From: Caballeronia turbans | Lineage (GTDB): Bacteria; Pseudomonadota; Gammaproteobacteria; Burkholderiales; Burkholderiaceae | Reading direction: 5' to 3' | Assembly (NCBI GenBank): GCA_001544655.2 | Contig: FCOD02000025.1 | Location: 24,684-88,683, forward strand | Length of the DNA: 64,000 nucleotides | In this document: piece after piece, positions 1 to 64,000 of the stretch | Position numbering within the stretch: position 1 is the stretch's first letter | Layout of the letters: every line of letters starts with the position of its first letter | Made by a program: the position numbers and the translations under genes | Notes under the pieces: model-generated | Told to the model about the DNA's origin: nothing | Database searches by the model: none | The model's input: the letters and a program-made list of their open reading frames with translations, nothing else

Positions 1-21
1 GGATCGAAGCGTCGCGCGGAC

Positions 22-219
22 TCACGTCTCGGGCGAATCGTCGGCGAGCGATGGCACGTAAGCAGGAGCCGGCGCGATCTCGTCCCAGAGCGTCACGCTG
101 ACGCCTGAGCCCGGCGGGCGAATGGCGCACTGGCGCATGCCGTCCGATTCGTCCGCGTCTTCACGGTTTTGTTGCGCGTCGCTTGTTTCCTCGCGCCGGA
201 ATGAACTTTCGAGTGCCAT
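22..219 (-). CDS. small hypothetical protein (65 aa)
   Basis: A 65-residue acidic, Pro/Ala-containing reading frame. Its second half (GSGVSVTLWDEIAPAPAYVPS) looks like real protein rather than an antisense shadow. The frame stays open further upstream to 462, but that extension is Cys/Phe/Tyr-rich and AT-rich and reads as non-coding, so I place the start at the internal ATG. No good Shine-Dalgarno precedes it. No domain or membrane segment is recognised. The gene is transcribed away from the VpsR-type regulator. Function unknown. Confidence 0.4.
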   Translation of the reverse strand: MALESSFRREETSDAQQNREDADESDGMRQCAIRPPGSGVSVTLWDEIAPAPAYVPSLADDSPET

Positions 220-875
220 CGTAACGACATAACCCAAGGTAACTATTTCCGGTATTGAATCATCCGGAAATAAAGTAATCGTCTGGCCGGTATAAACGAT
301 TAACCTGAAGTGAATGCAGGAGAAATATGGAACGCTCGTTCTGTAGACAGTATTTCTTACCTTCCGGCAGTGGGGAAGAGGAGCGAATTGCGTGCCATCG
401 GTCAGAAAGCTTTGCCACGCAACGAACGGCGATAATGAGACGCAGACACATTGAGGAAACATGGGTGAAAACGTTTCACGGCTGAAACATGAAGGCAGAA
501 AAACATGAAGTTCTCGCGAAATCGGTATAAGATTTTGTCGTATTAAATTGTGCGCAAAGTTTTTAATAATCGTGTGAGAAATTCTTGTGAGGCCCGTCCT
601 GTCAAGCTTTTGTGGCTAATCCGGCGGCTCTCGCGATATTTGTTTTCGGGGTTTCTGGGTTATAGTAGTCTCTCAAAAACGGCACAGAATCAGACATAAA
701 GGGTTTCGTGGAAGAGTGCGTGGTGTGTCGCGCTATGGCCCGGGGGCGTCGTAACGAATGGCAAGTCCCTCCCCAGACGTTTGCGAGAAACGTGCGAGGG
801 CAGCGAAGTCTGCGATGTAGTGCGAGCCTGAACTACGTGACCTTTTCAACGAATGTTGAACAAAGGATCTGAATA
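220..875. other. 656-bp intergenic region with a structured leader
   Basis: There is no convincing gene here. Composition is clearly more AT-rich between about 480 and 670 than in the flanking genes, as expected of a promoter region. A possible -10 (TATAGT, 661-666) would give a leader of about 200 nt for the regulator at 876. That leader contains a two-part stem, CCCTC 767-771 with GAGGG 796-800 enclosing ACGTTT 777-782 with AAACGT 788-793. It also contains a TTCAAC/GTTGAA hairpin at 845-860 directly before the ribosome site. Confidence 0.5.
640..666 (+). promoter_or_regulatory. candidate sigma-70 promoter of the VpsR-type regulator
   Basis: TTGTTT (640-645) and TATAGT (661-666) are separated by 15 nt, shorter than optimal. 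The -10 is the better half. No sigma-54 -24/-12 pair (TGGCAC-N5-TTGC) is visible in the gap. Tentative. Confidence 0.3.
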
Positions 876-2255
876 ATGGACGTCGCTCGGCGGCAACTCA
901 TCTATGTGACTCGCGATCCAAGCGAGACGCTGTGTGCGCGATTCGAGGAGCGCGGCTGGCATATCGAAATCGTCGCGAGCGCGCGAGACACGCGCAAGGC
1001 ACTGCGTAGCGATCTGGCGACCGGCGGGCTGCTGGATTTGTCGAGTCATTTCGAATCGCATGAACTGGCGGCGTTCGAATCGTCGCTGACGATGACCAAC
1101 GTGGGCTGGGTCGCGGCCACCGTTGCCGGACAACTCGAAGACGCCGCCGTGCGGCGCCTGATTCGCGACTATTGCTTCGATTACGTGACGCTGCCGACGT
1201 CGAACGACCGCATCGTCGATTCCGTCGGTCACGCGTATGGCATGGTTTCGCTGCACGACGCCGCGTCGCACGATGCGCGCAGCGAGGGCCGCGCCGAGGG
1301 CGAAATGGTCGGTTCGTGCGACGCGATGCTCGCGCTCTTCCGTTCCATCCGAAAAGTCGCGATGACCGACGCGCCCGTCTTCATTTCGGGCGAATCCGGC
1401 ACCGGCAAGGAGTTGACGGCCGTCGCCATCCACGAGCGTTCCGCGCGTCGCGATCAGCCGTTCGTCGCCATCAACTGCGGCGCGATTCCGGCGCATCTGC
1501 TGCAATCGGAGCTCTTCGGCTACGAACGCGGCGCGTTCACGGGCGCGAATCAGCGCAAGATCGGCCGTGTCGAAGCGGCCAACGGCGGCACGCTGTTCCT
1601 CGATGAAATCGGCGATCTGCCGCTCGAAAGTCAGGCGAGCCTGTTGCGCTTCCTGCAGGAACGCAAGGTGGAGCGCCTGGGGGGTCACGGCTCGACGCCG
1701 GTGGATGTGCGCATCATCTCGGCGACGCACGTCGACATGCAGACCGCGATGATCGAAGGGCGTTTCCGCGCGGACTTGTATCACCGCCTGTGCGTGCTGC
1801 AGATCGACGAGCCGCCGCTGCGCGCGCGCGGCAAGGACATCGAACTGCTCGCGAAGCATATGCTCGACCGATTCAAGAAGGACGCGAGCCGGCGCCTGCG
1901 CGGATTTTCGCCCGATGCGATCGCCGCGATTCACAACTACGGCTGGCCGGGCAACGTGCGCGAACTGATCAACCGCGTGCGGCGTGCGATCGTGATGTCG
2001 GAAGGGCGGCAGATCACCGCCCGCGATCTCGAACTCGGCGAGTACGTCGAAGTGGCGCCGGTTTCGCTCGCGCAGGCGCGTGAAGCGGCCGAGCGGCAGG
2101 CGATCGAACTCGCGCTCCTGCGCCATCGCGGACGCCTCGGCGACGCGGCGCACGAACTGGGGATCTCGCGCGTGACGTTGTATCGCCTGTTGAGCGCGCA
2201 TGGGATGCGTCACATCGAGGTCGATGCGCCGTCAGAGCACGCTACGCGCGGCTGA
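876..2255 (+). CDS. VpsR-type sigma-54-interacting transcriptional regulator
   Basis: A 459-residue enhancer-binding protein. Residues 1-125 form a divergent receiver-like (VpsR-type) domain. The AAA+ domain follows, with Walker A GESGTGKE near 172-179, an intact GAFTGA loop at 219-224 and Walker B FLDE near 241-244. A C-terminal Fis-type helix-turn-helix sits at about 420-445 ([12 protein letters not shown]). The intact GAFTGA predicts true sigma-54 activation. In VpsR-family proteins the N-terminal domain lacks normal phosphotransfer, and in Vibrio VpsR c-di-GMP is the ligand; whether that holds here is inference. AAAGGA lies just before the ATG. The gene is monocistronic, ending at a strong terminator. 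Relatives control exopolysaccharide and biofilm genes, but none is adjacent. Confidence 0.9.
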
Positions 2256-2282
2256 CGGCAAGTAGCCGCGATCCACCCCCGG

Positions 2283-2310
2283 ACGGGCGCTTCCAGGCGC
2301 CCGTTTTTTC
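2283..2310 (+). terminator. rho-independent terminator of the VpsR-type regulator
   Basis: ACGGGCGC (2283-2290) pairs with GCGCCCGT (2297-2304), followed by a run of six T. It separates the regulator from thyA. Confidence 0.85.
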
Positions 2311-2407
2311 GTGCCGCTGCATTGAGCGCCGGCCCCCGTCGCTTGGTAAAATCCGTCTTTACGCCTTCCGTTCGCGAGGGCGCGCAGCATACCCCAGGGA
2401 ACATCGA

Positions 2408-3379
2408 ATGAAACAGTATCTCGAGCTCGTCCAGACGATCCTCGATACCGGCACTTGGCAGGAAAACCGCACGGGCATCCGCACGATCAGCATTCCCGGC
2501 GCGATGCTGCGGTTCGACTTGCAGCAAGGCTTTCCCGCCGTGACGACGAAGAAGCTCGCGTTCAAATCGGCGATCGGCGAGCTGGTGGGCTTTCTGCGGG
2601 CGTCGAAGAGCGCGGCGGACTTTCGCGCGCTCGGCTGCAAGGTCTGGGACGCCAACGCGAACGACAATCCGCAATGGCTCGAGAACCCGTACCGGCAGGG
2701 CCCGGACGATCTCGGCGACGTCTACGGCGTGCAATGGCGCAAATGGCCCGCGTACAAGCTCGTCGATGCCTGCGCGGGCGACCAGATCGCCGACGCCACC
2801 AATCGCGGATTCCAGGTCGTGACGAGCTTCGTCGAAAACGGGCGCGAACAGGTGCTGTTGTACAAGGCGATCGATCAATTGCGCCAGTGTCTCGATACGA
2901 TCATCGAGCGCCCGACCGACCGGCGCATTCTGTTTCACGCATGGAATCCGGCGAAGCTCGACGAGATCGCGCTGCCCGCGTGCCATCTGCTGTATCAGTT
3001 CATCCCGAACGCGGTGACGCGCGAGATTTCGCTGTGTCTTTACATCCGCAGTAACGACGTCGGACTCGGCACGCCGTTCAATCTGGCGGAAGGCGCGGCG
3101 CTGCTGCATCTCGTGGGCCGGCTGACCGGATTCAAGCCGCGCTGGTTCACGTATTTCATCGGCGATGCGCACATCTACGAGAACCAGCTCGATATGCTGC
3201 ATGAGCAACTGAAGCGCGAGCCATTGCCGTCGCCGCAGTTGATCATCTCCGATCGCGTGCCGGATTACGCGGTCACGAAGCGCTACGAGCCGGAATGGCT
3301 GGAGAAGATCGAGCCGAAGGATTTCGCGCTCGAAGGGTACAAGCATCACGATCCGCTCACGGCCCCGATGGCGGTCTGA
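2408..3379 (+). CDS. thyA: thymidylate synthase
   Basis: Methylates dUMP to dTMP using 5,10-methylenetetrahydrofolate in the cytoplasm. The 323-residue protein carries the catalytic Cys192 in [10 protein letters not shown], the folate/dUMP-binding [12 protein letters not shown] segment, and the N-terminal RTGIRT phosphate-binding loop. It is longer than the 264-residue E. coli enzyme because of an insertion at about residues 115-160 after the YGVQWRKWP motif; this long form is usual in Burkholderia relatives. The dihydrofolate reductase gene often found beside thyA is absent here. A strong terminator follows at 3406. Confidence 0.97.
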
Positions 3380-3405
3380 GCGGGCGCTTCAGCGCTGCAT
3401 GCGAG

Positions 3406-3433
3406 AACGCGCGGCTTCCGTCCGCGCGTTTTT
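3406..3433 (+). terminator. rho-independent terminator of thyA
   Basis: AACGCGCGG (3406-3414) pairs with CCGCGCGTT (3422-3430) over a 7-nt loop, followed by further T residues. Confidence 0.85.
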
Positions 3434-3556
3434 CGTTTACCGGCTGCTCATCGCCTCAACTTCGATGATGCTTGTTGCCGCCGCCGTGTTGCGGCTGCTG
3501 GGCTTGTTGAGGCTGCTGGCGAGGCTCCTGATGCGGCTGGTGCGCGTAACAAAGCT

Positions 3557-4306
3557 CTACCGCGTGGATAGGAACCCTTCGAAATGCCGATGTCCCGCCG
3601 GCGTCACGCGCAAGACACGGCGCCTCGCCGTGTGCTCGATCCAGCCGTGCGACTCGCACGCTTCGAGAAATGCCGCGCCGAGCGCGCCGCCGAGATGCGG
3701 CCGGCGCTCGCTCCAGTCGATGCACGTGCACGCGAACCGCCGCCGCCGCGCGCGTTGCGCCTTCAGGTCGATGCCGAGTTCGGCAAACGCCTGCGCGCCT
3801 TCCGGCGTCGCGTCGAGCGCGGCGGGGCCATGCGCCTGTTCGTGATCGTCGGAGGCGATGAGCCAGTTGCGCGCGAGCATCCGGTCGAAGATTTGCACGG
3901 CCAGTTCGCCCGCGAGATGGTCGTAGCAAGTGCGCGCGAAACGCATCTCGACCGGCACGGCGGAAGGCGGGCGTTCAGGCGCACGCTGCGGCGCGCTCGC
4001 CCGCGCGAGATTGGCGAGCGCCTCGATGGCCGCGGCGATGTCCGGCGTCGCGATGCGGTAATAGCGATGCCGCCCGCTCACTTCGAGCGCGAGCAGCCCG
4101 CCTTCGGTCAGACGCGCGAGATGCCCGCTCGCAGCCGACGGCGACAGCCCCGCGATCATCGTCAGTTCGCCGGCGGGGCGCGCGGTGCCGTCCATCAGCG
4201 ACCAGAGCATCGCGGCGCGGCCGGGATCGGCGATCAGCGCACCGATGCGCGACAGTCCGGGGAAATGGCGCACGCGGGATTCGGCTTCATCGAAAGCGGA
4301 GTTCAT
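3557..4306 (-). CDS. ArsR-family winged-helix transcriptional regulator
   Basis: 249 residues from the ATG giving MNSAFDEAESRV; the frame extends 23 residues further upstream without better support. An N-terminal winged helix of about 85 residues is recognisable by LSPSAASGHLARLTEGGLLALEVSGRHRYYRIA, the ArsR DNA-recognition and wing pattern. A longer C-terminal domain follows with scattered Cys and His (FARTCYDHLAGELAVQIFDR, FACTCIDWSERRPHLGGALG), a fusion pattern seen in a subgroup of ArsR regulators. Its ligand is unknown; Cys-containing segments could bind a metal or sense thiols, but no canonical CVC metal motif is present. No obvious target gene is adjacent, so it may be autoregulatory or act elsewhere. 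Confidence 0.85.
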   Translation of the reverse strand: MNSAFDEAESRVRHFPGLSRIGALIADPGRAAMLWSLMDGTARPAGELTMIAGLSPSAASGHLARLTEGGLLALEVSGRHRYYRIATPDIAAAIEALANLARASAPQRAPERPPSAVPVEMRFARTCYDHLAGELAVQIFDRMLARNWLIASDDHEQAHGPAALDATPEGAQAFAELGIDLKAQRARRRRFACTCIDWSERRPHLGGALGAAFLEACESHGWIEHTARRRVLRVTPAGHRHFEGFLSTR

Positions 4307-4450
4307 GGCGATGTCCCTGTCGGGCGTGGTAATCGACCTATCCACTCTATAGCGGCTCCGCATCCGATGTTTCACCGCGCGCCGAAATGTCGATGCACGA
4401 AGCGCGGCGCTAGAATGACCGCTGGCATCTCAGACAGCAGGAAAACTTCC

Positions 4451-4591
4451 ATGTCCAGATTCTTTCTCGCGAGCGTGATGGGCGTTCTCATGCTCTGTGC
4501 GGGCTGCGCGGGCGCACCGTCGTCGGCGGGCGGTGGAGGCAGCATCACGATGTACGGCACCATCGATCAGGGCATCACCGTCCACGACTGA
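4451..4591 (+). CDS. tiny lipoprotein with porin-like tail
   Basis: 46 residues. An N-terminal hydrophobic signal ends in a lipobox (LCAGC, Cys19 or nearby), predicting lipidation and export. The mature part is very short: a Ser/Gly linker and ITMYGTIDQGITVHD. That last segment resembles the first beta strand of Burkholderia general porins (S-V-T-L-Y-G-V-I-D-A-G). The gene is transcribed toward the thioesterase and away from the ArsR-family regulator. Function unknown. It is short but has clean signal-peptide architecture, so I regard it as real. Confidence 0.65.
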   Translation: MSRFFLASVMGVLMLCAGCAGAPSSAGGGGSITMYGTIDQGITVHD

Positions 4592-4604
4592 ATATTGCCG
4601 ACCC

Positions 4605-4610
4605 TATAAT
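4605..4610 (+). promoter_or_regulatory. candidate -10 element of the thioesterase gene
   Basis: A perfect TATAAT 33 bp before the thioesterase ATG. No good -35 is visible at 16-18 bp spacing, so the element is tentative. Confidence 0.35.
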
Positions 4611-4642
4611 CGGCATTCATTTCCGCATCAGACGGGCACCCC

Positions 4643-5164
4643 ATGAATACGCCGACCTCAACTCCCATTCCCGCAGTCCCCAAAAGCCGCGCCGAAACCA
4701 CCTTTCGCTTTCTCGCCGAGCCGACCTCGGTGAACTTTGGCGGCAAGGTGCACGGCGGCGCGCTGATGAAATGGATCGACGAAACCGCGTATGCCTGCGC
4801 CGCGATGTGGTCCGGGCGCTACGCGGTGACGGTGAGCGTCGGCAATATCCGCTTTCGGCGGCCGATTCTCGTCGGCAACCTGGTGGAGTTGCGCGCGCGC
4901 GTCGTGACGACCGGACGCACCAGCATGCACATCCACATTTCCGTGCATGCGGGCGATCCGAAGGTCGGCGAGCTCGAGCAGACGACCGATTGCCTGATGG
5001 TCTTCGTCGCCGTCGATGAAAAAGGCCAGCCGACGCCCGTGCCTTCCTTCGTGCCGGAAACGGAAGAGGAAAAGCGCCTCGCGAAATACTCGATGGACGT
5101 AAAGGATGCGCTCGACGCGATCGTCGAACTGAAGCCGGAAGAGGTTGCGGCGGGCAAGGTCTGA
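4643..5164 (+). CDS. acyl-CoA thioesterase (hotdog fold, YciA/Acot7 type)
   Basis: 173 residues. Predicted to hydrolyse acyl-CoA to free fatty acid and CoA. The hotdog signature is seen as NFGGKVHGGALMKWIDETAYACA (residues 31-53), with the characteristic N, GG and D/E residues of the YciA/BFIT group, followed by the beta segments VSVGNIRFRRPILVGNLVELRARV and TSMHIHISVHA. A short acidic/Lys C-terminal tail follows. The gene is convergent with fumC and leaves 30 bp between them. Substrate chain length cannot be read from the sequence. Confidence 0.92.
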   Translation: MNTPTSTPIPAVPKSRAETTFRFLAEPTSVNFGGKVHGGALMKWIDETAYACAAMWSGRYAVTVSVGNIRFRRPILVGNLVELRARVVTTGRTSMHIHISVHAGDPKVGELEQTTDCLMVFVAVDEKGQPTPVPSFVPETEEEKRLAKYSMDVKDALDAIVELKPEEVAAGKV

Positions 5165-5194
5165 TCCCGCCGCTTTTTCTGAAGAAGAACGCGC

Positions 5195-6601
5195 CTACTT
5201 GTTGCCGACCATGTCGCCCGGCTTGACCCATTCGTCGAACTGCTGCTCGGTGACGTGACCGAGCGCGAGCGCGGCGGCTTTGAGCGTCGTGCCTTCCTTG
5301 TGCGCCTTCTTCGCGATCTGCGCGGCCTTGTCGTAGCCGATATGCGGATTGAGCGCCGTCACGAGCATCAGCGATTCGTTGAGCAAACTGTCGATGCGCT
5401 TCTCGTTCGGCTCGATGCCGACGGCGCAGTTGTCGTTGAAGCTCTGCGCGCCGTCCGCGAGCAGGCGCACGGACTGCAGCACGTTATGCGCGATCATCGG
5501 CCGGAACACGTTCAGCTCGAAGTTGCCGCTCGCGCCGCCGAAGTTCACCGCGACGTCGTTGCCGAACACCTGGCAGCACAACATGGTCACGGCTTCGGAT
5601 TGCGTGGGATTCACCTTGCCCGGCATGATCGAGCTGCCCGGCTCGTTCTCCGGAATCGACAGTTCGCCAAGCCCGCAGCGCGGCCCGCTCGCGAGCCAGC
5701 GGATATCGTTCGCGATCTTCATCATGCCCGCGGCGACCGTCTTCAGCGCGCCGTGCGCGGCGACGAGCGCATCGGCGGCGGCCATCACCTCGAACTTGTT
5801 CGGCGCGGTCTCGAAGGGCAGGCCAGTGAGCTTGCCGATCGCCGCCGCGACCTTCACCGCGAACTCCGGATGCGCGTTCAGTCCCGTGCCGACCGCCGTG
5901 CCGCCTTGCGCGAGCTGATACAGATGCGGCAACGTCGCCTCGACATGCCGGATGCCCTGATCGAGTTGCGCGACGTATCCTGAAAACTCCTGCCCGAGCG
6001 TGAGCGGCGTCGCGTCCTGCAGATGCGTGCGGCCGATCTTCACGATCTTGTCGAAGGCCTTCGCCTTATTGTCGAGCGTATCGCGCAGCGTCTTCAGCGA
6101 CGGAATGAGATGCTTGTTGATCGCCATCGCGGCGGCGACGTGCATCGCCGTCGGAAACACGTCGTTCGACGACTGGCCGCGATTCACGTCGTCGTTGGGA
6201 TGCACGAGGCGTTCTTCGCCGCGCGAGCCGCCCATGATCTCGCTCGCGCGATTGGCGATCACCTCGTTGAGGTTCATGTTGGTCTGCGTGCCCGAGCCGG
6301 TCTGCCACACGGCGAGCGGAAATTCGTCGGGATGCTTGCCGTCGATGATTTCCTCGGCGGCCTGAATGATCGCCTTCGCCTTTTTCGAATCGAGCACCTT
6401 CAGCCCTTCGTTCACCTCGGCGGCCGCGTGCTTGATGATCGCGAGCGCCGTGATCAGCTCGGGCGACTGCTTTTCCGTCGAAATCTTGAAGTTCTGCAGC
6501 GAGCGCTGCGTCTGCGCCCCCCAGAGCTTGTCGTTCGGCACCGCGATTTCGCCGAACGTGTCCTTCTCCATCCGTACGTCGCCCTTCGCATTCTGTGACA
6601 T
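5195..6601 (-). CDS. fumC: fumarate hydratase class II
   Basis: 468 residues. Interconverts fumarate and L-malate in the TCA cycle as an oxygen-stable, iron-free homotetramer. The fumarase/aspartase superfamily signature [15 protein letters not shown] is present, as are the GSGTQTNMN and [20 protein letters not shown] active-site segments. Full length for the family. The start [18 protein letters not shown] is followed by a second possible Met ten residues in; the first has homologue-like spacing. It lies downstream of the phospholipase-D-like gene on the same strand (26 bp gap). Confidence 0.96.
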
Positions 6602-6626
6602 GGCCTGAGTTCCTTACGAAGTTGGA

Positions 6627-8387
6627 TCAAAGCTGCTTGTCGACGGGCAGAAGCATGAAGAGGCCCGTCATCGCATTGCGATAAAACCCTGCCTCGGGAT
6701 CGAAATTGTAGGTGACGAGACTGCCGTTCGCCTCGGTGGTCCAGACGAGGCCCGACTGCGGCGCGCCCGTGCGCCGCAGTTCCTCGGTGACCGCCGCGCT
6801 CGCCAGTTGCACCTGCCAGCTCGTCTTCGGCGAGACGCTGTTCGCGAACAGTCTCGCGGCTTCCTCCGCGACCGGCTTGCTGTGAATCACCAGCGCGAGC
6901 TCGGTATTCAGTTTGGCCGAGCGCGGGTCGAGATTCATGGAGCCGATCACGAGGATACTCCGATCGATCACATAGGCCTTCGCGTGCAGGCTCGCGCGCG
7001 ACTGCGAGCCGAACAGACCGGCGCGCGGGCTGCTTTCGCCCTCGGCCTGAATCGGCTTGAATTCGTACAGCTCGACGCCGTTTTCCAACAGCGGAATGCG
7101 ATACGGCGCGTAGCCCGCCTGCACGGCGACGGCGTCGGTTGCGGCGAGCGAATTGGTCAGCACCGCGACGCGCACATGGCGCTTCGTCAGATCGCCGAGC
7201 GCCTTCACGCCCGCGTCGTGCGGCACGAAGTAGGGCGAGAGAATGAGAAATTCGCTCTGCGCATCCTTCAACAGTTCGATGAGGCGCTGCATCGGCGGGC
7301 TCTTGTAGTCGTCGCTCGGATGCTCGATCTTCGATGGCGAATCGACCCGGAATTCCGTCGGCGCCCACACGAGGCCCATTTCCTCGCGCGCGATCTGCTG
7401 CGCGAGCGGCGTCGCGTTGAGGGGCTTCGCGTTCAGCGGATCGGCCTGCTGACGCCAGTGGGCGCGCAGGTCGTCGCGGGTCTTGTCGAGTTCGGCGGGA
7501 TCGAACTTTTGCTTGTTCAGCACGCGCAGCGGGTAGGCGAGCGAGCTGTTCCAGTAGTCGTCGAAGCTCGCGGAGATTTCCTGCGTCACCGGACCGGCCG
7601 CGAAAACGTCGAGATCGCGGAATTGCAGCGTCGGGCTCGCGTTGAAGTATTCGTCGCCGAGATTGCGTCCGCCGACGATCGCGATCTGATTGTCCGCGAT
7701 CATCGCCTTGTTATGCATGCGGCGCGTGAAGTGGCCGAGATTCGTGAAGAAATTCTGCGTGCGCTCGGAAAAGCTGCGCTGCGCGCTGCCAAACGGGTTG
7801 AACACGCGGATCTCGATCTTGTCGTGCGAATTGAGCGCCGCCATGATCCGGTCGATGTCCTTGAAGTTCAGGTCGTCGACGAGCATGCGCACCCGCACGC
7901 CGCGATCCGCCGCATGAAGCGCCGCGCCCAGCAGCAGCTTGCCCGTGTTGTCTTCCTCGGCGATGTAGTACTGCATGTCGAGCGTCTTCGTCGCCGCGCG
8001 CGCGAGCGCGATGCGGGCCTGCAGCGCGTCGGTGCCGGTCGACAGGAGGCGCACCGCGGACTGATCCGGATGCTGCCGTTCCAGCGGCGCGAGCGCGCTT
8101 GCGAGCGGCGTCGCTTCGCTCGACGCCAGCGCGTGGCTCACCGGCCGATCGAACGCCGTCGCGGGCGGGCGCGTCGCGCAGGCGGCGAGCGCCGTCGTCA
8201 ACAGGACGATGGCTACAGTGCGCACTGCGGCGCGGGATCTTCGTTTCCGCGTGACGCCCCGACCGATGTTTTCGTGATGTCCGTCACGCCCCGCAACTTC
8301 CCACTTCCCCCGGCTTTCCGACACTTCGATTCCTCGTTTTTGGTTTGTCGCGACTCCGCACGACTCGACACATTCGGCGGACGGCAC
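6627..8387 (-). CDS. phospholipase D-like lipoprotein, cardiolipin synthase family
   Basis: Two HKD catalytic motifs are present: HNKAMIADN...GGRN at about residue 225, and HAKAYVIDRSILVIGSMN in the C-terminal half. This makes it a PLD-superfamily transphosphatidylase/phosphodiesterase. It lacks the two N-terminal membrane helices of ClsA and instead has a lipobox (LAACATRPP), so it is probably tethered to the inner or outer membrane facing the periplasm. The start is uncertain. The ATG gives an implausible 54-residue polar leader, whereas the in-frame GTG at 8225 gives a 532-residue protein beginning with a clean lipoprotein signal and Cys16. I keep the longest frame in the coordinates but favour 8225. 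Confidence 0.85.
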   Translation of the reverse strand: MPSAECVESCGVATNQKRGIEVSESRGKWEVAGRDGHHENIGRGVTRKRRSRAAVRTVAIVLLTTALAACATRPPATAFDRPVSHALASSEATPLASALAPLERQHPDQSAVRLLSTGTDALQARIALARAATKTLDMQYYIAEEDNTGKLLLGAALHAADRGVRVRMLVDDLNFKDIDRIMAALNSHDKIEIRVFNPFGSAQRSFSERTQNFFTNLGHFTRRMHNKAMIADNQIAIVGGRNLGDEYFNASPTLQFRDLDVFAAGPVTQEISASFDDYWNSSLAYPLRVLNKQKFDPAELDKTRDDLRAHWRQQADPLNAKPLNATPLAQQIAREEMGLVWAPTEFRVDSPSKIEHPSDDYKSPPMQRLIELLKDAQSEFLILSPYFVPHDAGVKALGDLTKRHVRVAVLTNSLAATDAVAVQAGYAPYRIPLLENGVELYEFKPIQAEGESSPRAGLFGSQSRASLHAKAYVIDRSILVIGSMNLDPRSAKLNTELALVIHSKPVAEEAARLFANSVSPKTSWQVQLASAAVTEELRRTGAPQSGLVWTTEANGSLVTYNFDPEAGFYRNAMTGLFMLLPVDKQL

Positions 8388-8496
8388 GATGAAGCAAGGC
8401 GCGTTCTTGCGCCGCGCGTCTCGAAATTATTTTATGGGAAACCGGAAAAAGGTCGGACGGAATGCCCGCGAGTGAGGGATAGAGGACGCTGAAGAC

Positions 8497-8526
8497 AAAA
8501 AAAAGCCCGCTGGCTGAAAGCGGGCT
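8497..8526 (-). terminator. rho-independent terminator of the MATE transporter gene
   Basis: On the minus strand AGCCCGCT (8526-8519) pairs with AGCGGGCT (8511-8504), followed by a long T run. It lies downstream of the MATE gene and before the phospholipase D-like gene. Confidence 0.85.
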
Positions 8527-8641
8527 GACAACCCCTGTCACAGATGTCTCAAGGAGGAGACGGGTTCATCGTAGCAATGCACGCCGCGCGGCCCAACCAA
8601 GCATTCGTGCTATGCAAATCGGCGCGCGCGTCGTGTGCTTA

Positions 8642-10090
8642 TCAGACGTGCCCGTGCGGCGCGGCGCTCGCGGCATCGGTGTCGTCCGGCCCGGGCGCGA
8701 TGCCCGTCTCGATGAAGCGCCGGCTGATGCGATGAAACCGCAGCGTCATCAATGCGGCGACGCTCGCGAGCCCGGCGGCGAGTCCCCACCACAGGCCCTT
8801 TGCGCCCAGTTCGAAGTGGAAGGCGAGCACATAGCCGGTCGGGAAACCGACGCCCCAGTAGCCGAACGCGGCAGCGAGCATCGGGATGCGCGTGTCCTTC
8901 AATCCGCGCAGGCAGCCGGAGCCGACCGTCTGCATGCCGTCGACGATCTGAAACACGGCCGCGACGCCGAGCAGCGACGCCGCGAGCGCGACGGTATGCG
9001 CGTTGGCGGGATCGTCGAGATGCAGATACAGGCCGACGATCGCGCGCGGCACGGTGATGAGCACGAGTCCCGAGCACATCATGAAGCCGACGCCGAGCGC
9101 GAGCGCGACGAAGCCCGCGTGCCGCGCCGCCACCGGCACGCCCGCGCCGACCCAGTAACCGACGCGCACGTTCGCCGCCTGGCCGATCGCGAGCGGCACC
9201 ATGAACGCCACCGACGCGACGTTGAGCGCGATCTGATGCGCGGCGAGCGGCGCCTCGCCAAGGAGGCCGACCATCATGCCGGTGGCGAGAAAGAGCGTCG
9301 ATTCGACGCCGTAGGTGATCGCGACGGGCCAGCCGAGGCCGAAGAGTTCGCCCATCAGCGGCAGGCGCGGGCGCGCGCGCACGACGAAGTGTCTGTAGCG
9401 CGGCCGCAGATGCAGCACCGCGACGAGCGCGATCGCGATGCCCCAGACGGTGATCGCGGTCGCTGCGGCCGAACCGAGAAAGCCTTCGCGCGGCAGGCCG
9501 TACGCGCCGTGAATCAGCCCGTAGTTGAGAAAGCCGTTGACGAAAACTCCGCCGATGGAAATCCACAGGAGCCGGCGCGCCGCGCCGATCGCGGGCAGAA
9601 ACGCGCGCATCATCCCGACGCCGATGAGACTGCCAGGCGTCCCCCAGCGCAGCACCGCGCAATATTCACCGACGTTCTTCGCGAGCGTCGCCGGTTCGTG
9701 GAATGCAAGCAGGATCGGCTCGGCGTAGCTCAGCAGCACGAACGCTGGCACGGCGAGCAGGACGGAAAGCATGAGCCCCGTCCAGTAGATGCCGGGCACC
9801 CGATCGTCGGCATTCGCGCCGCGTGCATGCGCGACCGATACGGAAACCGACGTCAGCACGCCCTGCAGCAGCGTCACGACGACGAAAAAGAGATTCGCAC
9901 CGAGACCGCCGGCGGCGAGCGCGTCGGGGCCAAGCGAGCCGAGCAGGATGGTGTCGGTGACGCCCATCGCCATCTGCGCGAGCTGGGCGATGGCGAGCGG
10001 CGCGGCGAGACGCGCCGTGTCGACGGCGTGCCGCGAGAGGCTCGGCGGTCCTTGATGCGCGCGCGCGGCGGGCGTGACTTGCGGTTGCAT
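8642..10090 (-). CDS. MATE family multidrug efflux transporter (NorM/MdtK type)
   Basis: 482 residues, strongly hydrophobic, with about 12 predicted membrane helices in two homologous halves. Family hallmarks include RLAAPLAIAQLAQMAMGVTDTILLG at the N terminus and the second-half repeat VARHAGFVALALG...VDGMQTVGSGCLRGLKDTRIPM. MATE proteins export cationic drugs in exchange for Na+ or H+. The gene is monocistronic with its own terminator. The specific substrate is unknown. Confidence 0.93.
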   Translation of the reverse strand: MQPQVTPAARAHQGPPSLSRHAVDTARLAAPLAIAQLAQMAMGVTDTILLGSLGPDALAAGGLGANLFFVVVTLLQGVLTSVSVSVAHARGANADDRVPGIYWTGLMLSVLLAVPAFVLLSYAEPILLAFHEPATLAKNVGEYCAVLRWGTPGSLIGVGMMRAFLPAIGAARRLLWISIGGVFVNGFLNYGLIHGAYGLPREGFLGSAAATAITVWGIAIALVAVLHLRPRYRHFVVRARPRLPLMGELFGLGWPVAITYGVESTLFLATGMMVGLLGEAPLAAHQIALNVASVAFMVPLAIGQAANVRVGYWVGAGVPVAARHAGFVALALGVGFMMCSGLVLITVPRAIVGLYLHLDDPANAHTVALAASLLGVAAVFQIVDGMQTVGSGCLRGLKDTRIPMLAAAFGYWGVGFPTGYVLAFHFELGAKGLWWGLAAGLASVAALMTLRFHRISRRFIETGIAPGPDDTDAASAAPHGHV

Positions 10091-10341
10091 GGCTGATCGG
10101 ATGGAAACAAAGGCGGCGCATCAGTCAATGCACTGAGCGTCGCGGACTGGAATGCGGAAGGGCAACAAGCGGAGCGCACTGCGAAACGTGCGCTGACGGG
10201 AAAACCGACGCTACAGACCCGGCGCTGAAACCAGAACGAAAGACGACTAGCTTATTGCCTCGCGTGCGGCCTGTCGATGACGTGATCGCTTATGAGCCGG
10301 ATTTCTCAAGCGCGTGGCGCGTGCGCGCAAGCGGCGCGGTG

Positions 10342-10563
10342 CTACTCGGGCGCGCGCACGTGGATCGTCTGGCCGTCGAGCTTCACCTTCTGGCCCGCGC
10401 GGATCTTGCAGGTCTTGCGCAGCTCCACTTTGCCGTCGACGGTGACATCGCCCATCGCGACGCGCGCCTTCGCCGAGCCGCCGCTATCCGCGAGGCCCAT
10501 CAGCTTGAGCAGATTGTGGAGTTCGACGTACTCGCTCGTGAGGGTGAATTGGAGTGGCGGCAT
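10342..10563 (-). CDS. RNA-binding S4 domain protein (YbcJ type)
   Basis: 73 residues forming almost exactly one S4 fold: YVELHNLLKLMGLADSGGSAKARVAMGDVTVDGKV with the typical G-x-V-x-V-(N/D)-G turn and a basic RKTCKIRAGQKVKLDG strand. E. coli YbcJ is the nearest named relative by length and layout. The start is the ATG giving MPPLQFTL; upstream codons in the same frame belong to a Leu/Arg-rich shadow frame. Probably binds structured RNA; no partner is evident from its neighbours. Confidence 0.88.
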   Translation of the reverse strand: MPPLQFTLTSEYVELHNLLKLMGLADSGGSAKARVAMGDVTVDGKVELRKTCKIRAGQKVKLDGQTIHVRAPE

Positions 10564-10857
10564 GGGACGGGTGAAGCGGGAAAGGCCTCCATGATAAACC
10601 ACGAACATGCGTGCGCCGGGCATGCGCCGTGCTGTGCCATCGCGGGACCGGTAATCGGAACGCAAGTGAACAGGTTGGCAAATGTAGCCAGATGAAACCG
10701 TCGGTAACAATGACTGGTTTTCGCGAACTTGCCCGATCGTCGCCCGGTCCGACCGGTTGATCGATGCAGCTTCGGTCATCTTTCCAATCGACAAAAGTCG
10801 CGCGGTTCGCTCGCCATGATCAGAGCCGCCGACGCCAACTAAAGAGAGGACTAGCTC

Positions 10858-11316
10858 ATGACTCGCGCACGAATCCTTTTGATCGGCTCCGCCATCGCCA
10901 CGCTCGCCGCTTCGGGCGCTTATGCTCAGACCGCGCCCCAAGCCGCCCCGATGCAGCCTCAGACCGTGCAGCCGATGCAGGCTGCGCCCACGCAGGCGCC
11001 CGGCCAGATCGGTAATGCGATGCCCGCACAGGCCCAGCAGCCGATGACGCCGCCGCAGCAGAACATCGTCGCGCCGGCGCCGACCGATCCGCTGGTCCAG
11101 CGCCGCACCGCGAACGCGCAGGCGAACGCCGAGTATCGCGCGTCGAAGAAGGCGTCGAAGGCCGAGTTGAAGGCGCAGAACCAGCAGGCGAAGGCGCAGT
11201 ACAAGGAAGAAGTGCAGAACGCGAAGATCAATCGCAAGGCGGACAAGGACGCCGCGAAGGCGGAACTGAACGCGACGGAGCCGGGCACGCCGAAGGACAC
11301 GGGCCTGCAGCACTGA
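10858..11316 (+). CDS. secreted Gln/Ala/Pro- and Lys-rich protein
   Basis: 152 residues with a clear Sec signal peptide (cleavage after AYA-Q, about residue 23). The mature protein has a Pro/Gln/Met-rich first half (PQAAPMQPQTVQPMQAAP) and a strongly helical Ala/Lys/Glu/Gln second half (KKASKAELKAQNQQAKAQYKEE). No known domain is seen. GAGAGGA about 7 bp upstream provides the ribosome site. A second small signal-peptide protein with a similar Lys/Ala composition follows 60 bp later, so the two probably share a transcript ending at 11693. Periplasmic; function unknown. Confidence 0.75.
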   Translation: MTRARILLIGSAIATLAASGAYAQTAPQAAPMQPQTVQPMQAAPTQAPGQIGNAMPAQAQQPMTPPQQNIVAPAPTDPLVQRRTANAQANAEYRASKKASKAELKAQNQQAKAQYKEEVQNAKINRKADKDAAKAELNATEPGTPKDTGLQH

Positions 11317-11376
11317 GCGTGACGCGCCGCGAGTCCGCGCGGTGCGGCTCGCGGCATCTACAAAAGGGAGGACATC

Positions 11377-11634
11377 ATGAATCGAAAAATCAATGCGCTA
11401 CTGGCGGCGCTGATTGCCGGAACGTTCGCGAGCGTGAGTGCGGCATCGTTCGCGCAGACGACGTCCGACGCACCGACCGCCGCCGATCAAAAGGCCGCGA
11501 AGGAACAGACGAAGGCCGACAAGAAGGCGGCCGTCGCACAAGCCAAGGCCGACAAGAAGAAGACGGAGGCGCAGTCCGACGCCAACGAAGCCGCCGCCGA
11601 CGCGAAGCTGAAGAACGCGAAGAAGGCGGAGTAG
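11377..11634 (+). CDS. small secreted Ala/Lys-rich protein
   Basis: 85 residues: a Sec signal (cleavage after FAQ or SFA, about residue 26), then a nearly pure Ala/Lys/Asp/Glu/Gln helix (ADQKAAKEQTKADKKAAVA) that would form a long charged helix. Automatic annotations often call such proteins TolA-like, but that reflects composition and not homology. AGGGAGGA lies just before the ATG, a strong ribosome site. Terminator directly downstream. It pairs with the upstream gene of similar composition. Confidence 0.75.
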   Translation: MNRKINALLAALIAGTFASVSAASFAQTTSDAPTAADQKAAKEQTKADKKAAVAQAKADKKKTEAQSDANEAAADAKLKNAKKAE

Positions 11635-11654
11635 TACGCGCTTTCCGTACCAAT

Positions 11655-11693
11655 GCGAGCCCGGTTCCCCGCGAACCGGGCTCGCTGCTTTTT
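11655..11693 (+). terminator. strong rho-independent terminator
   Basis: GCGAGCCCGGTT (11655-11666) pairs with AACCGGGCTCGC (11674-11685), 12 perfect base pairs with a 7-nt loop, followed by TGCTTTTT. It ends the transcript of the two small secreted proteins. Confidence 0.9.
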
Positions 11694-11739
11694 GGGGCCG
11701 AAACTCCAGTCGAGCCAAAGGCTTGCGTGCGCGGGTTGT

Positions 11740-13908
11740 ATGGATATACAGTGTGCGTCACTCATTTCCGCCGCCTTCTTCCACGTGCTCACGCTTCCCG
11801 ACACCGCCGACGCCGCTTCCGATTCCACCGCGAAACAGGTCGCCGACTATCTCGCGAAGCTCAACGAGGCGCAGCGCGAAGCTGTCGAATTCGGCGTCGA
11901 CGAACCGGGGCGCGCGGGCGGGCCGCTGCTCGTGATCGCCGGCGCGGGCTCGGGCAAGACCAACACGCTCGCGCATCGCGTCGCGCATCTGCTGGTGAAG
12001 GGCGCCGATCCGCATCGCATTCTGCTGCTCACATTTTCGCGCCGCGCGGCGCTCGAAATGACGCGGCGCGTCTCGCGCATCGCGATCAACGCGCTCGGCA
12101 AGAAAAGCGCCATCGCGCAGGGGCTGACGTGGTCGGGCACGTTTCACAGCGTCGGCGCGCGGCTGTTGCGCGATTACGCCGATCTCGTCGGACTCGCGCC
12201 GTCTTTTACGATCAACGATCGCGAAGACTCCGCCGATCTCATGAATCTGGTGCGGCACGAGCTTGGCTTGTCGTCGAAGGAGAAGCGCTTTCCCGCGAAA
12301 TCGACCTGCTTCGCGATCTACTCGCGCGTCGTGAACACGGGCGCGTCGCTCAGCCACGTGCTCGATCAGTCGTATCCGTGGTGCCGTGAGTGGGAAGCCG
12401 ATCTGAAGCGTCTGTTCGCGGCCTACGTCAGCGCGAAACAGGCGCAAAGCGTGCTCGATTACGACGACCTCCTGCTGTACTGGTCGCATCTCGCGGCCGA
12501 GCCATCGGTGGCGGCGGATCTCGCGAGCCGTTTCGATCACGTGCTCGTCGACGAATATCAGGACACCAACCGCCTGCAGGCGTCCATCCTGCTCGCGATG
12601 AAGCCGGACGGGCGCGGCCTGACCGTCGTCGGCGACGACGCGCAATCCATCTATTCGTTTCGCGGCGCGACCGTGCGCAACATCCTCGATTTTCCGGGCC
12701 ATTTCGATCCGCCCGCCGCGACCGTCACGCTCGATCGCAACTATCGCTCGACGCTGCCGATTCTCGAGGCATCGAATGCGGTGATCGGGCTCGCGTCGGA
12801 GCGCTATACGAAGAACCTGTGGACCGACAAGGCCTCGGCGCAGAAGCCGCGCGTCGTCTCCGTCGCCGATGAAGCCGACCAGGCGCGCTATGTCGTCGAG
12901 AAAGTGCTCGAGGCGCGCGAGGCGGGCATGAAGCTCAAGGCGCAAGCCGTGCTGTTCCGCGCCGCGCATCACAGTGCGACGCTCGAAATCGAACTCACGC
13001 GGCGGAACATTCCCTTCGTGAAGTTCGGCGGACTCAAGTTTCTCGATTCGGTCCACGTGAAGGATGTGCTGGCGGTGCTGCGCTGGGCGGAGAATCCGCG
13101 CGACCGCGTCGCGGGCTTTCGGGTCGCGCAGTTGCTGCCGGGCATCGGTCCGGCGATCGCGGGGCGCTTGCTCGACAGCGTTGCGCAAGACGAGGCGCCG
13201 GGTGCGATCGCCAGGTTTCAGGCGCCCGCACGCGCCAGCGAAGACTGGCCGCGCTTCGTCGGGCTGATGGCAAAGCTCTGCGGCCGCGAATCCGGCTGGC
13301 CGGCGGAGTTCGAAATGATCCGCCGCTGGTATGAGCCGCATCTGGAGCGCAATCACGAGGACGCTGCGATCCGCATCGGCGACGTGCTGCAGATGGAAAG
13401 CATCGCGTCGACGTATCCCACGCGCGAGCGCTTTCTCACCGAGCTCACGCTCGATCCGCCCGACGCGACGAGCGACGAATCCGGCGTGCCGATGCTCGAC
13501 GAAGACTATCTGATTCTCTCGACCATCCACTCGGCGAAGGGCCAGGAATGGCGCAACGTGTTCGTGCTGAACGGCGTGGACGGCTGCATTCCGTCCGATC
13601 TGGGCACGGGCAGCGAAGAGGAAATCGACGAGGAGCGGCGCCTGCTCTACGTGGCGATGACACGTGCGAAGGAAGATTTGCACATCATCACGCCGCAGCG
13701 GTTCTACGTGCACAACCAGACGCATCTGGGCGACAGGCACGTCTGGGCGCAGCGCACGCGCTTCATCCCGCCGCATCTGATGCAGAACTTCGAAGCGGCC
13801 GCGTGGCCGCCGGTGATCGCACCCGCCGCGCCGACGGCGGCGGGGCTGGCGGCCGCCGCGAAGGCGAGAATCGATATCGCGGCGCGCCTGAAGGGAATGT
13901 GGGAGTAG
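11740..13908 (+). CDS. UvrD/Rep family ATP-dependent DNA helicase
   Basis: About 722 residues. Superfamily 1A helicase motifs appear in order: GAGSGKTNTLAHR (I), VDEYQDTN (II), VGDDAQSIYSFRGA (III), LDRNYRST (IV), TIHSAKGQEWRNVFV (V) and EERRLLYVAMTRAKEDL (VI). It unwinds DNA 3'-5' in repair or replication restart. The open frame begins at 11653, but that would lie inside the terminator hairpin, so a later start is needed. I use the ATG at 11740 (MDIQCASL); a GTG at 11785 is also possible. Neither has a good Shine-Dalgarno. The Pro/Ala-rich C terminus lacks a recognised extra domain. Probably a UvrD-like accessory helicase and not RecB or PcrA. Confidence 0.9.
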   Translation: MDIQCASLISAAFFHVLTLPDTADAASDSTAKQVADYLAKLNEAQREAVEFGVDEPGRAGGPLLVIAGAGSGKTNTLAHRVAHLLVKGADPHRILLLTFSRRAALEMTRRVSRIAINALGKKSAIAQGLTWSGTFHSVGARLLRDYADLVGLAPSFTINDREDSADLMNLVRHELGLSSKEKRFPAKSTCFAIYSRVVNTGASLSHVLDQSYPWCREWEADLKRLFAAYVSAKQAQSVLDYDDLLLYWSHLAAEPSVAADLASRFDHVLVDEYQDTNRLQASILLAMKPDGRGLTVVGDDAQSIYSFRGATVRNILDFPGHFDPPAATVTLDRNYRSTLPILEASNAVIGLASERYTKNLWTDKASAQKPRVVSVADEADQARYVVEKVLEAREAGMKLKAQAVLFRAAHHSATLEIELTRRNIPFVKFGGLKFLDSVHVKDVLAVLRWAENPRDRVAGFRVAQLLPGIGPAIAGRLLDSVAQDEAPGAIARFQAPARASEDWPRFVGLMAKLCGRESGWPAEFEMIRRWYEPHLERNHEDAAIRIGDVLQMESIASTYPTRERFLTELTLDPPDATSDESGVPMLDEDYLILSTIHSAKGQEWRNVFVLNGVDGCIPSDLGTGSEEEIDEERRLLYVAMTRAKEDLHIITPQRFYVHNQTHLGDRHVWAQRTRFIPPHLMQNFEAAAWPPVIAPAAPTAAGLAAAAKARIDIAARLKGMWE

Positions 13909-13920
13909 GGCGAAGCGCGT

Positions 13921-14685
13921 TCAGCGCGGCGCGCGCGAGGTTCGCGGCGCGCGTGGCGATGGCGCGAAGATGCTGCGCAGCCAGGCGGCGAAGCGCGTGA
14001 AGCCGTCGTAAGGCTCTTCGATGAACAGCTCGGGCCGCAGCGAGCGCAGGTACTCCAGCACCTGCTGCGCTTCCTGCTTCTGAATCGACCCATAGAAAAT
14101 GCCGAGCCGCAGCAGGCAGCGCAGTTCGCCGAGCTTCTCGCGCGCGGTCGAGCCGATGCTCGTCTCCACGGCAATTTTCGTTTCGTACACGCGCTGGCGC
14201 AGCGAATCGGCAAGACGGAAGGCGGGCGTCTGCATTTTTTCCTCGACTTCGCGAATGTCCGCCGCCGCCGATTTGATCTGTGCCGCGAGCATGTCCACCT
14301 GCGACACGTCGCCCTTCGCCTCGGTGACGATCGCCGTCGCCCATTCACGCGACGCCTTGATGAGATCCTCGGCGGTCCAGTCGGCGCGGATCGCGAACGC
14401 GAAGCCGTGCTCGGCCGCCTGACGGATCAGGATTTCGACGACATCGGGAAACTCCTTGTCGAGCGCGCGCTTGGCCCACGCGTACTGGCCGTGCGTGAGC
14501 ATGCGCTGCACCGCCTGCTCGGTGAGCGGGGTGTCGTTGTCGAGCAGCTTTGCGCGCAGGAAGTCCTCGAACGTCGGCGTGACGAATTGCGGATCCAGCT
14601 TCAGCGACAGACGCGTGAACGCTTCGAAATCGCGATGCAGCGAAGCGATCGTCTCGTCGCGAAACGAAAGGGTGATTTGACGCAT
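13921..14685 (-). CDS. conserved hypothetical protein, helical
   Basis: 254 residues, soluble, largely alpha-helical, with no signal peptide or membrane segment. The central part (AAQIKSAAADIREVEEKM) suggests a coiled coil. The C terminus is basic and Pro/Arg-rich. I recognise no enzyme motif. It is convergent with the helicase gene (12 bp apart). Codon use matches its neighbours, so it is a normal resident gene. Function unknown. Confidence 0.75.
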   Translation of the reverse strand: MRQITLSFRDETIASLHRDFEAFTRLSLKLDPQFVTPTFEDFLRAKLLDNDTPLTEQAVQRMLTHGQYAWAKRALDKEFPDVVEILIRQAAEHGFAFAIRADWTAEDLIKASREWATAIVTEAKGDVSQVDMLAAQIKSAAADIREVEEKMQTPAFRLADSLRQRVYETKIAVETSIGSTAREKLGELRCLLRLGIFYGSIQKQEAQQVLEYLRSLRPELFIEEPYDGFTRFAAWLRSIFAPSPRAPRTSRAPR

Positions 14686-14862
14686 GTTGGTTCCCGGTTC
14701 CGCTTCCGATTGATTCGGAGGCGGGCAGTGCCTTCGGCTCCGCCTCTCGGGGCGGAGTCCATTCGTTTCTGATATCGGCGCGCTTTCCGGGAACTTGAGG
14801 ATTTTTCGAGGCTTTTTGAAAGCCGTTTAGCGGCTGATTGACGGTTGAGCGGCGGAAAACAT
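14686..14862. other. short gap with a GC-rich hairpin and possible azlD terminator
   Basis: CTCCGCC (14738-14744) pairs with GGCGGAG (14751-14757) but no T run follows on either strand. Nearer azlD, AGCCG/CGGCT at 14821-14835 followed on the minus strand by TTCAAAAAG could be a weak terminator for azlD. Confidence 0.3.
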
Positions 14863-15186
14863 TTAGCGCAGCACGGCGAACTGCCAGACGAAGAACACCG
14901 CCAGCGACACGGCAATCGTTAAAAGCGGCCGTTTGGTGAGCGCGCAGACGATGACCGCCACGATCGCCGCCACGAGCTGCGGATTACGCCAGGTGATCTC
15001 GGCCTCGTTGCCGTGCGGCGAGACGGTCATCGGCACGATGATCGCCGTGAGCACCGTCACCGGCACGTACGAAAGCGCGGTGCGCACGATCGGCGGAAAC
15101 GGCAGGCGCTCGCCCAGCACGAACACGGCGGCGCGGATCGTGTACGTGACCAGCGCCATGCCGAGGATCAACGTGATGTAGTTCAT
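14863..15186 (-). CDS. azlD: AzlD family branched-chain amino acid exporter subunit
   Basis: 107 residues with three to four hydrophobic helices, the standard size of AzlD/YgaH. The family start MNYITLILGMALVTYTIRAAVFVL and the segment LPFPPIVRTALSYVPVTVLTAIIVP are visible. AzlD is the small partner of AzlC, and together they export branched-chain amino acids. The ATG overlaps the azlC stop by 4 bp (ATGA), so translation is coupled. Confidence 0.93.
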   Translation of the reverse strand: MNYITLILGMALVTYTIRAAVFVLGERLPFPPIVRTALSYVPVTVLTAIIVPMTVSPHGNEAEITWRNPQLVAAIVAVIVCALTKRPLLTIAVSLAVFFVWQFAVLR

Positions 15187-15959
15187 TGCGTGCGCTCCTT
15201 GGCGTTCTTCAGGCGATGCTTCGCGTGCGGCCGGTTTTCCATCAGCGTGAGCACCATGCCGACCGCGACGCCCACGAACACCGCCGCGAGCAGCCCGAGC
15301 TTGTATGGCCAGCCCTGCCACGCGAACGACAACACGCCCGATGCGAGCGCCGCCGCGACGAAACGCACGGCGACCAGTTGCGGCACGATGATCGCGATGA
15401 ACGTCGCGACCATCGCGAAGTCGAGGCCGAGCGATTTCAGACCGGGAAACGCCGCGCCGAACACCAGGCCGACGAGTGTCCACAACTGCCAGTTCAGATA
15501 CATCGAGACGCCGGAGCCGAAGAAGTAATGCGGGCCGGTTTCGCCCGGCGCGCGCTTCTGATAGTGCGCGTAGGCGACGGCGAAGACTTCGTCGGTCAGG
15601 AAGCCCGCGAGCGCCCAGCGCCAGCGCCGCGGAAAATGCGCGACATACGGCGCGAGTGTCGCCGAATAGAGGACGTGACGCAGATTGACGACGAGCGTCG
15701 TCGCCCAGACGACGGCGAAGCTCGCGTGAGACGCGATCAGGCCGACCGCGATGAACTGCGCGGACCCCGCGAACACCGCGAGCGACATCAACTGGCCATG
15801 CCAGAGCGTGAGCGGACTTGCGGTGACGAGCGTGCCGAAGATCACGCCGAAGGGCGCGGCGCCGATCATCATCGGAATGGTGTCGCGCGCGCCGGCCGCG
15901 AATTCGCGCAGCGCATGGCCGGACGTTTGTGTGGAACGTTGAGCGGGTGTTGCTTTCAA
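15183..15959 (-). CDS. azlC: AzlC family branched-chain amino acid exporter subunit
   Basis: 258 residues, polytopic membrane protein of the AzlC/YgaZ family. Hallmarks include GARDTIPMMIGAAPFGVIFGTL and FAGSAQFIAVGLI near the N terminus, and LRHVLYSATLAPYV with FLTDEVFAVAY in the middle. It forms the large subunit of an efflux pair with AzlD. The AraC-type gene lies 84 bp upstream on the same strand and may control it. Confidence 0.94.
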   Translation of the reverse strand: MKATPAQRSTQTSGHALREFAAGARDTIPMMIGAAPFGVIFGTLVTASPLTLWHGQLMSLAVFAGSAQFIAVGLIASHASFAVVWATTLVVNLRHVLYSATLAPYVAHFPRRWRWALAGFLTDEVFAVAYAHYQKRAPGETGPHYFFGSGVSMYLNWQLWTLVGLVFGAAFPGLKSLGLDFAMVATFIAIIVPQLVAVRFVAAALASGVLSFAWQGWPYKLGLLAAVFVGVAVGMVLTLMENRPHAKHRLKNAKERTQ

Positions 15960-16043
15960 GATTTCCTCCTATGGAAGCGAGGATACGCAAGACGCCGCTC
16001 GACATGCTTGTACGTTCTTGCGCTTTCCTGGCTGGCCGGAAGC

Positions 16044-16865
16044 TCAGCGCCAGCGGCCGGGCGGCACGCCGAACGTGCGCTTGAAATGGCGCGTGAAATG
16101 ACTCTGGTCGGTGAAGCCGCTCGCCGCTGCGACGTCGGTCACGGAGGCGCCCGCGCGCAACGCCGGCAACGCCCGCACGATACGCAACTGGTTGCGCCAT
16201 GCGTGCGGCGCAAGACCGGTTTCGCGCGTGAAGAGACGCGCCGCGTGAAAGGTCGAGAGGCCGACCGTCTGCGCGAGTTCGGCGAGCGTGACCGGTTCGA
16301 GCAGATCGTCGGCGAGGCGGGATTTCATCGTCGTGACGCGATGCGCGTCGGCGGCGGGCGGCGCGATGCCCGGGCGCTCGCGGGCGTGGCGGCCGAGCAG
16401 CGTCGTCACGGCATCGACGAGCGCGAGTTCCGCGGCGAGCGGATCCGCGCCGGTTTCCAGCAGGCGATGCGCGACGACCAGGCGCCGCGCGAGATCGGGA
16501 TCGCGGATGATGTCGTCGGAGAACCAGGGCGCCGATTCATGCCGCCCGGACATAGCCCGCGCGAGGCCTTCGACGAACGGCACCGGCAGATAGAACACGC
16601 GATAGCGCCACCCCGCATCGACGGCCCGCGCGCCGGTATGCACTTCGCCGGGATTGATCACCGGCACCGAGCCGGCTTCGGCGACGTGATGCGTGCCGCG
16701 ATAGTCGTAGCATTCCGCGCCGGCTTCGATGACGGGCACCGTGTAGGCGTCGTGCCAGTGCGGCGAGAATTCGTGATCGTAGTATTCGGCGGTCACCATG
16801 TCCGCGTCCGGCACGAGCGGAGATCGCCAGTAGCGTGCGGCATTGCGGAAATGGTCGGCGTTCAT
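16044..16865 (-). CDS. AraC family transcriptional regulator
   Basis: 273 residues. An N-terminal cupin-type sensing domain (HWHDAYTVPVIEAG, VINPGEVHTGARA) is followed by two C-terminal helix-turn-helix units. The second contains the AraC signature VTDVAAASGFTDQSHFTRHFKRTFGVPPGRWR. It is co-oriented with azlCD and ends 84 bp before azlC, suggesting it regulates amino-acid efflux; that link is inference from position. A closely related arrangement of AraC gene plus azlCD is common in Burkholderia relatives. Confidence 0.93.
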   Translation of the reverse strand: MNADHFRNAARYWRSPLVPDADMVTAEYYDHEFSPHWHDAYTVPVIEAGAECYDYRGTHHVAEAGSVPVINPGEVHTGARAVDAGWRYRVFYLPVPFVEGLARAMSGRHESAPWFSDDIIRDPDLARRLVVAHRLLETGADPLAAELALVDAVTTLLGRHARERPGIAPPAADAHRVTTMKSRLADDLLEPVTLAELAQTVGLSTFHAARLFTRETGLAPHAWRNQLRIVRALPALRAGASVTDVAAASGFTDQSHFTRHFKRTFGVPPGRWR

Positions 16866-16939
16866 CGTTCGGGATTGCTGGGGCAGGCGGAATCGCTCAG
16901 TTTACAACCTTGCTTTCCGCCCGGCCGGACAGTTGCGCA

Positions 16940-17422
16940 TCACTTCACCGGTATGGTCGTGCCCTCGGGCACCGGTACGGCCGTCACGCTGTTCTTCGGG
17001 CTGCCGGTCGCGATGCGGTCGCTATATGTCAGATAGACGAGCGTGTTGCGCTTCGCGTCGACGATGCGCACCACGTGCAGCGTCTTGAAGATGAAGGACA
17101 TGCCGGCCGAGAAGACATCGGTTTTCAGCTTGAGCGGCTGGGCGAACCTGATCGGCCCGACCTGGCGGCAGGCGATCGATGCTTCGGTCGGATCTTCCGC
17201 GATGCCGAGCGTGCCCTTCACGCCGCCCGTGCGGGCGCGGGACACATAACAGGTCACGCCCTGAACGAGCGGATCGTCATAAGCCTCGACGCTCACGCGG
17301 TCCGAGCCGGTGAAACGGAAATTGGTGTTGACGCTCGCGATTTCCTCCGCGTGCGCGAGGCCCGCGCCGCAGAGAGTGGCGAGCGCTGCGGCGAGCGCAA
17401 CGACGGAGCGTTTCATCGTCAT
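16940..17422 (-). CDS. creA: CreA family periplasmic protein
   Basis: 160 residues. Signal peptide of about 25 residues ending AHA-E. The mature sequence carries CreA family features: DRVSVEAYDDPLVQGVTCYVSRA and DPTEASIACRQVGPI with its two conserved Cys, and KTLHVVRIVDAKRNTLVYLTYSD. CreA is widespread in Proteobacteria but its biochemical function is unknown. The first two codons (M-T-M-K) offer two start choices; the difference is trivial. It follows the terminator of the 24-residue peptide gene, so it is probably transcribed independently. Confidence 0.93.
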   Translation of the reverse strand: MTMKRSVVALAAALATLCGAGLAHAEEIASVNTNFRFTGSDRVSVEAYDDPLVQGVTCYVSRARTGGVKGTLGIAEDPTEASIACRQVGPIRFAQPLKLKTDVFSAGMSFIFKTLHVVRIVDAKRNTLVYLTYSDRIATGSPKNSVTAVPVPEGTTIPVK

Positions 17423-17428
17423 CCTTCG

Positions 17429-17465
17429 GAAAAGAGAAAGGGCGTCGTATTGTATCGACGCCCTT
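17429..17465 (-). terminator. rho-independent terminator of the 24-residue membrane peptide gene
   Basis: On the minus strand AAGGGCGTCG (17465-17456) pairs with CGACGCCCTT (17447-17438), 10 bp, followed by TCTCTTTTCC. It sits between the peptide gene and creA. Confidence 0.75.
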
Positions 17466-17497
17466 GGCTCTTCAATGCATCTCGCGCTTGCATGCGG

Positions 17498-17572
17498 TCA
17501 ATGAAAGATCAGATACAGGATCACCAGCACCACGACCGGTACGCCGAGCAACCATCCGAGTAGGTAAGGCAT
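17498..17572 (-). CDS. 24-residue single-span membrane peptide
   Basis: A very short gene: one continuous hydrophobic helix starting MPYLLGWLLG and ending ILYLIFH. AAGGAG lies exactly 6 nt before the ATG, the best ribosome site in the neighbourhood, and a 10-bp terminator follows 33 bp after the stop. These two signals make it a genuine gene despite its size. It would insert in the inner membrane; similar micro-peptides often modulate transporters or sensor proteins. No partner can be named. Confidence 0.7.
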   Translation of the reverse strand: MPYLLGWLLGVPVVVLVILYLIFH

Positions 17573-17715
17573 GTCGTTCTCCTTCGCATGTCGTTAATGA
17601 CGATTCCAGTATCGCGAGGAAGGCCGGCGCACGTTAGCGGTGCATGTCCGATATACGTGTAGGTGCTGTCCTATCAGGACTTTCTCGATGCTTACAGATT
17701 CGTAAGGCGATTCGC

Positions 17716-18459
17716 TCAGGCGACGTGATTGCGCTTCGCCGCGAAGCCCGCGTAAAGCGTGCGCACGTAATCGAGATGCGCGCCCGCGCACTCGCGCGCC
17801 CGCGCCGGATCGCGCGCGACGATCGCATCGAAAATCGCGCGATGCTGCGTCATCAGGTTCGCTTCGACTTCGTCGTCGTAATCGACGAGGCGGTGCGAGG
17901 TCAGCATCGATTCGCGGACCAGTTCGTTGAGACCGTGCATCACGTGCGTCAGCGCCACGTTGTGCGTCGCATCGGCGATTGCGAGATGGAAGGCGGCGTC
18001 CTTTTCCGCGATGCGCGTGCTTTTGTCGGCGACGGCGGTCTGAAGCGCGTCGAACGCGGCAGCGATGCGCGCGATATCAGCGTCGGTGGCGCGCTCGGCG
18101 GCATAAGCGGTGGACAGCGTTTCGAGGCCGTGGCGCAGTTCCAGCACGTCGGCGCTCGCGTTCGGTTGCTGCTCGAGCAGCGCCGCGAGCGGATGCGACA
18201 CGAGGGGCGCCGTCACGTCAGACACGACGAAACCGCCGCGTCCCGCCGCGCGAATGAAGCCGTCCGATTCCAGCCGGATCAGCGCCTCGCGCAGCGACGG
18301 TCGTGAGACGTTCAACTGCTCCGCCAGATCGCGCTCCGCGGGCAGGCGCTGGCCGGGCAAGAGCGTGCCGTTCGAGATCAGTTCGCGAATCTGGCCGGAC
18401 ACGACATCGGAGAGGCGCACACGGGCGTACGAATGCGCATGGACGGGCTGAAAACTCAT
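17716..18459 (-). CDS. lldR: GntR/FadR-family repressor of lactate utilisation (LldR type)
   Basis: 247 residues from MSFQPVHAHSYARV. An N-terminal GntR winged helix is visible (LSDVVSGQIRELISNGTLLPGQRLPAERDLAEQLNVSRPSLREALIRLESDGFI); the C-terminal all-helical FCD domain carries metal-ligand-type residues (D and H in DAAFHLAIADATHN, MTQHRAIFDAI, GAHLDYV). It faces the lutABC operon across a 124-bp gap containing a TTGGTCAGACCAA palindrome, the consensus shape for this subfamily. This predicts repression relieved by lactate. The name follows context and family; the ligand is inferred. Confidence 0.88.
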   Translation of the reverse strand: MSFQPVHAHSYARVRLSDVVSGQIRELISNGTLLPGQRLPAERDLAEQLNVSRPSLREALIRLESDGFIRAAGRGGFVVSDVTAPLVSHPLAALLEQQPNASADVLELRHGLETLSTAYAAERATDADIARIAAAFDALQTAVADKSTRIAEKDAAFHLAIADATHNVALTHVMHGLNELVRESMLTSHRLVDYDDEVEANLMTQHRAIFDAIVARDPARARECAGAHLDYVRTLYAGFAAKRNHVA

Positions 18460-18502
18460 CGTTGGATGTTTATGCCGGATGAAAGCTGGAGGAAGTCCGA
18501 GT

Positions 18503-18531
18503 TTGACACGAAAGAGGCATCTCATTAAAGT
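18503..18531 (+). promoter_or_regulatory. sigma-70 promoter of lutABC
   Basis: A perfect -35 TTGACA (18503-18508) and a -10 TAAAGT (18526-18531) are separated by exactly 17 nt. The operator palindrome begins at the very next base, so a bound repressor would cover the transcription start. Confidence 0.75.
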
Positions 18532-18546
18532 CTTGGTCAGACCAAG
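18532..18546 (+). promoter_or_regulatory. LldR/FadR-type operator palindrome
   Basis: CTTGGT-CAG-ACCAAG is a perfect inverted repeat with the TGGT-N3-ACCA core known for the PdhR/LldR branch of the GntR family. It overlaps the predicted start of lutABC transcription. Confidence 0.75.
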
Positions 18547-18583
18547 CTTACCAAAACGATTGTCCAACCCACGATCGGACCTC

Positions 18584-19327
18584 ATGAAAGTTGCCCTGTT
18601 CGTCCCCTGTTTCATCGACGCGTTCTACCCGCAAGTCGGCATCGCCACGCTGGAACTGCTCGAGCGGCTCGGCGTGGACGTCGACTATCCGCCGGATCAG
18701 ACGTGCTGCGGTCAGCCGATGGCCAATAGCGGCGCACACAAGGACGCCGCGGGCGCCGAGCGCGTCTTCGCGCGCAATTTCGCCGACTACGACTATGTGG
18801 TCGGGCCGTCGGCGAGCTGCGTGCATCATGTCCGCGAACATTTCACCGCGATCGAGCAGACGAGCGCGGTCGAAAAGGTTCGTCGCAACACGTACGAGCT
18901 CGTCGAATTCCTGCATGACGTGCTGAAGGTGCGCGAGTTTCCGTGGGCCGAGTTTCCGCACAAGGTCGGGCTGCACAACAGTTGCAGCGCGGTGCGGCAT
19001 CTGCGTGAGACATCGAACTCGGAAGTCGCGGGCGCGCCGTTTTCGAAGCCGCGCGCGCTGCTCGAAGGCGTGAAAGGCATCGAGTTCGTCACGCTCGCGC
19101 GTCCCGATGAATGCTGCGGGTTCGGCGGCACGTTCTCGGTCACCGAAGAGGCCGTGTCCGTGCGCATGGGTCAGGACAAGGTGCGCGATCACATCGGGGC
19201 GGGCGCGGAGTACATCGTTTCGGGCGACATGTCGTGTCTCATGCATCAGCAAGGCTGCGCGGAGCGCATGAAAGCCGATGCCAAATTCATTCATATCGCG
19301 CAGGTTCTGAACGGAGTCCGCGCATGA
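18584..19327 (+). CDS. lutA: lactate utilisation protein LutA (Fe-S oxidoreductase subunit, LldE)
   Basis: 247 residues from MKVALFVPCFIDAFYP. It has two CCG-type cysteine-rich domains (DQTCCGQPMANSG and DECCGFGG), plus SCSAVRHLRE and MSCLMHQQGC, which bind an Fe-S cluster in this family. It is part of the LutABC (LldEFG) complex oxidising L-lactate to pyruvate. The open frame begins further upstream, but that segment overlaps the promoter and operator. It overlaps lutB by 4 bp (ATGA). Confidence 0.95.
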   Translation: MKVALFVPCFIDAFYPQVGIATLELLERLGVDVDYPPDQTCCGQPMANSGAHKDAAGAERVFARNFADYDYVVGPSASCVHHVREHFTAIEQTSAVEKVRRNTYELVEFLHDVLKVREFPWAEFPHKVGLHNSCSAVRHLRETSNSEVAGAPFSKPRALLEGVKGIEFVTLARPDECCGFGGTFSVTEEAVSVRMGQDKVRDHIGAGAEYIVSGDMSCLMHQQGCAERMKADAKFIHIAQVLNGVRA

Positions 19328-20715
19328 GCAAAACCGTTCGCATCGATCACGCGAAGGCGGCGGGCGCGTTCCTGCAAAAGCCGGATCACGTCGCGTTCCA
19401 CGACAAGCGTCTGTGGGATTTGCGCAGCAAGCGCGACGCGCAGGCGCACGGCATCCCCGAATGGGAGACGATGCGCGATCTCGCGTCGCAGATCAAAGAG
19501 CACACGCTTTCCAATCTCGCCGATTACATCGCGCAGTTCGTCGATCAGGCCGGGAAGAACGGCGTCGTCGTGCATTTCGCGGCCGATGCGCAGGAGCACA
19601 ACGAACTCGTCCACAAGCTGATGAGCGAGCGCGGCATGACCTCGCTCGTCAAGAGCAAGTCGATGCTCACCGACGAGTGCTACATGCGCGACTATCTCGA
19701 GCCGCGCGGCATCACGGTAATGGAAACCGATCTCGGCGAGCGTATCCAGCAGCTCGATCATCAGGACCCGAGCCATATGGTCGTGCCGGCGGTGCACAAG
19801 CTGCGCGCGGATGTGGCCGAGCTATTCGGCAAGACCATCGGCACCGATCCGAAGAACAGCGACATTCACTATCTCGCCGAAAGCCAGCGCATGAACACGC
19901 GGCCGTACTTCGTGCGCGAGAAGACGGCGGGCATGACCGGCTGCAACTTCGCGGTGGCGGAAACGGGCACCGTCGTCGTGTGCACGAACGAAGGCAACGC
20001 GGATTTGTCGGCGAACGTGCCGCCGCTGCATATCGCGTCGATCGGCATCGAGAAGATCATTCCGACGATCGCCGATCTCGGCGTGTTCGTGCGCATGCTG
20101 TCGCGCAGCGCGCTGGGTTCGCCGATCACCCAATACACGTCGCACTTTCGAGAGCCTCGTCCGGGCACGGAGATGCACTTCATCCTCGTCGACAACGGCC
20201 GCTCCGAGCGGCTCGCGATGGACGATTTCTGGTATTCGCTCAAATGCATCCGCTGCGGCGCGTGCATGAATACGTGTCCGGTGTATCGGCGCAGCGGCGG
20301 GCTTTCTTATGGCGGAACGTACTCCGGGCCGATTGGCGCGATCATCAATCCGACTCACGATCTGAAGCGCTATAGCGCCCTCCCGTTCGCCTCGACGATG
20401 AACGGCAGTTGCACCAACGTCTGCCCGGTGAAGGTCAACATTCACGAGCAGATCTACAAGTGGCGCGAGGTGATCGCGGAGAAACACGAAGTGCCGTTCG
20501 TTAAGCAGGAAGTCCTGAAGATGGCGGGGCGCCTGCTCGCGAGTCCGACGCTCTATCGCGCGACGGTCGCATCGCTCGGCGGCGCGCTGAAGCGCCTGCC
20601 CAACTTCGTGCTCTACAACCCGCTCAACATCTGGGGACGTCAGCGCGATCTGCCCGAAGCGCCCGCCGAGACTTTTCATGAGTGGTACAAGAAGAACCGG
20701 AAGCTCGAAAAATGA
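19324..20715 (+). CDS. lutB: lactate utilisation protein LutB (Fe-S protein, LldF)
   Basis: 463 residues. An N-terminal LUD domain (about 60-300) with ETGTVVVCTNEGN is followed by two 4Fe-4S motifs, CIRCGACMNTCPVYR and CTNVCPVKVNIHEQ, and a C-terminal DUF3390-like helical tail ending in FHEWYKKN. It is the iron-sulfur electron-transfer subunit of the LutABC L-lactate dehydrogenase complex. Start and stop overlap neighbours by ATGA, so all three proteins are translationally coupled. Confidence 0.96.
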   Translation: MSKTVRIDHAKAAGAFLQKPDHVAFHDKRLWDLRSKRDAQAHGIPEWETMRDLASQIKEHTLSNLADYIAQFVDQAGKNGVVVHFAADAQEHNELVHKLMSERGMTSLVKSKSMLTDECYMRDYLEPRGITVMETDLGERIQQLDHQDPSHMVVPAVHKLRADVAELFGKTIGTDPKNSDIHYLAESQRMNTRPYFVREKTAGMTGCNFAVAETGTVVVCTNEGNADLSANVPPLHIASIGIEKIIPTIADLGVFVRMLSRSALGSPITQYTSHFREPRPGTEMHFILVDNGRSERLAMDDFWYSLKCIRCGACMNTCPVYRRSGGLSYGGTYSGPIGAIINPTHDLKRYSALPFASTMNGSCTNVCPVKVNIHEQIYKWREVIAEKHEVPFVKQEVLKMAGRLLASPTLYRATVASLGGALKRLPNFVLYNPLNIWGRQRDLPEAPAETFHEWYKKNRKLEK

Positions 20716-21293
20716 CGACTCGCGAAGCTTTTTTGTCGAAGATCCGCGCGGCGCAGCCTGCATCACGTCCGCGTCCCGATGTGCCGATTTTTCCGGCACC
20801 CGAAGGCGATCTCAAGGCGCGTTTCACGGCGGCGCTGACCGCGATGGGCGGCACGTGCGTCGACGCCGCCGAGTTGGGCGATGTGACTGCGCTGATCGCG
20901 TCTCGCTTTCCGAATGCGAAGGTGATCGCGTCGGCGGTGCCGGGCATCGACGGCACGCGACCGCTGTCGCCCGATACGCTGCCCGCGTCGCTCCAGGATG
21001 TCGATGTGGGCGTCGTGAGAGGGCGCTTCGGCGTCGCCGAAACAGGCTCGGTGTGGTTCAGCGAGCAAGAGTATGTCGTGAACTCGATCGGCTATCTTTC
21101 GCAGCATCTCGTCGTGCTGCTCGATCCCGCGCTGCTCGTCGAAGGCTTGCAGCAGGTGTATCGACGGCCCGATTTCAAATCGGCGCGCTATGCGGTGCTC
21201 GTCACGGGACCGTCGGCGACGGCGGATATCGAAGGCGTGCTGATTCGCGGCGCACAAGGCGTGCGCTCGCTGACCGTCGTGTGGCTTGCATGA
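20712..21293 (+). CDS. lutC: lactate utilisation protein LutC (LldG)
   Basis: 193 residues from MTTREAFLSKIRAA. A single LUD domain with GVAETGSVWFSE, LDPALLVEGLQQVY and the C-terminal TGPSATADIEGVLIRGAQG signature. Third subunit of the L-lactate oxidising complex. The ATG overlaps the lutB stop. The stop is only a few bases from the start of a convergent pseudogene remnant, and no terminator is visible. Confidence 0.94.
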   Translation: MTTREAFLSKIRAAQPASRPRPDVPIFPAPEGDLKARFTAALTAMGGTCVDAAELGDVTALIASRFPNAKVIASAVPGIDGTRPLSPDTLPASLQDVDVGVVRGRFGVAETGSVWFSEQEYVVNSIGYLSQHLVVLLDPALLVEGLQQVYRRPDFKSARYAVLVTGPSATADIEGVLIRGAQGVRSLTVVWLA

Positions 21294-21297
21294 AGCG

Positions 21298-21796
21298 TCA
21301 GCGCTTCCAGAAGATCGCGACGGCGATCCCGCCGAAGGCCAGCCATTTCACGAGGTAATAGACGGTCCGGTTCCACGCTTTCAATCGCTTGGCCGACGAG
21401 CCGGATCGAATACAAATACTTGAACGCGCGGTTCAATCCGCCGGTGCGGTCGCTGACCCCGCTTCAAATAGCAGCGCCGCCAGCCGCGCCGGAAAAGTGA
21501 ATTGAAGCCAATATCGTTGTATTTGGCGGCCGCCTGGATCTTGTTCGCGTCGAGCAGTGCGATGGCCTCGGCGCGTATCGCTTTCCAATGCGCCCTGATC
21601 GGGCGAGTTCGGGAAAGAACGTGGATTGCAGGTAGTGCGACGACGGCACGCGCCAGAACAGATGGATGAAGCCGTTTAGCGCCGACATAAACGTCGAATG
21701 ATCTGAAAGCTGTCGGAAGAACCCGTGCCGGATCTTGCCGCGCCCGTGTATGTAAGCCGCACAAGCAATAAAGATCGCCAACACCAGCCAGCGCAT
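21298..21796 (-). pseudogene. decayed LpxO-like aspartyl/asparaginyl beta-hydroxylase
   Basis: Pieces of one protein appear in order in changing frames. The intact start is MRWLVLAIFIACAAYIHGRG...RQLSDHSTFM..., with AAGGAG before the ATG. After FFPELA the frame is lost at about 21601, where CCC replaces an expected CCCC; it resumes as PIRAHWKAIRAEAIALLDAN...KYNDIGFNSLFRRGWRRCYLK. The catalytic middle, with the iron-binding His/Asp residues, is absent. The text jumps to GLNRAFKYLYSIRLVGQ, then another single-base shift at 21389-21390 leads to RLKAWNRTVYYLVKW and FGGIAVAIFWKR before the stop. Intact relatives have about 300 residues and hydroxylate lipid A acyl chains. This copy cannot be active. 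Confidence 0.85.
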
Positions 21797-21884
21797 TTAT
21801 TGCTCCTTCGCGCACAAACGGCTACACAAATCCGGCCTGGACGGCAGGCTGGCGTTGGGCGCGCGAAAGGCGGGGCCAAAAAGC

Positions 21885-21914
21885 AAAAAGCCCAGTTGCG
21901 TGACTGGGCTTTTT
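21885..21914 (-). terminator. terminator after the promoter-distal tRNA-Asn
   Basis: AAAAAGCCCAG (21885-21895) pairs with CTGGGCTTTTT (21904-21914), a symmetrical hairpin with a T run on the minus strand. Confidence 0.85.
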
Positions 21915-21926
21915 GGCTGAAGCGCT

Positions 21927-22002
21927 TGGCTCCCCGACCTGGGCTCGAACCAGGGACCTACGGATTAACAGTCCGGCGCTCTACCGACTGAGCTATCGGG
22001 GA
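21927..22002 (-). tRNA. tRNA-Asn (GTT), promoter-distal copy
   Basis: 76 nt with encoded CCA (21927-21929), a 7-bp acceptor stem (TCCCCGA/TCGGGGA), D-loop, anticodon loop ACTGTTAA with GTT, and a T-arm with GGTTCGAGCC. Identical over its full length to the copy at 22082-22157. Confidence 0.97.
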
Positions 22003-22028
22003 ACAACTTAAACATGTGCAACTGAGAT

Positions 22029-22058
22029 AAAAAACCCAGCCGATTGACTGGGTTTTTT
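22029..22058 (-). terminator. terminator between the two tRNA-Asn genes
   Basis: AAAAAACCCAG (22029-22039) pairs with CTGGGTTTTTT (22048-22058). It lies between the two tRNA genes and should stop most transcripts after the first copy. Confidence 0.85.
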
Positions 22059-22081
22059 TGAAACCGACTTGCTGGAGTATT

Positions 22082-22157
22082 TGGCTCCCCGACCTGGGCT
22101 CGAACCAGGGACCTACGGATTAACAGTCCGGCGCTCTACCGACTGAGCTATCGGGGA
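22082..22157 (-). tRNA. tRNA-Asn (GTT), promoter-proximal copy
   Basis: Identical 76-nt gene with encoded CCA and GTT anticodon. It lies 22 bp from a near-consensus promoter. Confidence 0.97.
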
Positions 22158-22179
22158 ACATCTACAGCAGAGAAGCGAA

Positions 22180-22208
22180 AGTATAGGGGGCCAAGATTAT
22201 CGTGTCAA
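22180..22208 (-). promoter_or_regulatory. strong sigma-70 promoter of tRNA-Asn
   Basis: On the minus strand TTGACA (22208-22203) and TATACT (22185-22180) are separated by exactly 17 nt. It is followed by a GC-rich stretch and then the tRNA. Confidence 0.85.
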
Positions 22209-22273
22209 CGCCCAATCTTCACTCAATAACCAATTTTTTCAATTGGATCGAAACATTCGCTCTGGCGCGCGAA

Positions 22274-22597
22274 TCAACGCTCGAGCAGATTCAGCTTGTC
22301 CTTGACGTCCTTGAACTCGTCCGCCTCGGGAAGCGATCCCTTCGTCTTGGTAATGCTCGGCCAGTTACGCGCCAGTTCAGCGTTCAGTTCTGTGAAGTGC
22401 TGCTGGTCCCCGGGCACGTCTTCTTCGGCGTAGATCGCGTTCACCGGGCACTCGGCCACGCACACGGCGCAGTCGATGCACTCGTCCGGATCGATCGCGA
22501 GAAAGTTGGGACCTTCGCGGAAGCAATCCACCGGGCACACGTCCACGCAATCGGTGTACTTGCACTTGATGCAGCTTTCGGTCACAACGTGAGTCAT
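22274..22597 (-). CDS. fdxA: 7Fe ferredoxin FdxA
   Basis: 107 residues. Two ferredoxin motifs are present: [18 protein letters not shown] for the N-terminal clusters and [12 protein letters not shown] for the second. The pattern C-x2-C-x4-C-x3-C is typical of the 3Fe-4S/4Fe-4S FdxA family with a C-terminal helical tail ([15 protein letters not shown]). A soluble low-potential electron carrier. Transcribed toward the tRNA genes. Confidence 0.96.
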
Positions 22598-22885
22598 TCG
22601 GGCTCCTGCATGCGAAATTCGTGGGGGCCGCGCCCTGGGCGGCTACATGGGCCGGGCGGTGCGCGTGCCGAAACGCATATTGTAGCGTAACGGTAAAAAC
22701 GGGCGCGAGCCGTACGCAGCGCCCTTTATATCGATTCGTGATGTATGTATGCGCCGCTTCGTAAAAGGACCGAGCACTGGCATGCCGTTGCGCGCATTCG
22801 GGTAACATGGCCCCAAAGGCACAAGGCCTGGCGTCGGCAGAAGGCCGAGCGCATGGCCAACCCGCGTGGATGTTCCATCAGAACC

Positions 22886-24076
22886 ATGATCATCAATTCG
22901 CTGCTCGATACCGACCTCTACAAGTTCACGATGATGCAGGTCGTCCTGCATCACTTTCCCGCCGCGCATGTCGAATATCGCTTTCGCTGCCGCACGCCGA
23001 ATGTGGATCTCGTGCCGTACATCGACGAGATTCGCGATGAAGTGCGCCAGCTCTGCAATCTGCGCTTCAAGGAAGAGGAACTGGATTATCTGCGGCGCAT
23101 GCGCTTCATCAAAAGCGACTTCATCGATTTCCTCGCGCTCTTTCATCTGAACGAGAAGTCCATTCGCATCGCGCCGTCGCCGAAGAAAAATGGCGAGATC
23201 GACATCGAGATCGAAGGGCCCTGGCTGCACACGATTCTCTTCGAAATTCCGGTGCTCGCGATCGTCAACGAGGTCTATTTCCGCAACACGCAGCGTAAGC
23301 CCGAGTACGAAACCGGCCGCGAGCGTCTGCGCGACAAAATCAAGCTGCTCGCCACGCCGCCTGAATATTCCGATTGCAAGATCGCCGATTACGGCACGCG
23401 CCGCCGCTTCTCGGGACAGTGGCACGAGGAAGTCGTGCTGACGTTGAAGGACAAGCTCGGCGCGCAGTTCGCCGGCACGAGCAACTGCTTCTATGCGATG
23501 AAGCACGGCCTGCGTCCCTTGGGCACGATGGCGCACGAATACTTGCAGGCGTGTCAGGCGCTGGGTCCGCGTCTGCGCGACTCGCAGATTTTCGGCTTCG
23601 AGATGTGGGCGAAGGAATATCGCGGCGATCTCGGCATCGCGCTGTCGGATGTCTACGGCATGAAGGCGTTCCTGCGTGACTTCGACATGTACTTCTGCAA
23701 GCTGTTCGACGGCGCGCGTCACGATTCGGGCGATCCCTTCGACTGGGGCGAGCGTCTTCTCAGGCATTACGAGGAGAACCGCTGCGACCCGCGCACCAAG
23801 GTGCTCGTGTTCTCCGACGCGCTCGACATCCCCAAGGTGCTGCAACTCTACGAGCGGTTCCGCGGGCGCTGCCAGCTCGCCTTCGGCGTCGGTACGAATC
23901 TCACCAACGATCTCGGCTATCAGCCGCTGCAGATCGTCATCAAGATGGTCCGCTGCAACGGCCAGCCGGTCGCCAAGCTGTCGGATTCGCCCGGCAAGAA
24001 CATGTGCGACGACAAGGCGTATCTCGCCTATCTGCGTCAGGTGTTCGGCATTGCGCAGCCGGTGGGCGAAGACTGA
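22886..24076 (+). CDS. pncB: nicotinate phosphoribosyltransferase
   Basis: 396 residues from [18 protein letters not shown], matching the usual start of the family; the frame is open 47 codons further upstream without coding character. It makes nicotinate mononucleotide from nicotinate and PRPP in NAD salvage. Signatures include [32 protein letters not shown] with the active-site His, [12 protein letters not shown] and the [10 protein letters not shown] phosphate loop. Length matches E. coli PncB (400). Transcribed divergently from fdxA. Confidence 0.96.
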
Positions 24077-24141
24077 CGGCCCCGCATTCGTGCATTCGGC
24101 CTATGCCGTTCGGCCGAGGTTCGTGCGCGAACGTCGCTCGC

Positions 24142-24147
24142 TATAAT
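24142..24147 (+). promoter_or_regulatory. candidate -10 of the LUD/antiporter operon
   Basis: TATAAT in GCTATAATTC, 66 bp before the LUD gene start. The -35 at 17-nt spacing (GTTCGT) is weak. Confidence 0.4.
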
Positions 24148-24212
24148 TCGAACGCGTCGTCGATCAGTCCGGCGCGCACGAATCTCAAGCACGCCAGACA
24201 GAGGACGGCACC

Positions 24213-24884
24213 ATGGATACATCGGCCGCGCGCCGCAATATTCTCATGCGCATTCGCAGCGCGCAGCGCCGTCGCGGCACGCCTACGGAAGCCGAGCGCG
24301 AGGCGGCGCAGGAGTATGTCGAGCGGCATCCTGCGGGTCCGCGTCCTCCGCTGCCTCAGAACCGTGATGAGCTGATCGCGCGCTTCAGGCTCGAAGCCGA
24401 GCGTCTTTCCACGACGGTCGCCAACGTCGAATCGCTCGCGGATGCGCCCGCCGAGGCCGCGCGCTATCTGCAATCGCTGAATCTTCCCGTCGATGTCGTC
24501 GCGTGGCCCGCGCTAGGCGCTCTGCCTTGGGCGCAAGCGGGCATTCAAGCGGCGCTGCGCAAGCCAGCCGACGCCGATCTCGTCGGCATCACCGGCTGTT
24601 TTTGCGCAACGGCCGAAACCGGTTCGCTCGTGCTGCTTTCGGGCGCCGATACCCCCGCATCGGGCGCGCTTCTGCCTCAGACGCATATCGCGATCGTGCC
24701 GGCGTCGCGCATCGTGGCGGCGCACGAAGACGCGTTCGCGTTGATGCGCGCCGAAAGGGGCGAGTTGCCGCGGGCGGTGAACTTCGTGTCGGGGCCGTCG
24801 CGCACGGGGGATATCGAACAGACCATCGTGCTCGGTGCGCATGGGCCGTATCGCGTGCATGTGATCATCGTGCGCGGAGCCTGA
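24213..24884 (+). CDS. LutC/YkgG-like LUD domain protein
   Basis: 223 residues: a second LUD domain protein in this window. It shares with lutC the FCATAETGSLVLLSG motif and the terminal SGPSRTGDIEQTIVLGAHGP signature. Its N-terminal 80 residues (MRIRSAQRRRGTPTEAEREAAQEYV) are basic and different. It is not linked to lutA/lutB-like genes but to an antiporter gene 4 bp downstream, so it may serve a different oxidation complex or a role unrelated to lactate. Strong family assignment, unknown role. Confidence 0.88.
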   Translation: MDTSAARRNILMRIRSAQRRRGTPTEAEREAAQEYVERHPAGPRPPLPQNRDELIARFRLEAERLSTTVANVESLADAPAEAARYLQSLNLPVDVVAWPALGALPWAQAGIQAALRKPADADLVGITGCFCATAETGSLVLLSGADTPASGALLPQTHIAIVPASRIVAAHEDAFALMRAERGELPRAVNFVSGPSRTGDIEQTIVLGAHGPYRVHVIIVRGA

Positions 24885-24888
24885 TCCG

Positions 24889-26301
24889 ATGCGGCATTTT
24901 CTTTCCGGCGCGGTCTGCGCCGGGCTGGCGCTGACCGCGGCGCCAGCCTTCGCGGCAGCGCCCGATGGCGCAACGCTTCCTGCAACGTGGGGCATCCCGT
25001 TCATCGGCATCCTGCTTTCCATCGCGGTGTTTCCGCTTGTCGCACCGAAACTCTGGCATCACCACTTCGGCAAGATCGCGGCCGCGTGGACCGTCGCGTT
25101 TCTCGCGCCGTTCGCGCTCGCGTTCGGTCCCGGCACGGCGGGGAGCGTACTGGTTCACGCCCTGCTCGAAGAATACGTGCCGTTCATCGTCCTGCTGGCG
25201 TCGCTTTATACGGTGGCGGGCGGCATCTGCGTGCGCGGCAATCTGCACGGCTCGGCGCGTCTCAATACCGGGCTGCTCGCGCTCGGCGCCGCGCTTGCGA
25301 GCATCATGGGCACGACCGGCGCGGCCATGCTGCTGATCCGCCCGCTCTTGCGCGCGAACGACAATCGCAAGCACGTCGTGCATGTCGTCGTGTTCTTCAT
25401 TTTTCTCGTCGCGAATGCGGGCGGCTCGCTCACGCCGCTCGGCGATCCGCCGCTCTTCCTCGGCTTTCTGAACGGCGTCGGCTTCTTCTGGACGACAGTG
25501 CATCTCGCGCTGCCGATGCTCTTCGTCTGCGGCGTGCTGCTCGTCGTGTTCCATGTGCTCGACAGCTACTACTGGCGCCGGCACGACGCGCGGCCTGCGT
25601 TTCTGGATCCGACGCCCGATACCCCGCCGCTCGGCATCGACGGCAAAGTCAACTTCGCGCTGCTCGCGGTGATCGTTGCGCTCGTGTTGATGAGCGGCTT
25701 ATGGAAACCCGGCATCGCGTTCGACGTGTTCGGCACCGAAGTGAAATTGCAAAATCTCGTGCGCGACGTGCTGCTCATGGCCGTACTGCTGGCCTCGCTC
25801 GCGCTCACGCCCAAGCGCGCGCGCGCGGGCAACGCATTCGACTGGGCGCCCATCGAGGAGGTCGCGAAGCTGTTCGCGGCCATCTTCATCACGATCGCGC
25901 CCGTCATCACGATCCTGCGCGCGGGCGAGGCGGGCGCATTCGCGGGCATCGTGCACGCGGTGTCGGATGCGCACGGCAAGCCGATCGACATCGCCTATTT
26001 CTGGGCGACGGGGCTGCTGTCCTCGTTTCTCGACAACGCGCCGACCTACCTCGTGTTCTTCAATCTCGCGGGTGGTGACGCACGCACGCTCATGACCACC
26101 GACGCCACCACGCTCGCCGCCATCTCCGCGGGCGCTGTCTTCATGGGTGCGAACACGTATATCGGCAACGCGCCGAATTTCATGGTGAAGGCGATCGCCG
26201 AATCGCGCGGCGTGCGCATGCCGAGTTTCTTCGGCTATATCGCATGGTCGGGCGCGGTCCTCCTGCCGATTTTTGCCGTTCTGGGTTGGCTATTTTTCTA
26301 G
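24889..26301 (+). CDS. Na+/H+ antiporter-like membrane transporter
   Basis: 470 residues with about 12 membrane helices after an N-terminal signal-like segment (AGLALTAAPAFAAAPDG). Features of the ArsB/NhaD/CitM ion transporter superfamily include SIMGTTGAAMLLIRPLLRAN and FLVANAGGSLTPLGDPPLFLGFL with the conserved re-entrant Gly/Pro region, then FLDNAPTYLVFFNLAGG and FMGANTYIGNAPNFMVKAIAE in the second half. Similar genes are annotated as sodium:proton antiporters. The ion and any organic substrate are not determined by the sequence. It starts 4 bp after the LUD gene. Confidence 0.85.
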   Translation: MRHFLSGAVCAGLALTAAPAFAAAPDGATLPATWGIPFIGILLSIAVFPLVAPKLWHHHFGKIAAAWTVAFLAPFALAFGPGTAGSVLVHALLEEYVPFIVLLASLYTVAGGICVRGNLHGSARLNTGLLALGAALASIMGTTGAAMLLIRPLLRANDNRKHVVHVVVFFIFLVANAGGSLTPLGDPPLFLGFLNGVGFFWTTVHLALPMLFVCGVLLVVFHVLDSYYWRRHDARPAFLDPTPDTPPLGIDGKVNFALLAVIVALVLMSGLWKPGIAFDVFGTEVKLQNLVRDVLLMAVLLASLALTPKRARAGNAFDWAPIEEVAKLFAAIFITIAPVITILRAGEAGAFAGIVHAVSDAHGKPIDIAYFWATGLLSSFLDNAPTYLVFFNLAGGDARTLMTTDATTLAAISAGAVFMGANTYIGNAPNFMVKAIAESRGVRMPSFFGYIAWSGAVLLPIFAVLGWLFF

Positions 26302-26310
26302 GAGCAATCG

Positions 26311-27291
26311 ATGAAGAAGGTACTTGTCGCGCGTCCCACCTTTCCTGATGTGATCGAGCGCCTGAAACAGTATTTCGATGTCGACGTGAACCTCGGCGAC
26401 GTCCTCCCGCAGGAAGAGTTTGCGCGCCGTATTGCCGACAAGGACGGCGCATTCACCGCGGGCGAATGGGTGGGCGAGAAGGAACTGGCGGGTGCACCGA
26501 ACCTGAAAGTCGTCTCGAACATGGCGGTCGGCTACAACAATTTCGACATGAAGGCGTTCGACGCGCACAAGGTTCTCGGCACGAATACACCGAACGTGCT
26601 GAACGAGACCACCGCCGATTTCGGCTGGGCGCTGATGATGGCGGCTGCCCGCCGTGTCACCGAATCCGAGCACTATCTGCGCGCGGGCAAGTGGCAGAAG
26701 TGGTCGTTCGACTCGTTTCTCGGCGCCGATGTGTACGGATCGACGCTCGGCGTGATCGGCATGGGACGGATCGGCCAGGCGCTCGCGCGGCGGGCGCGCG
26801 GCTTCGACATGCGCGTGATCTATCACAACCGTTCGCGCGTCGCGCCCGACATCGAGGCGCAGCTGAACGCCGAATATGCGTCGAAGGAAGACCTGCTCAG
26901 GCGCGCAGATCATGTCGTACTTGTCTTGCCGTACACGAAGGAGAGCCATCACACGATCGGTGCGGCCGAGCTCGCGCTGATGAAGCCCACGGCGACCCTC
27001 ACGAATATCGCGCGCGGCGGCATCGTCGACGATGCGGCGTTGATCGTCGCATTGCGCGACAAGCGCATCGCGGCGGCGGGCATCGACGTATTCGAGGGAG
27101 AGCCGGACTTCAACCCGGATTTCCTGCTGCTCGATAACGTGGTGCTCACGCCGCACATCGCGAGCGCGACCGAGGGCACGCGCCGCGCGATGGCCAATCT
27201 CGCGGCGGACAATCTCATTGCCGCGCTCGGCGAAGGGCCGCAAGCCGGAAATCCGCCCAACCCGATCAATCCGGAAGTGCTGAAGAAATGA
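26311..27291 (+). CDS. 2-hydroxyacid dehydrogenase (glyoxylate/hydroxypyruvate reductase type)
   Basis: 326 residues, D-isomer-specific 2-hydroxyacid dehydrogenase. The NAD(P)-binding Rossmann motif GVIGMGRIGQALARRARGFD and the catalytic triad of the family are visible: Arg in NIARGGIVDD, Glu in DVFEGEPDF, His in LTPHIASAT. Reduces glyoxylate, hydroxypyruvate or 2-ketogluconate in the GhrB group. It lies 9 bp after the antiporter and overlaps rmuC by ATGA, so all four genes from 24213 are probably one operon. Confidence 0.92.
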   Translation: MKKVLVARPTFPDVIERLKQYFDVDVNLGDVLPQEEFARRIADKDGAFTAGEWVGEKELAGAPNLKVVSNMAVGYNNFDMKAFDAHKVLGTNTPNVLNETTADFGWALMMAAARRVTESEHYLRAGKWQKWSFDSFLGADVYGSTLGVIGMGRIGQALARRARGFDMRVIYHNRSRVAPDIEAQLNAEYASKEDLLRRADHVVLVLPYTKESHHTIGAAELALMKPTATLTNIARGGIVDDAALIVALRDKRIAAAGIDVFEGEPDFNPDFLLLDNVVLTPHIASATEGTRRAMANLAADNLIAALGEGPQAGNPPNPINPEVLKK

Positions 27292-28736
27292 CGGAATTGT
27301 TGTATGGCGCTGTCGCTTCGCTGGCGATCGCGCTGGTCGTGTCGCTCATCGCGCTCATCGTCGCGATGCGGCGTAATTCCAATGCGCACATTTACGATGA
27401 GTTCGAGGCGCTCACCGATCGTGTAAACGATATGGGCGAGGCGCATGCGCGCGCGCAAGAACGGCTCGAACGTGGTCTGCGAGGCGACATTGCCGAGAGC
27501 GCGCGCGTGTCGCGTATGGAATCGCAAAGCGGCTTCACGCAATTCCATCAGACGCTCGCGACGCAACTGGCGAGCACGTCGAGCGTGCAGAACGCGCAGT
27601 TCGACGCGCTCGCGCAGCAACTCGCGCAACAAAGCCAGCAGGCGCGCGAGGATCAGGGCAACGCGCTGAAGCGCTTCGCCGATTCGATGTCGCTGCATCT
27701 CTCGCAGCTATCGGAGGCAAACGAGCGGCGACTCGGCGAAGTGCGTGCGACCCTCGAAGCGCGTCTGAAGGACATCGAGGCCAACAACGCGACGAAGCTC
27801 GACGAGATGCGCCGAACGGTCGACGAAAAGCTGCACGCAACGCTCGAACAGCGCCTCGGCGAATCGTTCAAGCTCGTGTCGGACAGGCTGGAGCAGGTGC
27901 ATCGCGGCCTCGGCGAAATGCAGACGCTCGCCGCCGGTGTCGGGGATCTCAAGAAGGTGCTCACCAACGTCAAGACGCGCGGCATCTGGGGCGAAGTGCA
28001 GCTCGAATCGCTGCTGGAGCAATTGCTGACGCCGGACCAGTACGCGAAGAACGTCGCGACGATTCCGACGAGCAACGAGCGCGTCGAGTTCGCGATCAGA
28101 CTGCCGGGCCGTCACGATGCGCCTGGCGCCCCGGGCGATGCCGCGACGCCCGTGTGGTTGCCCATCGACGCGAAGTTTCCCCGTGAGGATTACGAGCGTC
28201 TGATCGACGCGCAGGAGCGGGCGGACCTGGCCGGCGTCGAGGACGCGTCGCGCGCGCTCGAAGGCCGTTTGCGCGCGGAAGCGAAGTCGATCGCGCAAAA
28301 GTACGTCGCGCCGCCGCACACCACGGACTTCGCGCTGCTCTTTTTGCCGACCGAAGGACTCTACGCCGAAGTGTTGCGGCGCCCGGGCCTGAGCGATTCG
28401 CTGCAGCGCGATTATCGGGTGACCATCGCTGGACCGACTACGTTGACCGCGCTTCTCAATAGTTTGCAGATGGGATTTCGCACGCTCGCCATCGAGAAGC
28501 GTTCGAGCGAAGTGTGGCAGGTGCTCGGGGCGGTGAAGACGGAATTCGGCAAGTTCGGCGAAGTGCTGGCAAGAACGAAGTCGCAACTCGAAACCGTCAC
28601 GCGCTCGATCGAAGCGGCGCAGACGCGCACACGGCAGATGGGCAAGCGCCTGCGCGATGTCGAGGCGTTGCCGGGAGAACAGGCGGCGGGGCTGTTGGGT
28701 GATGCGTCATCGCCCGAAAGCGACGACGACATGTGA
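27288..28736 (+). CDS. rmuC: DNA recombination protein RmuC
   Basis: 482 residues. An N-terminal membrane anchor (VASLAIALVVSLIALIVAM) is followed by a long coiled coil to about residue 220 and the conserved RmuC nuclease-like domain (LTNVKTRGIWGEVQLESLLEQLLTPDQYAKN, WLPIDAKFPREDYERL, DFALLFLPTEGLYAEVLRRPGL). RmuC limits inversions at short inverted repeats. The ATG overlaps the stop of the dehydrogenase. Convergent with the GNAT gene, 1 bp apart, with no visible terminator between them. Confidence 0.94.
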   Translation: MTELLYGAVASLAIALVVSLIALIVAMRRNSNAHIYDEFEALTDRVNDMGEAHARAQERLERGLRGDIAESARVSRMESQSGFTQFHQTLATQLASTSSVQNAQFDALAQQLAQQSQQAREDQGNALKRFADSMSLHLSQLSEANERRLGEVRATLEARLKDIEANNATKLDEMRRTVDEKLHATLEQRLGESFKLVSDRLEQVHRGLGEMQTLAAGVGDLKKVLTNVKTRGIWGEVQLESLLEQLLTPDQYAKNVATIPTSNERVEFAIRLPGRHDAPGAPGDAATPVWLPIDAKFPREDYERLIDAQERADLAGVEDASRALEGRLRAEAKSIAQKYVAPPHTTDFALLFLPTEGLYAEVLRRPGLSDSLQRDYRVTIAGPTTLTALLNSLQMGFRTLAIEKRSSEVWQVLGAVKTEFGKFGEVLARTKSQLETVTRSIEAAQTRTRQMGKRLRDVEALPGEQAAGLLGDASSPESDDDM

Positions 28737-28737
28737 C

Positions 28738-29229
28738 CTACTGGGCGAGGCGTTCGAGCGGCTCGCCCGTCACACGCACGATGCGCCAGTCGGGCAGCAC
28801 CGTCGCGCCCATCTTCTCGTAGAAGTCGATGGCGTTTTGGTTCCAGTCGAGCACCGACCACTCGAAGCGGCCGCATTGGCGCTCGACAGCGAGCGCGGCG
28901 AGCTTCTTCAGCATCAGCGTACCGAGACCGCTGCCGCGCATCGACGGGCGCACGTACAGGTCTTCGAGATAGAGGCCGCGTTTGCCGAGGAACGTGGAGA
29001 AGTTCTGGAAGAAGAGCGCGTAACTCACGACTTCACCTTCCTGCTCCGCGACGAGCGCTTCGGCAGCGGGACGCGCGCCGAAGAGGGCCTCGTGAACGCC
29101 TTCCTTGGTTGCGATGAACAGATGCGTGAGCTTCTCGAACTCCGCGAGCTCGTACATCAAGCCGAAGATCGCGGCGACGTCGGCGGGCGTGGCCGCGCGG
29201 ATCGTGACATTCCCGTTCGCGGTACTCAC
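28738..29229 (-). CDS. GNAT family N-acetyltransferase
   Basis: 163 residues from a GTG start (VSTANGNVTIRAATPADVAAI) that overlaps the upstream stop as GTGA, with GGAGGAAGC just before it; the longer ATG frame runs into the upstream gene. The acetyl-CoA binding motif LYVRPSMRGSGLGTLMLKKLA and the core WSVLDWNQNAIDFYEKMGA are clear, as in spermidine/diamine acetyltransferase-like GNAT proteins. Substrate unknown. Confidence 0.9.
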   Translation of the reverse strand: MSTANGNVTIRAATPADVAAIFGLMYELAEFEKLTHLFIATKEGVHEALFGARPAAEALVAEQEGEVVSYALFFQNFSTFLGKRGLYLEDLYVRPSMRGSGLGTLMLKKLAALAVERQCGRFEWSVLDWNQNAIDFYEKMGATVLPDWRIVRVTGEPLERLAQ

Positions 29230-29501
29230 GCTTCCTCCGGCGCATCGGACAGCACGATCTCGATGCCGCCGAAACGCGACGCCACCCAGTTGTACGCGTG
29301 GCAGGCGATCCACAGCAGGATGAAGCCGAGAATCGCGTTGAGCAGCAGCGCGCTCGTGACGGTGCTCACTTCCACCGAGCCGTATCGCACGAACGCGACC
29401 ACGACGCCGAGCAGCACGATCGGCACGCTGAAGGTCAGGTACACGAGGATCAGCGCCTTGGCGGTCTGTCCGGGTGCAATGAATGAGATCTGCTTTTTCA
29501 T
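29226..29501 (-). CDS. small two-helix membrane protein
   Basis: 91 residues with two transmembrane helices (ALILVYLTFSVPIVLLGVVVAFV and LLLNAILGFILLWIACHAYNWVA) and a C-terminal GGIEIVLSDAPEEA tail. The pattern recalls small conserved DUF3566-like membrane proteins, but I cannot name it securely. It is translationally coupled with the GNAT gene. Confidence 0.75.
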   Translation of the reverse strand: MKKQISFIAPGQTAKALILVYLTFSVPIVLLGVVVAFVRYGSVEVSTVTSALLLNAILGFILLWIACHAYNWVASRFGGIEIVLSDAPEEA

Positions 29502-29565
29502 GGAAGGAAAGCCCCGTCTATCGATGTAGGAATGTTTGTGCTGGCGACGTTCGTTGCGGCGTGCG

Positions 29566-30870
29566 TCAGATCAGACCGTCAAATGGCACGATCTCGACTT
29601 CGTCGCCGATGTCGATGTCGCCGCGCGCGTGCTCCAGCACGATGAAGCAGTTGGCTTCGCTCATCGAGCTGAGCACGCCGGAACCCTGCGGGCCCGTGGT
29701 GACGGCGCGAAAGCGGCCGTCGTCGCCACGCGTTGCGATGCCGCGCTGGAACTCCGTGCGGCCCGCGCGTTTCTTCATCGGCTCGGCGGCGATCGCGCGG
29801 ATGACCGTGAGCGGCTGGCGCGTCGCGCCCGACATTGCAAGCAACGCTTCGCGCACGATGAAGTAGAACGTCGCCATCACGGCAACCGGATTGCCCGGCA
29901 GGCCGAAGAAGAGCGCCGACTTGCCCGTGCCCGCGCGCTCGCCCGACCACAGGCGACCGAACGCGAGCGGCCGGCCGGGGCGCATCGCGATCTTCCAGAA
30001 GGCGACGTCGCCGAGCGAGTTCATCAGTTCGCGCGTGAAGTCCGCGTCACCGACGGACACGCCGCCCGAACTGATGACGACATCCGCGCTTTCGGTCGCA
30101 TGGCGCAGCGCCTTCTCGAGCGATGCCCGATCGTCGCGCACGATGCCGAGATCGACCGTTTCTACGCCGAGTCGCTTGAGCATCGCGAAGAGCGTGTAGC
30201 GGTTGCTGTCGTAGAGGCTGCCCGGGCTCAGCGTTTCGCCGACCGAGCGCAATTCGTCGCCCGTCGAAAAGAAGGCGGCGGTGAGACGCTTGCGCACGGA
30301 CACTTCGCCGATGCCGAGCGACGCGAGCAGGCCGAGATCCGATGCGCGCACGATGCGGCCCGCGAGCAGTGCCGGTTCGCCCTTCGCGAGATCCTCGCCC
30401 GAGAGGCGCCGGTTCTGGCCCGCGCGGATTTTTGCGGTGGAGAAGCGGATCGCGTCGCCCTCGCGCGTGACGAGCTCCTGTGGCACGACGGTGTCGCAGC
30501 CCGCCGGAATGAGCGCGCCCGTCATGATGCGCACGCATTGGTCCGCACCCGGCGTGCTTTCGAAAGGCCGTCCGGCGAGCGCCGCGCCCGCGACGGACAA
30601 ATCGAGCGTGTCGCTGCCGCGCAAGAGCGCCTCGCTCGCGAACGCATAGCCGTCCATCGCGGAATTGTCGAACGCAGGTACGTCGATGGGCGAAACCACG
30701 TCATGGGCGAGCACGCGTCCGAGCGCGTCATAGAGACCAACGCGTTCGACCTGCGCGTCGCGCATGCGCGGCATGGCCCATTGACGCACGATTTCCTGCG
30801 CGGCTTCGACGGGAAGCGCGTCTGGATCGTACTGGGCGACGCAGGCGGAGAGTTCCTTGGACGTGGTCAT
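29566..30870 (-). CDS. moeA: molybdopterin molybdotransferase MoeA
   Basis: 434 residues. Inserts molybdate into the pterin to form molybdenum cofactor. Family features: the N-terminal VSPIDVPAFDNSAMDGYA, RIMTGALIPAGCDTVVPQE, and the central MoCF-binding domain with SSGGVSVGDADF and FFGLPGNPVAVMATF. Last gene of the minus-strand moaA-mobA-moeA cluster. Confidence 0.96.
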   Translation of the reverse strand: MTTSKELSACVAQYDPDALPVEAAQEIVRQWAMPRMRDAQVERVGLYDALGRVLAHDVVSPIDVPAFDNSAMDGYAFASEALLRGSDTLDLSVAGAALAGRPFESTPGADQCVRIMTGALIPAGCDTVVPQELVTREGDAIRFSTAKIRAGQNRRLSGEDLAKGEPALLAGRIVRASDLGLLASLGIGEVSVRKRLTAAFFSTGDELRSVGETLSPGSLYDSNRYTLFAMLKRLGVETVDLGIVRDDRASLEKALRHATESADVVISSGGVSVGDADFTRELMNSLGDVAFWKIAMRPGRPLAFGRLWSGERAGTGKSALFFGLPGNPVAVMATFYFIVREALLAMSGATRQPLTVIRAIAAEPMKKRAGRTEFQRGIATRGDDGRFRAVTTGPQGSGVLSSMSEANCFIVLEHARGDIDIGDEVEIVPFDGLI

Positions 30871-30971
30871 GAATCGCGTGGATCGCGCCGGAACCCGGCG
30901 AAGAAGCAGCCACGAGGCCGCGCGGTGATTGAACGCCCGAACGCGGATTGCCGCAATGGCGGACGTGAGAG

Positions 30972-31592
30972 TCAGCGGCGTTCCAGCTCGGCCAGCTGCT
31001 GTAAATCGTTGATATTGTAAAACGCGCGTTCATCGTGAAATCGGACTTCCATCGCCTTGTGGCGCGCGTACCACGCGCGGACCTTGCGCTCTCCCTGGTC
31101 GAGCGAGGCGTCGAGATCGTCGGCGAGCGAGGTGCGCAGAAGTGCGAAAACCGGGTGCGCCATGACTTGTCCGGATCCATCGACCGTTGCGGCGTACGCG
31201 ATGTCGCCGCCGTGCGTCTCGAGCGCCTGCATCAATGCGGCGCCGATATGTTCATCGACGAAAGGCGCGTCGCAAGGCGCGGTCAAGACGTATTCGGTGG
31301 TCGCGCCGCGTAGTGCGGCGGCGATGCCGGCGAGCGGACCGGGATATTCCGCCCGCGCGTCCGGAATGACGCGCGCGCCGAACGCCGCCCCCAGGCGCTC
31401 GTAGTCTTCGATGGAACGGTTTGCGCTGATCAGCAGCGCGCCCGCCTGAGGCGCGATACGGCGCATGACATGCAGTGCGAGCGGCTCGCCGCGAAACGGC
31501 TGCATGCCTTTGTCGACGCCGCCCATGCGCGAGCCGCGTCCGCCCGCGAGGACGAGGGCGGTGACATTCGATGAGGAGTGAGCGTTCAGCAC
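30972..31592 (-). CDS. mobA: molybdenum cofactor guanylyltransferase MobA
   Basis: About 206 residues from the GTG before LNAHSSSNVTALVLAGG. It attaches GMP to molybdenum cofactor. The nucleotidyltransferase loop LAGGRGSRMGGVDKG is intact, and LISANR, PGPLAGI and CDAPFVDEH follow. The frame is open to 31766, where it overlaps moaA, so the short start is preferred; it lies 13 bp after moaA. The start codon is uncertain because no good Shine-Dalgarno is present. Confidence 0.9.
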   Translation of the reverse strand: MLNAHSSSNVTALVLAGGRGSRMGGVDKGMQPFRGEPLALHVMRRIAPQAGALLISANRSIEDYERLGAAFGARVIPDARAEYPGPLAGIAAALRGATTEYVLTAPCDAPFVDEHIGAALMQALETHGGDIAYAATVDGSGQVMAHPVFALLRTSLADDLDASLDQGERKVRAWYARHKAMEVRFHDERAFYNINDLQQLAELERR

Positions 31593-31605
31593 GAGCGAGC
31601 GCCGC

Positions 31606-32712
31606 TCAGCCGCCGATGTACGACATCTCGACGCGACGCGCATCCTCGCGCGACGGTGCCGACGTGCTGCCGCGCAATTGCGAATAGCGGTCGCCGCGCG
31701 CTTCCCAGATGCGCGCGATGGCCGTCGCCACTTCCTCGTCGCTCGCGCCGCCGCGGATGAGCCCACGCAGGTCGTGGCCCGACACCGCGAAAAGACAAAG
31801 GTAGAGCTTGCCTTCGGTCGAGAGCCGCGCGCGCGTGCAGGAGTCGCAAAAGGCTCGCGTGACGCTGGAAATCACGCCGATTTCGCCGCTGCCGTCGCGA
31901 TAGCCCCAGCGCTGCGCCGTTTCGGCGGCCGTATGCGCTTCGAGCGGTTCGAGCGGGAAATGCGCGTCGATGCGCTCGACCACTTGCGCCGACGGCAGCA
32001 CTTCGCTCATGTTCCAGCCGTTCGACGCACCGACATCCATGTATTCGATGAAGCGCAGAACCGTGCCGCTGTTTTTGAAATGACGCGCCATCGGCACGAT
32101 TTCCTGATCGTTCGTGCCCCGCTTCACGACCATGTTCACCTTGATCGGATCAAGCCCGGCGGCCTGCGCCGCTTCGATGCCGTTCAGCACGTCGGCGACC
32201 GCGAAATCGGCGTCGTTCATGCGGCGAAAGAGTGCATCGTCCAGAGCGTCCAGACTCACCGTGACGCGTGACAAGCCCGCGTCGTTCAGAGACCGGGCCT
32301 TGCGCGCGAGCAGCGAGCCGTTCGTGGTCAGGGTCAGATCGAGCGGGCGGCCTTCCGGCGTGCGCAGAAGCGCGAGCCGCTCGATCAGAAATTCGATGTT
32401 CTTGCGCAGGAGCGGCTCGCCGCCCGTCAGGCGAATCTTCTCGACGCCGTGCGCGACGAACACGCGAGCGAGGCGCTCGATCTCCTCGAACGAGAGCAGG
32501 GCGGCGTGGGGAAGGAACTGGTAGTCCTTGTCGAACACATCGCGCGGCATGCAGTACACGCAGCGGAAGTTGCAGCGGTCCGTCACCGAAATGCGCAGGT
32601 CGCGCAGCGGGCGCGCGAGCGTGTCCGTGAGCAGTCCGGCCGGCGACGTCGCCGCTCCGGAGAAATCCGGAATCGCGCTGATATCGGCGAGAGGAATGAT
32701 GCGTCGGGACAT
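31606..32712 (-). CDS. moaA: GTP 3',8-cyclase MoaA (radical SAM)
   Basis: 368 residues from [11 protein letters not shown]. First enzyme of molybdenum cofactor synthesis, converting GTP to 3',8-cyclo-dihydro-GTP. It has the radical SAM cluster CNFRCVYC, the second C-terminal cluster [18 protein letters not shown] and the essential C-terminal Gly-Gly. The frame is open 20 codons upstream, but that part is weakly coding. Confidence 0.96.
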
Positions 32713-32846
32713 GATGACTCGGCTCGGATCGGCCACTGCGGCCTTGTTCGAATGACGGTTGTAACGTCTCATTTTAGCGGAACCGGGCGTTCACACGCAC
32801 CGACCCGAGGTCGCGGTTTTCCCGCGGTCCGGCTTTTGGCGGGGCG

Positions 32847-32877
32847 AAAAAAAACGCCATCGACGGAATCGATGGCG
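32847..32877 (-). terminator. rho-independent terminator of rne
   Basis: CGCCATCGA (32855-32863) pairs with TCGATGGCG (32869-32877); the T run on the minus strand is at 32847-32854. Confidence 0.85.
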
Positions 32878-32924
32878 TTTTTCTGCTTTTGCCGGTTCGC
32901 CGAAGCAAACCGGCTCACGCGCGC

Positions 32925-35900
32925 TTAGTGGACGTGCTTGCTGGTTTCCACTTGCTGCATCGGCGTGGTGTCGGCAGGCGGGAGCGCCTTGCGCTCGCGC
33001 GGCACGCGCACCGCAGCCGGCTCGCGTGCGGCAGCGGCGTTCGCCTCGCGCAGCTTGCCTTCGTCGGTGTTGACCCAGACGAGACCCGCGCGCTCCAGCA
33101 TCGGCTGGAGCGTTTCGACGGCGATCGGCGTCGACGTCGCGGGCGCGGCCGGCGCGGCGGACTTCACCGGCTCCGCAACGACGGCGACGGGCGCTTGCTC
33201 GGACACGGGGGCTTGCGCTTGCGTGCTCTCGACCGGCTTCACCGGCTCGACGATCGTTGCCTCCGGCGTCGGCGCGACCGCGGCGGTTTTCGCCGGCTCG
33301 GCTGCCTCGGCGGATTCAGCCGCTACCGGTTCGGCAGGCTCCGGCGCCGTTTCGACCCGCTGGGCCGCTTCGACAGGCTTCGACTCTTCCGTCGCGGCAG
33401 ACGCGAACGGATCGGCCGTCGTCGTCTCGGCAACCTTGGATGTCGGTCCGAACGGGTTCTCGATCGCCGCGGAAGCGGGTTTGGCGAAGAGATCGAACGT
33501 GGCCGGCTCGGGCGTCTGCGCCTTCAGTTCGAAGGGCTCCGCTTCGATGGTCCGGGCAACCGGCGCTTCTTCTGCTGCGGCGGGCGCGTGCTCTTGCGGT
33601 TTCGCCTTGGCTTCGACCGGCTGAGCGACGGGCTGCTCGATCGCCTGCTCGACCGGCTGAGCTGCGGCGGGCCGGCTTTCGCGACGCGCGGCCGCTTCCT
33701 GCGCGGCTTCGGCGTCGAATACGCCGGCTTGCGCGGAGACGCTTTCGGCCGAACCTTCCGCCTCGGCGACGTCGGCTGCGTGATTCACCGTCATGCCATC
33801 CTCTTCGCGCTCGCGGCGGCCGCCACGGCGGCCACGGCGACGGCGGCGGCGCTCTTCACCTTCACGCGCGGCTGCCTGCTCGGCGGCGGCATCGATGCCG
33901 GCCTGTTGCGCATCGACATTGACTTGCACCGCTTCGACGATCTCCGACGGCACCGTTTCGCCCTGCGTCAGCGCCTCGACGGCGGCTTCCGGTTGCGGCT
34001 TGCGGCGCTCGCCACGTTCCGCGCGATCAGGACGTTCACCGCGTTCGGTGCGTTCGGTGCGCTCACCGCGTTCGACACGCTCGCCACGGTCGGGACGCTC
34101 ACGGCGCTCCTGGCGCTCGGTCGCTTCCGGACGAGCGGCGCGTTCCGCGTTGCGATCGCGGGCTTCGCGCGGCTCACGCGCTTCACGCGGCTCGCGGGTT
34201 TCGCGCGCCTCACGCGGTTCACGAGCCTCGCGCGGCTCGCGGACTTCCCGCAGTTCACGTCCTTCGCGGCCGCCACGCGCCTCGCGATCTTCACGACGCG
34301 CGCCCTGGCGGCCCGCACCGTTGCCACCCGTTGCAGCGCCTGCGGCTGCGCCTTCACGCCCGGCGCCGCTGCCGCCACGACGGTTGCGGTTGCGATCTCC
34401 GCCGCCCGCGCGCTCGCCGCGTTCGCGCGGAGCGCGCGTGGCCGGCTCAGCTTCGACGGGCGCCGGAGCGGGCTGCGCTTGCGGCTGAATACCGAACAGA
34501 TTCTTGATCCACGCGATGAAACCGCCGCTCGCCGGCACCGCGGCCTGCACGGGCGCGGCTTCGACGGGCGCGGGCTTGACCGGTGCGCTCGGCGCCGGCT
34601 TTTCGGGCGTGATGCCCTTTACGGCCGCTTCCTGCTTCGGTTTCACTTCTTCGGTGCGCTTGCTGTAGCCGGTTTCCGACTCCAGTTCGCTCGCTGCTTC
34701 GACGGCCATCTTCCACGACGCGCGCGGCTCGTCGAGGCGAGCATCGTCATGACGCAGACGTTCCAGCTTGTAGTGCGGCGTCTCGAGATGCTTGTTCGGG
34801 ATCAGGACGACGTTGACCTTGAAGCGCGACTCGATCTTGTTGATTTCCGAGCGCTTCTCGTTGAGCAGGAAGGCGGTCACCTCGACCGGCACCTGGCAAT
34901 GGATCGCCGCGGTGTTTTCCTTCATCGCTTCTTCCTGAATGATCCGCAGCACTTGCAGCGCGGACGATTCGGTGTCGCGGATATGACCCGTGCCGTTACA
35001 GCGCGGGCAGGTCACGTGGCTGCCTTCGGACAGCGCCGGACGCAGACGCTGGCGCGACAGCTCCATCAGGCCGAAACGCGAGATCTTGCCCATCTGTACG
35101 CGTGCGCGGTCGTGCTTGAGCGCGTCTTTCAGGCGTTGCTCGACTTCGCGCTGGCTCTTTGCCGACTCCATGTCGATGAAGTCGATCACGATCAGGCCGC
35201 CCAGATCGCGCAGACGCAACTGACGTGCGACTTCATCGGCGGCTTCGAGGTTGGTGCGCGTGGCGGTTTCCTCGATGTCCGCGCCCTTGGTCGCCCGCGC
35301 CGAGTTCACGTCGATGGCGACGAGCGCCTCGGTGTGATCGATCACGATCGCGCCGCCCGAGGGCAGCGGCACCGTGCGCGAGTACGCCGTTTCGATCTGG
35401 TGCTCGATCTGAAAGCGCGAGAAGAGCGGTACGTCGTCGTGATAGCGCTTCACCTTTTGCAGGTTGTCGGGCATCACGATATCCATGAAGGCGCGCGCCT
35501 GATCATGAATTTCGGTCGTGTCGATGAGAATTTCGCCGATGTCCGGCTGGAAGTAGTCGCGGATCGCGCGGATCACGAGGCTCGATTCGAGATAAATGAG
35601 CATCGGCTGGCCGGCGACGCCGCTCTGCGACGCGGCTTCGATCGCGCGCCACAGTTGCATCAGGTAGTTCAGGTCCCACTGGAGCTCTTCGGCCGAACGG
35701 CCGATGCCGGCGGTCCGCGCGATGATGCTCATGCCTTCGGGCAATTCGAGCTGCGCCATGGTTTCGCGCAGTTCCTGCCGTTCGTCGCCCTCGATCCGGC
35801 GCGACACGCCGCCGCCGCGCGGGTTGTTCGGCATCAGGACGAGATAGCGGCCGGCCAGCGAAATGAACGTGGTCAGGGCCGCGCCCTTGTTGCCGCGTTC

Positions 35901-36218
35901 TTCCTTCTCGACCTGAACGATGAGTTCCTGGCCTTCGCGCAGCGCGTCCTGGATGCGCGCGGAGCGCATCTCGACGCCATCGCGGAAATACTGGCGGGCG
36001 ACTTCCTTGAACGGCAGAAAACCGTGGCGGTCCTCGCCGTAGTTGACGAAGCAGGCTTCGAGCGACGGCTCGATGCGAGTGACGACTCCCTTGTAGATAT
36101 TGCCTTTGCGCTGTTCGCGCCCGGCAGTTTCGATGTCGATGTCGATGAGCTTCTGCCCATCAACGATGGCGACGCGCAATTCTTCTTGCTGCGTCGCGTT
36201 AAACAGCATGCGTTTCAT
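32925..36218 (-). CDS. rne: ribonuclease E
   Basis: 1097 residues. Main endonuclease of mRNA decay and rRNA/tRNA processing. The catalytic half (1-530) has the S1 domain (about 35-125), the 5' sensor/RNase H-like region, catalytic Asp in [11 protein letters not shown] (about 303) and IVIDFIDM (about 346), and the Zn-link CPRCNGTG (about 404). The C-terminal half is disordered: Arg/Glu-rich repeats ([20 protein letters not shown]), a basic RNA-binding stretch, and an Ala/Glu/Pro-rich tail with a conserved ending. This tail is where the degradosome partners dock in relatives. CTGGAG precedes the ATG. The gap upstream is long, consistent with a long leader and autoregulation by RNase E. Confidence 0.97.
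33990..34330. repeat. degenerate short repeats in the rne C-terminal half
   Basis: Imperfect GC-rich repeats of 9-18 bp encode alternating Arg-Glu-Pro/Ala units ([11 protein letters not shown], GERxERG). They could mediate slippage-type length variation between strains. Confidence 0.6.
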
Positions 36219-37110
36219 GAAACGGCTCCAGAGCGGCTCCGTCCTTCCTCGTCGTGCGAATCGGCGTCAGTGACGTCAAACATCACGCGCGCGAAGCGGG
36301 AGGGTGGGCGTGCCACGCTTTTTGTGTGTTGTCACAAAGCACGCTGGAGCGGGACTTCTGGCGGGAGAATTGCCGAAAGCAGGCTGCGGCGCCCGAATGG
36401 GGCGGCCGCGCCGTGGGGCTCATTGCGAAGCGACTGCGAGGCGTTCGATGCGTCGCGCGGCGCGTGGCGAGGATGAACGGCGGCGCTGCGGTTCCGCGTC
36501 TCAAAATGGACGCGCCGAACCAACCCGCGCTCTTGCGAAGAGCCTGATTCCTCCCAACGGCGGCTGCGGGGCCGAGCGGTCTCGCACAAACCAGCGCGAT
36601 GCTTCGTGACCGATCTTCCTTGCTGCCATGCCGCGCCGTCGCGGCCGCGGGCCCGATTGCTCCCGTCGGCGCGCGGCCGTGTGTCTCGCCTCATTTGCGG
36701 CGTTACCGCGCTTCGCAGAAATCAGCGCAGCAGCGGTTTTCGCCGGCAGTTGTTCGCAAAACCGGCGAGCTTCGATTTGTCTGTTTCGCCCGCTCGATGG
36801 CAGGGTCGATCCAGGCTGGCATCCGGATTTGCTTGCCGGGCGCCGTCGCTTCTCGCCGATAAAATTCTTTTTGACCAAAAATCCGTTACCGTCGGCGATC
36901 GACCCGACCGAACGCGCCTGTGGGCTCCGTCCCTGCCGGTGATATCGCCGTGCGTGCAACTCGTCGCTCTCGATTTTCCGGGTGAGCAACCGACCTTGGG
37001 CGCAAGTAAAATGATGGTTTATCGCTTGCACCTGTACAGTCTGATTAATTCCGGCCGCTGCTTGATCCTAAGCGTCGACTTTTTCAGGCTGCTCGCAAAT
37101 TATATTCAGA
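36219..37110. other. rne-rluC divergent intergenic region (892 bp)
   Basis: I see no convincing gene; all open frames look like GC-rich shadows without ribosome sites. It must hold the divergent promoters of rne and rluC, and probably the rne leader used for RNase E autoregulation in other bacteria. AT content rises in the last 250 bp next to rluC. TATATT at 37101-37106 precedes rluC by only 4 bp, too close for a conventional leader. No clear -35/-10 pair can be fixed for rne. Confidence 0.5.
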
Positions 37111-38109
37111 ATGAATGAGTTAGGCAAAACATCCCATAAACAGGTCGCAAGCGAACAGGTCTCGATGATTGAAGTCGACGAAACCGCCGCGGGTCAGCGA
37201 ATCGACAATTTTTTGCTGCGCGTGTGCAAGGGCGTCCCCAAGAGCCATATCTACCGCATTCTTCGTAGTGGCGAAGTGCGCGTGAACAAGGGGCGCATCG
37301 ACGCGGCGTACCGGCTCGAACTAGGCGACCTCGTGCGCGTGCCGCCGATCCGCACGGCGCAGCCGGACGAGGCGCCGGTTTCGTCGAACGCGCCGGCCGC
37401 CGAGTTTCCGATCCTGTTCGAGGATGACCATTTGGTCGTCATCGACAAGCCGTGCGGCGTCGCGGTGCATGGCGGCAGCGGTGTCGCGTTCGGCGTGATC
37501 GAGCAACTGCGCAACGCACGGCCGCACGCGAAATTCCTCGAACTGGTGCATCGGCTGGATCGGGAAACTTCCGGCGTGCTCATGCTCGCGAAGAAACGTG
37601 CCGCGCTCGTGAACCTGCACGAGCAGATCCGCGAGAATCGCATCGACAAGCGCTATTACGCGCTCGGTTATGGCGACTGGCAGAGCGATTGGGGCCGCAG
37701 ACGCATCGTGAAGGCGCCGCTGCACAAGTACGTCGCGGCCGATGGCGAACGGCGCGTGCGTGTCGAGGAGAACGGGCTGCCGTCGCACACGGTATTCAAT
37801 CTGATCGAACGCTGGCGCGGCTACGCGTGGGTCGAGGCGGAACTGAAGACGGGCCGCACGCATCAGATTCGCGTGCATATGGCGAGCATCGGCCTGCCGA
37901 TTGCGGGCGACGCCAAGTACGGCGATTTCGCGTTGAACAAGGAACTGGCCCGTCCGAGCGCCAAGCCGTCGCTCAAACGCATGTTCCTGCATGCCTATCG
38001 CCTGAAAATTACCCATCCGGCAACGGGCGAGCCTTTGCAGTTTGAAGCGCCGCTGCCCGCCGAATGCAAGCGCTTCATCGAGCAACTCAAAAACGGAGAA
38101 CCAGCTTAA
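37111..38109 (+). CDS. rluC: 23S rRNA pseudouridine synthase RluC
   Basis: 332 residues. An N-terminal S4 domain (SHIYRILRSGEVRVNKGR) precedes the RluA-family catalytic domain with HRLDRETSGVLM (catalytic Asp), the Arg/Lys-rich basic loop and TGRTHQIRVHMASIGLPIAGDAKYG. In E. coli RluC modifies U955, U2504 and U2580 of 23S rRNA. Divergent from rne as in E. coli. It ends directly at the next gene (TAA ATG). Confidence 0.95.
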   Translation: MNELGKTSHKQVASEQVSMIEVDETAAGQRIDNFLLRVCKGVPKSHIYRILRSGEVRVNKGRIDAAYRLELGDLVRVPPIRTAQPDEAPVSSNAPAAEFPILFEDDHLVVIDKPCGVAVHGGSGVAFGVIEQLRNARPHAKFLELVHRLDRETSGVLMLAKKRAALVNLHEQIRENRIDKRYYALGYGDWQSDWGRRRIVKAPLHKYVAADGERRVRVEENGLPSHTVFNLIERWRGYAWVEAELKTGRTHQIRVHMASIGLPIAGDAKYGDFALNKELARPSAKPSLKRMFLHAYRLKITHPATGEPLQFEAPLPAECKRFIEQLKNGEPA

Positions 38110-38769
38110 ATGGCGCGGCAGCAATTCGATCTGATCGTTTTCGACTGGGACGGCACGCTGATGGATTCGACCGCCCATATCACGCGCAGCATTCAGGCGG
38201 CGTGCCGCGATCTCGGCCTGCCGGTTCCCGCCGACGAGTCCGCGAGCTACGTAATCGGTCTGGGCCTGAAGGACGCGTTGCAGATTTGCGCGCCGACGCT
38301 CGATCCGTCCGACTACCCGCGCCTCGCCGAGCGTTACCGCTTCCATTTCCTGACGATGGGCCAGAAGACCGAGCTCTTCGACGGCGTGCGCGAGTTGTTG
38401 CAGGAATTGCGCGACCTCGGCTATTTCCTCGGCGTCGCGACGGGCAAGAGCCGCGTCGGACTGAATCGCGCGCTCGACGAATCGCGGCTCACGAGTCTCT
38501 TCGACGGCACGCGCTGCGCCGACGAGACATTCTCGAAACCGCATCCCGCAATGCTTCACGAACTCACGCGCGAACTCGGCCAGGATCTCGCGCGCACGGT
38601 GATGATCGGCGACACCACGCACGACCTGCAGATGGCGATCAACGCGGGCGCCGCGGGCATCGGCGTCGGGTACGGCGCGCATCCGGCGGACTCGCTTGCG
38701 GTGCTCAAGCCGCAGTTTTGCGCCGACAGCGTTGCGTCCCTGGCCGGCTGGCTGCGGGAGCACGCATGA
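38110..38769 (+). CDS. HAD-IA family phosphatase (Gph-like)
   Basis: 219 residues. HAD motifs: VFDWDGTLMDS (I), VATGKSR (II) and MIGDTTHDLQMAINAG (III and IV, with DTxHD). The cap is of the alpha-helical type. Related to phosphoglycolate phosphatase and similar hydrolases. Immediately follows rluC and overlaps the Rieske gene by ATGA. Physiological substrate unknown. Confidence 0.92.
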   Translation: MARQQFDLIVFDWDGTLMDSTAHITRSIQAACRDLGLPVPADESASYVIGLGLKDALQICAPTLDPSDYPRLAERYRFHFLTMGQKTELFDGVRELLQELRDLGYFLGVATGKSRVGLNRALDESRLTSLFDGTRCADETFSKPHPAMLHELTRELGQDLARTVMIGDTTHDLQMAINAGAAGIGVGYGAHPADSLAVLKPQFCADSVASLAGWLREHA

Positions 38770-39152
38770 CGGCGCCCGCGCAGGATGCGGTGCGCGTGTG
38801 CGCTGCGGAAGAACTCGTCGATGGCGGCGCGGGCGTGCGCGTTCCGGCAACGGAGGCGAGCGGCGACGCCGTCGTCTTCTTCGTGCGCTACGACGGCAAG
38901 CCGCACGGCTATCTGAACCGCTGCGCACACGTGCCGATGGAGCTCGACTGGAACGAGGGCCAGTTCTTCGAAAGCTCGGGCCTATACTTGATGTGCGCGA
39001 CGCACGGGGCGATCTACGAACCCGACACCGGAAAATGCGTCGGCGGTCCGTGCCGCGGCGCGCGCCTTCGGCCCGTGACGGTCGAGGAACGCGATACGCC
39101 GGAGGGCCGCGCGGTCTTCTGGCTCCCTGACGACGCGTTGCGTCCCGCCTGA
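38766..39152 (+). CDS. Rieske 2Fe-2S domain protein
   Basis: 128 residues. The Rieske pattern is visible: C-x-H in RCAHVPMELDW and C-x2-H in MCATHGAIYEPDTGKCVGGPCRG, with the usual GPCRG turn. This is a standalone ferredoxin-like component of the type used by ring-hydroxylating or other oxygenases. No partner oxygenase is adjacent. It is translationally coupled to the HAD gene, a conserved arrangement in Burkholderia relatives. Another, longer frame covering this region is a shadow. Confidence 0.92.
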   Translation: MTAPAQDAVRVCAAEELVDGGAGVRVPATEASGDAVVFFVRYDGKPHGYLNRCAHVPMELDWNEGQFFESSGLYLMCATHGAIYEPDTGKCVGGPCRGARLRPVTVEERDTPEGRAVFWLPDDALRPA

Positions 39153-39178
39153 TTCCCTTCTCAACACGTTCATCACGC

Positions 39179-40141
39179 ATGTCCGACAACCTTCCGCCGC
39201 GCGGCAACGACAATTGGGAGCGCGACGCGCTCGAACGCATCGCGCTTGCCGCCATCCGCGAGCAGCGCGCCGCGCGGCGCTGGCGTATCTTCTTTCGCTT
39301 CGTGTTTCTTGGCGTGATCGGGCTGATCGCGTGGGGCGTGTTCGATTTCACCGGCGAGCGCGTCGCGAAGGCGGGCAAGCACACGGCGCTCATCGACCTG
39401 CAAGGCGAAATCTCCGCGAACAGCAATGCGAGCGCCGACAACATCGACGGGGCGCTTCAGAGCGCGTTCGAGGACGAAAACACGGCGGGGGTGATCCTGC
39501 GCATCAACAGCCCGGGCGGCAGTCCGGTACAGGCGGGCATCATCAACGGTGAGATCCGGCGGCTGCGTACGAAGTACCCGAAGACGCCGCTGTACGTGGT
39601 CGTCGACGACATGTGCGCCTCGGGCGGCTATTACGTCGCGGCGGCGGCCGACAAGATTTACGTCGATCGCGCGAGCATCGTCGGCTCGATCGGCGTGCTG
39701 ATGGACGGATTCGGCTTCACCGGCCTGATGGACAAGCTGGGCATCCAGCGCCGCATGCACACATCGGGCGCGAACAAGGGTGCGTTCGATCCGTTCTCGC
39801 CCGAATCGCCCGCCATGAACGCGCACGCACAGGAGATGCTCGATCAGATCCACACGCAATTCATCGACGCGGTGAAGCTGGGACGCGGGAAACGTCTGAA
39901 GGACGACCCGGAGCTCTTCTCCGGGATGTTCTGGACGGGCGAGAAAAGCGTCGAGCTCGGTCTCGCGGATGGTTTCGGCGATGCCAGCTACGTGGCGCGC
40001 GAGATCGTCAAGCAGCCGGATATCGTCGATTACACGCAGAAGGAGAGCATCAGCGAGCGTGTCGTGAAGCGCTTCGGCGCCTCGGTCGGCGATGCCGCCG
40101 TGCGCGCGCTCACGCTCGGCGGCAAGCCACAGTTGCGCTGA
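39179..40141 (+). CDS. sppA: signal peptide peptidase SppA-like (S49 peptidase)
   Basis: 320 residues. One N-terminal membrane helix (FFRFVFLGVIGLIAWGVFDF) is followed by a periplasmic S49 domain. The catalytic Ser is in DMCASGGYYVAAAADKIY and the Lys is in SGANKGAFDPFSP, giving the Ser/Lys dyad of short-form SppA. Degrades cleaved signal peptides or membrane proteins. Convergent with the downstream minus-strand gene without a gap. Confidence 0.95.
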   Translation: MSDNLPPRGNDNWERDALERIALAAIREQRAARRWRIFFRFVFLGVIGLIAWGVFDFTGERVAKAGKHTALIDLQGEISANSNASADNIDGALQSAFEDENTAGVILRINSPGGSPVQAGIINGEIRRLRTKYPKTPLYVVVDDMCASGGYYVAAAADKIYVDRASIVGSIGVLMDGFGFTGLMDKLGIQRRMHTSGANKGAFDPFSPESPAMNAHAQEMLDQIHTQFIDAVKLGRGKRLKDDPELFSGMFWTGEKSVELGLADGFGDASYVAREIVKQPDIVDYTQKESISERVVKRFGASVGDAAVRALTLGGKPQLR

Positions 40142-40861
40142 TTACGACGCGAGCAACAGAAAAATCGCCGGACGCTTGTGCAGGTCCGGCGCGGTTTGTT
40201 TCTTCCAGTCGGCTGCGGTGCGCGTGACGATGGTTTCGCCCGGGAGCGTCAAGTCGACGGCGACGCAAATCAGCGTCGACGGCGCGCAGGTCGCGATCAG
40301 CGTGTCGAGCATCGCGCGGTTCCGATAGGGCGTCTCGATGAAGATTTGCGTCTGATTGGCTTTGCGCGATAGCTGTTCCAGCTCGCGCAGCCGCTTGCCG
40401 CGCTCGCCGGCATCGACGGGCAGATAGCCGTTGAACGCAAAGCTCTGGCCGTTCATGCCCGACGCCATCAACGCAAGCAGAATCGAACTCGGACCGACGA
40501 ACGGCACGACTTTCACGCCGCGCTGATGCGCGCGCCGCACGAGCAGCGCGCCGGGATCGGCTACGGCAGGGCAGCCGGCTTCGGAGACGAGACCTGCGTC
40601 GGTGCCGGCCAGAATCGGCGCCAGAAGCTTGTCGATGTCGGCGGGCGGCGTGTTGACATTCAGCTCGCGCACGTCGATTTCCTGAATCGGCCGCTGCGTG
40701 CCCACTTTTTTCAGAAAAGCGCGCGTCGTTTTCGCGTTCTCTCCGATGTAATACGCGAGCGCAGCCGCCTGCGCGCGCACCGGTTCGGGCAGGACGTGCG
40801 CGAGCGCGTCGGCGTCGCCTTCGCCGAGCGTATTCGGGATCAGATACAGAACGCCGCTCAT
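40142..40861 (-). CDS. SAM-dependent methyltransferase, tetrapyrrole/RsmI-like family
   Basis: 239 residues from MSGVLYLIPNTLGEG. The fold shared by tetrapyrrole methylases and RsmI shows in AGTDAGLVSEAGCPAVADPGALLVRRAHQRGVKVVPFVGPSSILLALMASG and in QIFIETPYRNRAMLDTL. RsmI modifies C1402 of 16S rRNA; this shorter paralogue may act on another RNA position. The substrate cannot be fixed. Overlaps maf by ATGA. Confidence 0.85.
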   Translation of the reverse strand: MSGVLYLIPNTLGEGDADALAHVLPEPVRAQAAALAYYIGENAKTTRAFLKKVGTQRPIQEIDVRELNVNTPPADIDKLLAPILAGTDAGLVSEAGCPAVADPGALLVRRAHQRGVKVVPFVGPSSILLALMASGMNGQSFAFNGYLPVDAGERGKRLRELEQLSRKANQTQIFIETPYRNRAMLDTLIATCAPSTLICVAVDLTLPGETIVTRTAADWKKQTAPDLHKRPAIFLLLAS

Positions 40862-41478
40862 GCCGCCCCCAGAACCGGATATCCGGCGTTCACCAGCATG
40901 CCGGTCAGCGCGATCAGCGGCAAACCGATCAGCGCGGTCGGATCGTTCGAATCGATGGCTTCGAGAAGCGCGATGCCGAGGCCTTCGGCCTTCGCGCTGC
41001 CGGCGCAGTCGTATGGCGTTTCTACGCGCAAGTACGTCTCTATCTGCGCGTCTGAATAGCGGCGAAACCGCACGCGTGTGATGACGTCGGCGGATTGCGC
41101 GTTGCCCGTGCGGCTGTCGAACAGGCATAGCGCACTATGAAATTCCACGCTGCGGCCGCGCATCGCCTGTAGCTGTGCGACGGCTTTTTCGTGCGTGCCG
41201 GGCTTGCCGATCTGCTTGCCGTCGAAGGTCGCCACCTGGTCGGAGCCGATCACGAGCGCGCCGCCCCCGTGGCCATCGATGCGCTCGGCCGCGGCACGCG
41301 CCTTGGCGATCGACAGCCGCACGGCGGTCGCCTCGGGGGTCTCGCCGGCGAGCGGCATCTCGTCGATATTCGGCGAGACGACATCGAAAGGAATGCGCAG
41401 GCGCTCGAGCAACTCGCGCCGATAAGGTGAACTGGACGCCAGAATGAGGCGCAGCGGCGTTTTCAAAGCTTCGGACAT
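40858..41478 (-). CDS. Maf family nucleotide pyrophosphatase (YceF type)
   Basis: 206 residues. The Maf motif SSSPYRRELLERL at the N terminus, the catalytic region with GSDQVATFDGKQIGKPG, and the C-terminal DCAGSAKAEGLGIALLEAIDSNDPTALIGLPL. The Asp-Cys and Phe-type specificity region resembles YceF, which cleaves 7-methyl-GTP. Translation is coupled to the methyltransferase gene. Divergent from yceD, the same neighbourhood as in E. coli. Confidence 0.92.
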   Translation of the reverse strand: MSEALKTPLRLILASSSPYRRELLERLRIPFDVVSPNIDEMPLAGETPEATAVRLSIAKARAAAERIDGHGGGALVIGSDQVATFDGKQIGKPGTHEKAVAQLQAMRGRSVEFHSALCLFDSRTGNAQSADVITRVRFRRYSDAQIETYLRVETPYDCAGSAKAEGLGIALLEAIDSNDPTALIGLPLIALTGMLVNAGYPVLGAA

Positions 41479-41538
41479 GGAGCGGATCCGGCAAAAAGGG
41501 GTGTAAAAACGACGGACGGCAGGTCCGCCCTTAAGTAT

Positions 41539-41567
41539 TTGACTCGAAAGAATAAAGCCGATATGAT
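41539..41567 (+). promoter_or_regulatory. sigma-70 promoter of yceD-rpmF-fab operon
   Basis: TTGACT (41539-41544) and TATGAT (41562-41567) are separated by exactly 17 nt. Confidence 0.75.
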
Positions 41568-41818
41568 TTTGGGCTTTTCATCGGTACTTGCGCGGCGAAC
41601 TTGCCTGCTCGGGCCGATGAGCCCGGTAGAAGAAGCGGGGCAGAGGCAAGCAGAAGCAGAAGCGCTTTCAGCTGAAAATGCCTGGCAGCACGCCAAGAAG
41701 CACGAATGTCGGCCCGATGCAAATTCGGGCAAGCCACGCGTGGTCCGGTGTAGCATCGCGGTGCATACTGAGCACTCACCGGAAGCACTAACCCAGCAAG
41801 GCCCAAGCAGGAGCGCAC
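41568..41818 (+). other. about 245-nt leader of yceD operon
   Basis: The untranslated region between the predicted start near 41574 and the yceD ATG. It contains GCCCGA/TCGGGC around 41713-41731 as a small hairpin and several purine-rich stretches. CAGGAG precedes the ATG. No known riboswitch pattern is recognised. Confidence 0.4.
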
Positions 41819-42442
41819 ATGACTCAGAATCCTGGCAAACCTGTGAGCCCCGCCGATCTGCGCGCGCTCGACATTTACGACTTCGCCAAAAGCGGCAGGC
41901 AAGCGGCCGGCGCGCTGCGCTTGTCGCAGATGCCGCGCATGTTAGCCGAAGTGCCGGCGGAAGCGCCAGACCGCGACACCGTGTTCACCTGGCAGGGCGA
42001 GGGCTCGACCCAGCCGGAACTGCAGGACGACGGCACGGAGGCGCCGCAGCCGTATCTGCGCCTTGCGGTGCACGGCTCGGTGTGGCTCATGTGTCAGCGC
42101 TGTCTTCAGCCGTATTCGCAACATCTCGATGTCGACGCAACGTATCGGATCGTGGCGACGGAAGAAGAAGCGGACGAATTTCCGCTCGACGACGATGAAG
42201 TCGAAGTGATCGTAGGCTCGCGCCAGTTCGATCTCGTCGACTTGATCGAAGAGGAATTGTTGTTGTCCTTGCCGCTCGTGCCCAAGCACAACGTGTGTCC
42301 CGAGATCCACGAAAGCTTGCTTCCGGGCGCTGCGGACGACGAGCCGGATGAAGGCGGTGCGCAGGAAGCGGACGAAAAACCGAATCCTTTTGCCGTGCTG
42401 GAGAAGCTGAAGCAGGGCGGATCCGACAACAAGAAGCACTGA
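41819..42442 (+). CDS. yceD: YceD family protein (DUF177), 23S rRNA accumulation protein
   Basis: 207 residues. C-terminal DUF177 features: HGSVWLMCQRCLQPYSQHLDVDATYRI with the conserved C-x2-C, and ELLLSLPLVPKHNVC. In E. coli YceD is linked to 23S rRNA accumulation and is always next to rpmF. The acidic tail (DDEPDEGGAQEADEKP) is typical. Directly upstream of rpmF. Confidence 0.92.
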   Translation: MTQNPGKPVSPADLRALDIYDFAKSGRQAAGALRLSQMPRMLAEVPAEAPDRDTVFTWQGEGSTQPELQDDGTEAPQPYLRLAVHGSVWLMCQRCLQPYSQHLDVDATYRIVATEEEADEFPLDDDEVEVIVGSRQFDLVDLIEEELLLSLPLVPKHNVCPEIHESLLPGAADDEPDEGGAQEADEKPNPFAVLEKLKQGGSDNKKH

Positions 42443-42561
42443 AATGGTTTTGTAGCACGCAACAAACTGGTAGCGCGATGTGCGCACCCGATGGCCGAAC
42501 GGCCGAGGGCTGTCGGCGGATCGGGCTGTGTTAGAATTCGCAAAATTTTTCTGGAGTAATC

Positions 42562-42741
42562 ATGGCAGTTCAGCAAAACAAGAAGTCGCCGTCGAAGCGC
42601 GGCATGCACCGTTCCCACGACTTCCTCACGACGGCTCCGCTGGCTGTCGAGCCGAGCACGGGTGAAGTGCATCTGCGCCACCACGTGAGCCCGAACGGCT
42701 ACTATCGTGGCAAGAAAGTCATCAAGACGAAGAACGACTAA
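42562..42741 (+). CDS. rpmF: 50S ribosomal protein L32
   Basis: 59 residues: [20 protein letters not shown] and [13 protein letters not shown] are the universal L32 segments. The zinc-binding cysteines of some L32 proteins are absent, as usual for this group. TGGAG lies 7 nt before the ATG. First of the ribosome-fatty acid gene pair shared by most Proteobacteria. Confidence 0.97.
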
Positions 42742-42879
42742 GCGTTCGTCGACGCCTGATGCGCCCGTCGTAACCGTTTTGCGGGCACGCGGGCGCAACT
42801 CGCTCTTGACACTTTCCCGGTACGACGAGAAGGCGGCATTTCACTGCCGCTTTTTTGTGCCCGAAATTCGTCGCATTCC

Positions 42880-44040
42880 ATGACTGTAAAGATAACCATC
42901 GACTGCATGGGAGGCGACCACGGTCCGGCCGTGACCGTTCCCGCTGCCGTCAATTTCGTGCGCTCGCATCCCGACGCGCACCTGATGCTCGTCGGTCTCG
43001 AGCAGCCCATTCGCGCTCAGCTGAAAAAGTCGAAGGCCGTCGATGAGCCGCGCCTGACCGTCGTTCCCGCAAGCGAAGTCGTCGCGATGGACGACCCCGT
43101 CGAAGTGGCGCTGCGCAAGAAAAAAGATTCGTCGATGCGCGTCGCGCTCAACCTCGTGAAGGAAGGGGAGGCGCAGACCTGCATTTCCGCCGGAAACACC
43201 GGGGCGCTCATGGCGGTTTCCCGCTATGTGCTGAAGACGCTCGCCGGTATCGAGCGTCCCGCCATCGCGTTCGCGATGCCGAGCCAGAAGGGTTACACCA
43301 CCGTGCTCGACCTCGGCGCCAACGTCGATTGCGAACCCGAACATCTGCTTCAGTTCGCGGAAATGGGCCACGCGCTCGTATCGGCGATCGAAGGCCGCGA
43401 GCGGCCCACCATCGGCCTGCTCAACATCGGCGAAGAAGTCATCAAGGGCAACGAAACGATCAAGCGCGCGGGCGAGCTCCTGCGCGCGAGCACGCTCAAC
43501 TTCTACGGCAACGTCGAAGGCAACGACATCTATAAAGGTACGACCGATGTCGTCGTGTGCGACGGTTTCGTCGGCAATGTCGCGCTGAAGACTTCCGAAG
43601 GTCTCGCGAAGATGCTCGCCGACATCATCAAGGAAGAGTTCAGCCGCTCGTTCGCTTCGAGGGCGATGGCGCTCGTTGCGCTGCCCGTGCTCAAGCGATT
43701 CAAGAAGCGTGTCGATCCCGCGCAATATAACGGCGCGGCATTGCTCGGCCTGCGCGGGCTCGTCATTAAAAGCCACGGTTCGGCCGAGGCCTTCGGGTTT
43801 GAGTGGGCTATCAAACGCGGGTATGATGCCGTCAAAAATGGCGTGCTCGAACGCCTGGTGCGCGCGATGGAAGAGAATGCGCCCGCCGCGCGCGAGGCCG
43901 ACGCGACCGTTTTCGCGGCGAGTGCGCCGGCTGCGGCGGATCAATCGATCCAGCAGCCCGCTTCACAGCCCGCTTCCCAGCCCAACTCGCAGCCGAACCC
44001 GCCGGGCGAGTCCGGTACTGCTCTACACTCGAAGGCATAA
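42880..44040 (+). CDS. plsX: phosphate acyltransferase PlsX
   Basis: 386 residues. Makes acyl-phosphate from acyl-ACP for phospholipid synthesis. Family features: [54 protein letters not shown] and [16 protein letters not shown]. The last 50 residues or so are an extra Ala/Gln/Pro-rich tail with [16 protein letters not shown] repeats, absent from the catalytic family core. It overlaps fabH by one base. Confidence 0.95.
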
Positions 44041-45029
44041 TGGCTCAATCCAATCTTTACTCTCGCGTGCTGGGCACCGGCAGTTACCTGCCGTCCGAGC
44101 GCGTCACGAATCAGGACTTGGCGGACCGTCTCGCGAAGCAGGGCGTCGAGACGAACGACGAATGGATCGTCGCGCGCACCGGGATTCACGCCCGTCATTT
44201 TGCGGCTCCGAATCAAACTACCAGCGATCTCGCGCTCATCGCGTCGCAGAAAGCGATCGAGGCAGCCGGCATCGATCCTCAATCGATCGATCTGATCATC
44301 GTCGCCACATCCACGCCGGACTTCGTGTTTCCGAGCACCGCCTGCCTGCTGCAGAACAAGCTCGGCATCAAGAACAACGGCGCGGCGTTCGACGTACAAG
44401 CCGTGTGCTCAGGTTTCGCGTACGGCGTCGCGACCGCGGACAGTTTCATTCGCAGCGGCCTTAACCGCACCGCGCTCGTCGTCGGCGCCGAGACGTTCTC
44501 GCGCATCCTCGATTTCAACGATCGCACCACGTGCGTGCTGTTCGGCGACGGCGCCGGCGCGGTCGTGATGCAGGCGTCCGAAGAGCCGGGCGTGCTGTCG
44601 AGCGCCCTGCACGCGGACGGTAGCTATTCCGACATTCTCTGCACGCCGGGCAACGTGAACGGCGGGGTGATCGAAGGCAGTGCGTTCCTGCACATGGATG
44701 GTCAGGCCGTGTTCAAGCTTGCGGTCAACGTGCTGGAAAAGGTGGCGCTCGAAGCGCTCGACAAGGCGAAGCTCGCACCGGAAGACATCGACTGGCTGAT
44801 CCCGCATCAGGCCAATATCCGCATCATGCAGAGCACCTGCCGCAAGCTGCATCTGCCGCCGGAACGCATGGTCGTGACGGTCGGCGAGCACGGGAACACG
44901 TCGGCGGCATCGATTCCGCTCGCGTTCGACGTCGCAGTGCGCGACGGCCGCATCAAGCGCGGCGACAACGTGCTCATCGAAGGCGTGGGCGGCGGCTTCA
45001 CGTGGGGCGCGTCGGTCATCCGTTACTGA
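44040..45029 (+). CDS. fabH: beta-ketoacyl-ACP synthase III
   Basis: 329 residues. Condenses acetyl-CoA with malonyl-ACP to start fatty-acid synthesis. Catalytic triad: Cys in [10 protein letters not shown], His in [10 protein letters not shown] and Asn in [10 protein letters not shown]. The acyl-pocket and CoA-binding segments ([15 protein letters not shown]) are present. The start overlaps the plsX stop (TAATG). Confidence 0.97.
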
Positions 45030-45160
45030 TCGTTCATCGATTCCCTCTACTCATTCGCAACTGATCCCTTCGTCACGATAGCCGCCGCGCGCCGCATGCG
45101 CGCGTGGCGCGTGCACAGACACCGACGACATCGCGGATCATTCCAATCAACGAGGACGAT

Positions 45161-46093
45161 ATGAAATTTGCGTTCGTTTTCCCCGGACAGGGCTCGCAAT
45201 CGGTCGGCATGCTCAACGCCTTTGCCGATCACGCCATCGTGCGCGAAACGGTGCAGCAGGCATCCGACGCGCTCGGCCAGGATCTCGGCAAGCTGATCGC
45301 CGAAGGCCCCGCCGAAGAATTGAATCTGACGACGAACACGCAGCCCGTTATGCTGACCGCGGCCTACGCAATCTACCGCGTATGGGAAAAGGAAACGGGT
45401 CTGAAGCCGGCGCTCGTCGCGGGTCACAGTCTCGGCGAATATACGGCGCTCGTCGCGGCCGGCGCGCTCGCATTCACGGACGCCGTGCCGCTCGTGCGTT
45501 TCCGCGCGCAGGCGATGCAAAGCGCCGTGCCGGTGGGCGAAGGCGGCATGGCCGCGATTCTCGGCCTCGACGACGACACCGTGCGCGCCGTGTGCGCGGA
45601 GGCGTCGTCGGCGGGTGTCGTCGAAGCGGTGAACTTCAACGCGCCCGCGCAAGTGGTGATCGCGGGTTCGAAGGCGGCGGTCGAGAAGGCGTGCGAAGTG
45701 GCCAAGGCAAAGGGCGCGAAGCGCGCGCTGCCGCTGCCGGTGTCGGCGCCGTTCCATTCGTCCCTGCTGAAGCCTGCATCGGACCAGTTGCGCGCCTATC
45801 TTGCGAAGGTCGAGATCAAGGTGCCGCAGATTCCGCTGATCAATAACGTCGATGTCGCGATCGTCTCCGATCCGGTCGCGATCAAGGACGCGCTCGTGCG
45901 CCAGGCCGCCGGTCCGGTGCGCTGGGTGGAATGCGTCCAGGCGATGGCGAAAGAGGGCGTCACGCACGTCATCGAATGCGGTCCGGGCAAGGTGCTCGCG
46001 GGTCTGACCAAGCGTATCGACGGCAATCTCGTCGGCGGCTCGGTCTTCGACCCGGCATCGCTCGAGGAAACGCGCAAACTGATCGCTGGCTGA
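45161..46093 (+). CDS. fabD: malonyl CoA-ACP transacylase
   Basis: 310 residues from MKFAFVFPGQGSQSVGM. Moves malonyl from CoA to ACP. Active-site Ser in GHSLGEYTALV, the Arg in LVRFRAQAMQ, and His in VSAPFHSSL. The frame is open to 45104, but the standard family start is at 45161, with GAGGACGAT just before it. A 131-bp gap separates it from fabH. Confidence 0.97.
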   Translation: MKFAFVFPGQGSQSVGMLNAFADHAIVRETVQQASDALGQDLGKLIAEGPAEELNLTTNTQPVMLTAAYAIYRVWEKETGLKPALVAGHSLGEYTALVAAGALAFTDAVPLVRFRAQAMQSAVPVGEGGMAAILGLDDDTVRAVCAEASSAGVVEAVNFNAPAQVVIAGSKAAVEKACEVAKAKGAKRALPLPVSAPFHSSLLKPASDQLRAYLAKVEIKVPQIPLINNVDVAIVSDPVAIKDALVRQAAGPVRWVECVQAMAKEGVTHVIECGPGKVLAGLTKRIDGNLVGGSVFDPASLEETRKLIAG

Positions 46094-46104
46094 GGAACAA
46101 CGAC

Positions 46105-46845
46105 ATGAGTCTGCAGAATCAAGTAGCAATCGTCACGGGCGCGTCGCGCGGCATCGGACGCGCGATCGCGCTCGAACTCGCGAAGCAGGGCGCGACGGTC
46201 ATCGGCACGGCAACGAGCGAAAGCGGCGCGGCCGGCATCAGCGAAGCGTTGCAGCAAGCCGGCGGCAAGGGCCGCGGCGCGGTGCTGAACGTGAACGACG
46301 CGGCCGCGGCGGATGCGTTCATCGACGGCATCGTGAAGGAATTCGGCGCGCTGAACGTGCTCGTCAATAACGCGGGCATCACGAAGGATCAGCTCGCGAT
46401 GCGCATGAAGGACGACGAATTCGACGCCGTCATCGACACGAACCTGCGCGCGGTCTTCCGTCTGTCGCGGGCCGTGCTGCGCCCGATGATGAAGGCGCGC
46501 GGCGGGCGGATCATCAACATCACGTCCGTGGTCGGTTCGTCGGGCAATCCGGGTCAGGCCAATTACGCCGCGGCGAAGGCCGGCGTCGCGGGCATGACGC
46601 GCGCGCTCGCGCGTGAAATCGGCAGCCGCGGCATCACCGTGAACTGCATCGCACCGGGTTTCATCGACACGGACATGACCAAGGTGCTGCCGGAAGAGCA
46701 GCGCACCGCGCTGACCGCGCAGATACCACTTGGCCGACTGGGCGCGCCGGAAGATATCGCGCATGCTGTGGCGTTCCTGGCATCGCCTTTTGCCGGCTAC
46801 ATCACGGGCACCACGCTGCACGTGAACGGCGGCATGTACATGTAA
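46105..46845 (+). CDS. fabG: 3-oxoacyl-ACP reductase
   Basis: 246 residues from MSLQNQVAIVTGASRGIGRA. Reduces beta-ketoacyl-ACP with NADPH. Short-chain dehydrogenase signature: TGxxxGIG loop, NNAG, Ser in ITSVVGSSGN, and Tyr-x3-Lys in NYAAAKAG. Starts 11 bp after fabD. The frame is open far upstream into fabD, but the start is fixed by the family pattern. Confidence 0.97.
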   Translation: MSLQNQVAIVTGASRGIGRAIALELAKQGATVIGTATSESGAAGISEALQQAGGKGRGAVLNVNDAAAADAFIDGIVKEFGALNVLVNNAGITKDQLAMRMKDDEFDAVIDTNLRAVFRLSRAVLRPMMKARGGRIINITSVVGSSGNPGQANYAAAKAGVAGMTRALAREIGSRGITVNCIAPGFIDTDMTKVLPEEQRTALTAQIPLGRLGAPEDIAHAVAFLASPFAGYITGTTLHVNGGMYM

Positions 46846-47093
46846 CGCCTTAATAGGCATTTCGCTGAATTTCGCTTAATATCCGCGCCGGGACGGGCGC
46901 GCGAAATGCTCAAGAAGCTTCGTGCGCACCGCTTCAGCGCGGCAGTGACAAATTGATGCGACTGCGGCGACAGCCCTCTTGATGAAGGGCGTCGGACGAC
47001 GGAGCATGGAACTGACGCGCCGTATTTTGCGGGTCCAAACCTGATAAAATGCGCGCACTCGTATTTTTGAACTTTTTTCCCTCGGAGGGCTGC

Positions 47094-47333
47094 ATGGACA
47101 ACATCGAACAGCGCGTGAAGAAGATCGTCGCCGAACAACTGGGCGTGGCGGAAGCCGAAATCAAGAACGAAGCATCGTTCGTGAACGATCTGGGCGCTGA
47201 CTCGCTCGATACGGTCGAACTCGTGATGGCGCTGGAAGACGAATTCGGCATGGAAATTCCCGATGAAGAGGCCGAAAAGATCACCACGGTTCAGCAAGCG
47301 ATCGATTACGCTCGCGCGAACGTCAAGGCCTGA
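47094..47333 (+). CDS. acpP: acyl carrier protein
   Basis: 79 residues, acidic, four-helix. The phosphopantetheine attachment site [21 protein letters not shown] is intact. Carries growing acyl chains through the Fab enzymes. CGGAGGG before the ATG is a strong ribosome site. A long hairpin follows before fabF. Confidence 0.98.
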
Positions 47334-47399
47334 GGCCGGACGCGCCAGCGACTCATCGCTCAACCAGTTGATGCATCGTCGCTGCAAACCGATTTGACA

Positions 47400-47450
47400 G
47401 CCACAGGGCACACAGGGCGTTTCCTGTGGCCGCTGTGGCTTTTGTTTTTC
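47400..47450 (+). terminator. nested hairpin terminator/attenuator between acpP and fabF
   Basis: Outer stem GCCACAG (47400-47406) with CTGTGGC (47433-47439); inner stem CACAGG (47411-47416) with CCTGTG (47423-47428); then TTTTGTTTTTC. An alternative 8-bp pairing, GCCACAGG with CCTGTGGC (47423-47430), excludes the outer stem. It lies between acpP and fabF and should make acpP mRNA more abundant than fabF mRNA. Confidence 0.75.
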
Positions 47451-47475
47451 GTCATTCTATGGATAAGGGGTTACC

Positions 47476-48714
47476 GTGAGCCGTCGTCGAGTTGTTGTTA
47501 CAGGCCTGGGGCTCGTTTCGCCTGTCGGCAATACTGTTGCCGACGGCTGGGCCAATCTGGTCGCGGGCAAGTCGGGCATCGCCAATATCACGAAGTTCGA
47601 TGCGACGAACTTCTCCACGCGTTTCGCCGGCGAGGTGAAGGGCTTCAACATCGAAGACTACATGCCCGCCAAAGAGGCGCGCCATATGGATACCTTCATC
47701 CATTACGGCTTTGCCGCGGGCGTCCAGGCCGTGCAGGACAGCGGCCTCGAGATCACCGATGAGAACTCGGAGCGCGTGGGCGTCGTGGTCGGCTCGGGCA
47801 TCGGCGGTCTGCCGATGATCGAAATCACGCAGACCGAGCTGCTCAATCGCGGCCCGCGCCGCATTTCGCCGTTCTTCGTGCCGGCATCGATCATCAACAT
47901 GATCTCCGGCCATCTGTCGATCCGCTTCGGCCTGAAGGGCCCGAACCTGTCGATGGTCACGGCCTGCACCACCGGCCTGCATTGCATCGGCGAGGCGTCG
48001 CGCCTGATCGAATACGGCGATGCGGATGTCATGATCGCCGGGGGCGCGGAAGCGACGGTTTCCCCGCTCGGCATCGGCGGCTTCGCGGCGGCGCGCGCGC
48101 TTTCGCAACGCAACGACGATCCCGCGACGGCGAGCCGCCCGTGGGATACCGACCGCGACGGCTTCGTGCTCGGTGAAGGCGCGGGCGTGATGGTGCTCGA
48201 AGAGTACGAGCACGCGAAAAAGCGCGGCGCGAAGATCTATGCCGAGGTGCTCGGTTACGGCATGAGCGGCGACGCGTACCACATGACCGCGCCGCCGGAA
48301 GACGGTGACGGTGGCCGCCGCGCGATGGTCAACGCGATGAAGAACGCGCGCATCAATGCGGACGAGGTGAACTACGTCAACGCGCACGGCACGTCGACGC
48401 CGCTCGGCGACATCGCCGAGACGATCGGCATCACGCGCGCGCTCGGCGATCAGGCAAAGAAGGTCGTCGTGAACTCCACGAAGTCGATGACGGGTCACCT
48501 GCTGGGCGGCGCGGGCGGTCTGGAGTCGGTGTTCACTGTGCTTGCGATCCACAATCAGGTGTCGCCGCCGACCATCAACATCTTCAACCAGGATCCGAAG
48601 TGCGACCTGGACTACTGCGCGAACACGGCGCGGGAAATGAAGATCGACGTAGCGGTGAAGAACTCGTTCGGCTTCGGCGGCACGAACGGCTCCCTCGTCT
48701 TCAAGCGCCACTGA
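47476..48714 (+). CDS. fabF: beta-ketoacyl-ACP synthase II
   Basis: 412 residues with a GTG start ([18 protein letters not shown]) preceded by AAGGGG. Elongates acyl-ACP with malonyl-ACP. Catalytic Cys in [13 protein letters not shown], and two His in [12 protein letters not shown] and [13 protein letters not shown]. The final gene of the fab cluster. No terminator is seen before ygfX. Confidence 0.97.
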
Positions 48715-48745
48715 GCACGGCGCGCTCGTCATCAAGGGAATCGAT

Positions 48746-49213
48746 ATGGCGGGCGCGCGGGAAGATCGGCCGCATCGGGAAATCGGCACTACGCCGGGCG
48801 TCGCGATGCGGCCGTCGCGTTTTCTGCTGGGCGCGATGCTCGGATTCGCGGGTGTCGTGGGCGCGTCGGTGTTTCAGTGTGTCCTCGCGCACGCCGAACA
48901 CGCCGGGCATGCATCGGTGGCCTGCGCGGCGACGTTGGCGGTGCTTGCGCTCGCGTCGTATCGGTGGATGCGGGCTCAGCCTTCGGCCATCGGCCTTCTG
49001 TCGGACGGCCTCACGATCCGGAGCCGGACCGGGGCGGTGCGGTACACGCGCATCGCGGGATGCGCGCAATGGAGTGGACAACTCCTCGTCCTGACGGTTC
49101 TGGACACGCGTGAGCGGCGCGAAACGCTCGTCGTCGCTGCCGATTCCGTCGATTCCGATACCTTTCGGCAACTCTCGGTGCAGGCCCGCCGCGCCGCAGC
49201 TTCCCACCTGTAA
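48746..49213 (+). CDS. YgfX/CptA-like membrane protein
   Basis: 155 residues, two transmembrane helices at about 27-70. The C-terminal soluble part has the YgfX pattern LLSDGLTIRSRTGAVRYTR...DSVDSDTFRQLSVQARR, weakly conserved but correctly spaced. In E. coli YgfX pairs with SdhE and has been called a toxin (CptA). In Burkholderia relatives this gene sits exactly between fabF and rpoE. Assignment is based on pattern and position, so moderate. Confidence 0.65.
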   Translation: MAGAREDRPHREIGTTPGVAMRPSRFLLGAMLGFAGVVGASVFQCVLAHAEHAGHASVACAATLAVLALASYRWMRAQPSAIGLLSDGLTIRSRTGAVRYTRIAGCAQWSGQLLVLTVLDTRERRETLVVAADSVDSDTFRQLSVQARRAAASHL

Positions 49214-49241
49214 CGACTGTAACGGCACATGAGCGTACCGG

Positions 49242-49268
49242 TTGCCTTAAAGGCGGTAACGCTACAAT
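49242..49268 (+). promoter_or_regulatory. candidate sigma-70 promoter of rpoE
   Basis: TTGCCT (49242-49247) and TACAAT (49263-49268), spacing 15 nt, which is short. The -10 is good. No sigma-E type autoregulatory -35/-10 (GAACTT/TCTGA) is seen. Confidence 0.35.
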
Positions 49269-49308
49269 AGCCCTCCGCGCAACACCCAAAGTTAAACGGA
49301 TTTCACAG

Positions 49309-49908
49309 GTGAGCGAAAAAGAAATCGACCAATTGCTGGTCGAGCGTGTCCAGAAAGGTGACAAGGCCGCGTTCGAACTGCTGGTCGCCAAATACCACCG
49401 CAAGATCATTCGACTGATCTCGCGCCTCGTGCGCGACCCCGCCGAGGTCGAGGACGTCGCGCAGGACGCCTTCATCAAGGCCTACCGTGCGCTGCCGCAA
49501 TTTCGGGGTGAATCTGCGTTCTATACCTGGCTCTACCGGATTGCCGTCAACACGGCGAAGAACTACCTTGCGACACAGGGCCGCCGCGCTCCCACTTCTA
49601 CCGAGGCCGATGCTGAAGAAGCGGAAACTTTCTCCGACGCGGACCAACTAAGGGATATCAACACGCCTGAGTCGATGTTGATGAGCAAGCAGATCGCCGA
49701 AACGGTCAATGCTGCGATGGCGCTGTTGCCGGAGGAATTGCGCACTGCCATCACGCTCAGGGAAATTGAAGGTCTGAGTTACGAGGAAATCGCTGAAATG
49801 ATGGATTGCCCGATCGGCACCGTCAGATCGAGAATTTTTCGTGCTCGCGAAGCCATTGCGGCAAAATTGCGTCCGTTGTTGGACACTCCCGAAGGCAAGC
49901 GCTGGTAG
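49309..49908 (+). CDS. rpoE: ECF sigma factor RpoE/AlgU
   Basis: 199 residues with a GTG start. Sigma-70 region 2 (KAAFELLVAKYHRKIIRLISRLVRDPAEVEDVAQDAFIKAYRAL) and region 4 (LPEELRTAITLREIEGLSYEEIAEMMDCPIGTVRSRIFRAREAI) are complete. Controls the envelope-stress response; the following genes rseA, rseB and mucD form its regulatory circuit. Very close in layout to AlgU-MucA-MucB-MucD of Pseudomonas. Confidence 0.96.
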   Translation: MSEKEIDQLLVERVQKGDKAAFELLVAKYHRKIIRLISRLVRDPAEVEDVAQDAFIKAYRALPQFRGESAFYTWLYRIAVNTAKNYLATQGRRAPTSTEADAEEAETFSDADQLRDINTPESMLMSKQIAETVNAAMALLPEELRTAITLREIEGLSYEEIAEMMDCPIGTVRSRIFRAREAIAAKLRPLLDTPEGKRW

Positions 49909-49989
49909 GCAGCGGAAATCCTAGGGGCAGGGACGCGATATCTGGGTTGGTGGTGTCACAACGGGGTGTGGTCAAGGATGGGGAGCATC

Positions 49990-50613
49990 ATGGGGTCGGT
50001 CTCGATGCAGAATCAAACACAGGCGGGTTTGCGCGGCGAGCGCATGTCGGCGTTCGTCGACGGTGAATCGCTCGAAGAAATGGGCGGTGTCAGCCAGTTT
50101 CTCGCGGACCTGAAAAGCGACGAACGTGCAGCGTGGTCGGCCTATCACCTGATCGGCGACGCCCTGCGTTCCGACGATCTCGCGGTCAGCCCGGCGCGCA
50201 GCAGTGCGTTCATGGCCGCATTCTCCGAGCGCTTCGAAGCCGAAGCGCATGTGCTTGCTCCAGCCGCGGCGGCGAAAGCGCGGGGCGGCGTGCTGCGCCG
50301 TCGCGTGATGCCGGCCTTTGCGGTGGCCGCGGCCGCCGCCACACTGACGTGGATCGTCGTGCCGCAACTGCAAGGCGTGGGCGGCCGAGCCGACACCCAG
50401 GTGGCGAGCGTCGCACCGGCGGATTCGATGCAGCGCGTCGCGCTCGCGTCGGTGCCCGCGGCAACCACGCGCACGCCGATCGTGGAAGCGAACATCATCC
50501 GCGACGCGGATCTCGATCAATACCTCGAAGCGCATCAGCAATTCTCCCAGCAGCCTTCGATGCCCGGTTCCATGCCTTTGATTCGCGCGGCGGCTACGTC
50601 GCAGGGCCAATAA
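49990..50613 (+). CDS. rseA: anti-sigma factor RseA/MucA family
   Basis: 207 residues from MGSVSMQNQTQAG with GGGGAG 4 nt before the ATG; two upstream in-frame ATGs lack this. An N-terminal cytoplasmic sigma-binding region (RMSAFVDGESLEEMGGVSQFL, WSAYHLIGDALRS) is followed by one transmembrane helix (MPAFAVAAAAATLTWIVV) and a periplasmic Ala/Gln-rich tail. Holds RpoE inactive at the membrane until regulated proteolysis. Confidence 0.92.
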   Translation: MGSVSMQNQTQAGLRGERMSAFVDGESLEEMGGVSQFLADLKSDERAAWSAYHLIGDALRSDDLAVSPARSSAFMAAFSERFEAEAHVLAPAAAAKARGGVLRRRVMPAFAVAAAAATLTWIVVPQLQGVGGRADTQVASVAPADSMQRVALASVPAATTRTPIVEANIIRDADLDQYLEAHQQFSQQPSMPGSMPLIRAAATSQGQ

Positions 50614-50617
50614 TTTG

Positions 50618-51661
50618 ATGCTGAATGTGCGGTTGAATAAAACAAGATACTGGGGGCGGCTGCCGGCGTTGATGCTCTGCGCAGCCGCGTTGTTGACGGC
50701 GGCATCGGGTTCCTACGCCCAGGGAGACGATCCCGCCGCTGTTCGCAAGACAGCCGCCAGCCTGCTCAACCGCATTCATGAAGCGGCACAGCAGCAGAAT
50801 TACGAAGGGACGTTTGTCTATCAACGCGGCGCGACGGTTCAATCGTCGCGTATCACGCATGTCGCGACGCGCGGCGACGGCGAATACGAATCGCTCGAAA
50901 GTCTCGATGGCGCGCCGCGCAAGATGCTGCGTCACGACGACGACATGTTCACGTTCGTGCCGGAACGGCATCTTCTCGTCGTCGAGCATCGGCAGAACCG
51001 GGATTCTTTCCCCGCGCTGCTCGCAACCAGCGGCGACCAGGTGCTCGGGGTCTACGAGCCGAAGCTTCTGGGCAACGATCGTGTCGCGGGCGTGGACAGC
51101 CAGGTGCTGGAACTCGATCCGAAAGATTCCTGGCGATTCGCCTACAAACTCTGGGCCGACGCGAAAACCGGCTTGCTGCTGCGCGCGCAGACGCTCGATC
51201 CGGACGGTCAGGTGCTCGAACAGCTTTCATTCTCGCAAGTGCGCATCGGCGGGCCGATCGACAAGGCGCCGATCGCGAACGGCATCCGCGGCACGTCGGG
51301 CTGGACCATCGTGCGGCCGCCCGTTCAGCCGGTCGACATGGAAGCGCAAGGCTGGCAACTGACGCCGAATATCGCGGGTTTTCGCAAGATTCGCGAGCTT
51401 CGCCGTCCGATGGCGTCGAGCCAGCAGGGCCAACCGCCGATTCCGGTCGATCAGGCCGTGTTTTCGGATGGCCTCGCGACGATCTCCGTTTTCGTCGAGC
51501 CGGTCGAAAAAAATACGCGCAAGGAAGGCGCGGGCAATAGCGGCGCCACGCATGTTTTGGTGAAGCGCCGCGGGGATTTCTGGATCACCTTGCTGGGCGA
51601 AGTGCCGCAAGCCACATTGCAGCAATTTGCTTCTACCATAGAATACAAGCCTTCCAAGTAA
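50618..51661 (+). CDS. rseB: periplasmic anti-sigma co-regulator RseB/MucB
   Basis: 347 residues with a signal peptide (ALLTAASGSYAQ). Two beta-rich domains: N-terminal LolA-like (NYEGTFVYQRGATVQSSRITH, EYESLESLDGAPRKMLRHDD) and C-terminal (WRFAYKLWADAKTGLLLRAQTLD). RseB shields RseA from cleavage and senses lipopolysaccharide/mislocalised lipid. The start codons TTG and ATG lie 3 nt apart; ATG is used. Confidence 0.94.
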   Translation: MLNVRLNKTRYWGRLPALMLCAAALLTAASGSYAQGDDPAAVRKTAASLLNRIHEAAQQQNYEGTFVYQRGATVQSSRITHVATRGDGEYESLESLDGAPRKMLRHDDDMFTFVPERHLLVVEHRQNRDSFPALLATSGDQVLGVYEPKLLGNDRVAGVDSQVLELDPKDSWRFAYKLWADAKTGLLLRAQTLDPDGQVLEQLSFSQVRIGGPIDKAPIANGIRGTSGWTIVRPPVQPVDMEAQGWQLTPNIAGFRKIRELRRPMASSQQGQPPIPVDQAVFSDGLATISVFVEPVEKNTRKEGAGNSGATHVLVKRRGDFWITLLGEVPQATLQQFASTIEYKPSK

Positions 51662-51681
51662 TCCAGATCCCGGCCTTACAT

Positions 51682-53217
51682 ATGAGCAACTTCTCGCTGC
51701 GCAAGTTCATCGCGGCCGCGGCGCTCGCCGTGTGCCTGCCGTTCGTATCGCAATCTGCGTCAGCGGCGCCCACGGTGAACCTGCCGGACTTCACGACGCT
51801 CGTCGACAAGGTGGGGCCCTCGGTCGTGAACATTCGCACGACCTCGCGCGTTGGTTCGAGCAGCGACCTGCGCGGTCTGCCGCCGGGCCTCGATGAAGGC
51901 GATATGTCCGAGTTCTTTCGCCGCTTCTTTGGCATTCCGATGCCCGGCCAGCCTCCGCGCGGCGGCGGTGGCGGCAACAACGGCGGCGGTGGCAGCGGCG
52001 GCGACCAGGGCAAGGGCGGTAGCCGCAGCGCGCCCGACGACAACCAGGACAACTCGGAGCAAAGCAGCGGCGTCGGCTCGGGCTTCATCCTGTCCACCGA
52101 TGGTTACGTGATGACCAACGCGCACGTCGTCGACGATGCGGACACCATCTACGTCACGCTCACCGACAAACGCGAATTCAAGGCGCGGCTCGTCGGCGTG
52201 GACGAGCGCACGGACGTGGCCGTCGTGAAGATCAGCGCGACGAATCTGCCGGCGATCACCATCGGCGATTCGAACAAGGTGCGCGTCGGCGAGTGGGTGC
52301 TCGCAATTGGTTCGCCGTTCGGCCTGGACAACACGGTGACCGCGGGCATCGTCAGCGCGAAGGGCCGTGACACGGGCGATTACCTGCCGTTCATTCAGAC
52401 CGATGTCGCCGTGAATCCGGGCAACTCGGGCGGTCCGCTCATCAACATGGCGGGCGAGGTGATCGGTATCAATTCTCAAATCTACAGCCGCACGGGCGGC
52501 TTCATGGGCATCTCGTTCGCGATTCCGATCGACGAAGCGATGCGCGTGGCGGATCAGCTGAAGGCGTCGGGCAAAGTCGTGCGTGGGCGCATCGCGGTGG
52601 CGATTGGCGAAGTGACAAAGGATGTCGCGGATTCGCTCGGGCTGCCGAAGGCGCAGGGCGCACTCGTTTCTAGCGTCGAATCGGGCGGTCCGGCCGACCG
52701 GGCGGGCGTGCAGCCGGGCGACATCATCCTGAAGTTCAACGGCCAGAACGTCGAGACCGCGACCGATCTGCCCCGCATGGTCGGCGACACCAAGCCCGGT
52801 ACCAAGACCACGCTGACGGTCTGGCGCAAGGGCCAGACGCGCGATCTGTCTGTCGTCGTGGCTGAAATGCAGCCGGACAAGGTCGCGAAGACCGAGCAGA
52901 AGAAGGCGCCGCAACCGAAGGAGCGCGCGAGTAATTCGCTCGGGATGGCGGTAAGCGACATTCCGGCCGACCAGAAGAAGGCGCTCAAGCTGTCGAGCGG
53001 CGTTCAGATCGATGCCGTCGAAGGGCCGGCGGCGCGCGCAGGCTTCCAGAAGGGCGACATCATCATGCGCATCGGCGATACGGATATCACGAGCGCGAAG
53101 CAGTTCCAGGAAGTCGCGCAAGGTCTGGACGCCAGCAAGATGGTCGCCATTCTCGTGCGTCGCGGCGACAACACGCAGTTCGTGCCGCTGCGCCCGCGCG
53201 TGCCGGCGCAGAAGTAA
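51682..53217 (+). CDS. mucD: Do/DegP-like periplasmic serine protease (MucD)
   Basis: 511 residues with a signal peptide (FVSQSASA-A). Trypsin-like catalytic triad: His in TNAHVVDDADTI, Asp in ERTDVAVVKI, Ser in NPGNSGGPLINM. Two PDZ domains at about 300-385 and 430-500. A Gly/Asn-rich insertion (about residues 92-115) lies between the first strand and the protease core. Degrades misfolded envelope proteins and is the output of the rpoE circuit upstream. Confidence 0.95.
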   Translation: MSNFSLRKFIAAAALAVCLPFVSQSASAAPTVNLPDFTTLVDKVGPSVVNIRTTSRVGSSSDLRGLPPGLDEGDMSEFFRRFFGIPMPGQPPRGGGGGNNGGGGSGGDQGKGGSRSAPDDNQDNSEQSSGVGSGFILSTDGYVMTNAHVVDDADTIYVTLTDKREFKARLVGVDERTDVAVVKISATNLPAITIGDSNKVRVGEWVLAIGSPFGLDNTVTAGIVSAKGRDTGDYLPFIQTDVAVNPGNSGGPLINMAGEVIGINSQIYSRTGGFMGISFAIPIDEAMRVADQLKASGKVVRGRIAVAIGEVTKDVADSLGLPKAQGALVSSVESGGPADRAGVQPGDIILKFNGQNVETATDLPRMVGDTKPGTKTTLTVWRKGQTRDLSVVVAEMQPDKVAKTEQKKAPQPKERASNSLGMAVSDIPADQKKALKLSSGVQIDAVEGPAARAGFQKGDIIMRIGDTDITSAKQFQEVAQGLDASKMVAILVRRGDNTQFVPLRPRVPAQK

Positions 53218-53221
53218 GCGC

Positions 53222-53482
53222 ATGACGTCGTCTTCGGGCGCGCCTTTTGTGCTGTACGGGCGCGCCTGGTGTCATCTCTGCGAGGAGATGCGGGCCGAAC
53301 TGGAGCCGATCGCCGCGCGGCACGGTATGGCGATCGAATGGATCGATATCGACGAAGATCCGCTGCTGGAGGCGCGCTACGACGAGCGCGTGCCCGTGCT
53401 CACGCTCGACGGCGTCGAGTTGTGCCAGTACCGGCTCGATCTTCGCGCCGTGTACGCGGTGCTCGGCGCGCGTGAGCCGTAA
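53222..53482 (+). CDS. glutaredoxin/thioredoxin-fold small protein
   Basis: 86 residues from MTSSSGAPFVLYGRAW. The C-x2-C redox motif is in AWCHLCEEM, and the cis-Pro loop is VPVLTLDG. The pattern corresponds to the glutaredoxin-like family (DUF836), conserved between mucD and lepA in Burkholderia relatives. Probably a cytoplasmic thiol-disulfide protein. Stop codon followed by a short gap to lepA. Confidence 0.85.
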   Translation: MTSSSGAPFVLYGRAWCHLCEEMRAELEPIAARHGMAIEWIDIDEDPLLEARYDERVPVLTLDGVELCQYRLDLRAVYAVLGAREP

Positions 53483-53616
53483 GTGCGGCAAAGGCGAAAT
53501 CCGCCGGGCCACCCCCGTTTTCGGCTAAAATGCAGAAGTTTTCCCCCAAATTTTCAAGGCGTGCTCCGCGTTGGTGAGGGCGCGCCTTTTTCGCTTTTTT
53601 TGGCTTGCGGCACTGA

Positions 53617-55407
<1,791 letters not shown>

Positions 55408-55452
55408 TGCTGGCGCCGCGAGGCAAACAACGATAACAACCGGAAGCGATTG

Positions 55453-56346
55453 ATGAATTTCGCATTGATTCTTTTGATGCTCGTCGTCTTGACGGGTATT
55501 GCATGGGTGCTCGACAAACTGGTGTTTCTGCCGCAACGGCGGCGCGCCGCCGAGGCCACAGTGGCGGAGTTCGACCGCCAGCAGGAGCGCGTAGGGGAAC
55601 GGTTCGCTGATGAAAACGCCGCGCAGACGCGCGCCCGCCTGCGCGACGACAAGCTGCGTCAGCCGTGGTGGCTCGAATACACGGCGAGCTTCTTTCCGGT
55701 GATTCTTGCGGTGTTCGTGGTGCGCTCGTTCATCGTCGAGCCGTTCAAGATTCCGTCGGGCTCGATGGTTCCGACCTTGCTCGTCGGCGACTTCATCCTC
55801 GTGAACAAGTACGAGTACGGTCTGCGCATGCCGATCACCAACGCGAAGCTGACGAACGGCAGCCCGTTGAAGCGCGGCGATGTCGTGGTGTTCCGCTATC
55901 CGAAGGACGAATCGGTCGACTACATCAAGCGTGTCATCGGTCTGCCCGGCGACACGGTCGCGTATGAAGACAAGAAGCTCACGATCAACGGCAAGCCGGT
56001 GCCCGAAACGCCGCTGCCGGACTATTTCGATGACGAGCGCATCGGATACGCGAAGCAGTTCGAGGAAGACCTCGACGGCCGCAAGAACGCGATCCTGAAC
56101 AATCCGCAAGTGCCGCCGTTTGTCGTCGGCGCGGACGACTTCCCGTTTCGCGACAACTGCAACTACAACGCGCAGGGCGTCACGTGCAAGGTGCCCCCGG
56201 GCAATTACTTCATGATGGGCGATAACCGCGACAACAGCGCGGACAGCCGCTACTGGGGATTCGTGCCGGACAACAACATCGTCGGGCGCGCGTTCTTCAT
56301 CTGGATGAACTTCAGCAATCTGAAGCGCATCGGTTCGTTCCAGTGA
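55453..56346 (+). CDS. lepB: signal peptidase I
   Basis: 297 residues. Two N-terminal transmembrane helices ([19 protein letters not shown] and [19 protein letters not shown]) followed by the periplasmic catalytic domain: Ser in [11 protein letters not shown] and Lys in [11 protein letters not shown]. The SRYWGFVP and [10 protein letters not shown] boxes are present. Cleaves Sec signal peptides. Precedes rnc as in most Proteobacteria. Confidence 0.97.
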
Positions 56347-56353
56347 AGCAAGT

Positions 56354-56387
56354 AACGCCGGTTGGTCTCCATCAGACGACCGGCGTT
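56354..56387 (+). other. long hairpin in the lepB-rnc gap (candidate rnc leader)
   Basis: AACGCCGGT (56354-56362) pairs with ACCGGCGTT (56379-56387), 9 bp, extended inward by GTCT/AGAC pairing. No T run follows, so it is not a terminator. E. coli rnc is autoregulated by RNase III cleavage of a leader hairpin; this could be the equivalent. Confidence 0.45.
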
Positions 56388-56497
56388 CGTCACGATTAAA
56401 ACAAGCTTCGAAACGGCGTGAAGAAGCGCGGCTAACACCGTCTCGCCACGCGTTTTCCGGCGTCGGCCGGCGGAATCGTCCGCCCCCGCGCCCGCGT

Positions 56498-56503
56498 TAT
56501 ACT
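56498..56503 (+). promoter_or_regulatory. candidate -10 directly before rnc
   Basis: TATACT 6 bp before the rnc ATG, so that transcription might start at or near the ATG itself (leaderless). No ribosome site precedes the ATG. The -35 is poor. Confidence 0.3.
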
Positions 56504-56509
56504 CTCTCC

Positions 56510-57634
56510 ATGCCATCTTCTCCGTTGGAAAGCCGGCTGCGGTACGAATTTCGCAATGCGGAATTGCTGCGCCAGGCGATGACCCACCGCAGTCACAGCG
56601 CCACGCACAATGAACGGCTCGAATTTCTCGGCGATTCCGTTCTAAATTGCGTGGTGGCGGCGCTTTTGTTCCAACGATTCAGCAAACTCGATGAAGGCGA
56701 CCTGTCGCGCGTGCGCGCGAATCTGGTCAAACAGCAGTCGCTTTACGAGATCGCGCAGGCGCTCAACGTGTCCGAAGGCCTGAGGCTCGGCGAAGGGGAA
56801 CTGCGCAGTGGCGGTTTCCGCCGTCCGTCGATTCTGGCCGATACCCTCGAAGCCATCTTTGGCGCGATCTTCCTCGATGGCGGTTTCGACGCCGCATACA
56901 CGGTCATCAAGCGGCTCTACACGCCGGTGCTCGATCACATCGATCCGCGCACCATTGGCAAGGATGCGAAGACGCTGCTGCAGGAGTATCTCCAGGGTCA
57001 CAAGATCGCGCTGCCGACTTATACCGTGATCGCGACTCACGGCGCCGCGCACAATCAGCAGTTCGAAGTCGAATGTACGGTGCCGAAGCTCGACGTTAAG
57101 GTGTCGGGTTCCGGCGCGAGCCGCCGCGCCGCCGAACAGGCCGCCGCTAAAAAGGCGCTCGACGAAGTGGTGGCCGCCGCGCCGACGCTCGGCGTCAAGC
57201 CAAAGCGCAAGGGCGCGCGCGCCGCGAAGCAGGTCGAACCCGAAGTGGTCCCCGGCGTCACCGGCATTCAGACGGCACTCGATCTGCGTTCTCCCGACCG
57301 ACGCGAGCGCCATCATGCTCAGCACGGCGCGCAAGCAGGCGCGCCGGAACGTCCGGCCACCGCGCCGCTCGCCGTGATCCGTGCGACGCATGTCGAGCCG
57401 TCCGCGGGCGCCTATGCCGCCGCCGACAAGCCCGACCGCGCCGTGATCCACAAGCCGGAGAAAGCGGCGAAAGGCGACACGATGCAGGCGTCCGAGCGAA
57501 GCGCCAACGCAGACAAGCCCGCGCCATCCGACGATCGCGACGACGAGCCCGCAGCCGACACCGAGACGCGCAACACCACGAGCCCGGATGTGATCGCGGG
57601 CCGCATCGTGCGTGCCGCCGACGCCGGCCACTGA
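56510..57634 (+). CDS. rnc: ribonuclease III
   Basis: 374 residues. The RNase III signature [14 protein letters not shown] and the second metal-binding region [15 protein letters not shown] form the catalytic domain (1-150); a dsRNA-binding domain follows (about 155-222: [40 protein letters not shown]). The last 150 residues are a low-complexity, Ala/Asp/Glu/Arg-rich extension not found in E. coli (226 aa) but common in Burkholderia. Processes rRNA and double-stranded RNA. Confidence 0.96.
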
Positions 57635-57693
57635 CGCGCGCCGCCGCGCACATCGCGCACACGCGCCCCAACGATTTCTTGCCGCACACATCT

Positions 57694-58593
57694 ATGAACG
57701 CTCCTACTTCTTCCGGTTTCCGCTGCGGCATGGTCGCGATCGTCGGCCGTCCCAACGTCGGCAAGTCGACGCTGATGAACGCGCTCGTCGGTCAGAAGGT
57801 GAGCATCACCTCGCGCAAGGCGCAGACGACTCGTCACCGCATCACGGGCATCAATACGCTCGACGACGCGCAGTACATCTTCGTCGATACGCCCGGCTTC
57901 CAGACACGCCATAGCACCGCGCTCAACCGCTCGCTGAACCGTGCGGTGACGTCGACGCTGACTTCCGTCGATGCGATTCTCTTCGTGATCGAAGCGGGCC
58001 GCTTCGGTCCCGACGACCAGAAAGTGCTCGACCTGATCCCGGCCGGCACTCCCACGCTGCTGATCGCCAACAAGCTCGATCGCGTCGGCGACAAGGATTC
58101 GCTTTTTCCCTTCATGCAGCAGATGTCGGCGCTGCGCGAATTTCGCGAGATCGTGCCGCTGTCGGCCAAGCATCCTGAGGACATCAAGCGGCTTTTGTCC
58201 GTCGTGAAGCCCTATTTGCCGGAAGGCGAGCCGATCTACGGCGAGGACGATCTGACCGATCGCAGCGAGCGCTTCCTCGCGGCCGAAATCCTGCGCGAGA
58301 AAGTCTTTCGCTGGACCGGCGACGAGTTGCCGTACACGAGCACGGTGCTCATCGAAAAATTCGAGACCGAAGGGCGCCTGCGCCGCGTCTTCGCGACGAT
58401 TCTCGTCGACCGCGACGGTCACAAGGCGATGATCATCGGCCAGAAGGGCGCGAAGCTGAAGCAGATCAGTACCGAAGCGCGACTCGACATGGAGAAGCTC
58501 TTCGATGGCCCCGTGTATCTCGAAACCTTCGTCAAGGTGAAGAGCGGCTGGGCGGACAACGAAGCCGGCCTGCGCGCATACGGCTACGAGTGA
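57694..58593 (+). CDS. era: GTPase Era
   Basis: 299 residues from [12 protein letters not shown] motifs [22 protein letters not shown] and NKLDRV, and the C-terminal KH domain ([21 protein letters not shown]). Assists 16S rRNA 3'-end maturation and 30S assembly. Directly after rnc, as in E. coli. Confidence 0.97.
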
Positions 58594-58596
58594 TGC

Positions 58597-59493
58597 ATGG
58601 ACGACGGCTCGAACGACGCCCGGATGATTCCGCCCGCCGATGATCGTCCCGACGACGATTTCGACGCGGACGAGCGCCCGGCCACGCGCGCCGTGCCGAA
58701 GCGCAAGCGGGCGTCGCCGTCATCGTCGTCGTCCGTTACCGGAAGCGGCGAGAAGCGGCCACGCGCCGCGCCGCGCTCCGACTTTCGTATCGCCGAGCAG
58801 CCGGGCTTCGTGCTGCACAGTTATCCGTATCGCGAGACGAGCCTCATCATCGACGTGTTTTCGCGCGATTTCGGCCGTGTCGCGCTCGTCGCGAAGGGCG
58901 CGAAGCGTCCCCATTCCGCGTTGCGCGGCGTGCTGCAGACGTTTCAGCCGTTGGGCCTGTCGTGGTCCGGCAAGGGCGAAGTCCGCACGCTGACGACCGC
59001 CGAATGGGTGGGCGGCATGCTGCCACTGACCGGCGACGCGCTGCTCTGCGGCTTCTACGTGAACGAACTGCTCGTCAAGTTCTGCGCGCGCGAAGACGCG
59101 CATCCGGCGCTCTTCAACCACTACGTGCTGACGCTCTCGCGCCTCGCTCACGACGAGCCCGCCGTGCAGGTGTTGCGCTCGTTCGAGCGCGTGCTGCTGC
59201 GCGAAACCGGCTACGCGATGAATCTCACGCGCACCGTCACGCGCCAGCCGGTCGAGGCTGAAGGCCGCTACGTCTTCGATCCCGACCGCGGCGTGCGCGA
59301 AGCGTCGGACGACCTTCCCGCGCCCTGGCCGGTGATCTCGGGACAGACGCTCATCGACATGGAGCGCGACGATTACACCAGCCCGCAGACGGCCGCGCAG
59401 AGCAAAACGCTGATGCGCTTCCTGCTGAACCACTACCTGGGCGGCGCGCCGCTCGCCACCCGTCAGATATTGATCGACCTGCAAAAACTATGA
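58597..59493 (+). CDS. recO: DNA repair protein RecO
   Basis: 298 residues. A disordered acidic/basic N-terminal extension of about 60 residues precedes the OB-fold ([35 protein letters not shown]) and the helical C-terminal domain ([26 protein letters not shown]). Mediates RecA loading with RecR. Starts 3 bp after era and overlaps pdxJ by 4 bp. Confidence 0.95.
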
Positions 59494-60263
59494 GCTTCTT
59501 TCTCTCATCGCCGGCGAGCGTGATCGATCTGGGCGTGAACATCGATCACGTCGCCACGTTGCGCAATGCGCGCGGCACGTCGTATCCCGATCCCATCCGC
59601 GCGGCGCTCGCCGCCGAAGAAGCGGGCGCGGACGCCATCACGCTGCACTTGCGCGAGGACCGTCGCCATATCGTCGATGCCGACGTGCGCACGCTGCGCC
59701 CGCTTTTGAAAACACGCATGAATCTCGAGTGCGCGGTGACGCGCGAGATGCTCGACATCGCGTGCGAGATCAAGCCGCACGATGTCTGCCTCGTGCCGGA
59801 AAAGCGCCAGGAAGTGACGACCGAAGGCGGCCTCGATGTCGCGGGCCGGTTCGAAGAAGTGAAGGCCGCGTGCAGGCAGCTCGCCGATGCGGGCGCGCGC
59901 GTATCGCTTTTCATCGATCCGGACGAGACGCAGATTCGCGCGGCACAGGAAGCGGGCGCGCCCGTGATCGAGTTGCACACGGGCCGTTACGCCGAGGCGC
60001 ACGACGAAGCCGAACAGCAGCGCGAGTTCGAACGCGTCGCGTCGAGCGTCGATTTCGGCAACTCGCTCGGGCTCAAGGTGAACGCGGGCCACGGACTGCA
60101 CTACACGAATGTCCAGGCGATCGCCGCGCTGCCGGGCATCGTCGAGTTGAATATCGGGCACGCGATCGTCGCGCACTCGATTTTCGCGGGCTGGGAGAAC
60201 GCCGTGCGCGAGATGAAGGCGATCATGGTCGCGTCGCGCCTCGCGTCGATCCACACTCGCTGA
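59490..60263 (+). CDS. pdxJ: pyridoxine 5'-phosphate synthase
   Basis: 257 residues. Condenses 1-deoxyxylulose 5-phosphate with 3-amino-1-hydroxyacetone phosphate in vitamin B6 synthesis. TIM barrel with [50 protein letters not shown] and [11 protein letters not shown] segments. Start overlaps recO (ATGA). Confidence 0.97.
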
Positions 60264-60274
60264 GCGCGCACGTC

Positions 60275-60679
60275 ATGGCCATCTACGGAATCGGCACGGA
60301 CGTCGTGCAGGTGAGCCGCGTCGCGGCGGTGATGAAGCGCACGAAGGGGCGGTTTGCCGAAAAGGTGCTCGGCCCCGACGAGTTGCGCATCTATCACGCG
60401 CGCAACGCGCGCTCGGAAGTGCGCGGGCTCGCGTTTCTCGCGACGCGCTTTTCGGCGAAGGAAGCGTTCTCGAAGGCGATCGGCCTCGGCATGCGCTGGC
60501 CGATGACCTGGCGCGCGCTGCAGACGCTCAACGAGCCGAGCGGCAAGCCGATGATCGCCGCCTCCGGCGAACTGGCCGAGTGGCTCGCGCAACGCGGCAT
60601 CACGGCGAAGATCACGGTCAGCGACGAGCGCGATTACGCGGTGTCGTTCGTCATTGCGGAAGTGCCCGATCAGGTCTGA
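60275..60679 (+). CDS. acpS: holo-ACP synthase
   Basis: 134 residues from [16 protein letters not shown]. Transfers phosphopantetheine from CoA to AcpP. Mg-binding Asp in GIGTD and the [12 protein letters not shown] motif. Functionally tied to acpP further up in the same gene block. Confidence 0.96.
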
Positions 60680-60718
60680 GTTCAATCCAACCAACACACA
60701 ACAATCCAATTGAATCCG

Positions 60719-61747
60719 ATGAAACGCACTCCCGGGCCCGTCATGTTCGACGTCGCCGGCACGACGCTGAACGACGCGGATATCGAGCGCCTCACGCATC
60801 CGATGACGGGCGGCATCATTCTCTTCGCGCGACATTTCGAAAACCGCGCGCAGCTCGTCGCGCTGACGGATGCGATCCGCGCGGTACGCGACGATATCCT
60901 GATCGCTGTCGATCACGAGGGCGGGCGCGTGCAGCGCTTTCGCACGGACGGCTTCACCGCGCTGCCCGCGCCGGGCAAACTCGGCGAGCTTTGGGACCGC
61001 GACGTACTGGCCGCGACGAAAACCGCGACCGCGTTCGGCTACGTGCTCGCGGCGGAGTTGCGCGCGTGCGGCATCGACATGAGCTTTACGCCGGTGCTCG
61101 ATCTGAATTACGGACAGTCCAAAGTCATCGGCGATCGCGCGCTGCATAGCGATCCGCGCGTCGTGACGATGCTCGCGAAGAGCCTGAATCACGGCCTCGC
61201 GCTCGCCGGCATGGCGAATTGCGGCAAGCACTTTCCGGGTCACGGTTTCGCTGAAGCCGATTCGCACGTCGCGCTGCCGTCCGACGATCGCCCGCTCGAA
61301 GAAATCCTCGACACCGACGTGCGCCCGTATGACTGGCTCGGCATGTCGCTGTCATCGGTGATTCCGGCGCACGTCATCTACACGCAGGTCGACGATAAAC
61401 CCGCTGGCTTCTCGCGCATCTGGCTGCAGGACATCCTGCGCGGCAAGCTTGGCTTCACCGGCGCGATCTTCAGCGACGATCTGTCGATGGAAGCCGCCCG
61501 CGCGGGCGGCACGCTCACCGAAGCGGCAACCGCCGCGCTGAGCGCGGGCTGCGACATGGTGCTGATCTGCAATCAGCCGGAGGAGGCGGGCAAGGTGCTG
61601 GAACAGTTGCGCTATACGCCGCCGAAGGCATCCGAACAGCGCCTGAGGCAGATGCGTCCGCGCGGCAAGGCGTTGCGCTGGAGCAAGCTGCAGGCGCAGG
61701 CCGACTATCAGGCAGCGCGCTCGCTCGTCAAAGAGACGCTCGGCTAA
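60719..61747 (+). CDS. nagZ: beta-N-acetylhexosaminidase NagZ
   Basis: 342 residues. Cytoplasmic glycoside hydrolase family 3 enzyme that removes GlcNAc from recycled muropeptides. VDHEGGRVQRF with the conserved Asp, NCGKHFPGHG with the flexible catalytic His loop, and SDDLSMEAA with the catalytic Asp. Muropeptide recycling affects AmpC-type beta-lactamase induction. The start TTG/ATG region has no clear ribosome site. Confidence 0.96.
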   Translation: MKRTPGPVMFDVAGTTLNDADIERLTHPMTGGIILFARHFENRAQLVALTDAIRAVRDDILIAVDHEGGRVQRFRTDGFTALPAPGKLGELWDRDVLAATKTATAFGYVLAAELRACGIDMSFTPVLDLNYGQSKVIGDRALHSDPRVVTMLAKSLNHGLALAGMANCGKHFPGHGFAEADSHVALPSDDRPLEEILDTDVRPYDWLGMSLSSVIPAHVIYTQVDDKPAGFSRIWLQDILRGKLGFTGAIFSDDLSMEAARAGGTLTEAATAALSAGCDMVLICNQPEEAGKVLEQLRYTPPKASEQRLRQMRPRGKALRWSKLQAQADYQAARSLVKETLG

Positions 61748-61784
61748 AACTAAAACGCCACGACCTGAATCGTGGCGCTTTGCT
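61748..61784. terminator. bidirectional terminator between nagZ and the response regulator
   Basis: CGCCACGA (61756-61763) pairs with TCGTGGCG (61770-61777). T-rich on both sides: CTTTGCTTCT on the plus strand and TTTTAGTTTTAG on the minus strand. It serves the convergent genes. Confidence 0.8.
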
Positions 61785-61801
61785 TCTGGCGCCGTCGTGA
61801 A

Positions 61802-63196
61802 TCACGACGATTCCAGCTTCATCCGCTGGAGCTTGTTGTAGAGCGTCTTCGGGCTGATGCCGAGCAGCGTCGCCGCGCGATGGCGCGTGCCGCCGACCGC
61901 TTCGAGCGTCGCGCGGATCAGCATGTCCTCGACGTCCGCGAGTGCCGTGCCGACCGTCACCTGCACGCTGCTGCCGTTCAGGCCGCGTCCGCCGAGACCG
62001 CCCGGCTCATCGACGCGCAGCGTTTCGATCGTCTCGCCTGACGCGTGATACGCGCGCCGCACGCGCTCGCGCATTTCGCGCACGTTGCCCGGCCATTCGC
62101 TCGCGATGCACTCTCGAATGAAAGCCGGACTGATCCGCTTCGGCGACCCGCTCGTGATCCCGGCGATGTGGTTCTCGCGGTTCAGTTCATCGACGAGCGT
62201 CTCCGCGATGAGTGCGATGTCGTCGTCGCGATCGCGCAACGGCGGCAGCACGATCGACGACGCCGACAGCCGCTGAAACAGATCCTCGCGCATTGCGCCG
62301 CTCGCGACCGCCTCGCGCATCGGCAAGCGGGAGGCGGCGATCAGCCGGAAGTCCGTCATGATGCGGTTGCTGCCGCCCACGCGCATGAACGTCTGCGAAT
62401 CGAGCGCGCGCAAGAGCGCTTCCTGCTGCGCGGCCGGCAGCGAATCGATCTGATCGAGGAAAAGCGTGCCGCCGCCCGCCTGTTCGAGCAGGCCCGGCTC
62501 GCGGTTCTCCGCGCCGGCGAATGCGTTGCGTTCGTGGCCGAAGAGGACGCTTTCCATCGAACGCTGCGAGCCGTCGCCGTTGCGGCTCGCGGAGCAGTCG
62601 AAGGTGACGAACGGGCCTTTGCGCCGGCGGCTCAATTGATGGATCGTGCGTGCGGCGATCTTCTTGCCGGTGCCCGGCTCGCCGCAGATCAGCACGGCGG
62701 CTTCCGTCGGCGCAGTGTGCTCGATCAGATCGTAGACGTGCTGCATCGCGGCGCTGCGGCCGATCATGTCGCCGAAGTGGCCCAGCTCGCGCAGCGTCGA
62801 GCGCAGCGACTGGACTTCCTCGGTGAGCTCGTACGGCCTCGGAATGCGCGCGAGCAGGCTGCGCAAGCGCGGAATGTTCACCGGTTTGAGCAGGTAGTCC
62901 CAGATGCCGTGCCGCAGGCCTTCGATTGCGCTTTCGACCGTCGCGTTGCCGGTCATCACGATGACGGGCAGTGCGCCATCGGGCGGTTGCGACGGCAAGC
63001 TCGGCAGGAGGTCGAGGCCGGAGCCGTCCGGAAGATTCAGGTCGATCAGCACGACATCCGGGATGAAGCGGGTCAGCGCGGAGCGCGCTTCGGCGAGCGT
63101 CGTGGCGGTATCGACGGAAAAGCCGTCTGCCGTGAGGATCGCGGACAGGCCGGAGAGGCTATTGGGATCGTCTTCGACAATCAGTGCGTGTGGCAT
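61802..63196 (-). CDS. response regulator with degenerate sigma-54 activator domain
   Basis: 464 residues from MPHALIVEDDPNS. An intact receiver (Asp52 phospho-site, Lys104), an AAA+ domain (Walker A CGEPGTGKK at about 171-179), and a Fis-type helix-turn-helix (HRAATLLGISPKTLYNKLQRM). Two features are abnormal: the sigma-54 contact loop GAFTGA is NAFAGA (residues 224-229), and Walker B reads FLDQ (Asp248-Gln249) in place of FLDE. Sensor I also differs. The protein is full length with no frameshift, so it is maintained. It may activate without sigma-54, in the way that TyrR or HupR do. No cognate sensor kinase is adjacent. Confidence 0.9.
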   Translation of the reverse strand: MPHALIVEDDPNSLSGLSAILTADGFSVDTATTLAEARSALTRFIPDVVLIDLNLPDGSGLDLLPSLPSQPPDGALPVIVMTGNATVESAIEGLRHGIWDYLLKPVNIPRLRSLLARIPRPYELTEEVQSLRSTLRELGHFGDMIGRSAAMQHVYDLIEHTAPTEAAVLICGEPGTGKKIAARTIHQLSRRRKGPFVTFDCSASRNGDGSQRSMESVLFGHERNAFAGAENREPGLLEQAGGGTLFLDQIDSLPAAQQEALLRALDSQTFMRVGGSNRIMTDFRLIAASRLPMREAVASGAMREDLFQRLSASSIVLPPLRDRDDDIALIAETLVDELNRENHIAGITSGSPKRISPAFIRECIASEWPGNVREMRERVRRAYHASGETIETLRVDEPGGLGGRGLNGSSVQVTVGTALADVEDMLIRATLEAVGGTRHRAATLLGISPKTLYNKLQRMKLESS

Positions 63197-63353
63197 GGCG
63201 AACCAACGTATCAAAGTGGACTGTAGTGCGCCGTCTCCGCGTAGGATCCGGCGAGTCGTGGGCGGGCAACGGCGCCTCGTTCCGGCGTCTGGCGCGTAGC
63301 CCGCTGCGGTTTTCGTCCTGCGTTACTCGTTCTTCATCTCGTGTGCGAGCGCG

Positions 63354-63704
63354 TCATTGCGACCTGAGATGCAATTCGTTGCTGACGGATTGCACGCCCG
63401 GTACGCCTCGCGTCACGGCGAGCGCTTTCTGAATCTGTACCTCCGAATCCACATACCCCGACAACTGCACGACGCCGCGATACGTCGCGACGCTCATCGG
63501 CAAGACTTTCAGTTCCGGGTCCGCGACGAGCGCGGCTTTCACACGAGCGGCAAGCGCAGCGTCGTCGGTGATGATCTCGCTGGCCCCGTTCGTGTTCGCT
63601 GATGTCGCCGGGCTGGACTTGCAGCCGGCGGTGAAAGCGAACGCGGGCAATGCGAGCGCCGCGACGACCAGAAACCGGCTTCGGATGAAAGGCGTGCTTG
63701 GCAT
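63354..63704 (-). CDS. BON domain lipoprotein
   Basis: 116 residues from MPSTPFIRSRFLVVAALAL. A signal sequence with a lipobox (FTAGCKSSPA, Cys about 27) is followed by one BON domain (DAALAARVKAALVADPELKVLPMSVATYRGVVQLSGYVDSEVQIQKALAVTRGVPGVQSV). BON proteins bind membranes and help outer-membrane integrity under osmotic stress. Reads toward the degenerate response regulator. Confidence 0.9.
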   Translation of the reverse strand: MPSTPFIRSRFLVVAALALPAFAFTAGCKSSPATSANTNGASEIITDDAALAARVKAALVADPELKVLPMSVATYRGVVQLSGYVDSEVQIQKALAVTRGVPGVQSVSNELHLRSQ

Positions 63705-64000
63705 GTCGGTTCTGAAATCTGGATTTGCACGTTCGAGCAGAAATCGTGCCACGCAGTTATTTTTTCCGATGGAAGCGCTTCCCGCAGACCTTTCGCGGAT
63801 GTTTCATTTGATCGCAATCGAGCCTAAACGGGGCGCGACCGGTAAAGTTTGCCTGAATTTGTCAAAAAATTCATGCAAAAGAAAAAGCGCCCGCGATGGG
63901 TAATGCCGTTCAGTTAGCGCTGAACGGCATTTTTGTTTATGGGGTGAGAAGTGGTTGTAAACGGAGCGCCGGGCTGTTAACTTTCCGGTGCGATGCTTGC
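63705..64000. other. right-end intergenic region
   Basis: No supported gene. It contains an orphan plus-strand terminator at 63902-63938. A TTGACA is present on the minus strand near 63860 but without a good -10. Confidence 0.4.
63902..63938 (+). terminator. orphan rho-independent terminator on the plus strand
   Basis: ATGCCGTTCAG (63903-63913) pairs with CTGAACGGCAT (63920-63930), 11 bp, followed by TTTTGTTTAT. No plus-strand gene precedes it; the nearest plus-strand coding sequence ends at 61747. It may end an unannotated small RNA. Confidence 0.7.

Follow-up and report, generated by a model that had tools for sequence, protein, structure and literature searches.

The gene at 61802..63196 on the minus strand of the window (the whole 64-kb stretch of DNA analysed here) encodes P0001, a 464-aa NtrC-type response regulator with a degenerate motor domain (translation and Pfam). 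P0001 is probably a motor-dead and presumably DNA-binding regulator, which outside Burkholderia is transcribed from a predicted sigma-54 promoter. As judged from the sequence, it appears to be a paralogue of a canonical sigma-54 activator with an AAA+ motor that would no longer grip sigma-54, and the Caballeronia form has probably lost ATP turnover too.

Domains and motifs of P0001

The open reading frame of P0001 was unbroken and began with ATG; a TTG six codons upstream, also in the open frame, is an alternative start. The receiver domain (residues 1-118; 62843..63196, minus strand, as are all P0001 features below) matched Pfam Response_reg (4-113) and holds Asp52, the phosphoacceptor (63041-63043), Thr82, and Lys104. 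The AAA+ domain (residues 143-388; 62033..62770) matched Sigma54_activat (PF00158, residues 143-314, E 1.8e-51) and AAA_lid_14. In the structure model its AAA+ fold was kept and matched FlrC, FleQ, NtrC1, and PspF. The Fis-type helix-turn-helix (HTH; residues 418-460; 61817..61945) matched HTH_8 (418-457) and was 89-90% identical between genera. The first-pass annotation had described the receiver, Walker A, and the DNA-binding domain as intact and the frame as whole, and the translation and the Pfam matches bore this out.

That annotation had also correctly read and placed an L1 loop of NAFAGA for GAFTGA (residues 224-229; 62510..62527) and a Walker B of FLDQ for FLDE (residues 246-249; 62450..62461), both confirmed by translation and orthologue alignment. 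Nevertheless, it overlooked two more departures, namely Arg290 at the sensor I position (62327..62329), where the canonical paralogue has Asn, and a Lys directly after the Walker A Lys, where the paralogue P0003 has Glu. Walker A itself reads GEPGTGKK (Lys178; 62660..62683). Arg303 and Arg309 are present at the arginine-finger positions, as placed by alignment to PspF.

PF00158 matched 22 places in the own genome, 17 strongly (E < 1e-50) and 5 weakly. Of the 17 strong matches, all but P0001 have Thr or Ser at loop position 4 (Ser in L005 and L015), and all but P0001 have the Walker B Asp-Glu. L015 (G000:C54:20888-21379) has an unusual loop, NSFSGA, with an intact Walker B; the open frame that holds its bEBP domain is 735 aa long. 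The protein at 876-2255 (plus strand), which had been offered as a canonical regulator for comparison, does carry GAFTGA and FLDE; however, its N-terminal domain is VpsR (PF20161), with no Response_reg match listed. The same loop string occurs in L006 of this genome. The bEBP at 876-2255 may belong to the c-di-GMP-related VpsR/BerB group.

Orthologues and selection on the domains

Orthologues of P0001 were found in Caballeronia, Paraburkholderia, Burkholderia, Trinickia, Mycetohabitans, and further genera, nine genus-level groups altogether, and in 35/36 sampled Caballeronia congeners, one of which (G035) has the gene split over two frames. nagZ was detected beside nearly all fetched loci, the exceptions being L029, L065, L094, the contig-end pieces L133/L134, and L125, which is located elsewhere. 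Of 15 loci viewed, several have an efp-like frame on the other side. No cognate kinase was recognised by eye in the ORFs of these 15 neighbourhoods of about 7 kb each.

The motifs were tallied in 105 distinct full-length orthologues, after the short or broken L097, L133, and L134 had been dropped. The receiver Asp, Thr, and Lys and the Walker A Lys were each kept in 105/105. Loop position 4 was Thr in 4/105 (among them L125, which lies away from the nagZ locus and outside the clade in the tree) and Thr or Ser in 11/105. The Walker B Glu was found in 48/105; sensor I was Asn in 1/105 and Arg in 92/105; and the first and second arginine fingers were present in 80/105 and 99/105, respectively. 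The canonical paralogue had the consensus at every tallied site in 27/27.

Whether NAFAGA and DQ are conserved in Burkholderia and Caballeronia had been put forward as a check. The Gln was present in all 47 distinct Caballeronia copies (FLDQ 43, FLEQ 4), which shared five loops (NAFAGA 27, GAFAGA 13, NAYAGA 5, NAYADA 1, and GAFADA 1). However, the other genera carried GAFDGA, GAFNGA, GAFSGA, or rearranged loops, many with DE. Burkholderia orthologues had mostly GAFDGA with the Walker B Glu, Paraburkholderia mostly GAF(N/S/G/T)GA, and Mycetohabitans GAFDGA or GALDGA with Asp-Arg; in Trinickia the whole loop was rearranged. The conserved feature of the family, as far as the alignments tell, is thus the loss of constraint, of which NAFAGA with DQ is the Caballeronia form.

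A strain-specific mutation or a sequencing error, which the first-pass annotation had named as what orthologues with GAFTGA and DE would indicate, is refuted by the orthologues and has practically no probability left. Across the 47 distinct Caballeronia copies neither GAFTGA nor DE occurs and the Gln is always present, changes at L1 and Walker B turn up in many genomes sequenced separately, and nothing was found in favour of an error. Two Paraburkholderia copies (L078 and L080) do have full GAFTGA and Asp-Glu, within a clade mostly without the Thr; this is an apparent regain or drift.

Selection differed between the domains. For the P0001 orthologues of ten Caballeronia genomes, the pooled NG86 dN/dS was 0.037 in the receiver, 0.154 in the AAA+ domain, and 0.014 in the HTH, compared to 0.032, 0.042, and 0.024 for the paralogue in the same ten genomes. 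Likewise, the identities between genera in 27 genomes were 0.90, 0.59, and 0.89 for P0001 (0.89, 0.60, and 0.90 with three Burkholderia rows included) and 0.85, 0.87, and 0.97 for the paralogue. On these sequences, the receiver and DNA-binding ends are under strong purifying selection, and constraint is lost on the motor, not on the whole protein. Since a dN/dS of 0.15 still means purifying selection, the AAA+ domain should retain some structural or ATP-binding role. The loop and Walker B columns were left out of the alignment for a 79-row phylogeny, in which the nagZ-linked orthologues grouped as one clade (SH-aLRT 99). Loop position 4 needs no fewer than 20 changes on this tree, and the E/not-E state of Walker B no fewer than 5.

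Two rival explanations bear on these data. Simple decay of a redundant duplicate heading for loss would account for the frame-split, shortened, or absent copies in a handful of genomes that are small or reduced (G035, G231, G156, and G036), but it is highly improbable given the receiver and HTH values, the presence of the gene in nearly all congeners, and the retained promoter element described below. In the small-genome congeners, split or partial copies were seen in L133 and L134 (G035 and G231), and none in G036. It is likewise very unlikely, though somewhat less so than decay, that P0001 is a working sigma-54 activator tolerating a variant loop. An excerpt of PMC3162934 treats Ser at loop position 4 as functional, and some orthologues could still activate because 11/105 have Thr or Ser there, two have full GAFTGA, and 48 retain the Glu. 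Nevertheless, elsewhere the Thr position is Ala, Asp, Asn, Gly, Pro, or others, the Trinickia loop is rearranged, the sensor I Asn is missing in 104/105 and the first arginine finger in 25/105, and the AAA+ domain evolves fast. Moreover, single loop changes, above all of the central Phe/Thr, mostly abolish activity according to the same excerpt (PMC3162934).

The predicted sigma-54 promoter

The first-pass annotation had proposed a repurposed regulator acting without sigma-54 remodelling. The selected, whole gene with its degenerate AAA+ domain and kept receiver and HTH agrees with that proposal, which nevertheless missed a predicted sigma-54 promoter. The -24/-12 element was first seen by aligning the upstream regions of orthologues; in the window it reads TGGCACGATTTCTGCT (63736-63751, minus strand) and is the sole match to the pattern in the 64 kb. 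A mean of 0.13 matches was expected, and at least one match occurred in 12/100 shuffles, so that the window match taken by itself is weak. A narrower sigma-54 pattern skipped TGGCACGATTTCTGCT, which has C in place of one pattern T; the wider pattern caught it. Between the element and P0001 lies a BON-domain lipoprotein-like gene (63354..63704, minus strand; Pfam BON, 3.2e-18), the probable first gene of the P0001 transcription unit. Within 63000-64000, the terminator-like sites were all on the plus strand, and a strict consensus scan found no sigma-70 promoter.

The element was kept upstream of the orthologues. With scoring weights that follow the general sigma-54 consensus, and with the scoring fixed after the first sites had been seen, it was found in the upstream kilobase of 80/109 loci versus 6/370 shuffles, and in 78/107 after removal of second fetches (L128 = L048, L129 = L051). 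The scan omitted L091, in which the start pattern was unmatched, L133, and L134. By genus, the element was scored in 47/51 Caballeronia loci (45/49 without the second fetches), 13/17 Paraburkholderia plus 2/2 divergent ones, 4/6 Trinickia, 4/4 Mycetohabitans, and, in the further genus groups, 3/3 of g37, 3/3 of g40, 3/3 of g39, 1/1 of g31, and 0/1 of g41. The same scoring found it in 0/18 Burkholderia loci. A control with real sequence, for the 39 loci scanned of L067-L106, gave the element in 33/39 loci versus 12/466 one-kilobase blocks; the figures were 24/39 versus 1/466 at a cut of 5.5 and 20/39 versus 0/466 at a cut of 6. At weaker cuts, 143/466 (4.0) and 39/466 (4.5) control blocks scored. 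Ten loci missed the element when Burkholderia and L125 are excluded; nine carry a weaker copy (4.0-4.5), a score of little weight by itself, but in 8/9 TTTACC precedes it by 92-118 bp, as at the other loci; the tenth, L036, has just 434 bp of upstream sequence.

The small gene between promoter and regulator varies. It encodes a BON protein in Caballeronia and g39 and a BON-like one, by eye, in g31; it is CsbD-like in most viewed Paraburkholderia loci and a DUF1328 gene in L098 of g40, four of these small proteins having been run against Pfam. Trinickia and g37 loci have the promoter 118-162 bp before the regulator, with scant room for an intervening gene. BON, CsbD-like, and DUF1328 proteins belong to small envelope or stress-type families. 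Taken together, the upstream sequences predict that a sigma-54 promoter drives the P0001 orthologues outside Burkholderia, with or without a small stress-type gene ahead of them. Since P0001 is probably unable to activate sigma-54 and yet stands behind this predicted promoter, the disabled regulator is probably itself a sigma-54 target.

An upstream element, AAACTTTACCGG (63839..63850, minus strand), is a possible enhancer site, picked out by the recurrence of TTTACCG across loci. TTTACCG preceded the -24 element in 58/72 loci, compared to 1.7 expected from base shuffles, at a distance of 67-126 bp, mostly 82-118, with clusters near -82, -93, -107, and -117; this looks like the helical spacing of a putative enhancer site. 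In the own genome, AAACTTTACCGG with at most one mismatch was found at 5 places versus 20 for a reversed control, and exactly at its own promoter only. TTTACC with a sigma-54 site was found at one place, the own promoter, and the reversed control also gave one. These searches did not show a shared enhancer of P0001 and P0003, as a different, TTTAACCAC-like string recurs at the sigma-54-like sites upstream of P0003 in several genera, nor did they show a shared regulon via AAACTTTACCGG, exact copies of which are confined to the P0001-unit promoter in the genome. A GGTWAAG-N4-CTTWACC dyad was dropped; it reached 14/14 in Trinickia but just 10-11 in Caballeronia, and shuffles reach 10 in about 6/72.

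In Burkholderia loci L107-L123, an AT-rich block about 100-170 bp before the regulator is strongly conserved (TATTCAATTTGTATC...GGTAACTGTTTTA in an alignment of 11 loci); it occupies the place expected for the promoter and has no sigma-54 site. Some copies contain CCGGTAAAG, which is the CTTTACCGG element reversed.

The nearest relative of P0001 among the 16 other bEBPs of the genome, in all three domains, is P0003, with identities of 59/118 in the receiver, 114/246 in AAA+, and 22/43 in the HTH, the last barely ahead of L011. P0003 has the same receiver-AAA+-HTH order; in contrast to P0001, it has GSFTGA, FLDE, the sensor I Asn, and a slow-evolving AAA+ domain. The genome has a second rpoN gene, at a distance of about 4 kb from P0003 (C53, L141). 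The cluster at L141 (G000:C53) comprises this rpoN, P0003, the receiver-less bEBP L011 (GSFTGA), and, by eye, a trehalose-phosphate synthase-like gene, and there is a sigma-54-like element at L141 5840 (minus strand). A genome lacking rpoN would have tested sigma-54 independence naturally, but PF04552 was present in 66/66 genomes examined, including G036, which is without a P0001 orthologue. The promoter loss was also compared with the occurrence of P0003. In Burkholderia, 13/18 genomes have just a 61-63% relative and 5/18 none besides the regulator itself; a relative of 85-99% identity was found in 35/37 other genomes, the exceptions being G036 (regulator absent too) and G076 (72%). This correlation of P0003 with the promoter loss is just suggestive, because it is one phylogenetic event.

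Proposed role and known systems

The first-pass annotation had stated that a Walker B Glu-to-Gln change traps AAA+ proteins in an ATP-bound state. The change alone is not silencing. According to an excerpt of PMC4132715, PspF E108Q has less than 1% of the ATPase activity, binds ATP 30-fold tighter, and is hexameric without nucleotide, but its engagement with sigma-54 RNA polymerase persists, and it is a good activator when the DNA has been opened beforehand. This activity requires an intact GAFTGA, T86A abolishes it, and rings with alternating T86A subunits fail (PMC4132715, same excerpt). PspF E108Q and E108Q/T86A resemble Caballeronia P0001 in the Walker B Glu-to-Gln and the loop Thr-to-Ala changes; unlike P0001, they are engineered AAA+ domain proteins, and the Caballeronia loop has an additional Asn at position 1. 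By this analogy, the loop change, rather than Glu-to-Gln, should kill sigma-54 engagement. Because both kinds of change of the PspF variants are present in P0001, it would be expected to bind ATP, form an oligomer, and occupy DNA, leaving sigma-54 polymerase unopened.

We speculate that the P0001 unit is switched on by a sigma-54 activator, with P0003 or its neighbour as the likeliest one, that P0001 is then phosphorylated by a shared or other kinase, and that it would bind ATP without hydrolysis and form a stable oligomer, which would occupy DNA while being unable to open sigma-54 polymerase. For the last step, our tentative first choice, held at somewhat less than even confidence, is a feedback brake via occupation of the enhancer site or via poisoned mixed rings. 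Such a phosphorylation-gated feedback antagonist is favoured because of the PspF analogy and because P0003 is the nearest relative and lies near the second rpoN. P0001 could poison mixed rings with P0003, if the PspF rings are a guide, and dominant regulation of another activator, which the first-pass annotation had also raised, is possible. Since all 18/18 Burkholderia loci are without the sigma-54 site, feedback would not be the family's job everywhere. A fuller scenario, which we regard as rather doubtful, is that of a decoy, in which a duplicated sigma-54 activator, sigma-54-expressed, phosphorylated, and ATP-locked, would sit on enhancers or in mixed hexamers and brake its own activator, Burkholderia having later uncoupled and rewired it.

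The next choice for the last step, possible but less likely than the brake, is a relay on ordinary sigma-70 promoters. P0001 would then be a sigma-54-independent regulator like Rhodobacter capsulatus NtrC, HupR, or TyrR, with the sigma-54 promoter just its input. Relatives without GAFTGA do act at sigma-70 promoters, as far as excerpts of PMC10274813 and PMC3162934 describe them; the ATP-binding Lys is retained while hydrolysis residues drift, in line with what is reported for R. capsulatus NtrC; and Burkholderia retains the gene without a sigma-54 site. However, no target promoter was found, and the conserved upstream element stands at an enhancer-like position of the gene's own sigma-54 promoter.

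With the feedback brake as the preferred reading, P0001 would seem to be a brake built into its circuit of origin, or else a side branch of that circuit. The family appears as a loss in progress, with separate losses of the L1 loop, the catalytic Glu, sensor I, and one arginine finger and with retention of the ATP-binding Lys, receiver, and HTH, and it thus separates the requirements of an ATP-binding, non-remodelling bEBP. If driven by the predicted promoter, the unit would be unusual in that sigma-54 directs the synthesis of a disabled activator. Because this promoter is predicted in Paraburkholderia, Caballeronia, and Trinickia but in none of the examined Burkholderia loci, the family would offer a natural before and after of promoter rewiring.

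In the open-access literature, no publication was recognised by title as being about this gene. Within the literature searched, three things are new, namely the P0001 family itself, a graded decay that differs by domain, and the prediction of a sigma-54 promoter before a probably sigma-54-incompetent activator. The N-terminal domains of TyrR, DhaR, and VpsR are of other types, and the P0001 family differs from these proteins by its intact phosphoacceptor receiver. The kind is known: according to excerpts of PMC3162934 and PMC10274813, GAFTGA-defective bEBP relatives have been described one by one. TyrR, DhaR, VpsR, YplP, and about 110 GAFTGA-defective homologues resemble P0001 as sigma-54-activator relatives with a defective GAFTGA, and some members of the P0001 family may be in that list of homologues (PMC3162934, as excerpted). 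P0001 shares the feature of the sigma-54-independent relatives, a bEBP domain without the consensus GAFTGA, with R. capsulatus NtrC, HupR, and Caulobacter NtrC. For the R. capsulatus and Caulobacter NtrC proteins, the excerpts (PMC10274813, PMC3162934) state that aspartyl phosphorylation matters and that the R. capsulatus protein requires ATP binding, not hydrolysis. In those two proteins, as excerpted, L1 is deleted and the targets are known, whereas the P0001 family shows mostly point changes and varies at Walker B, and a sigma-54 promoter is predicted before the gene.
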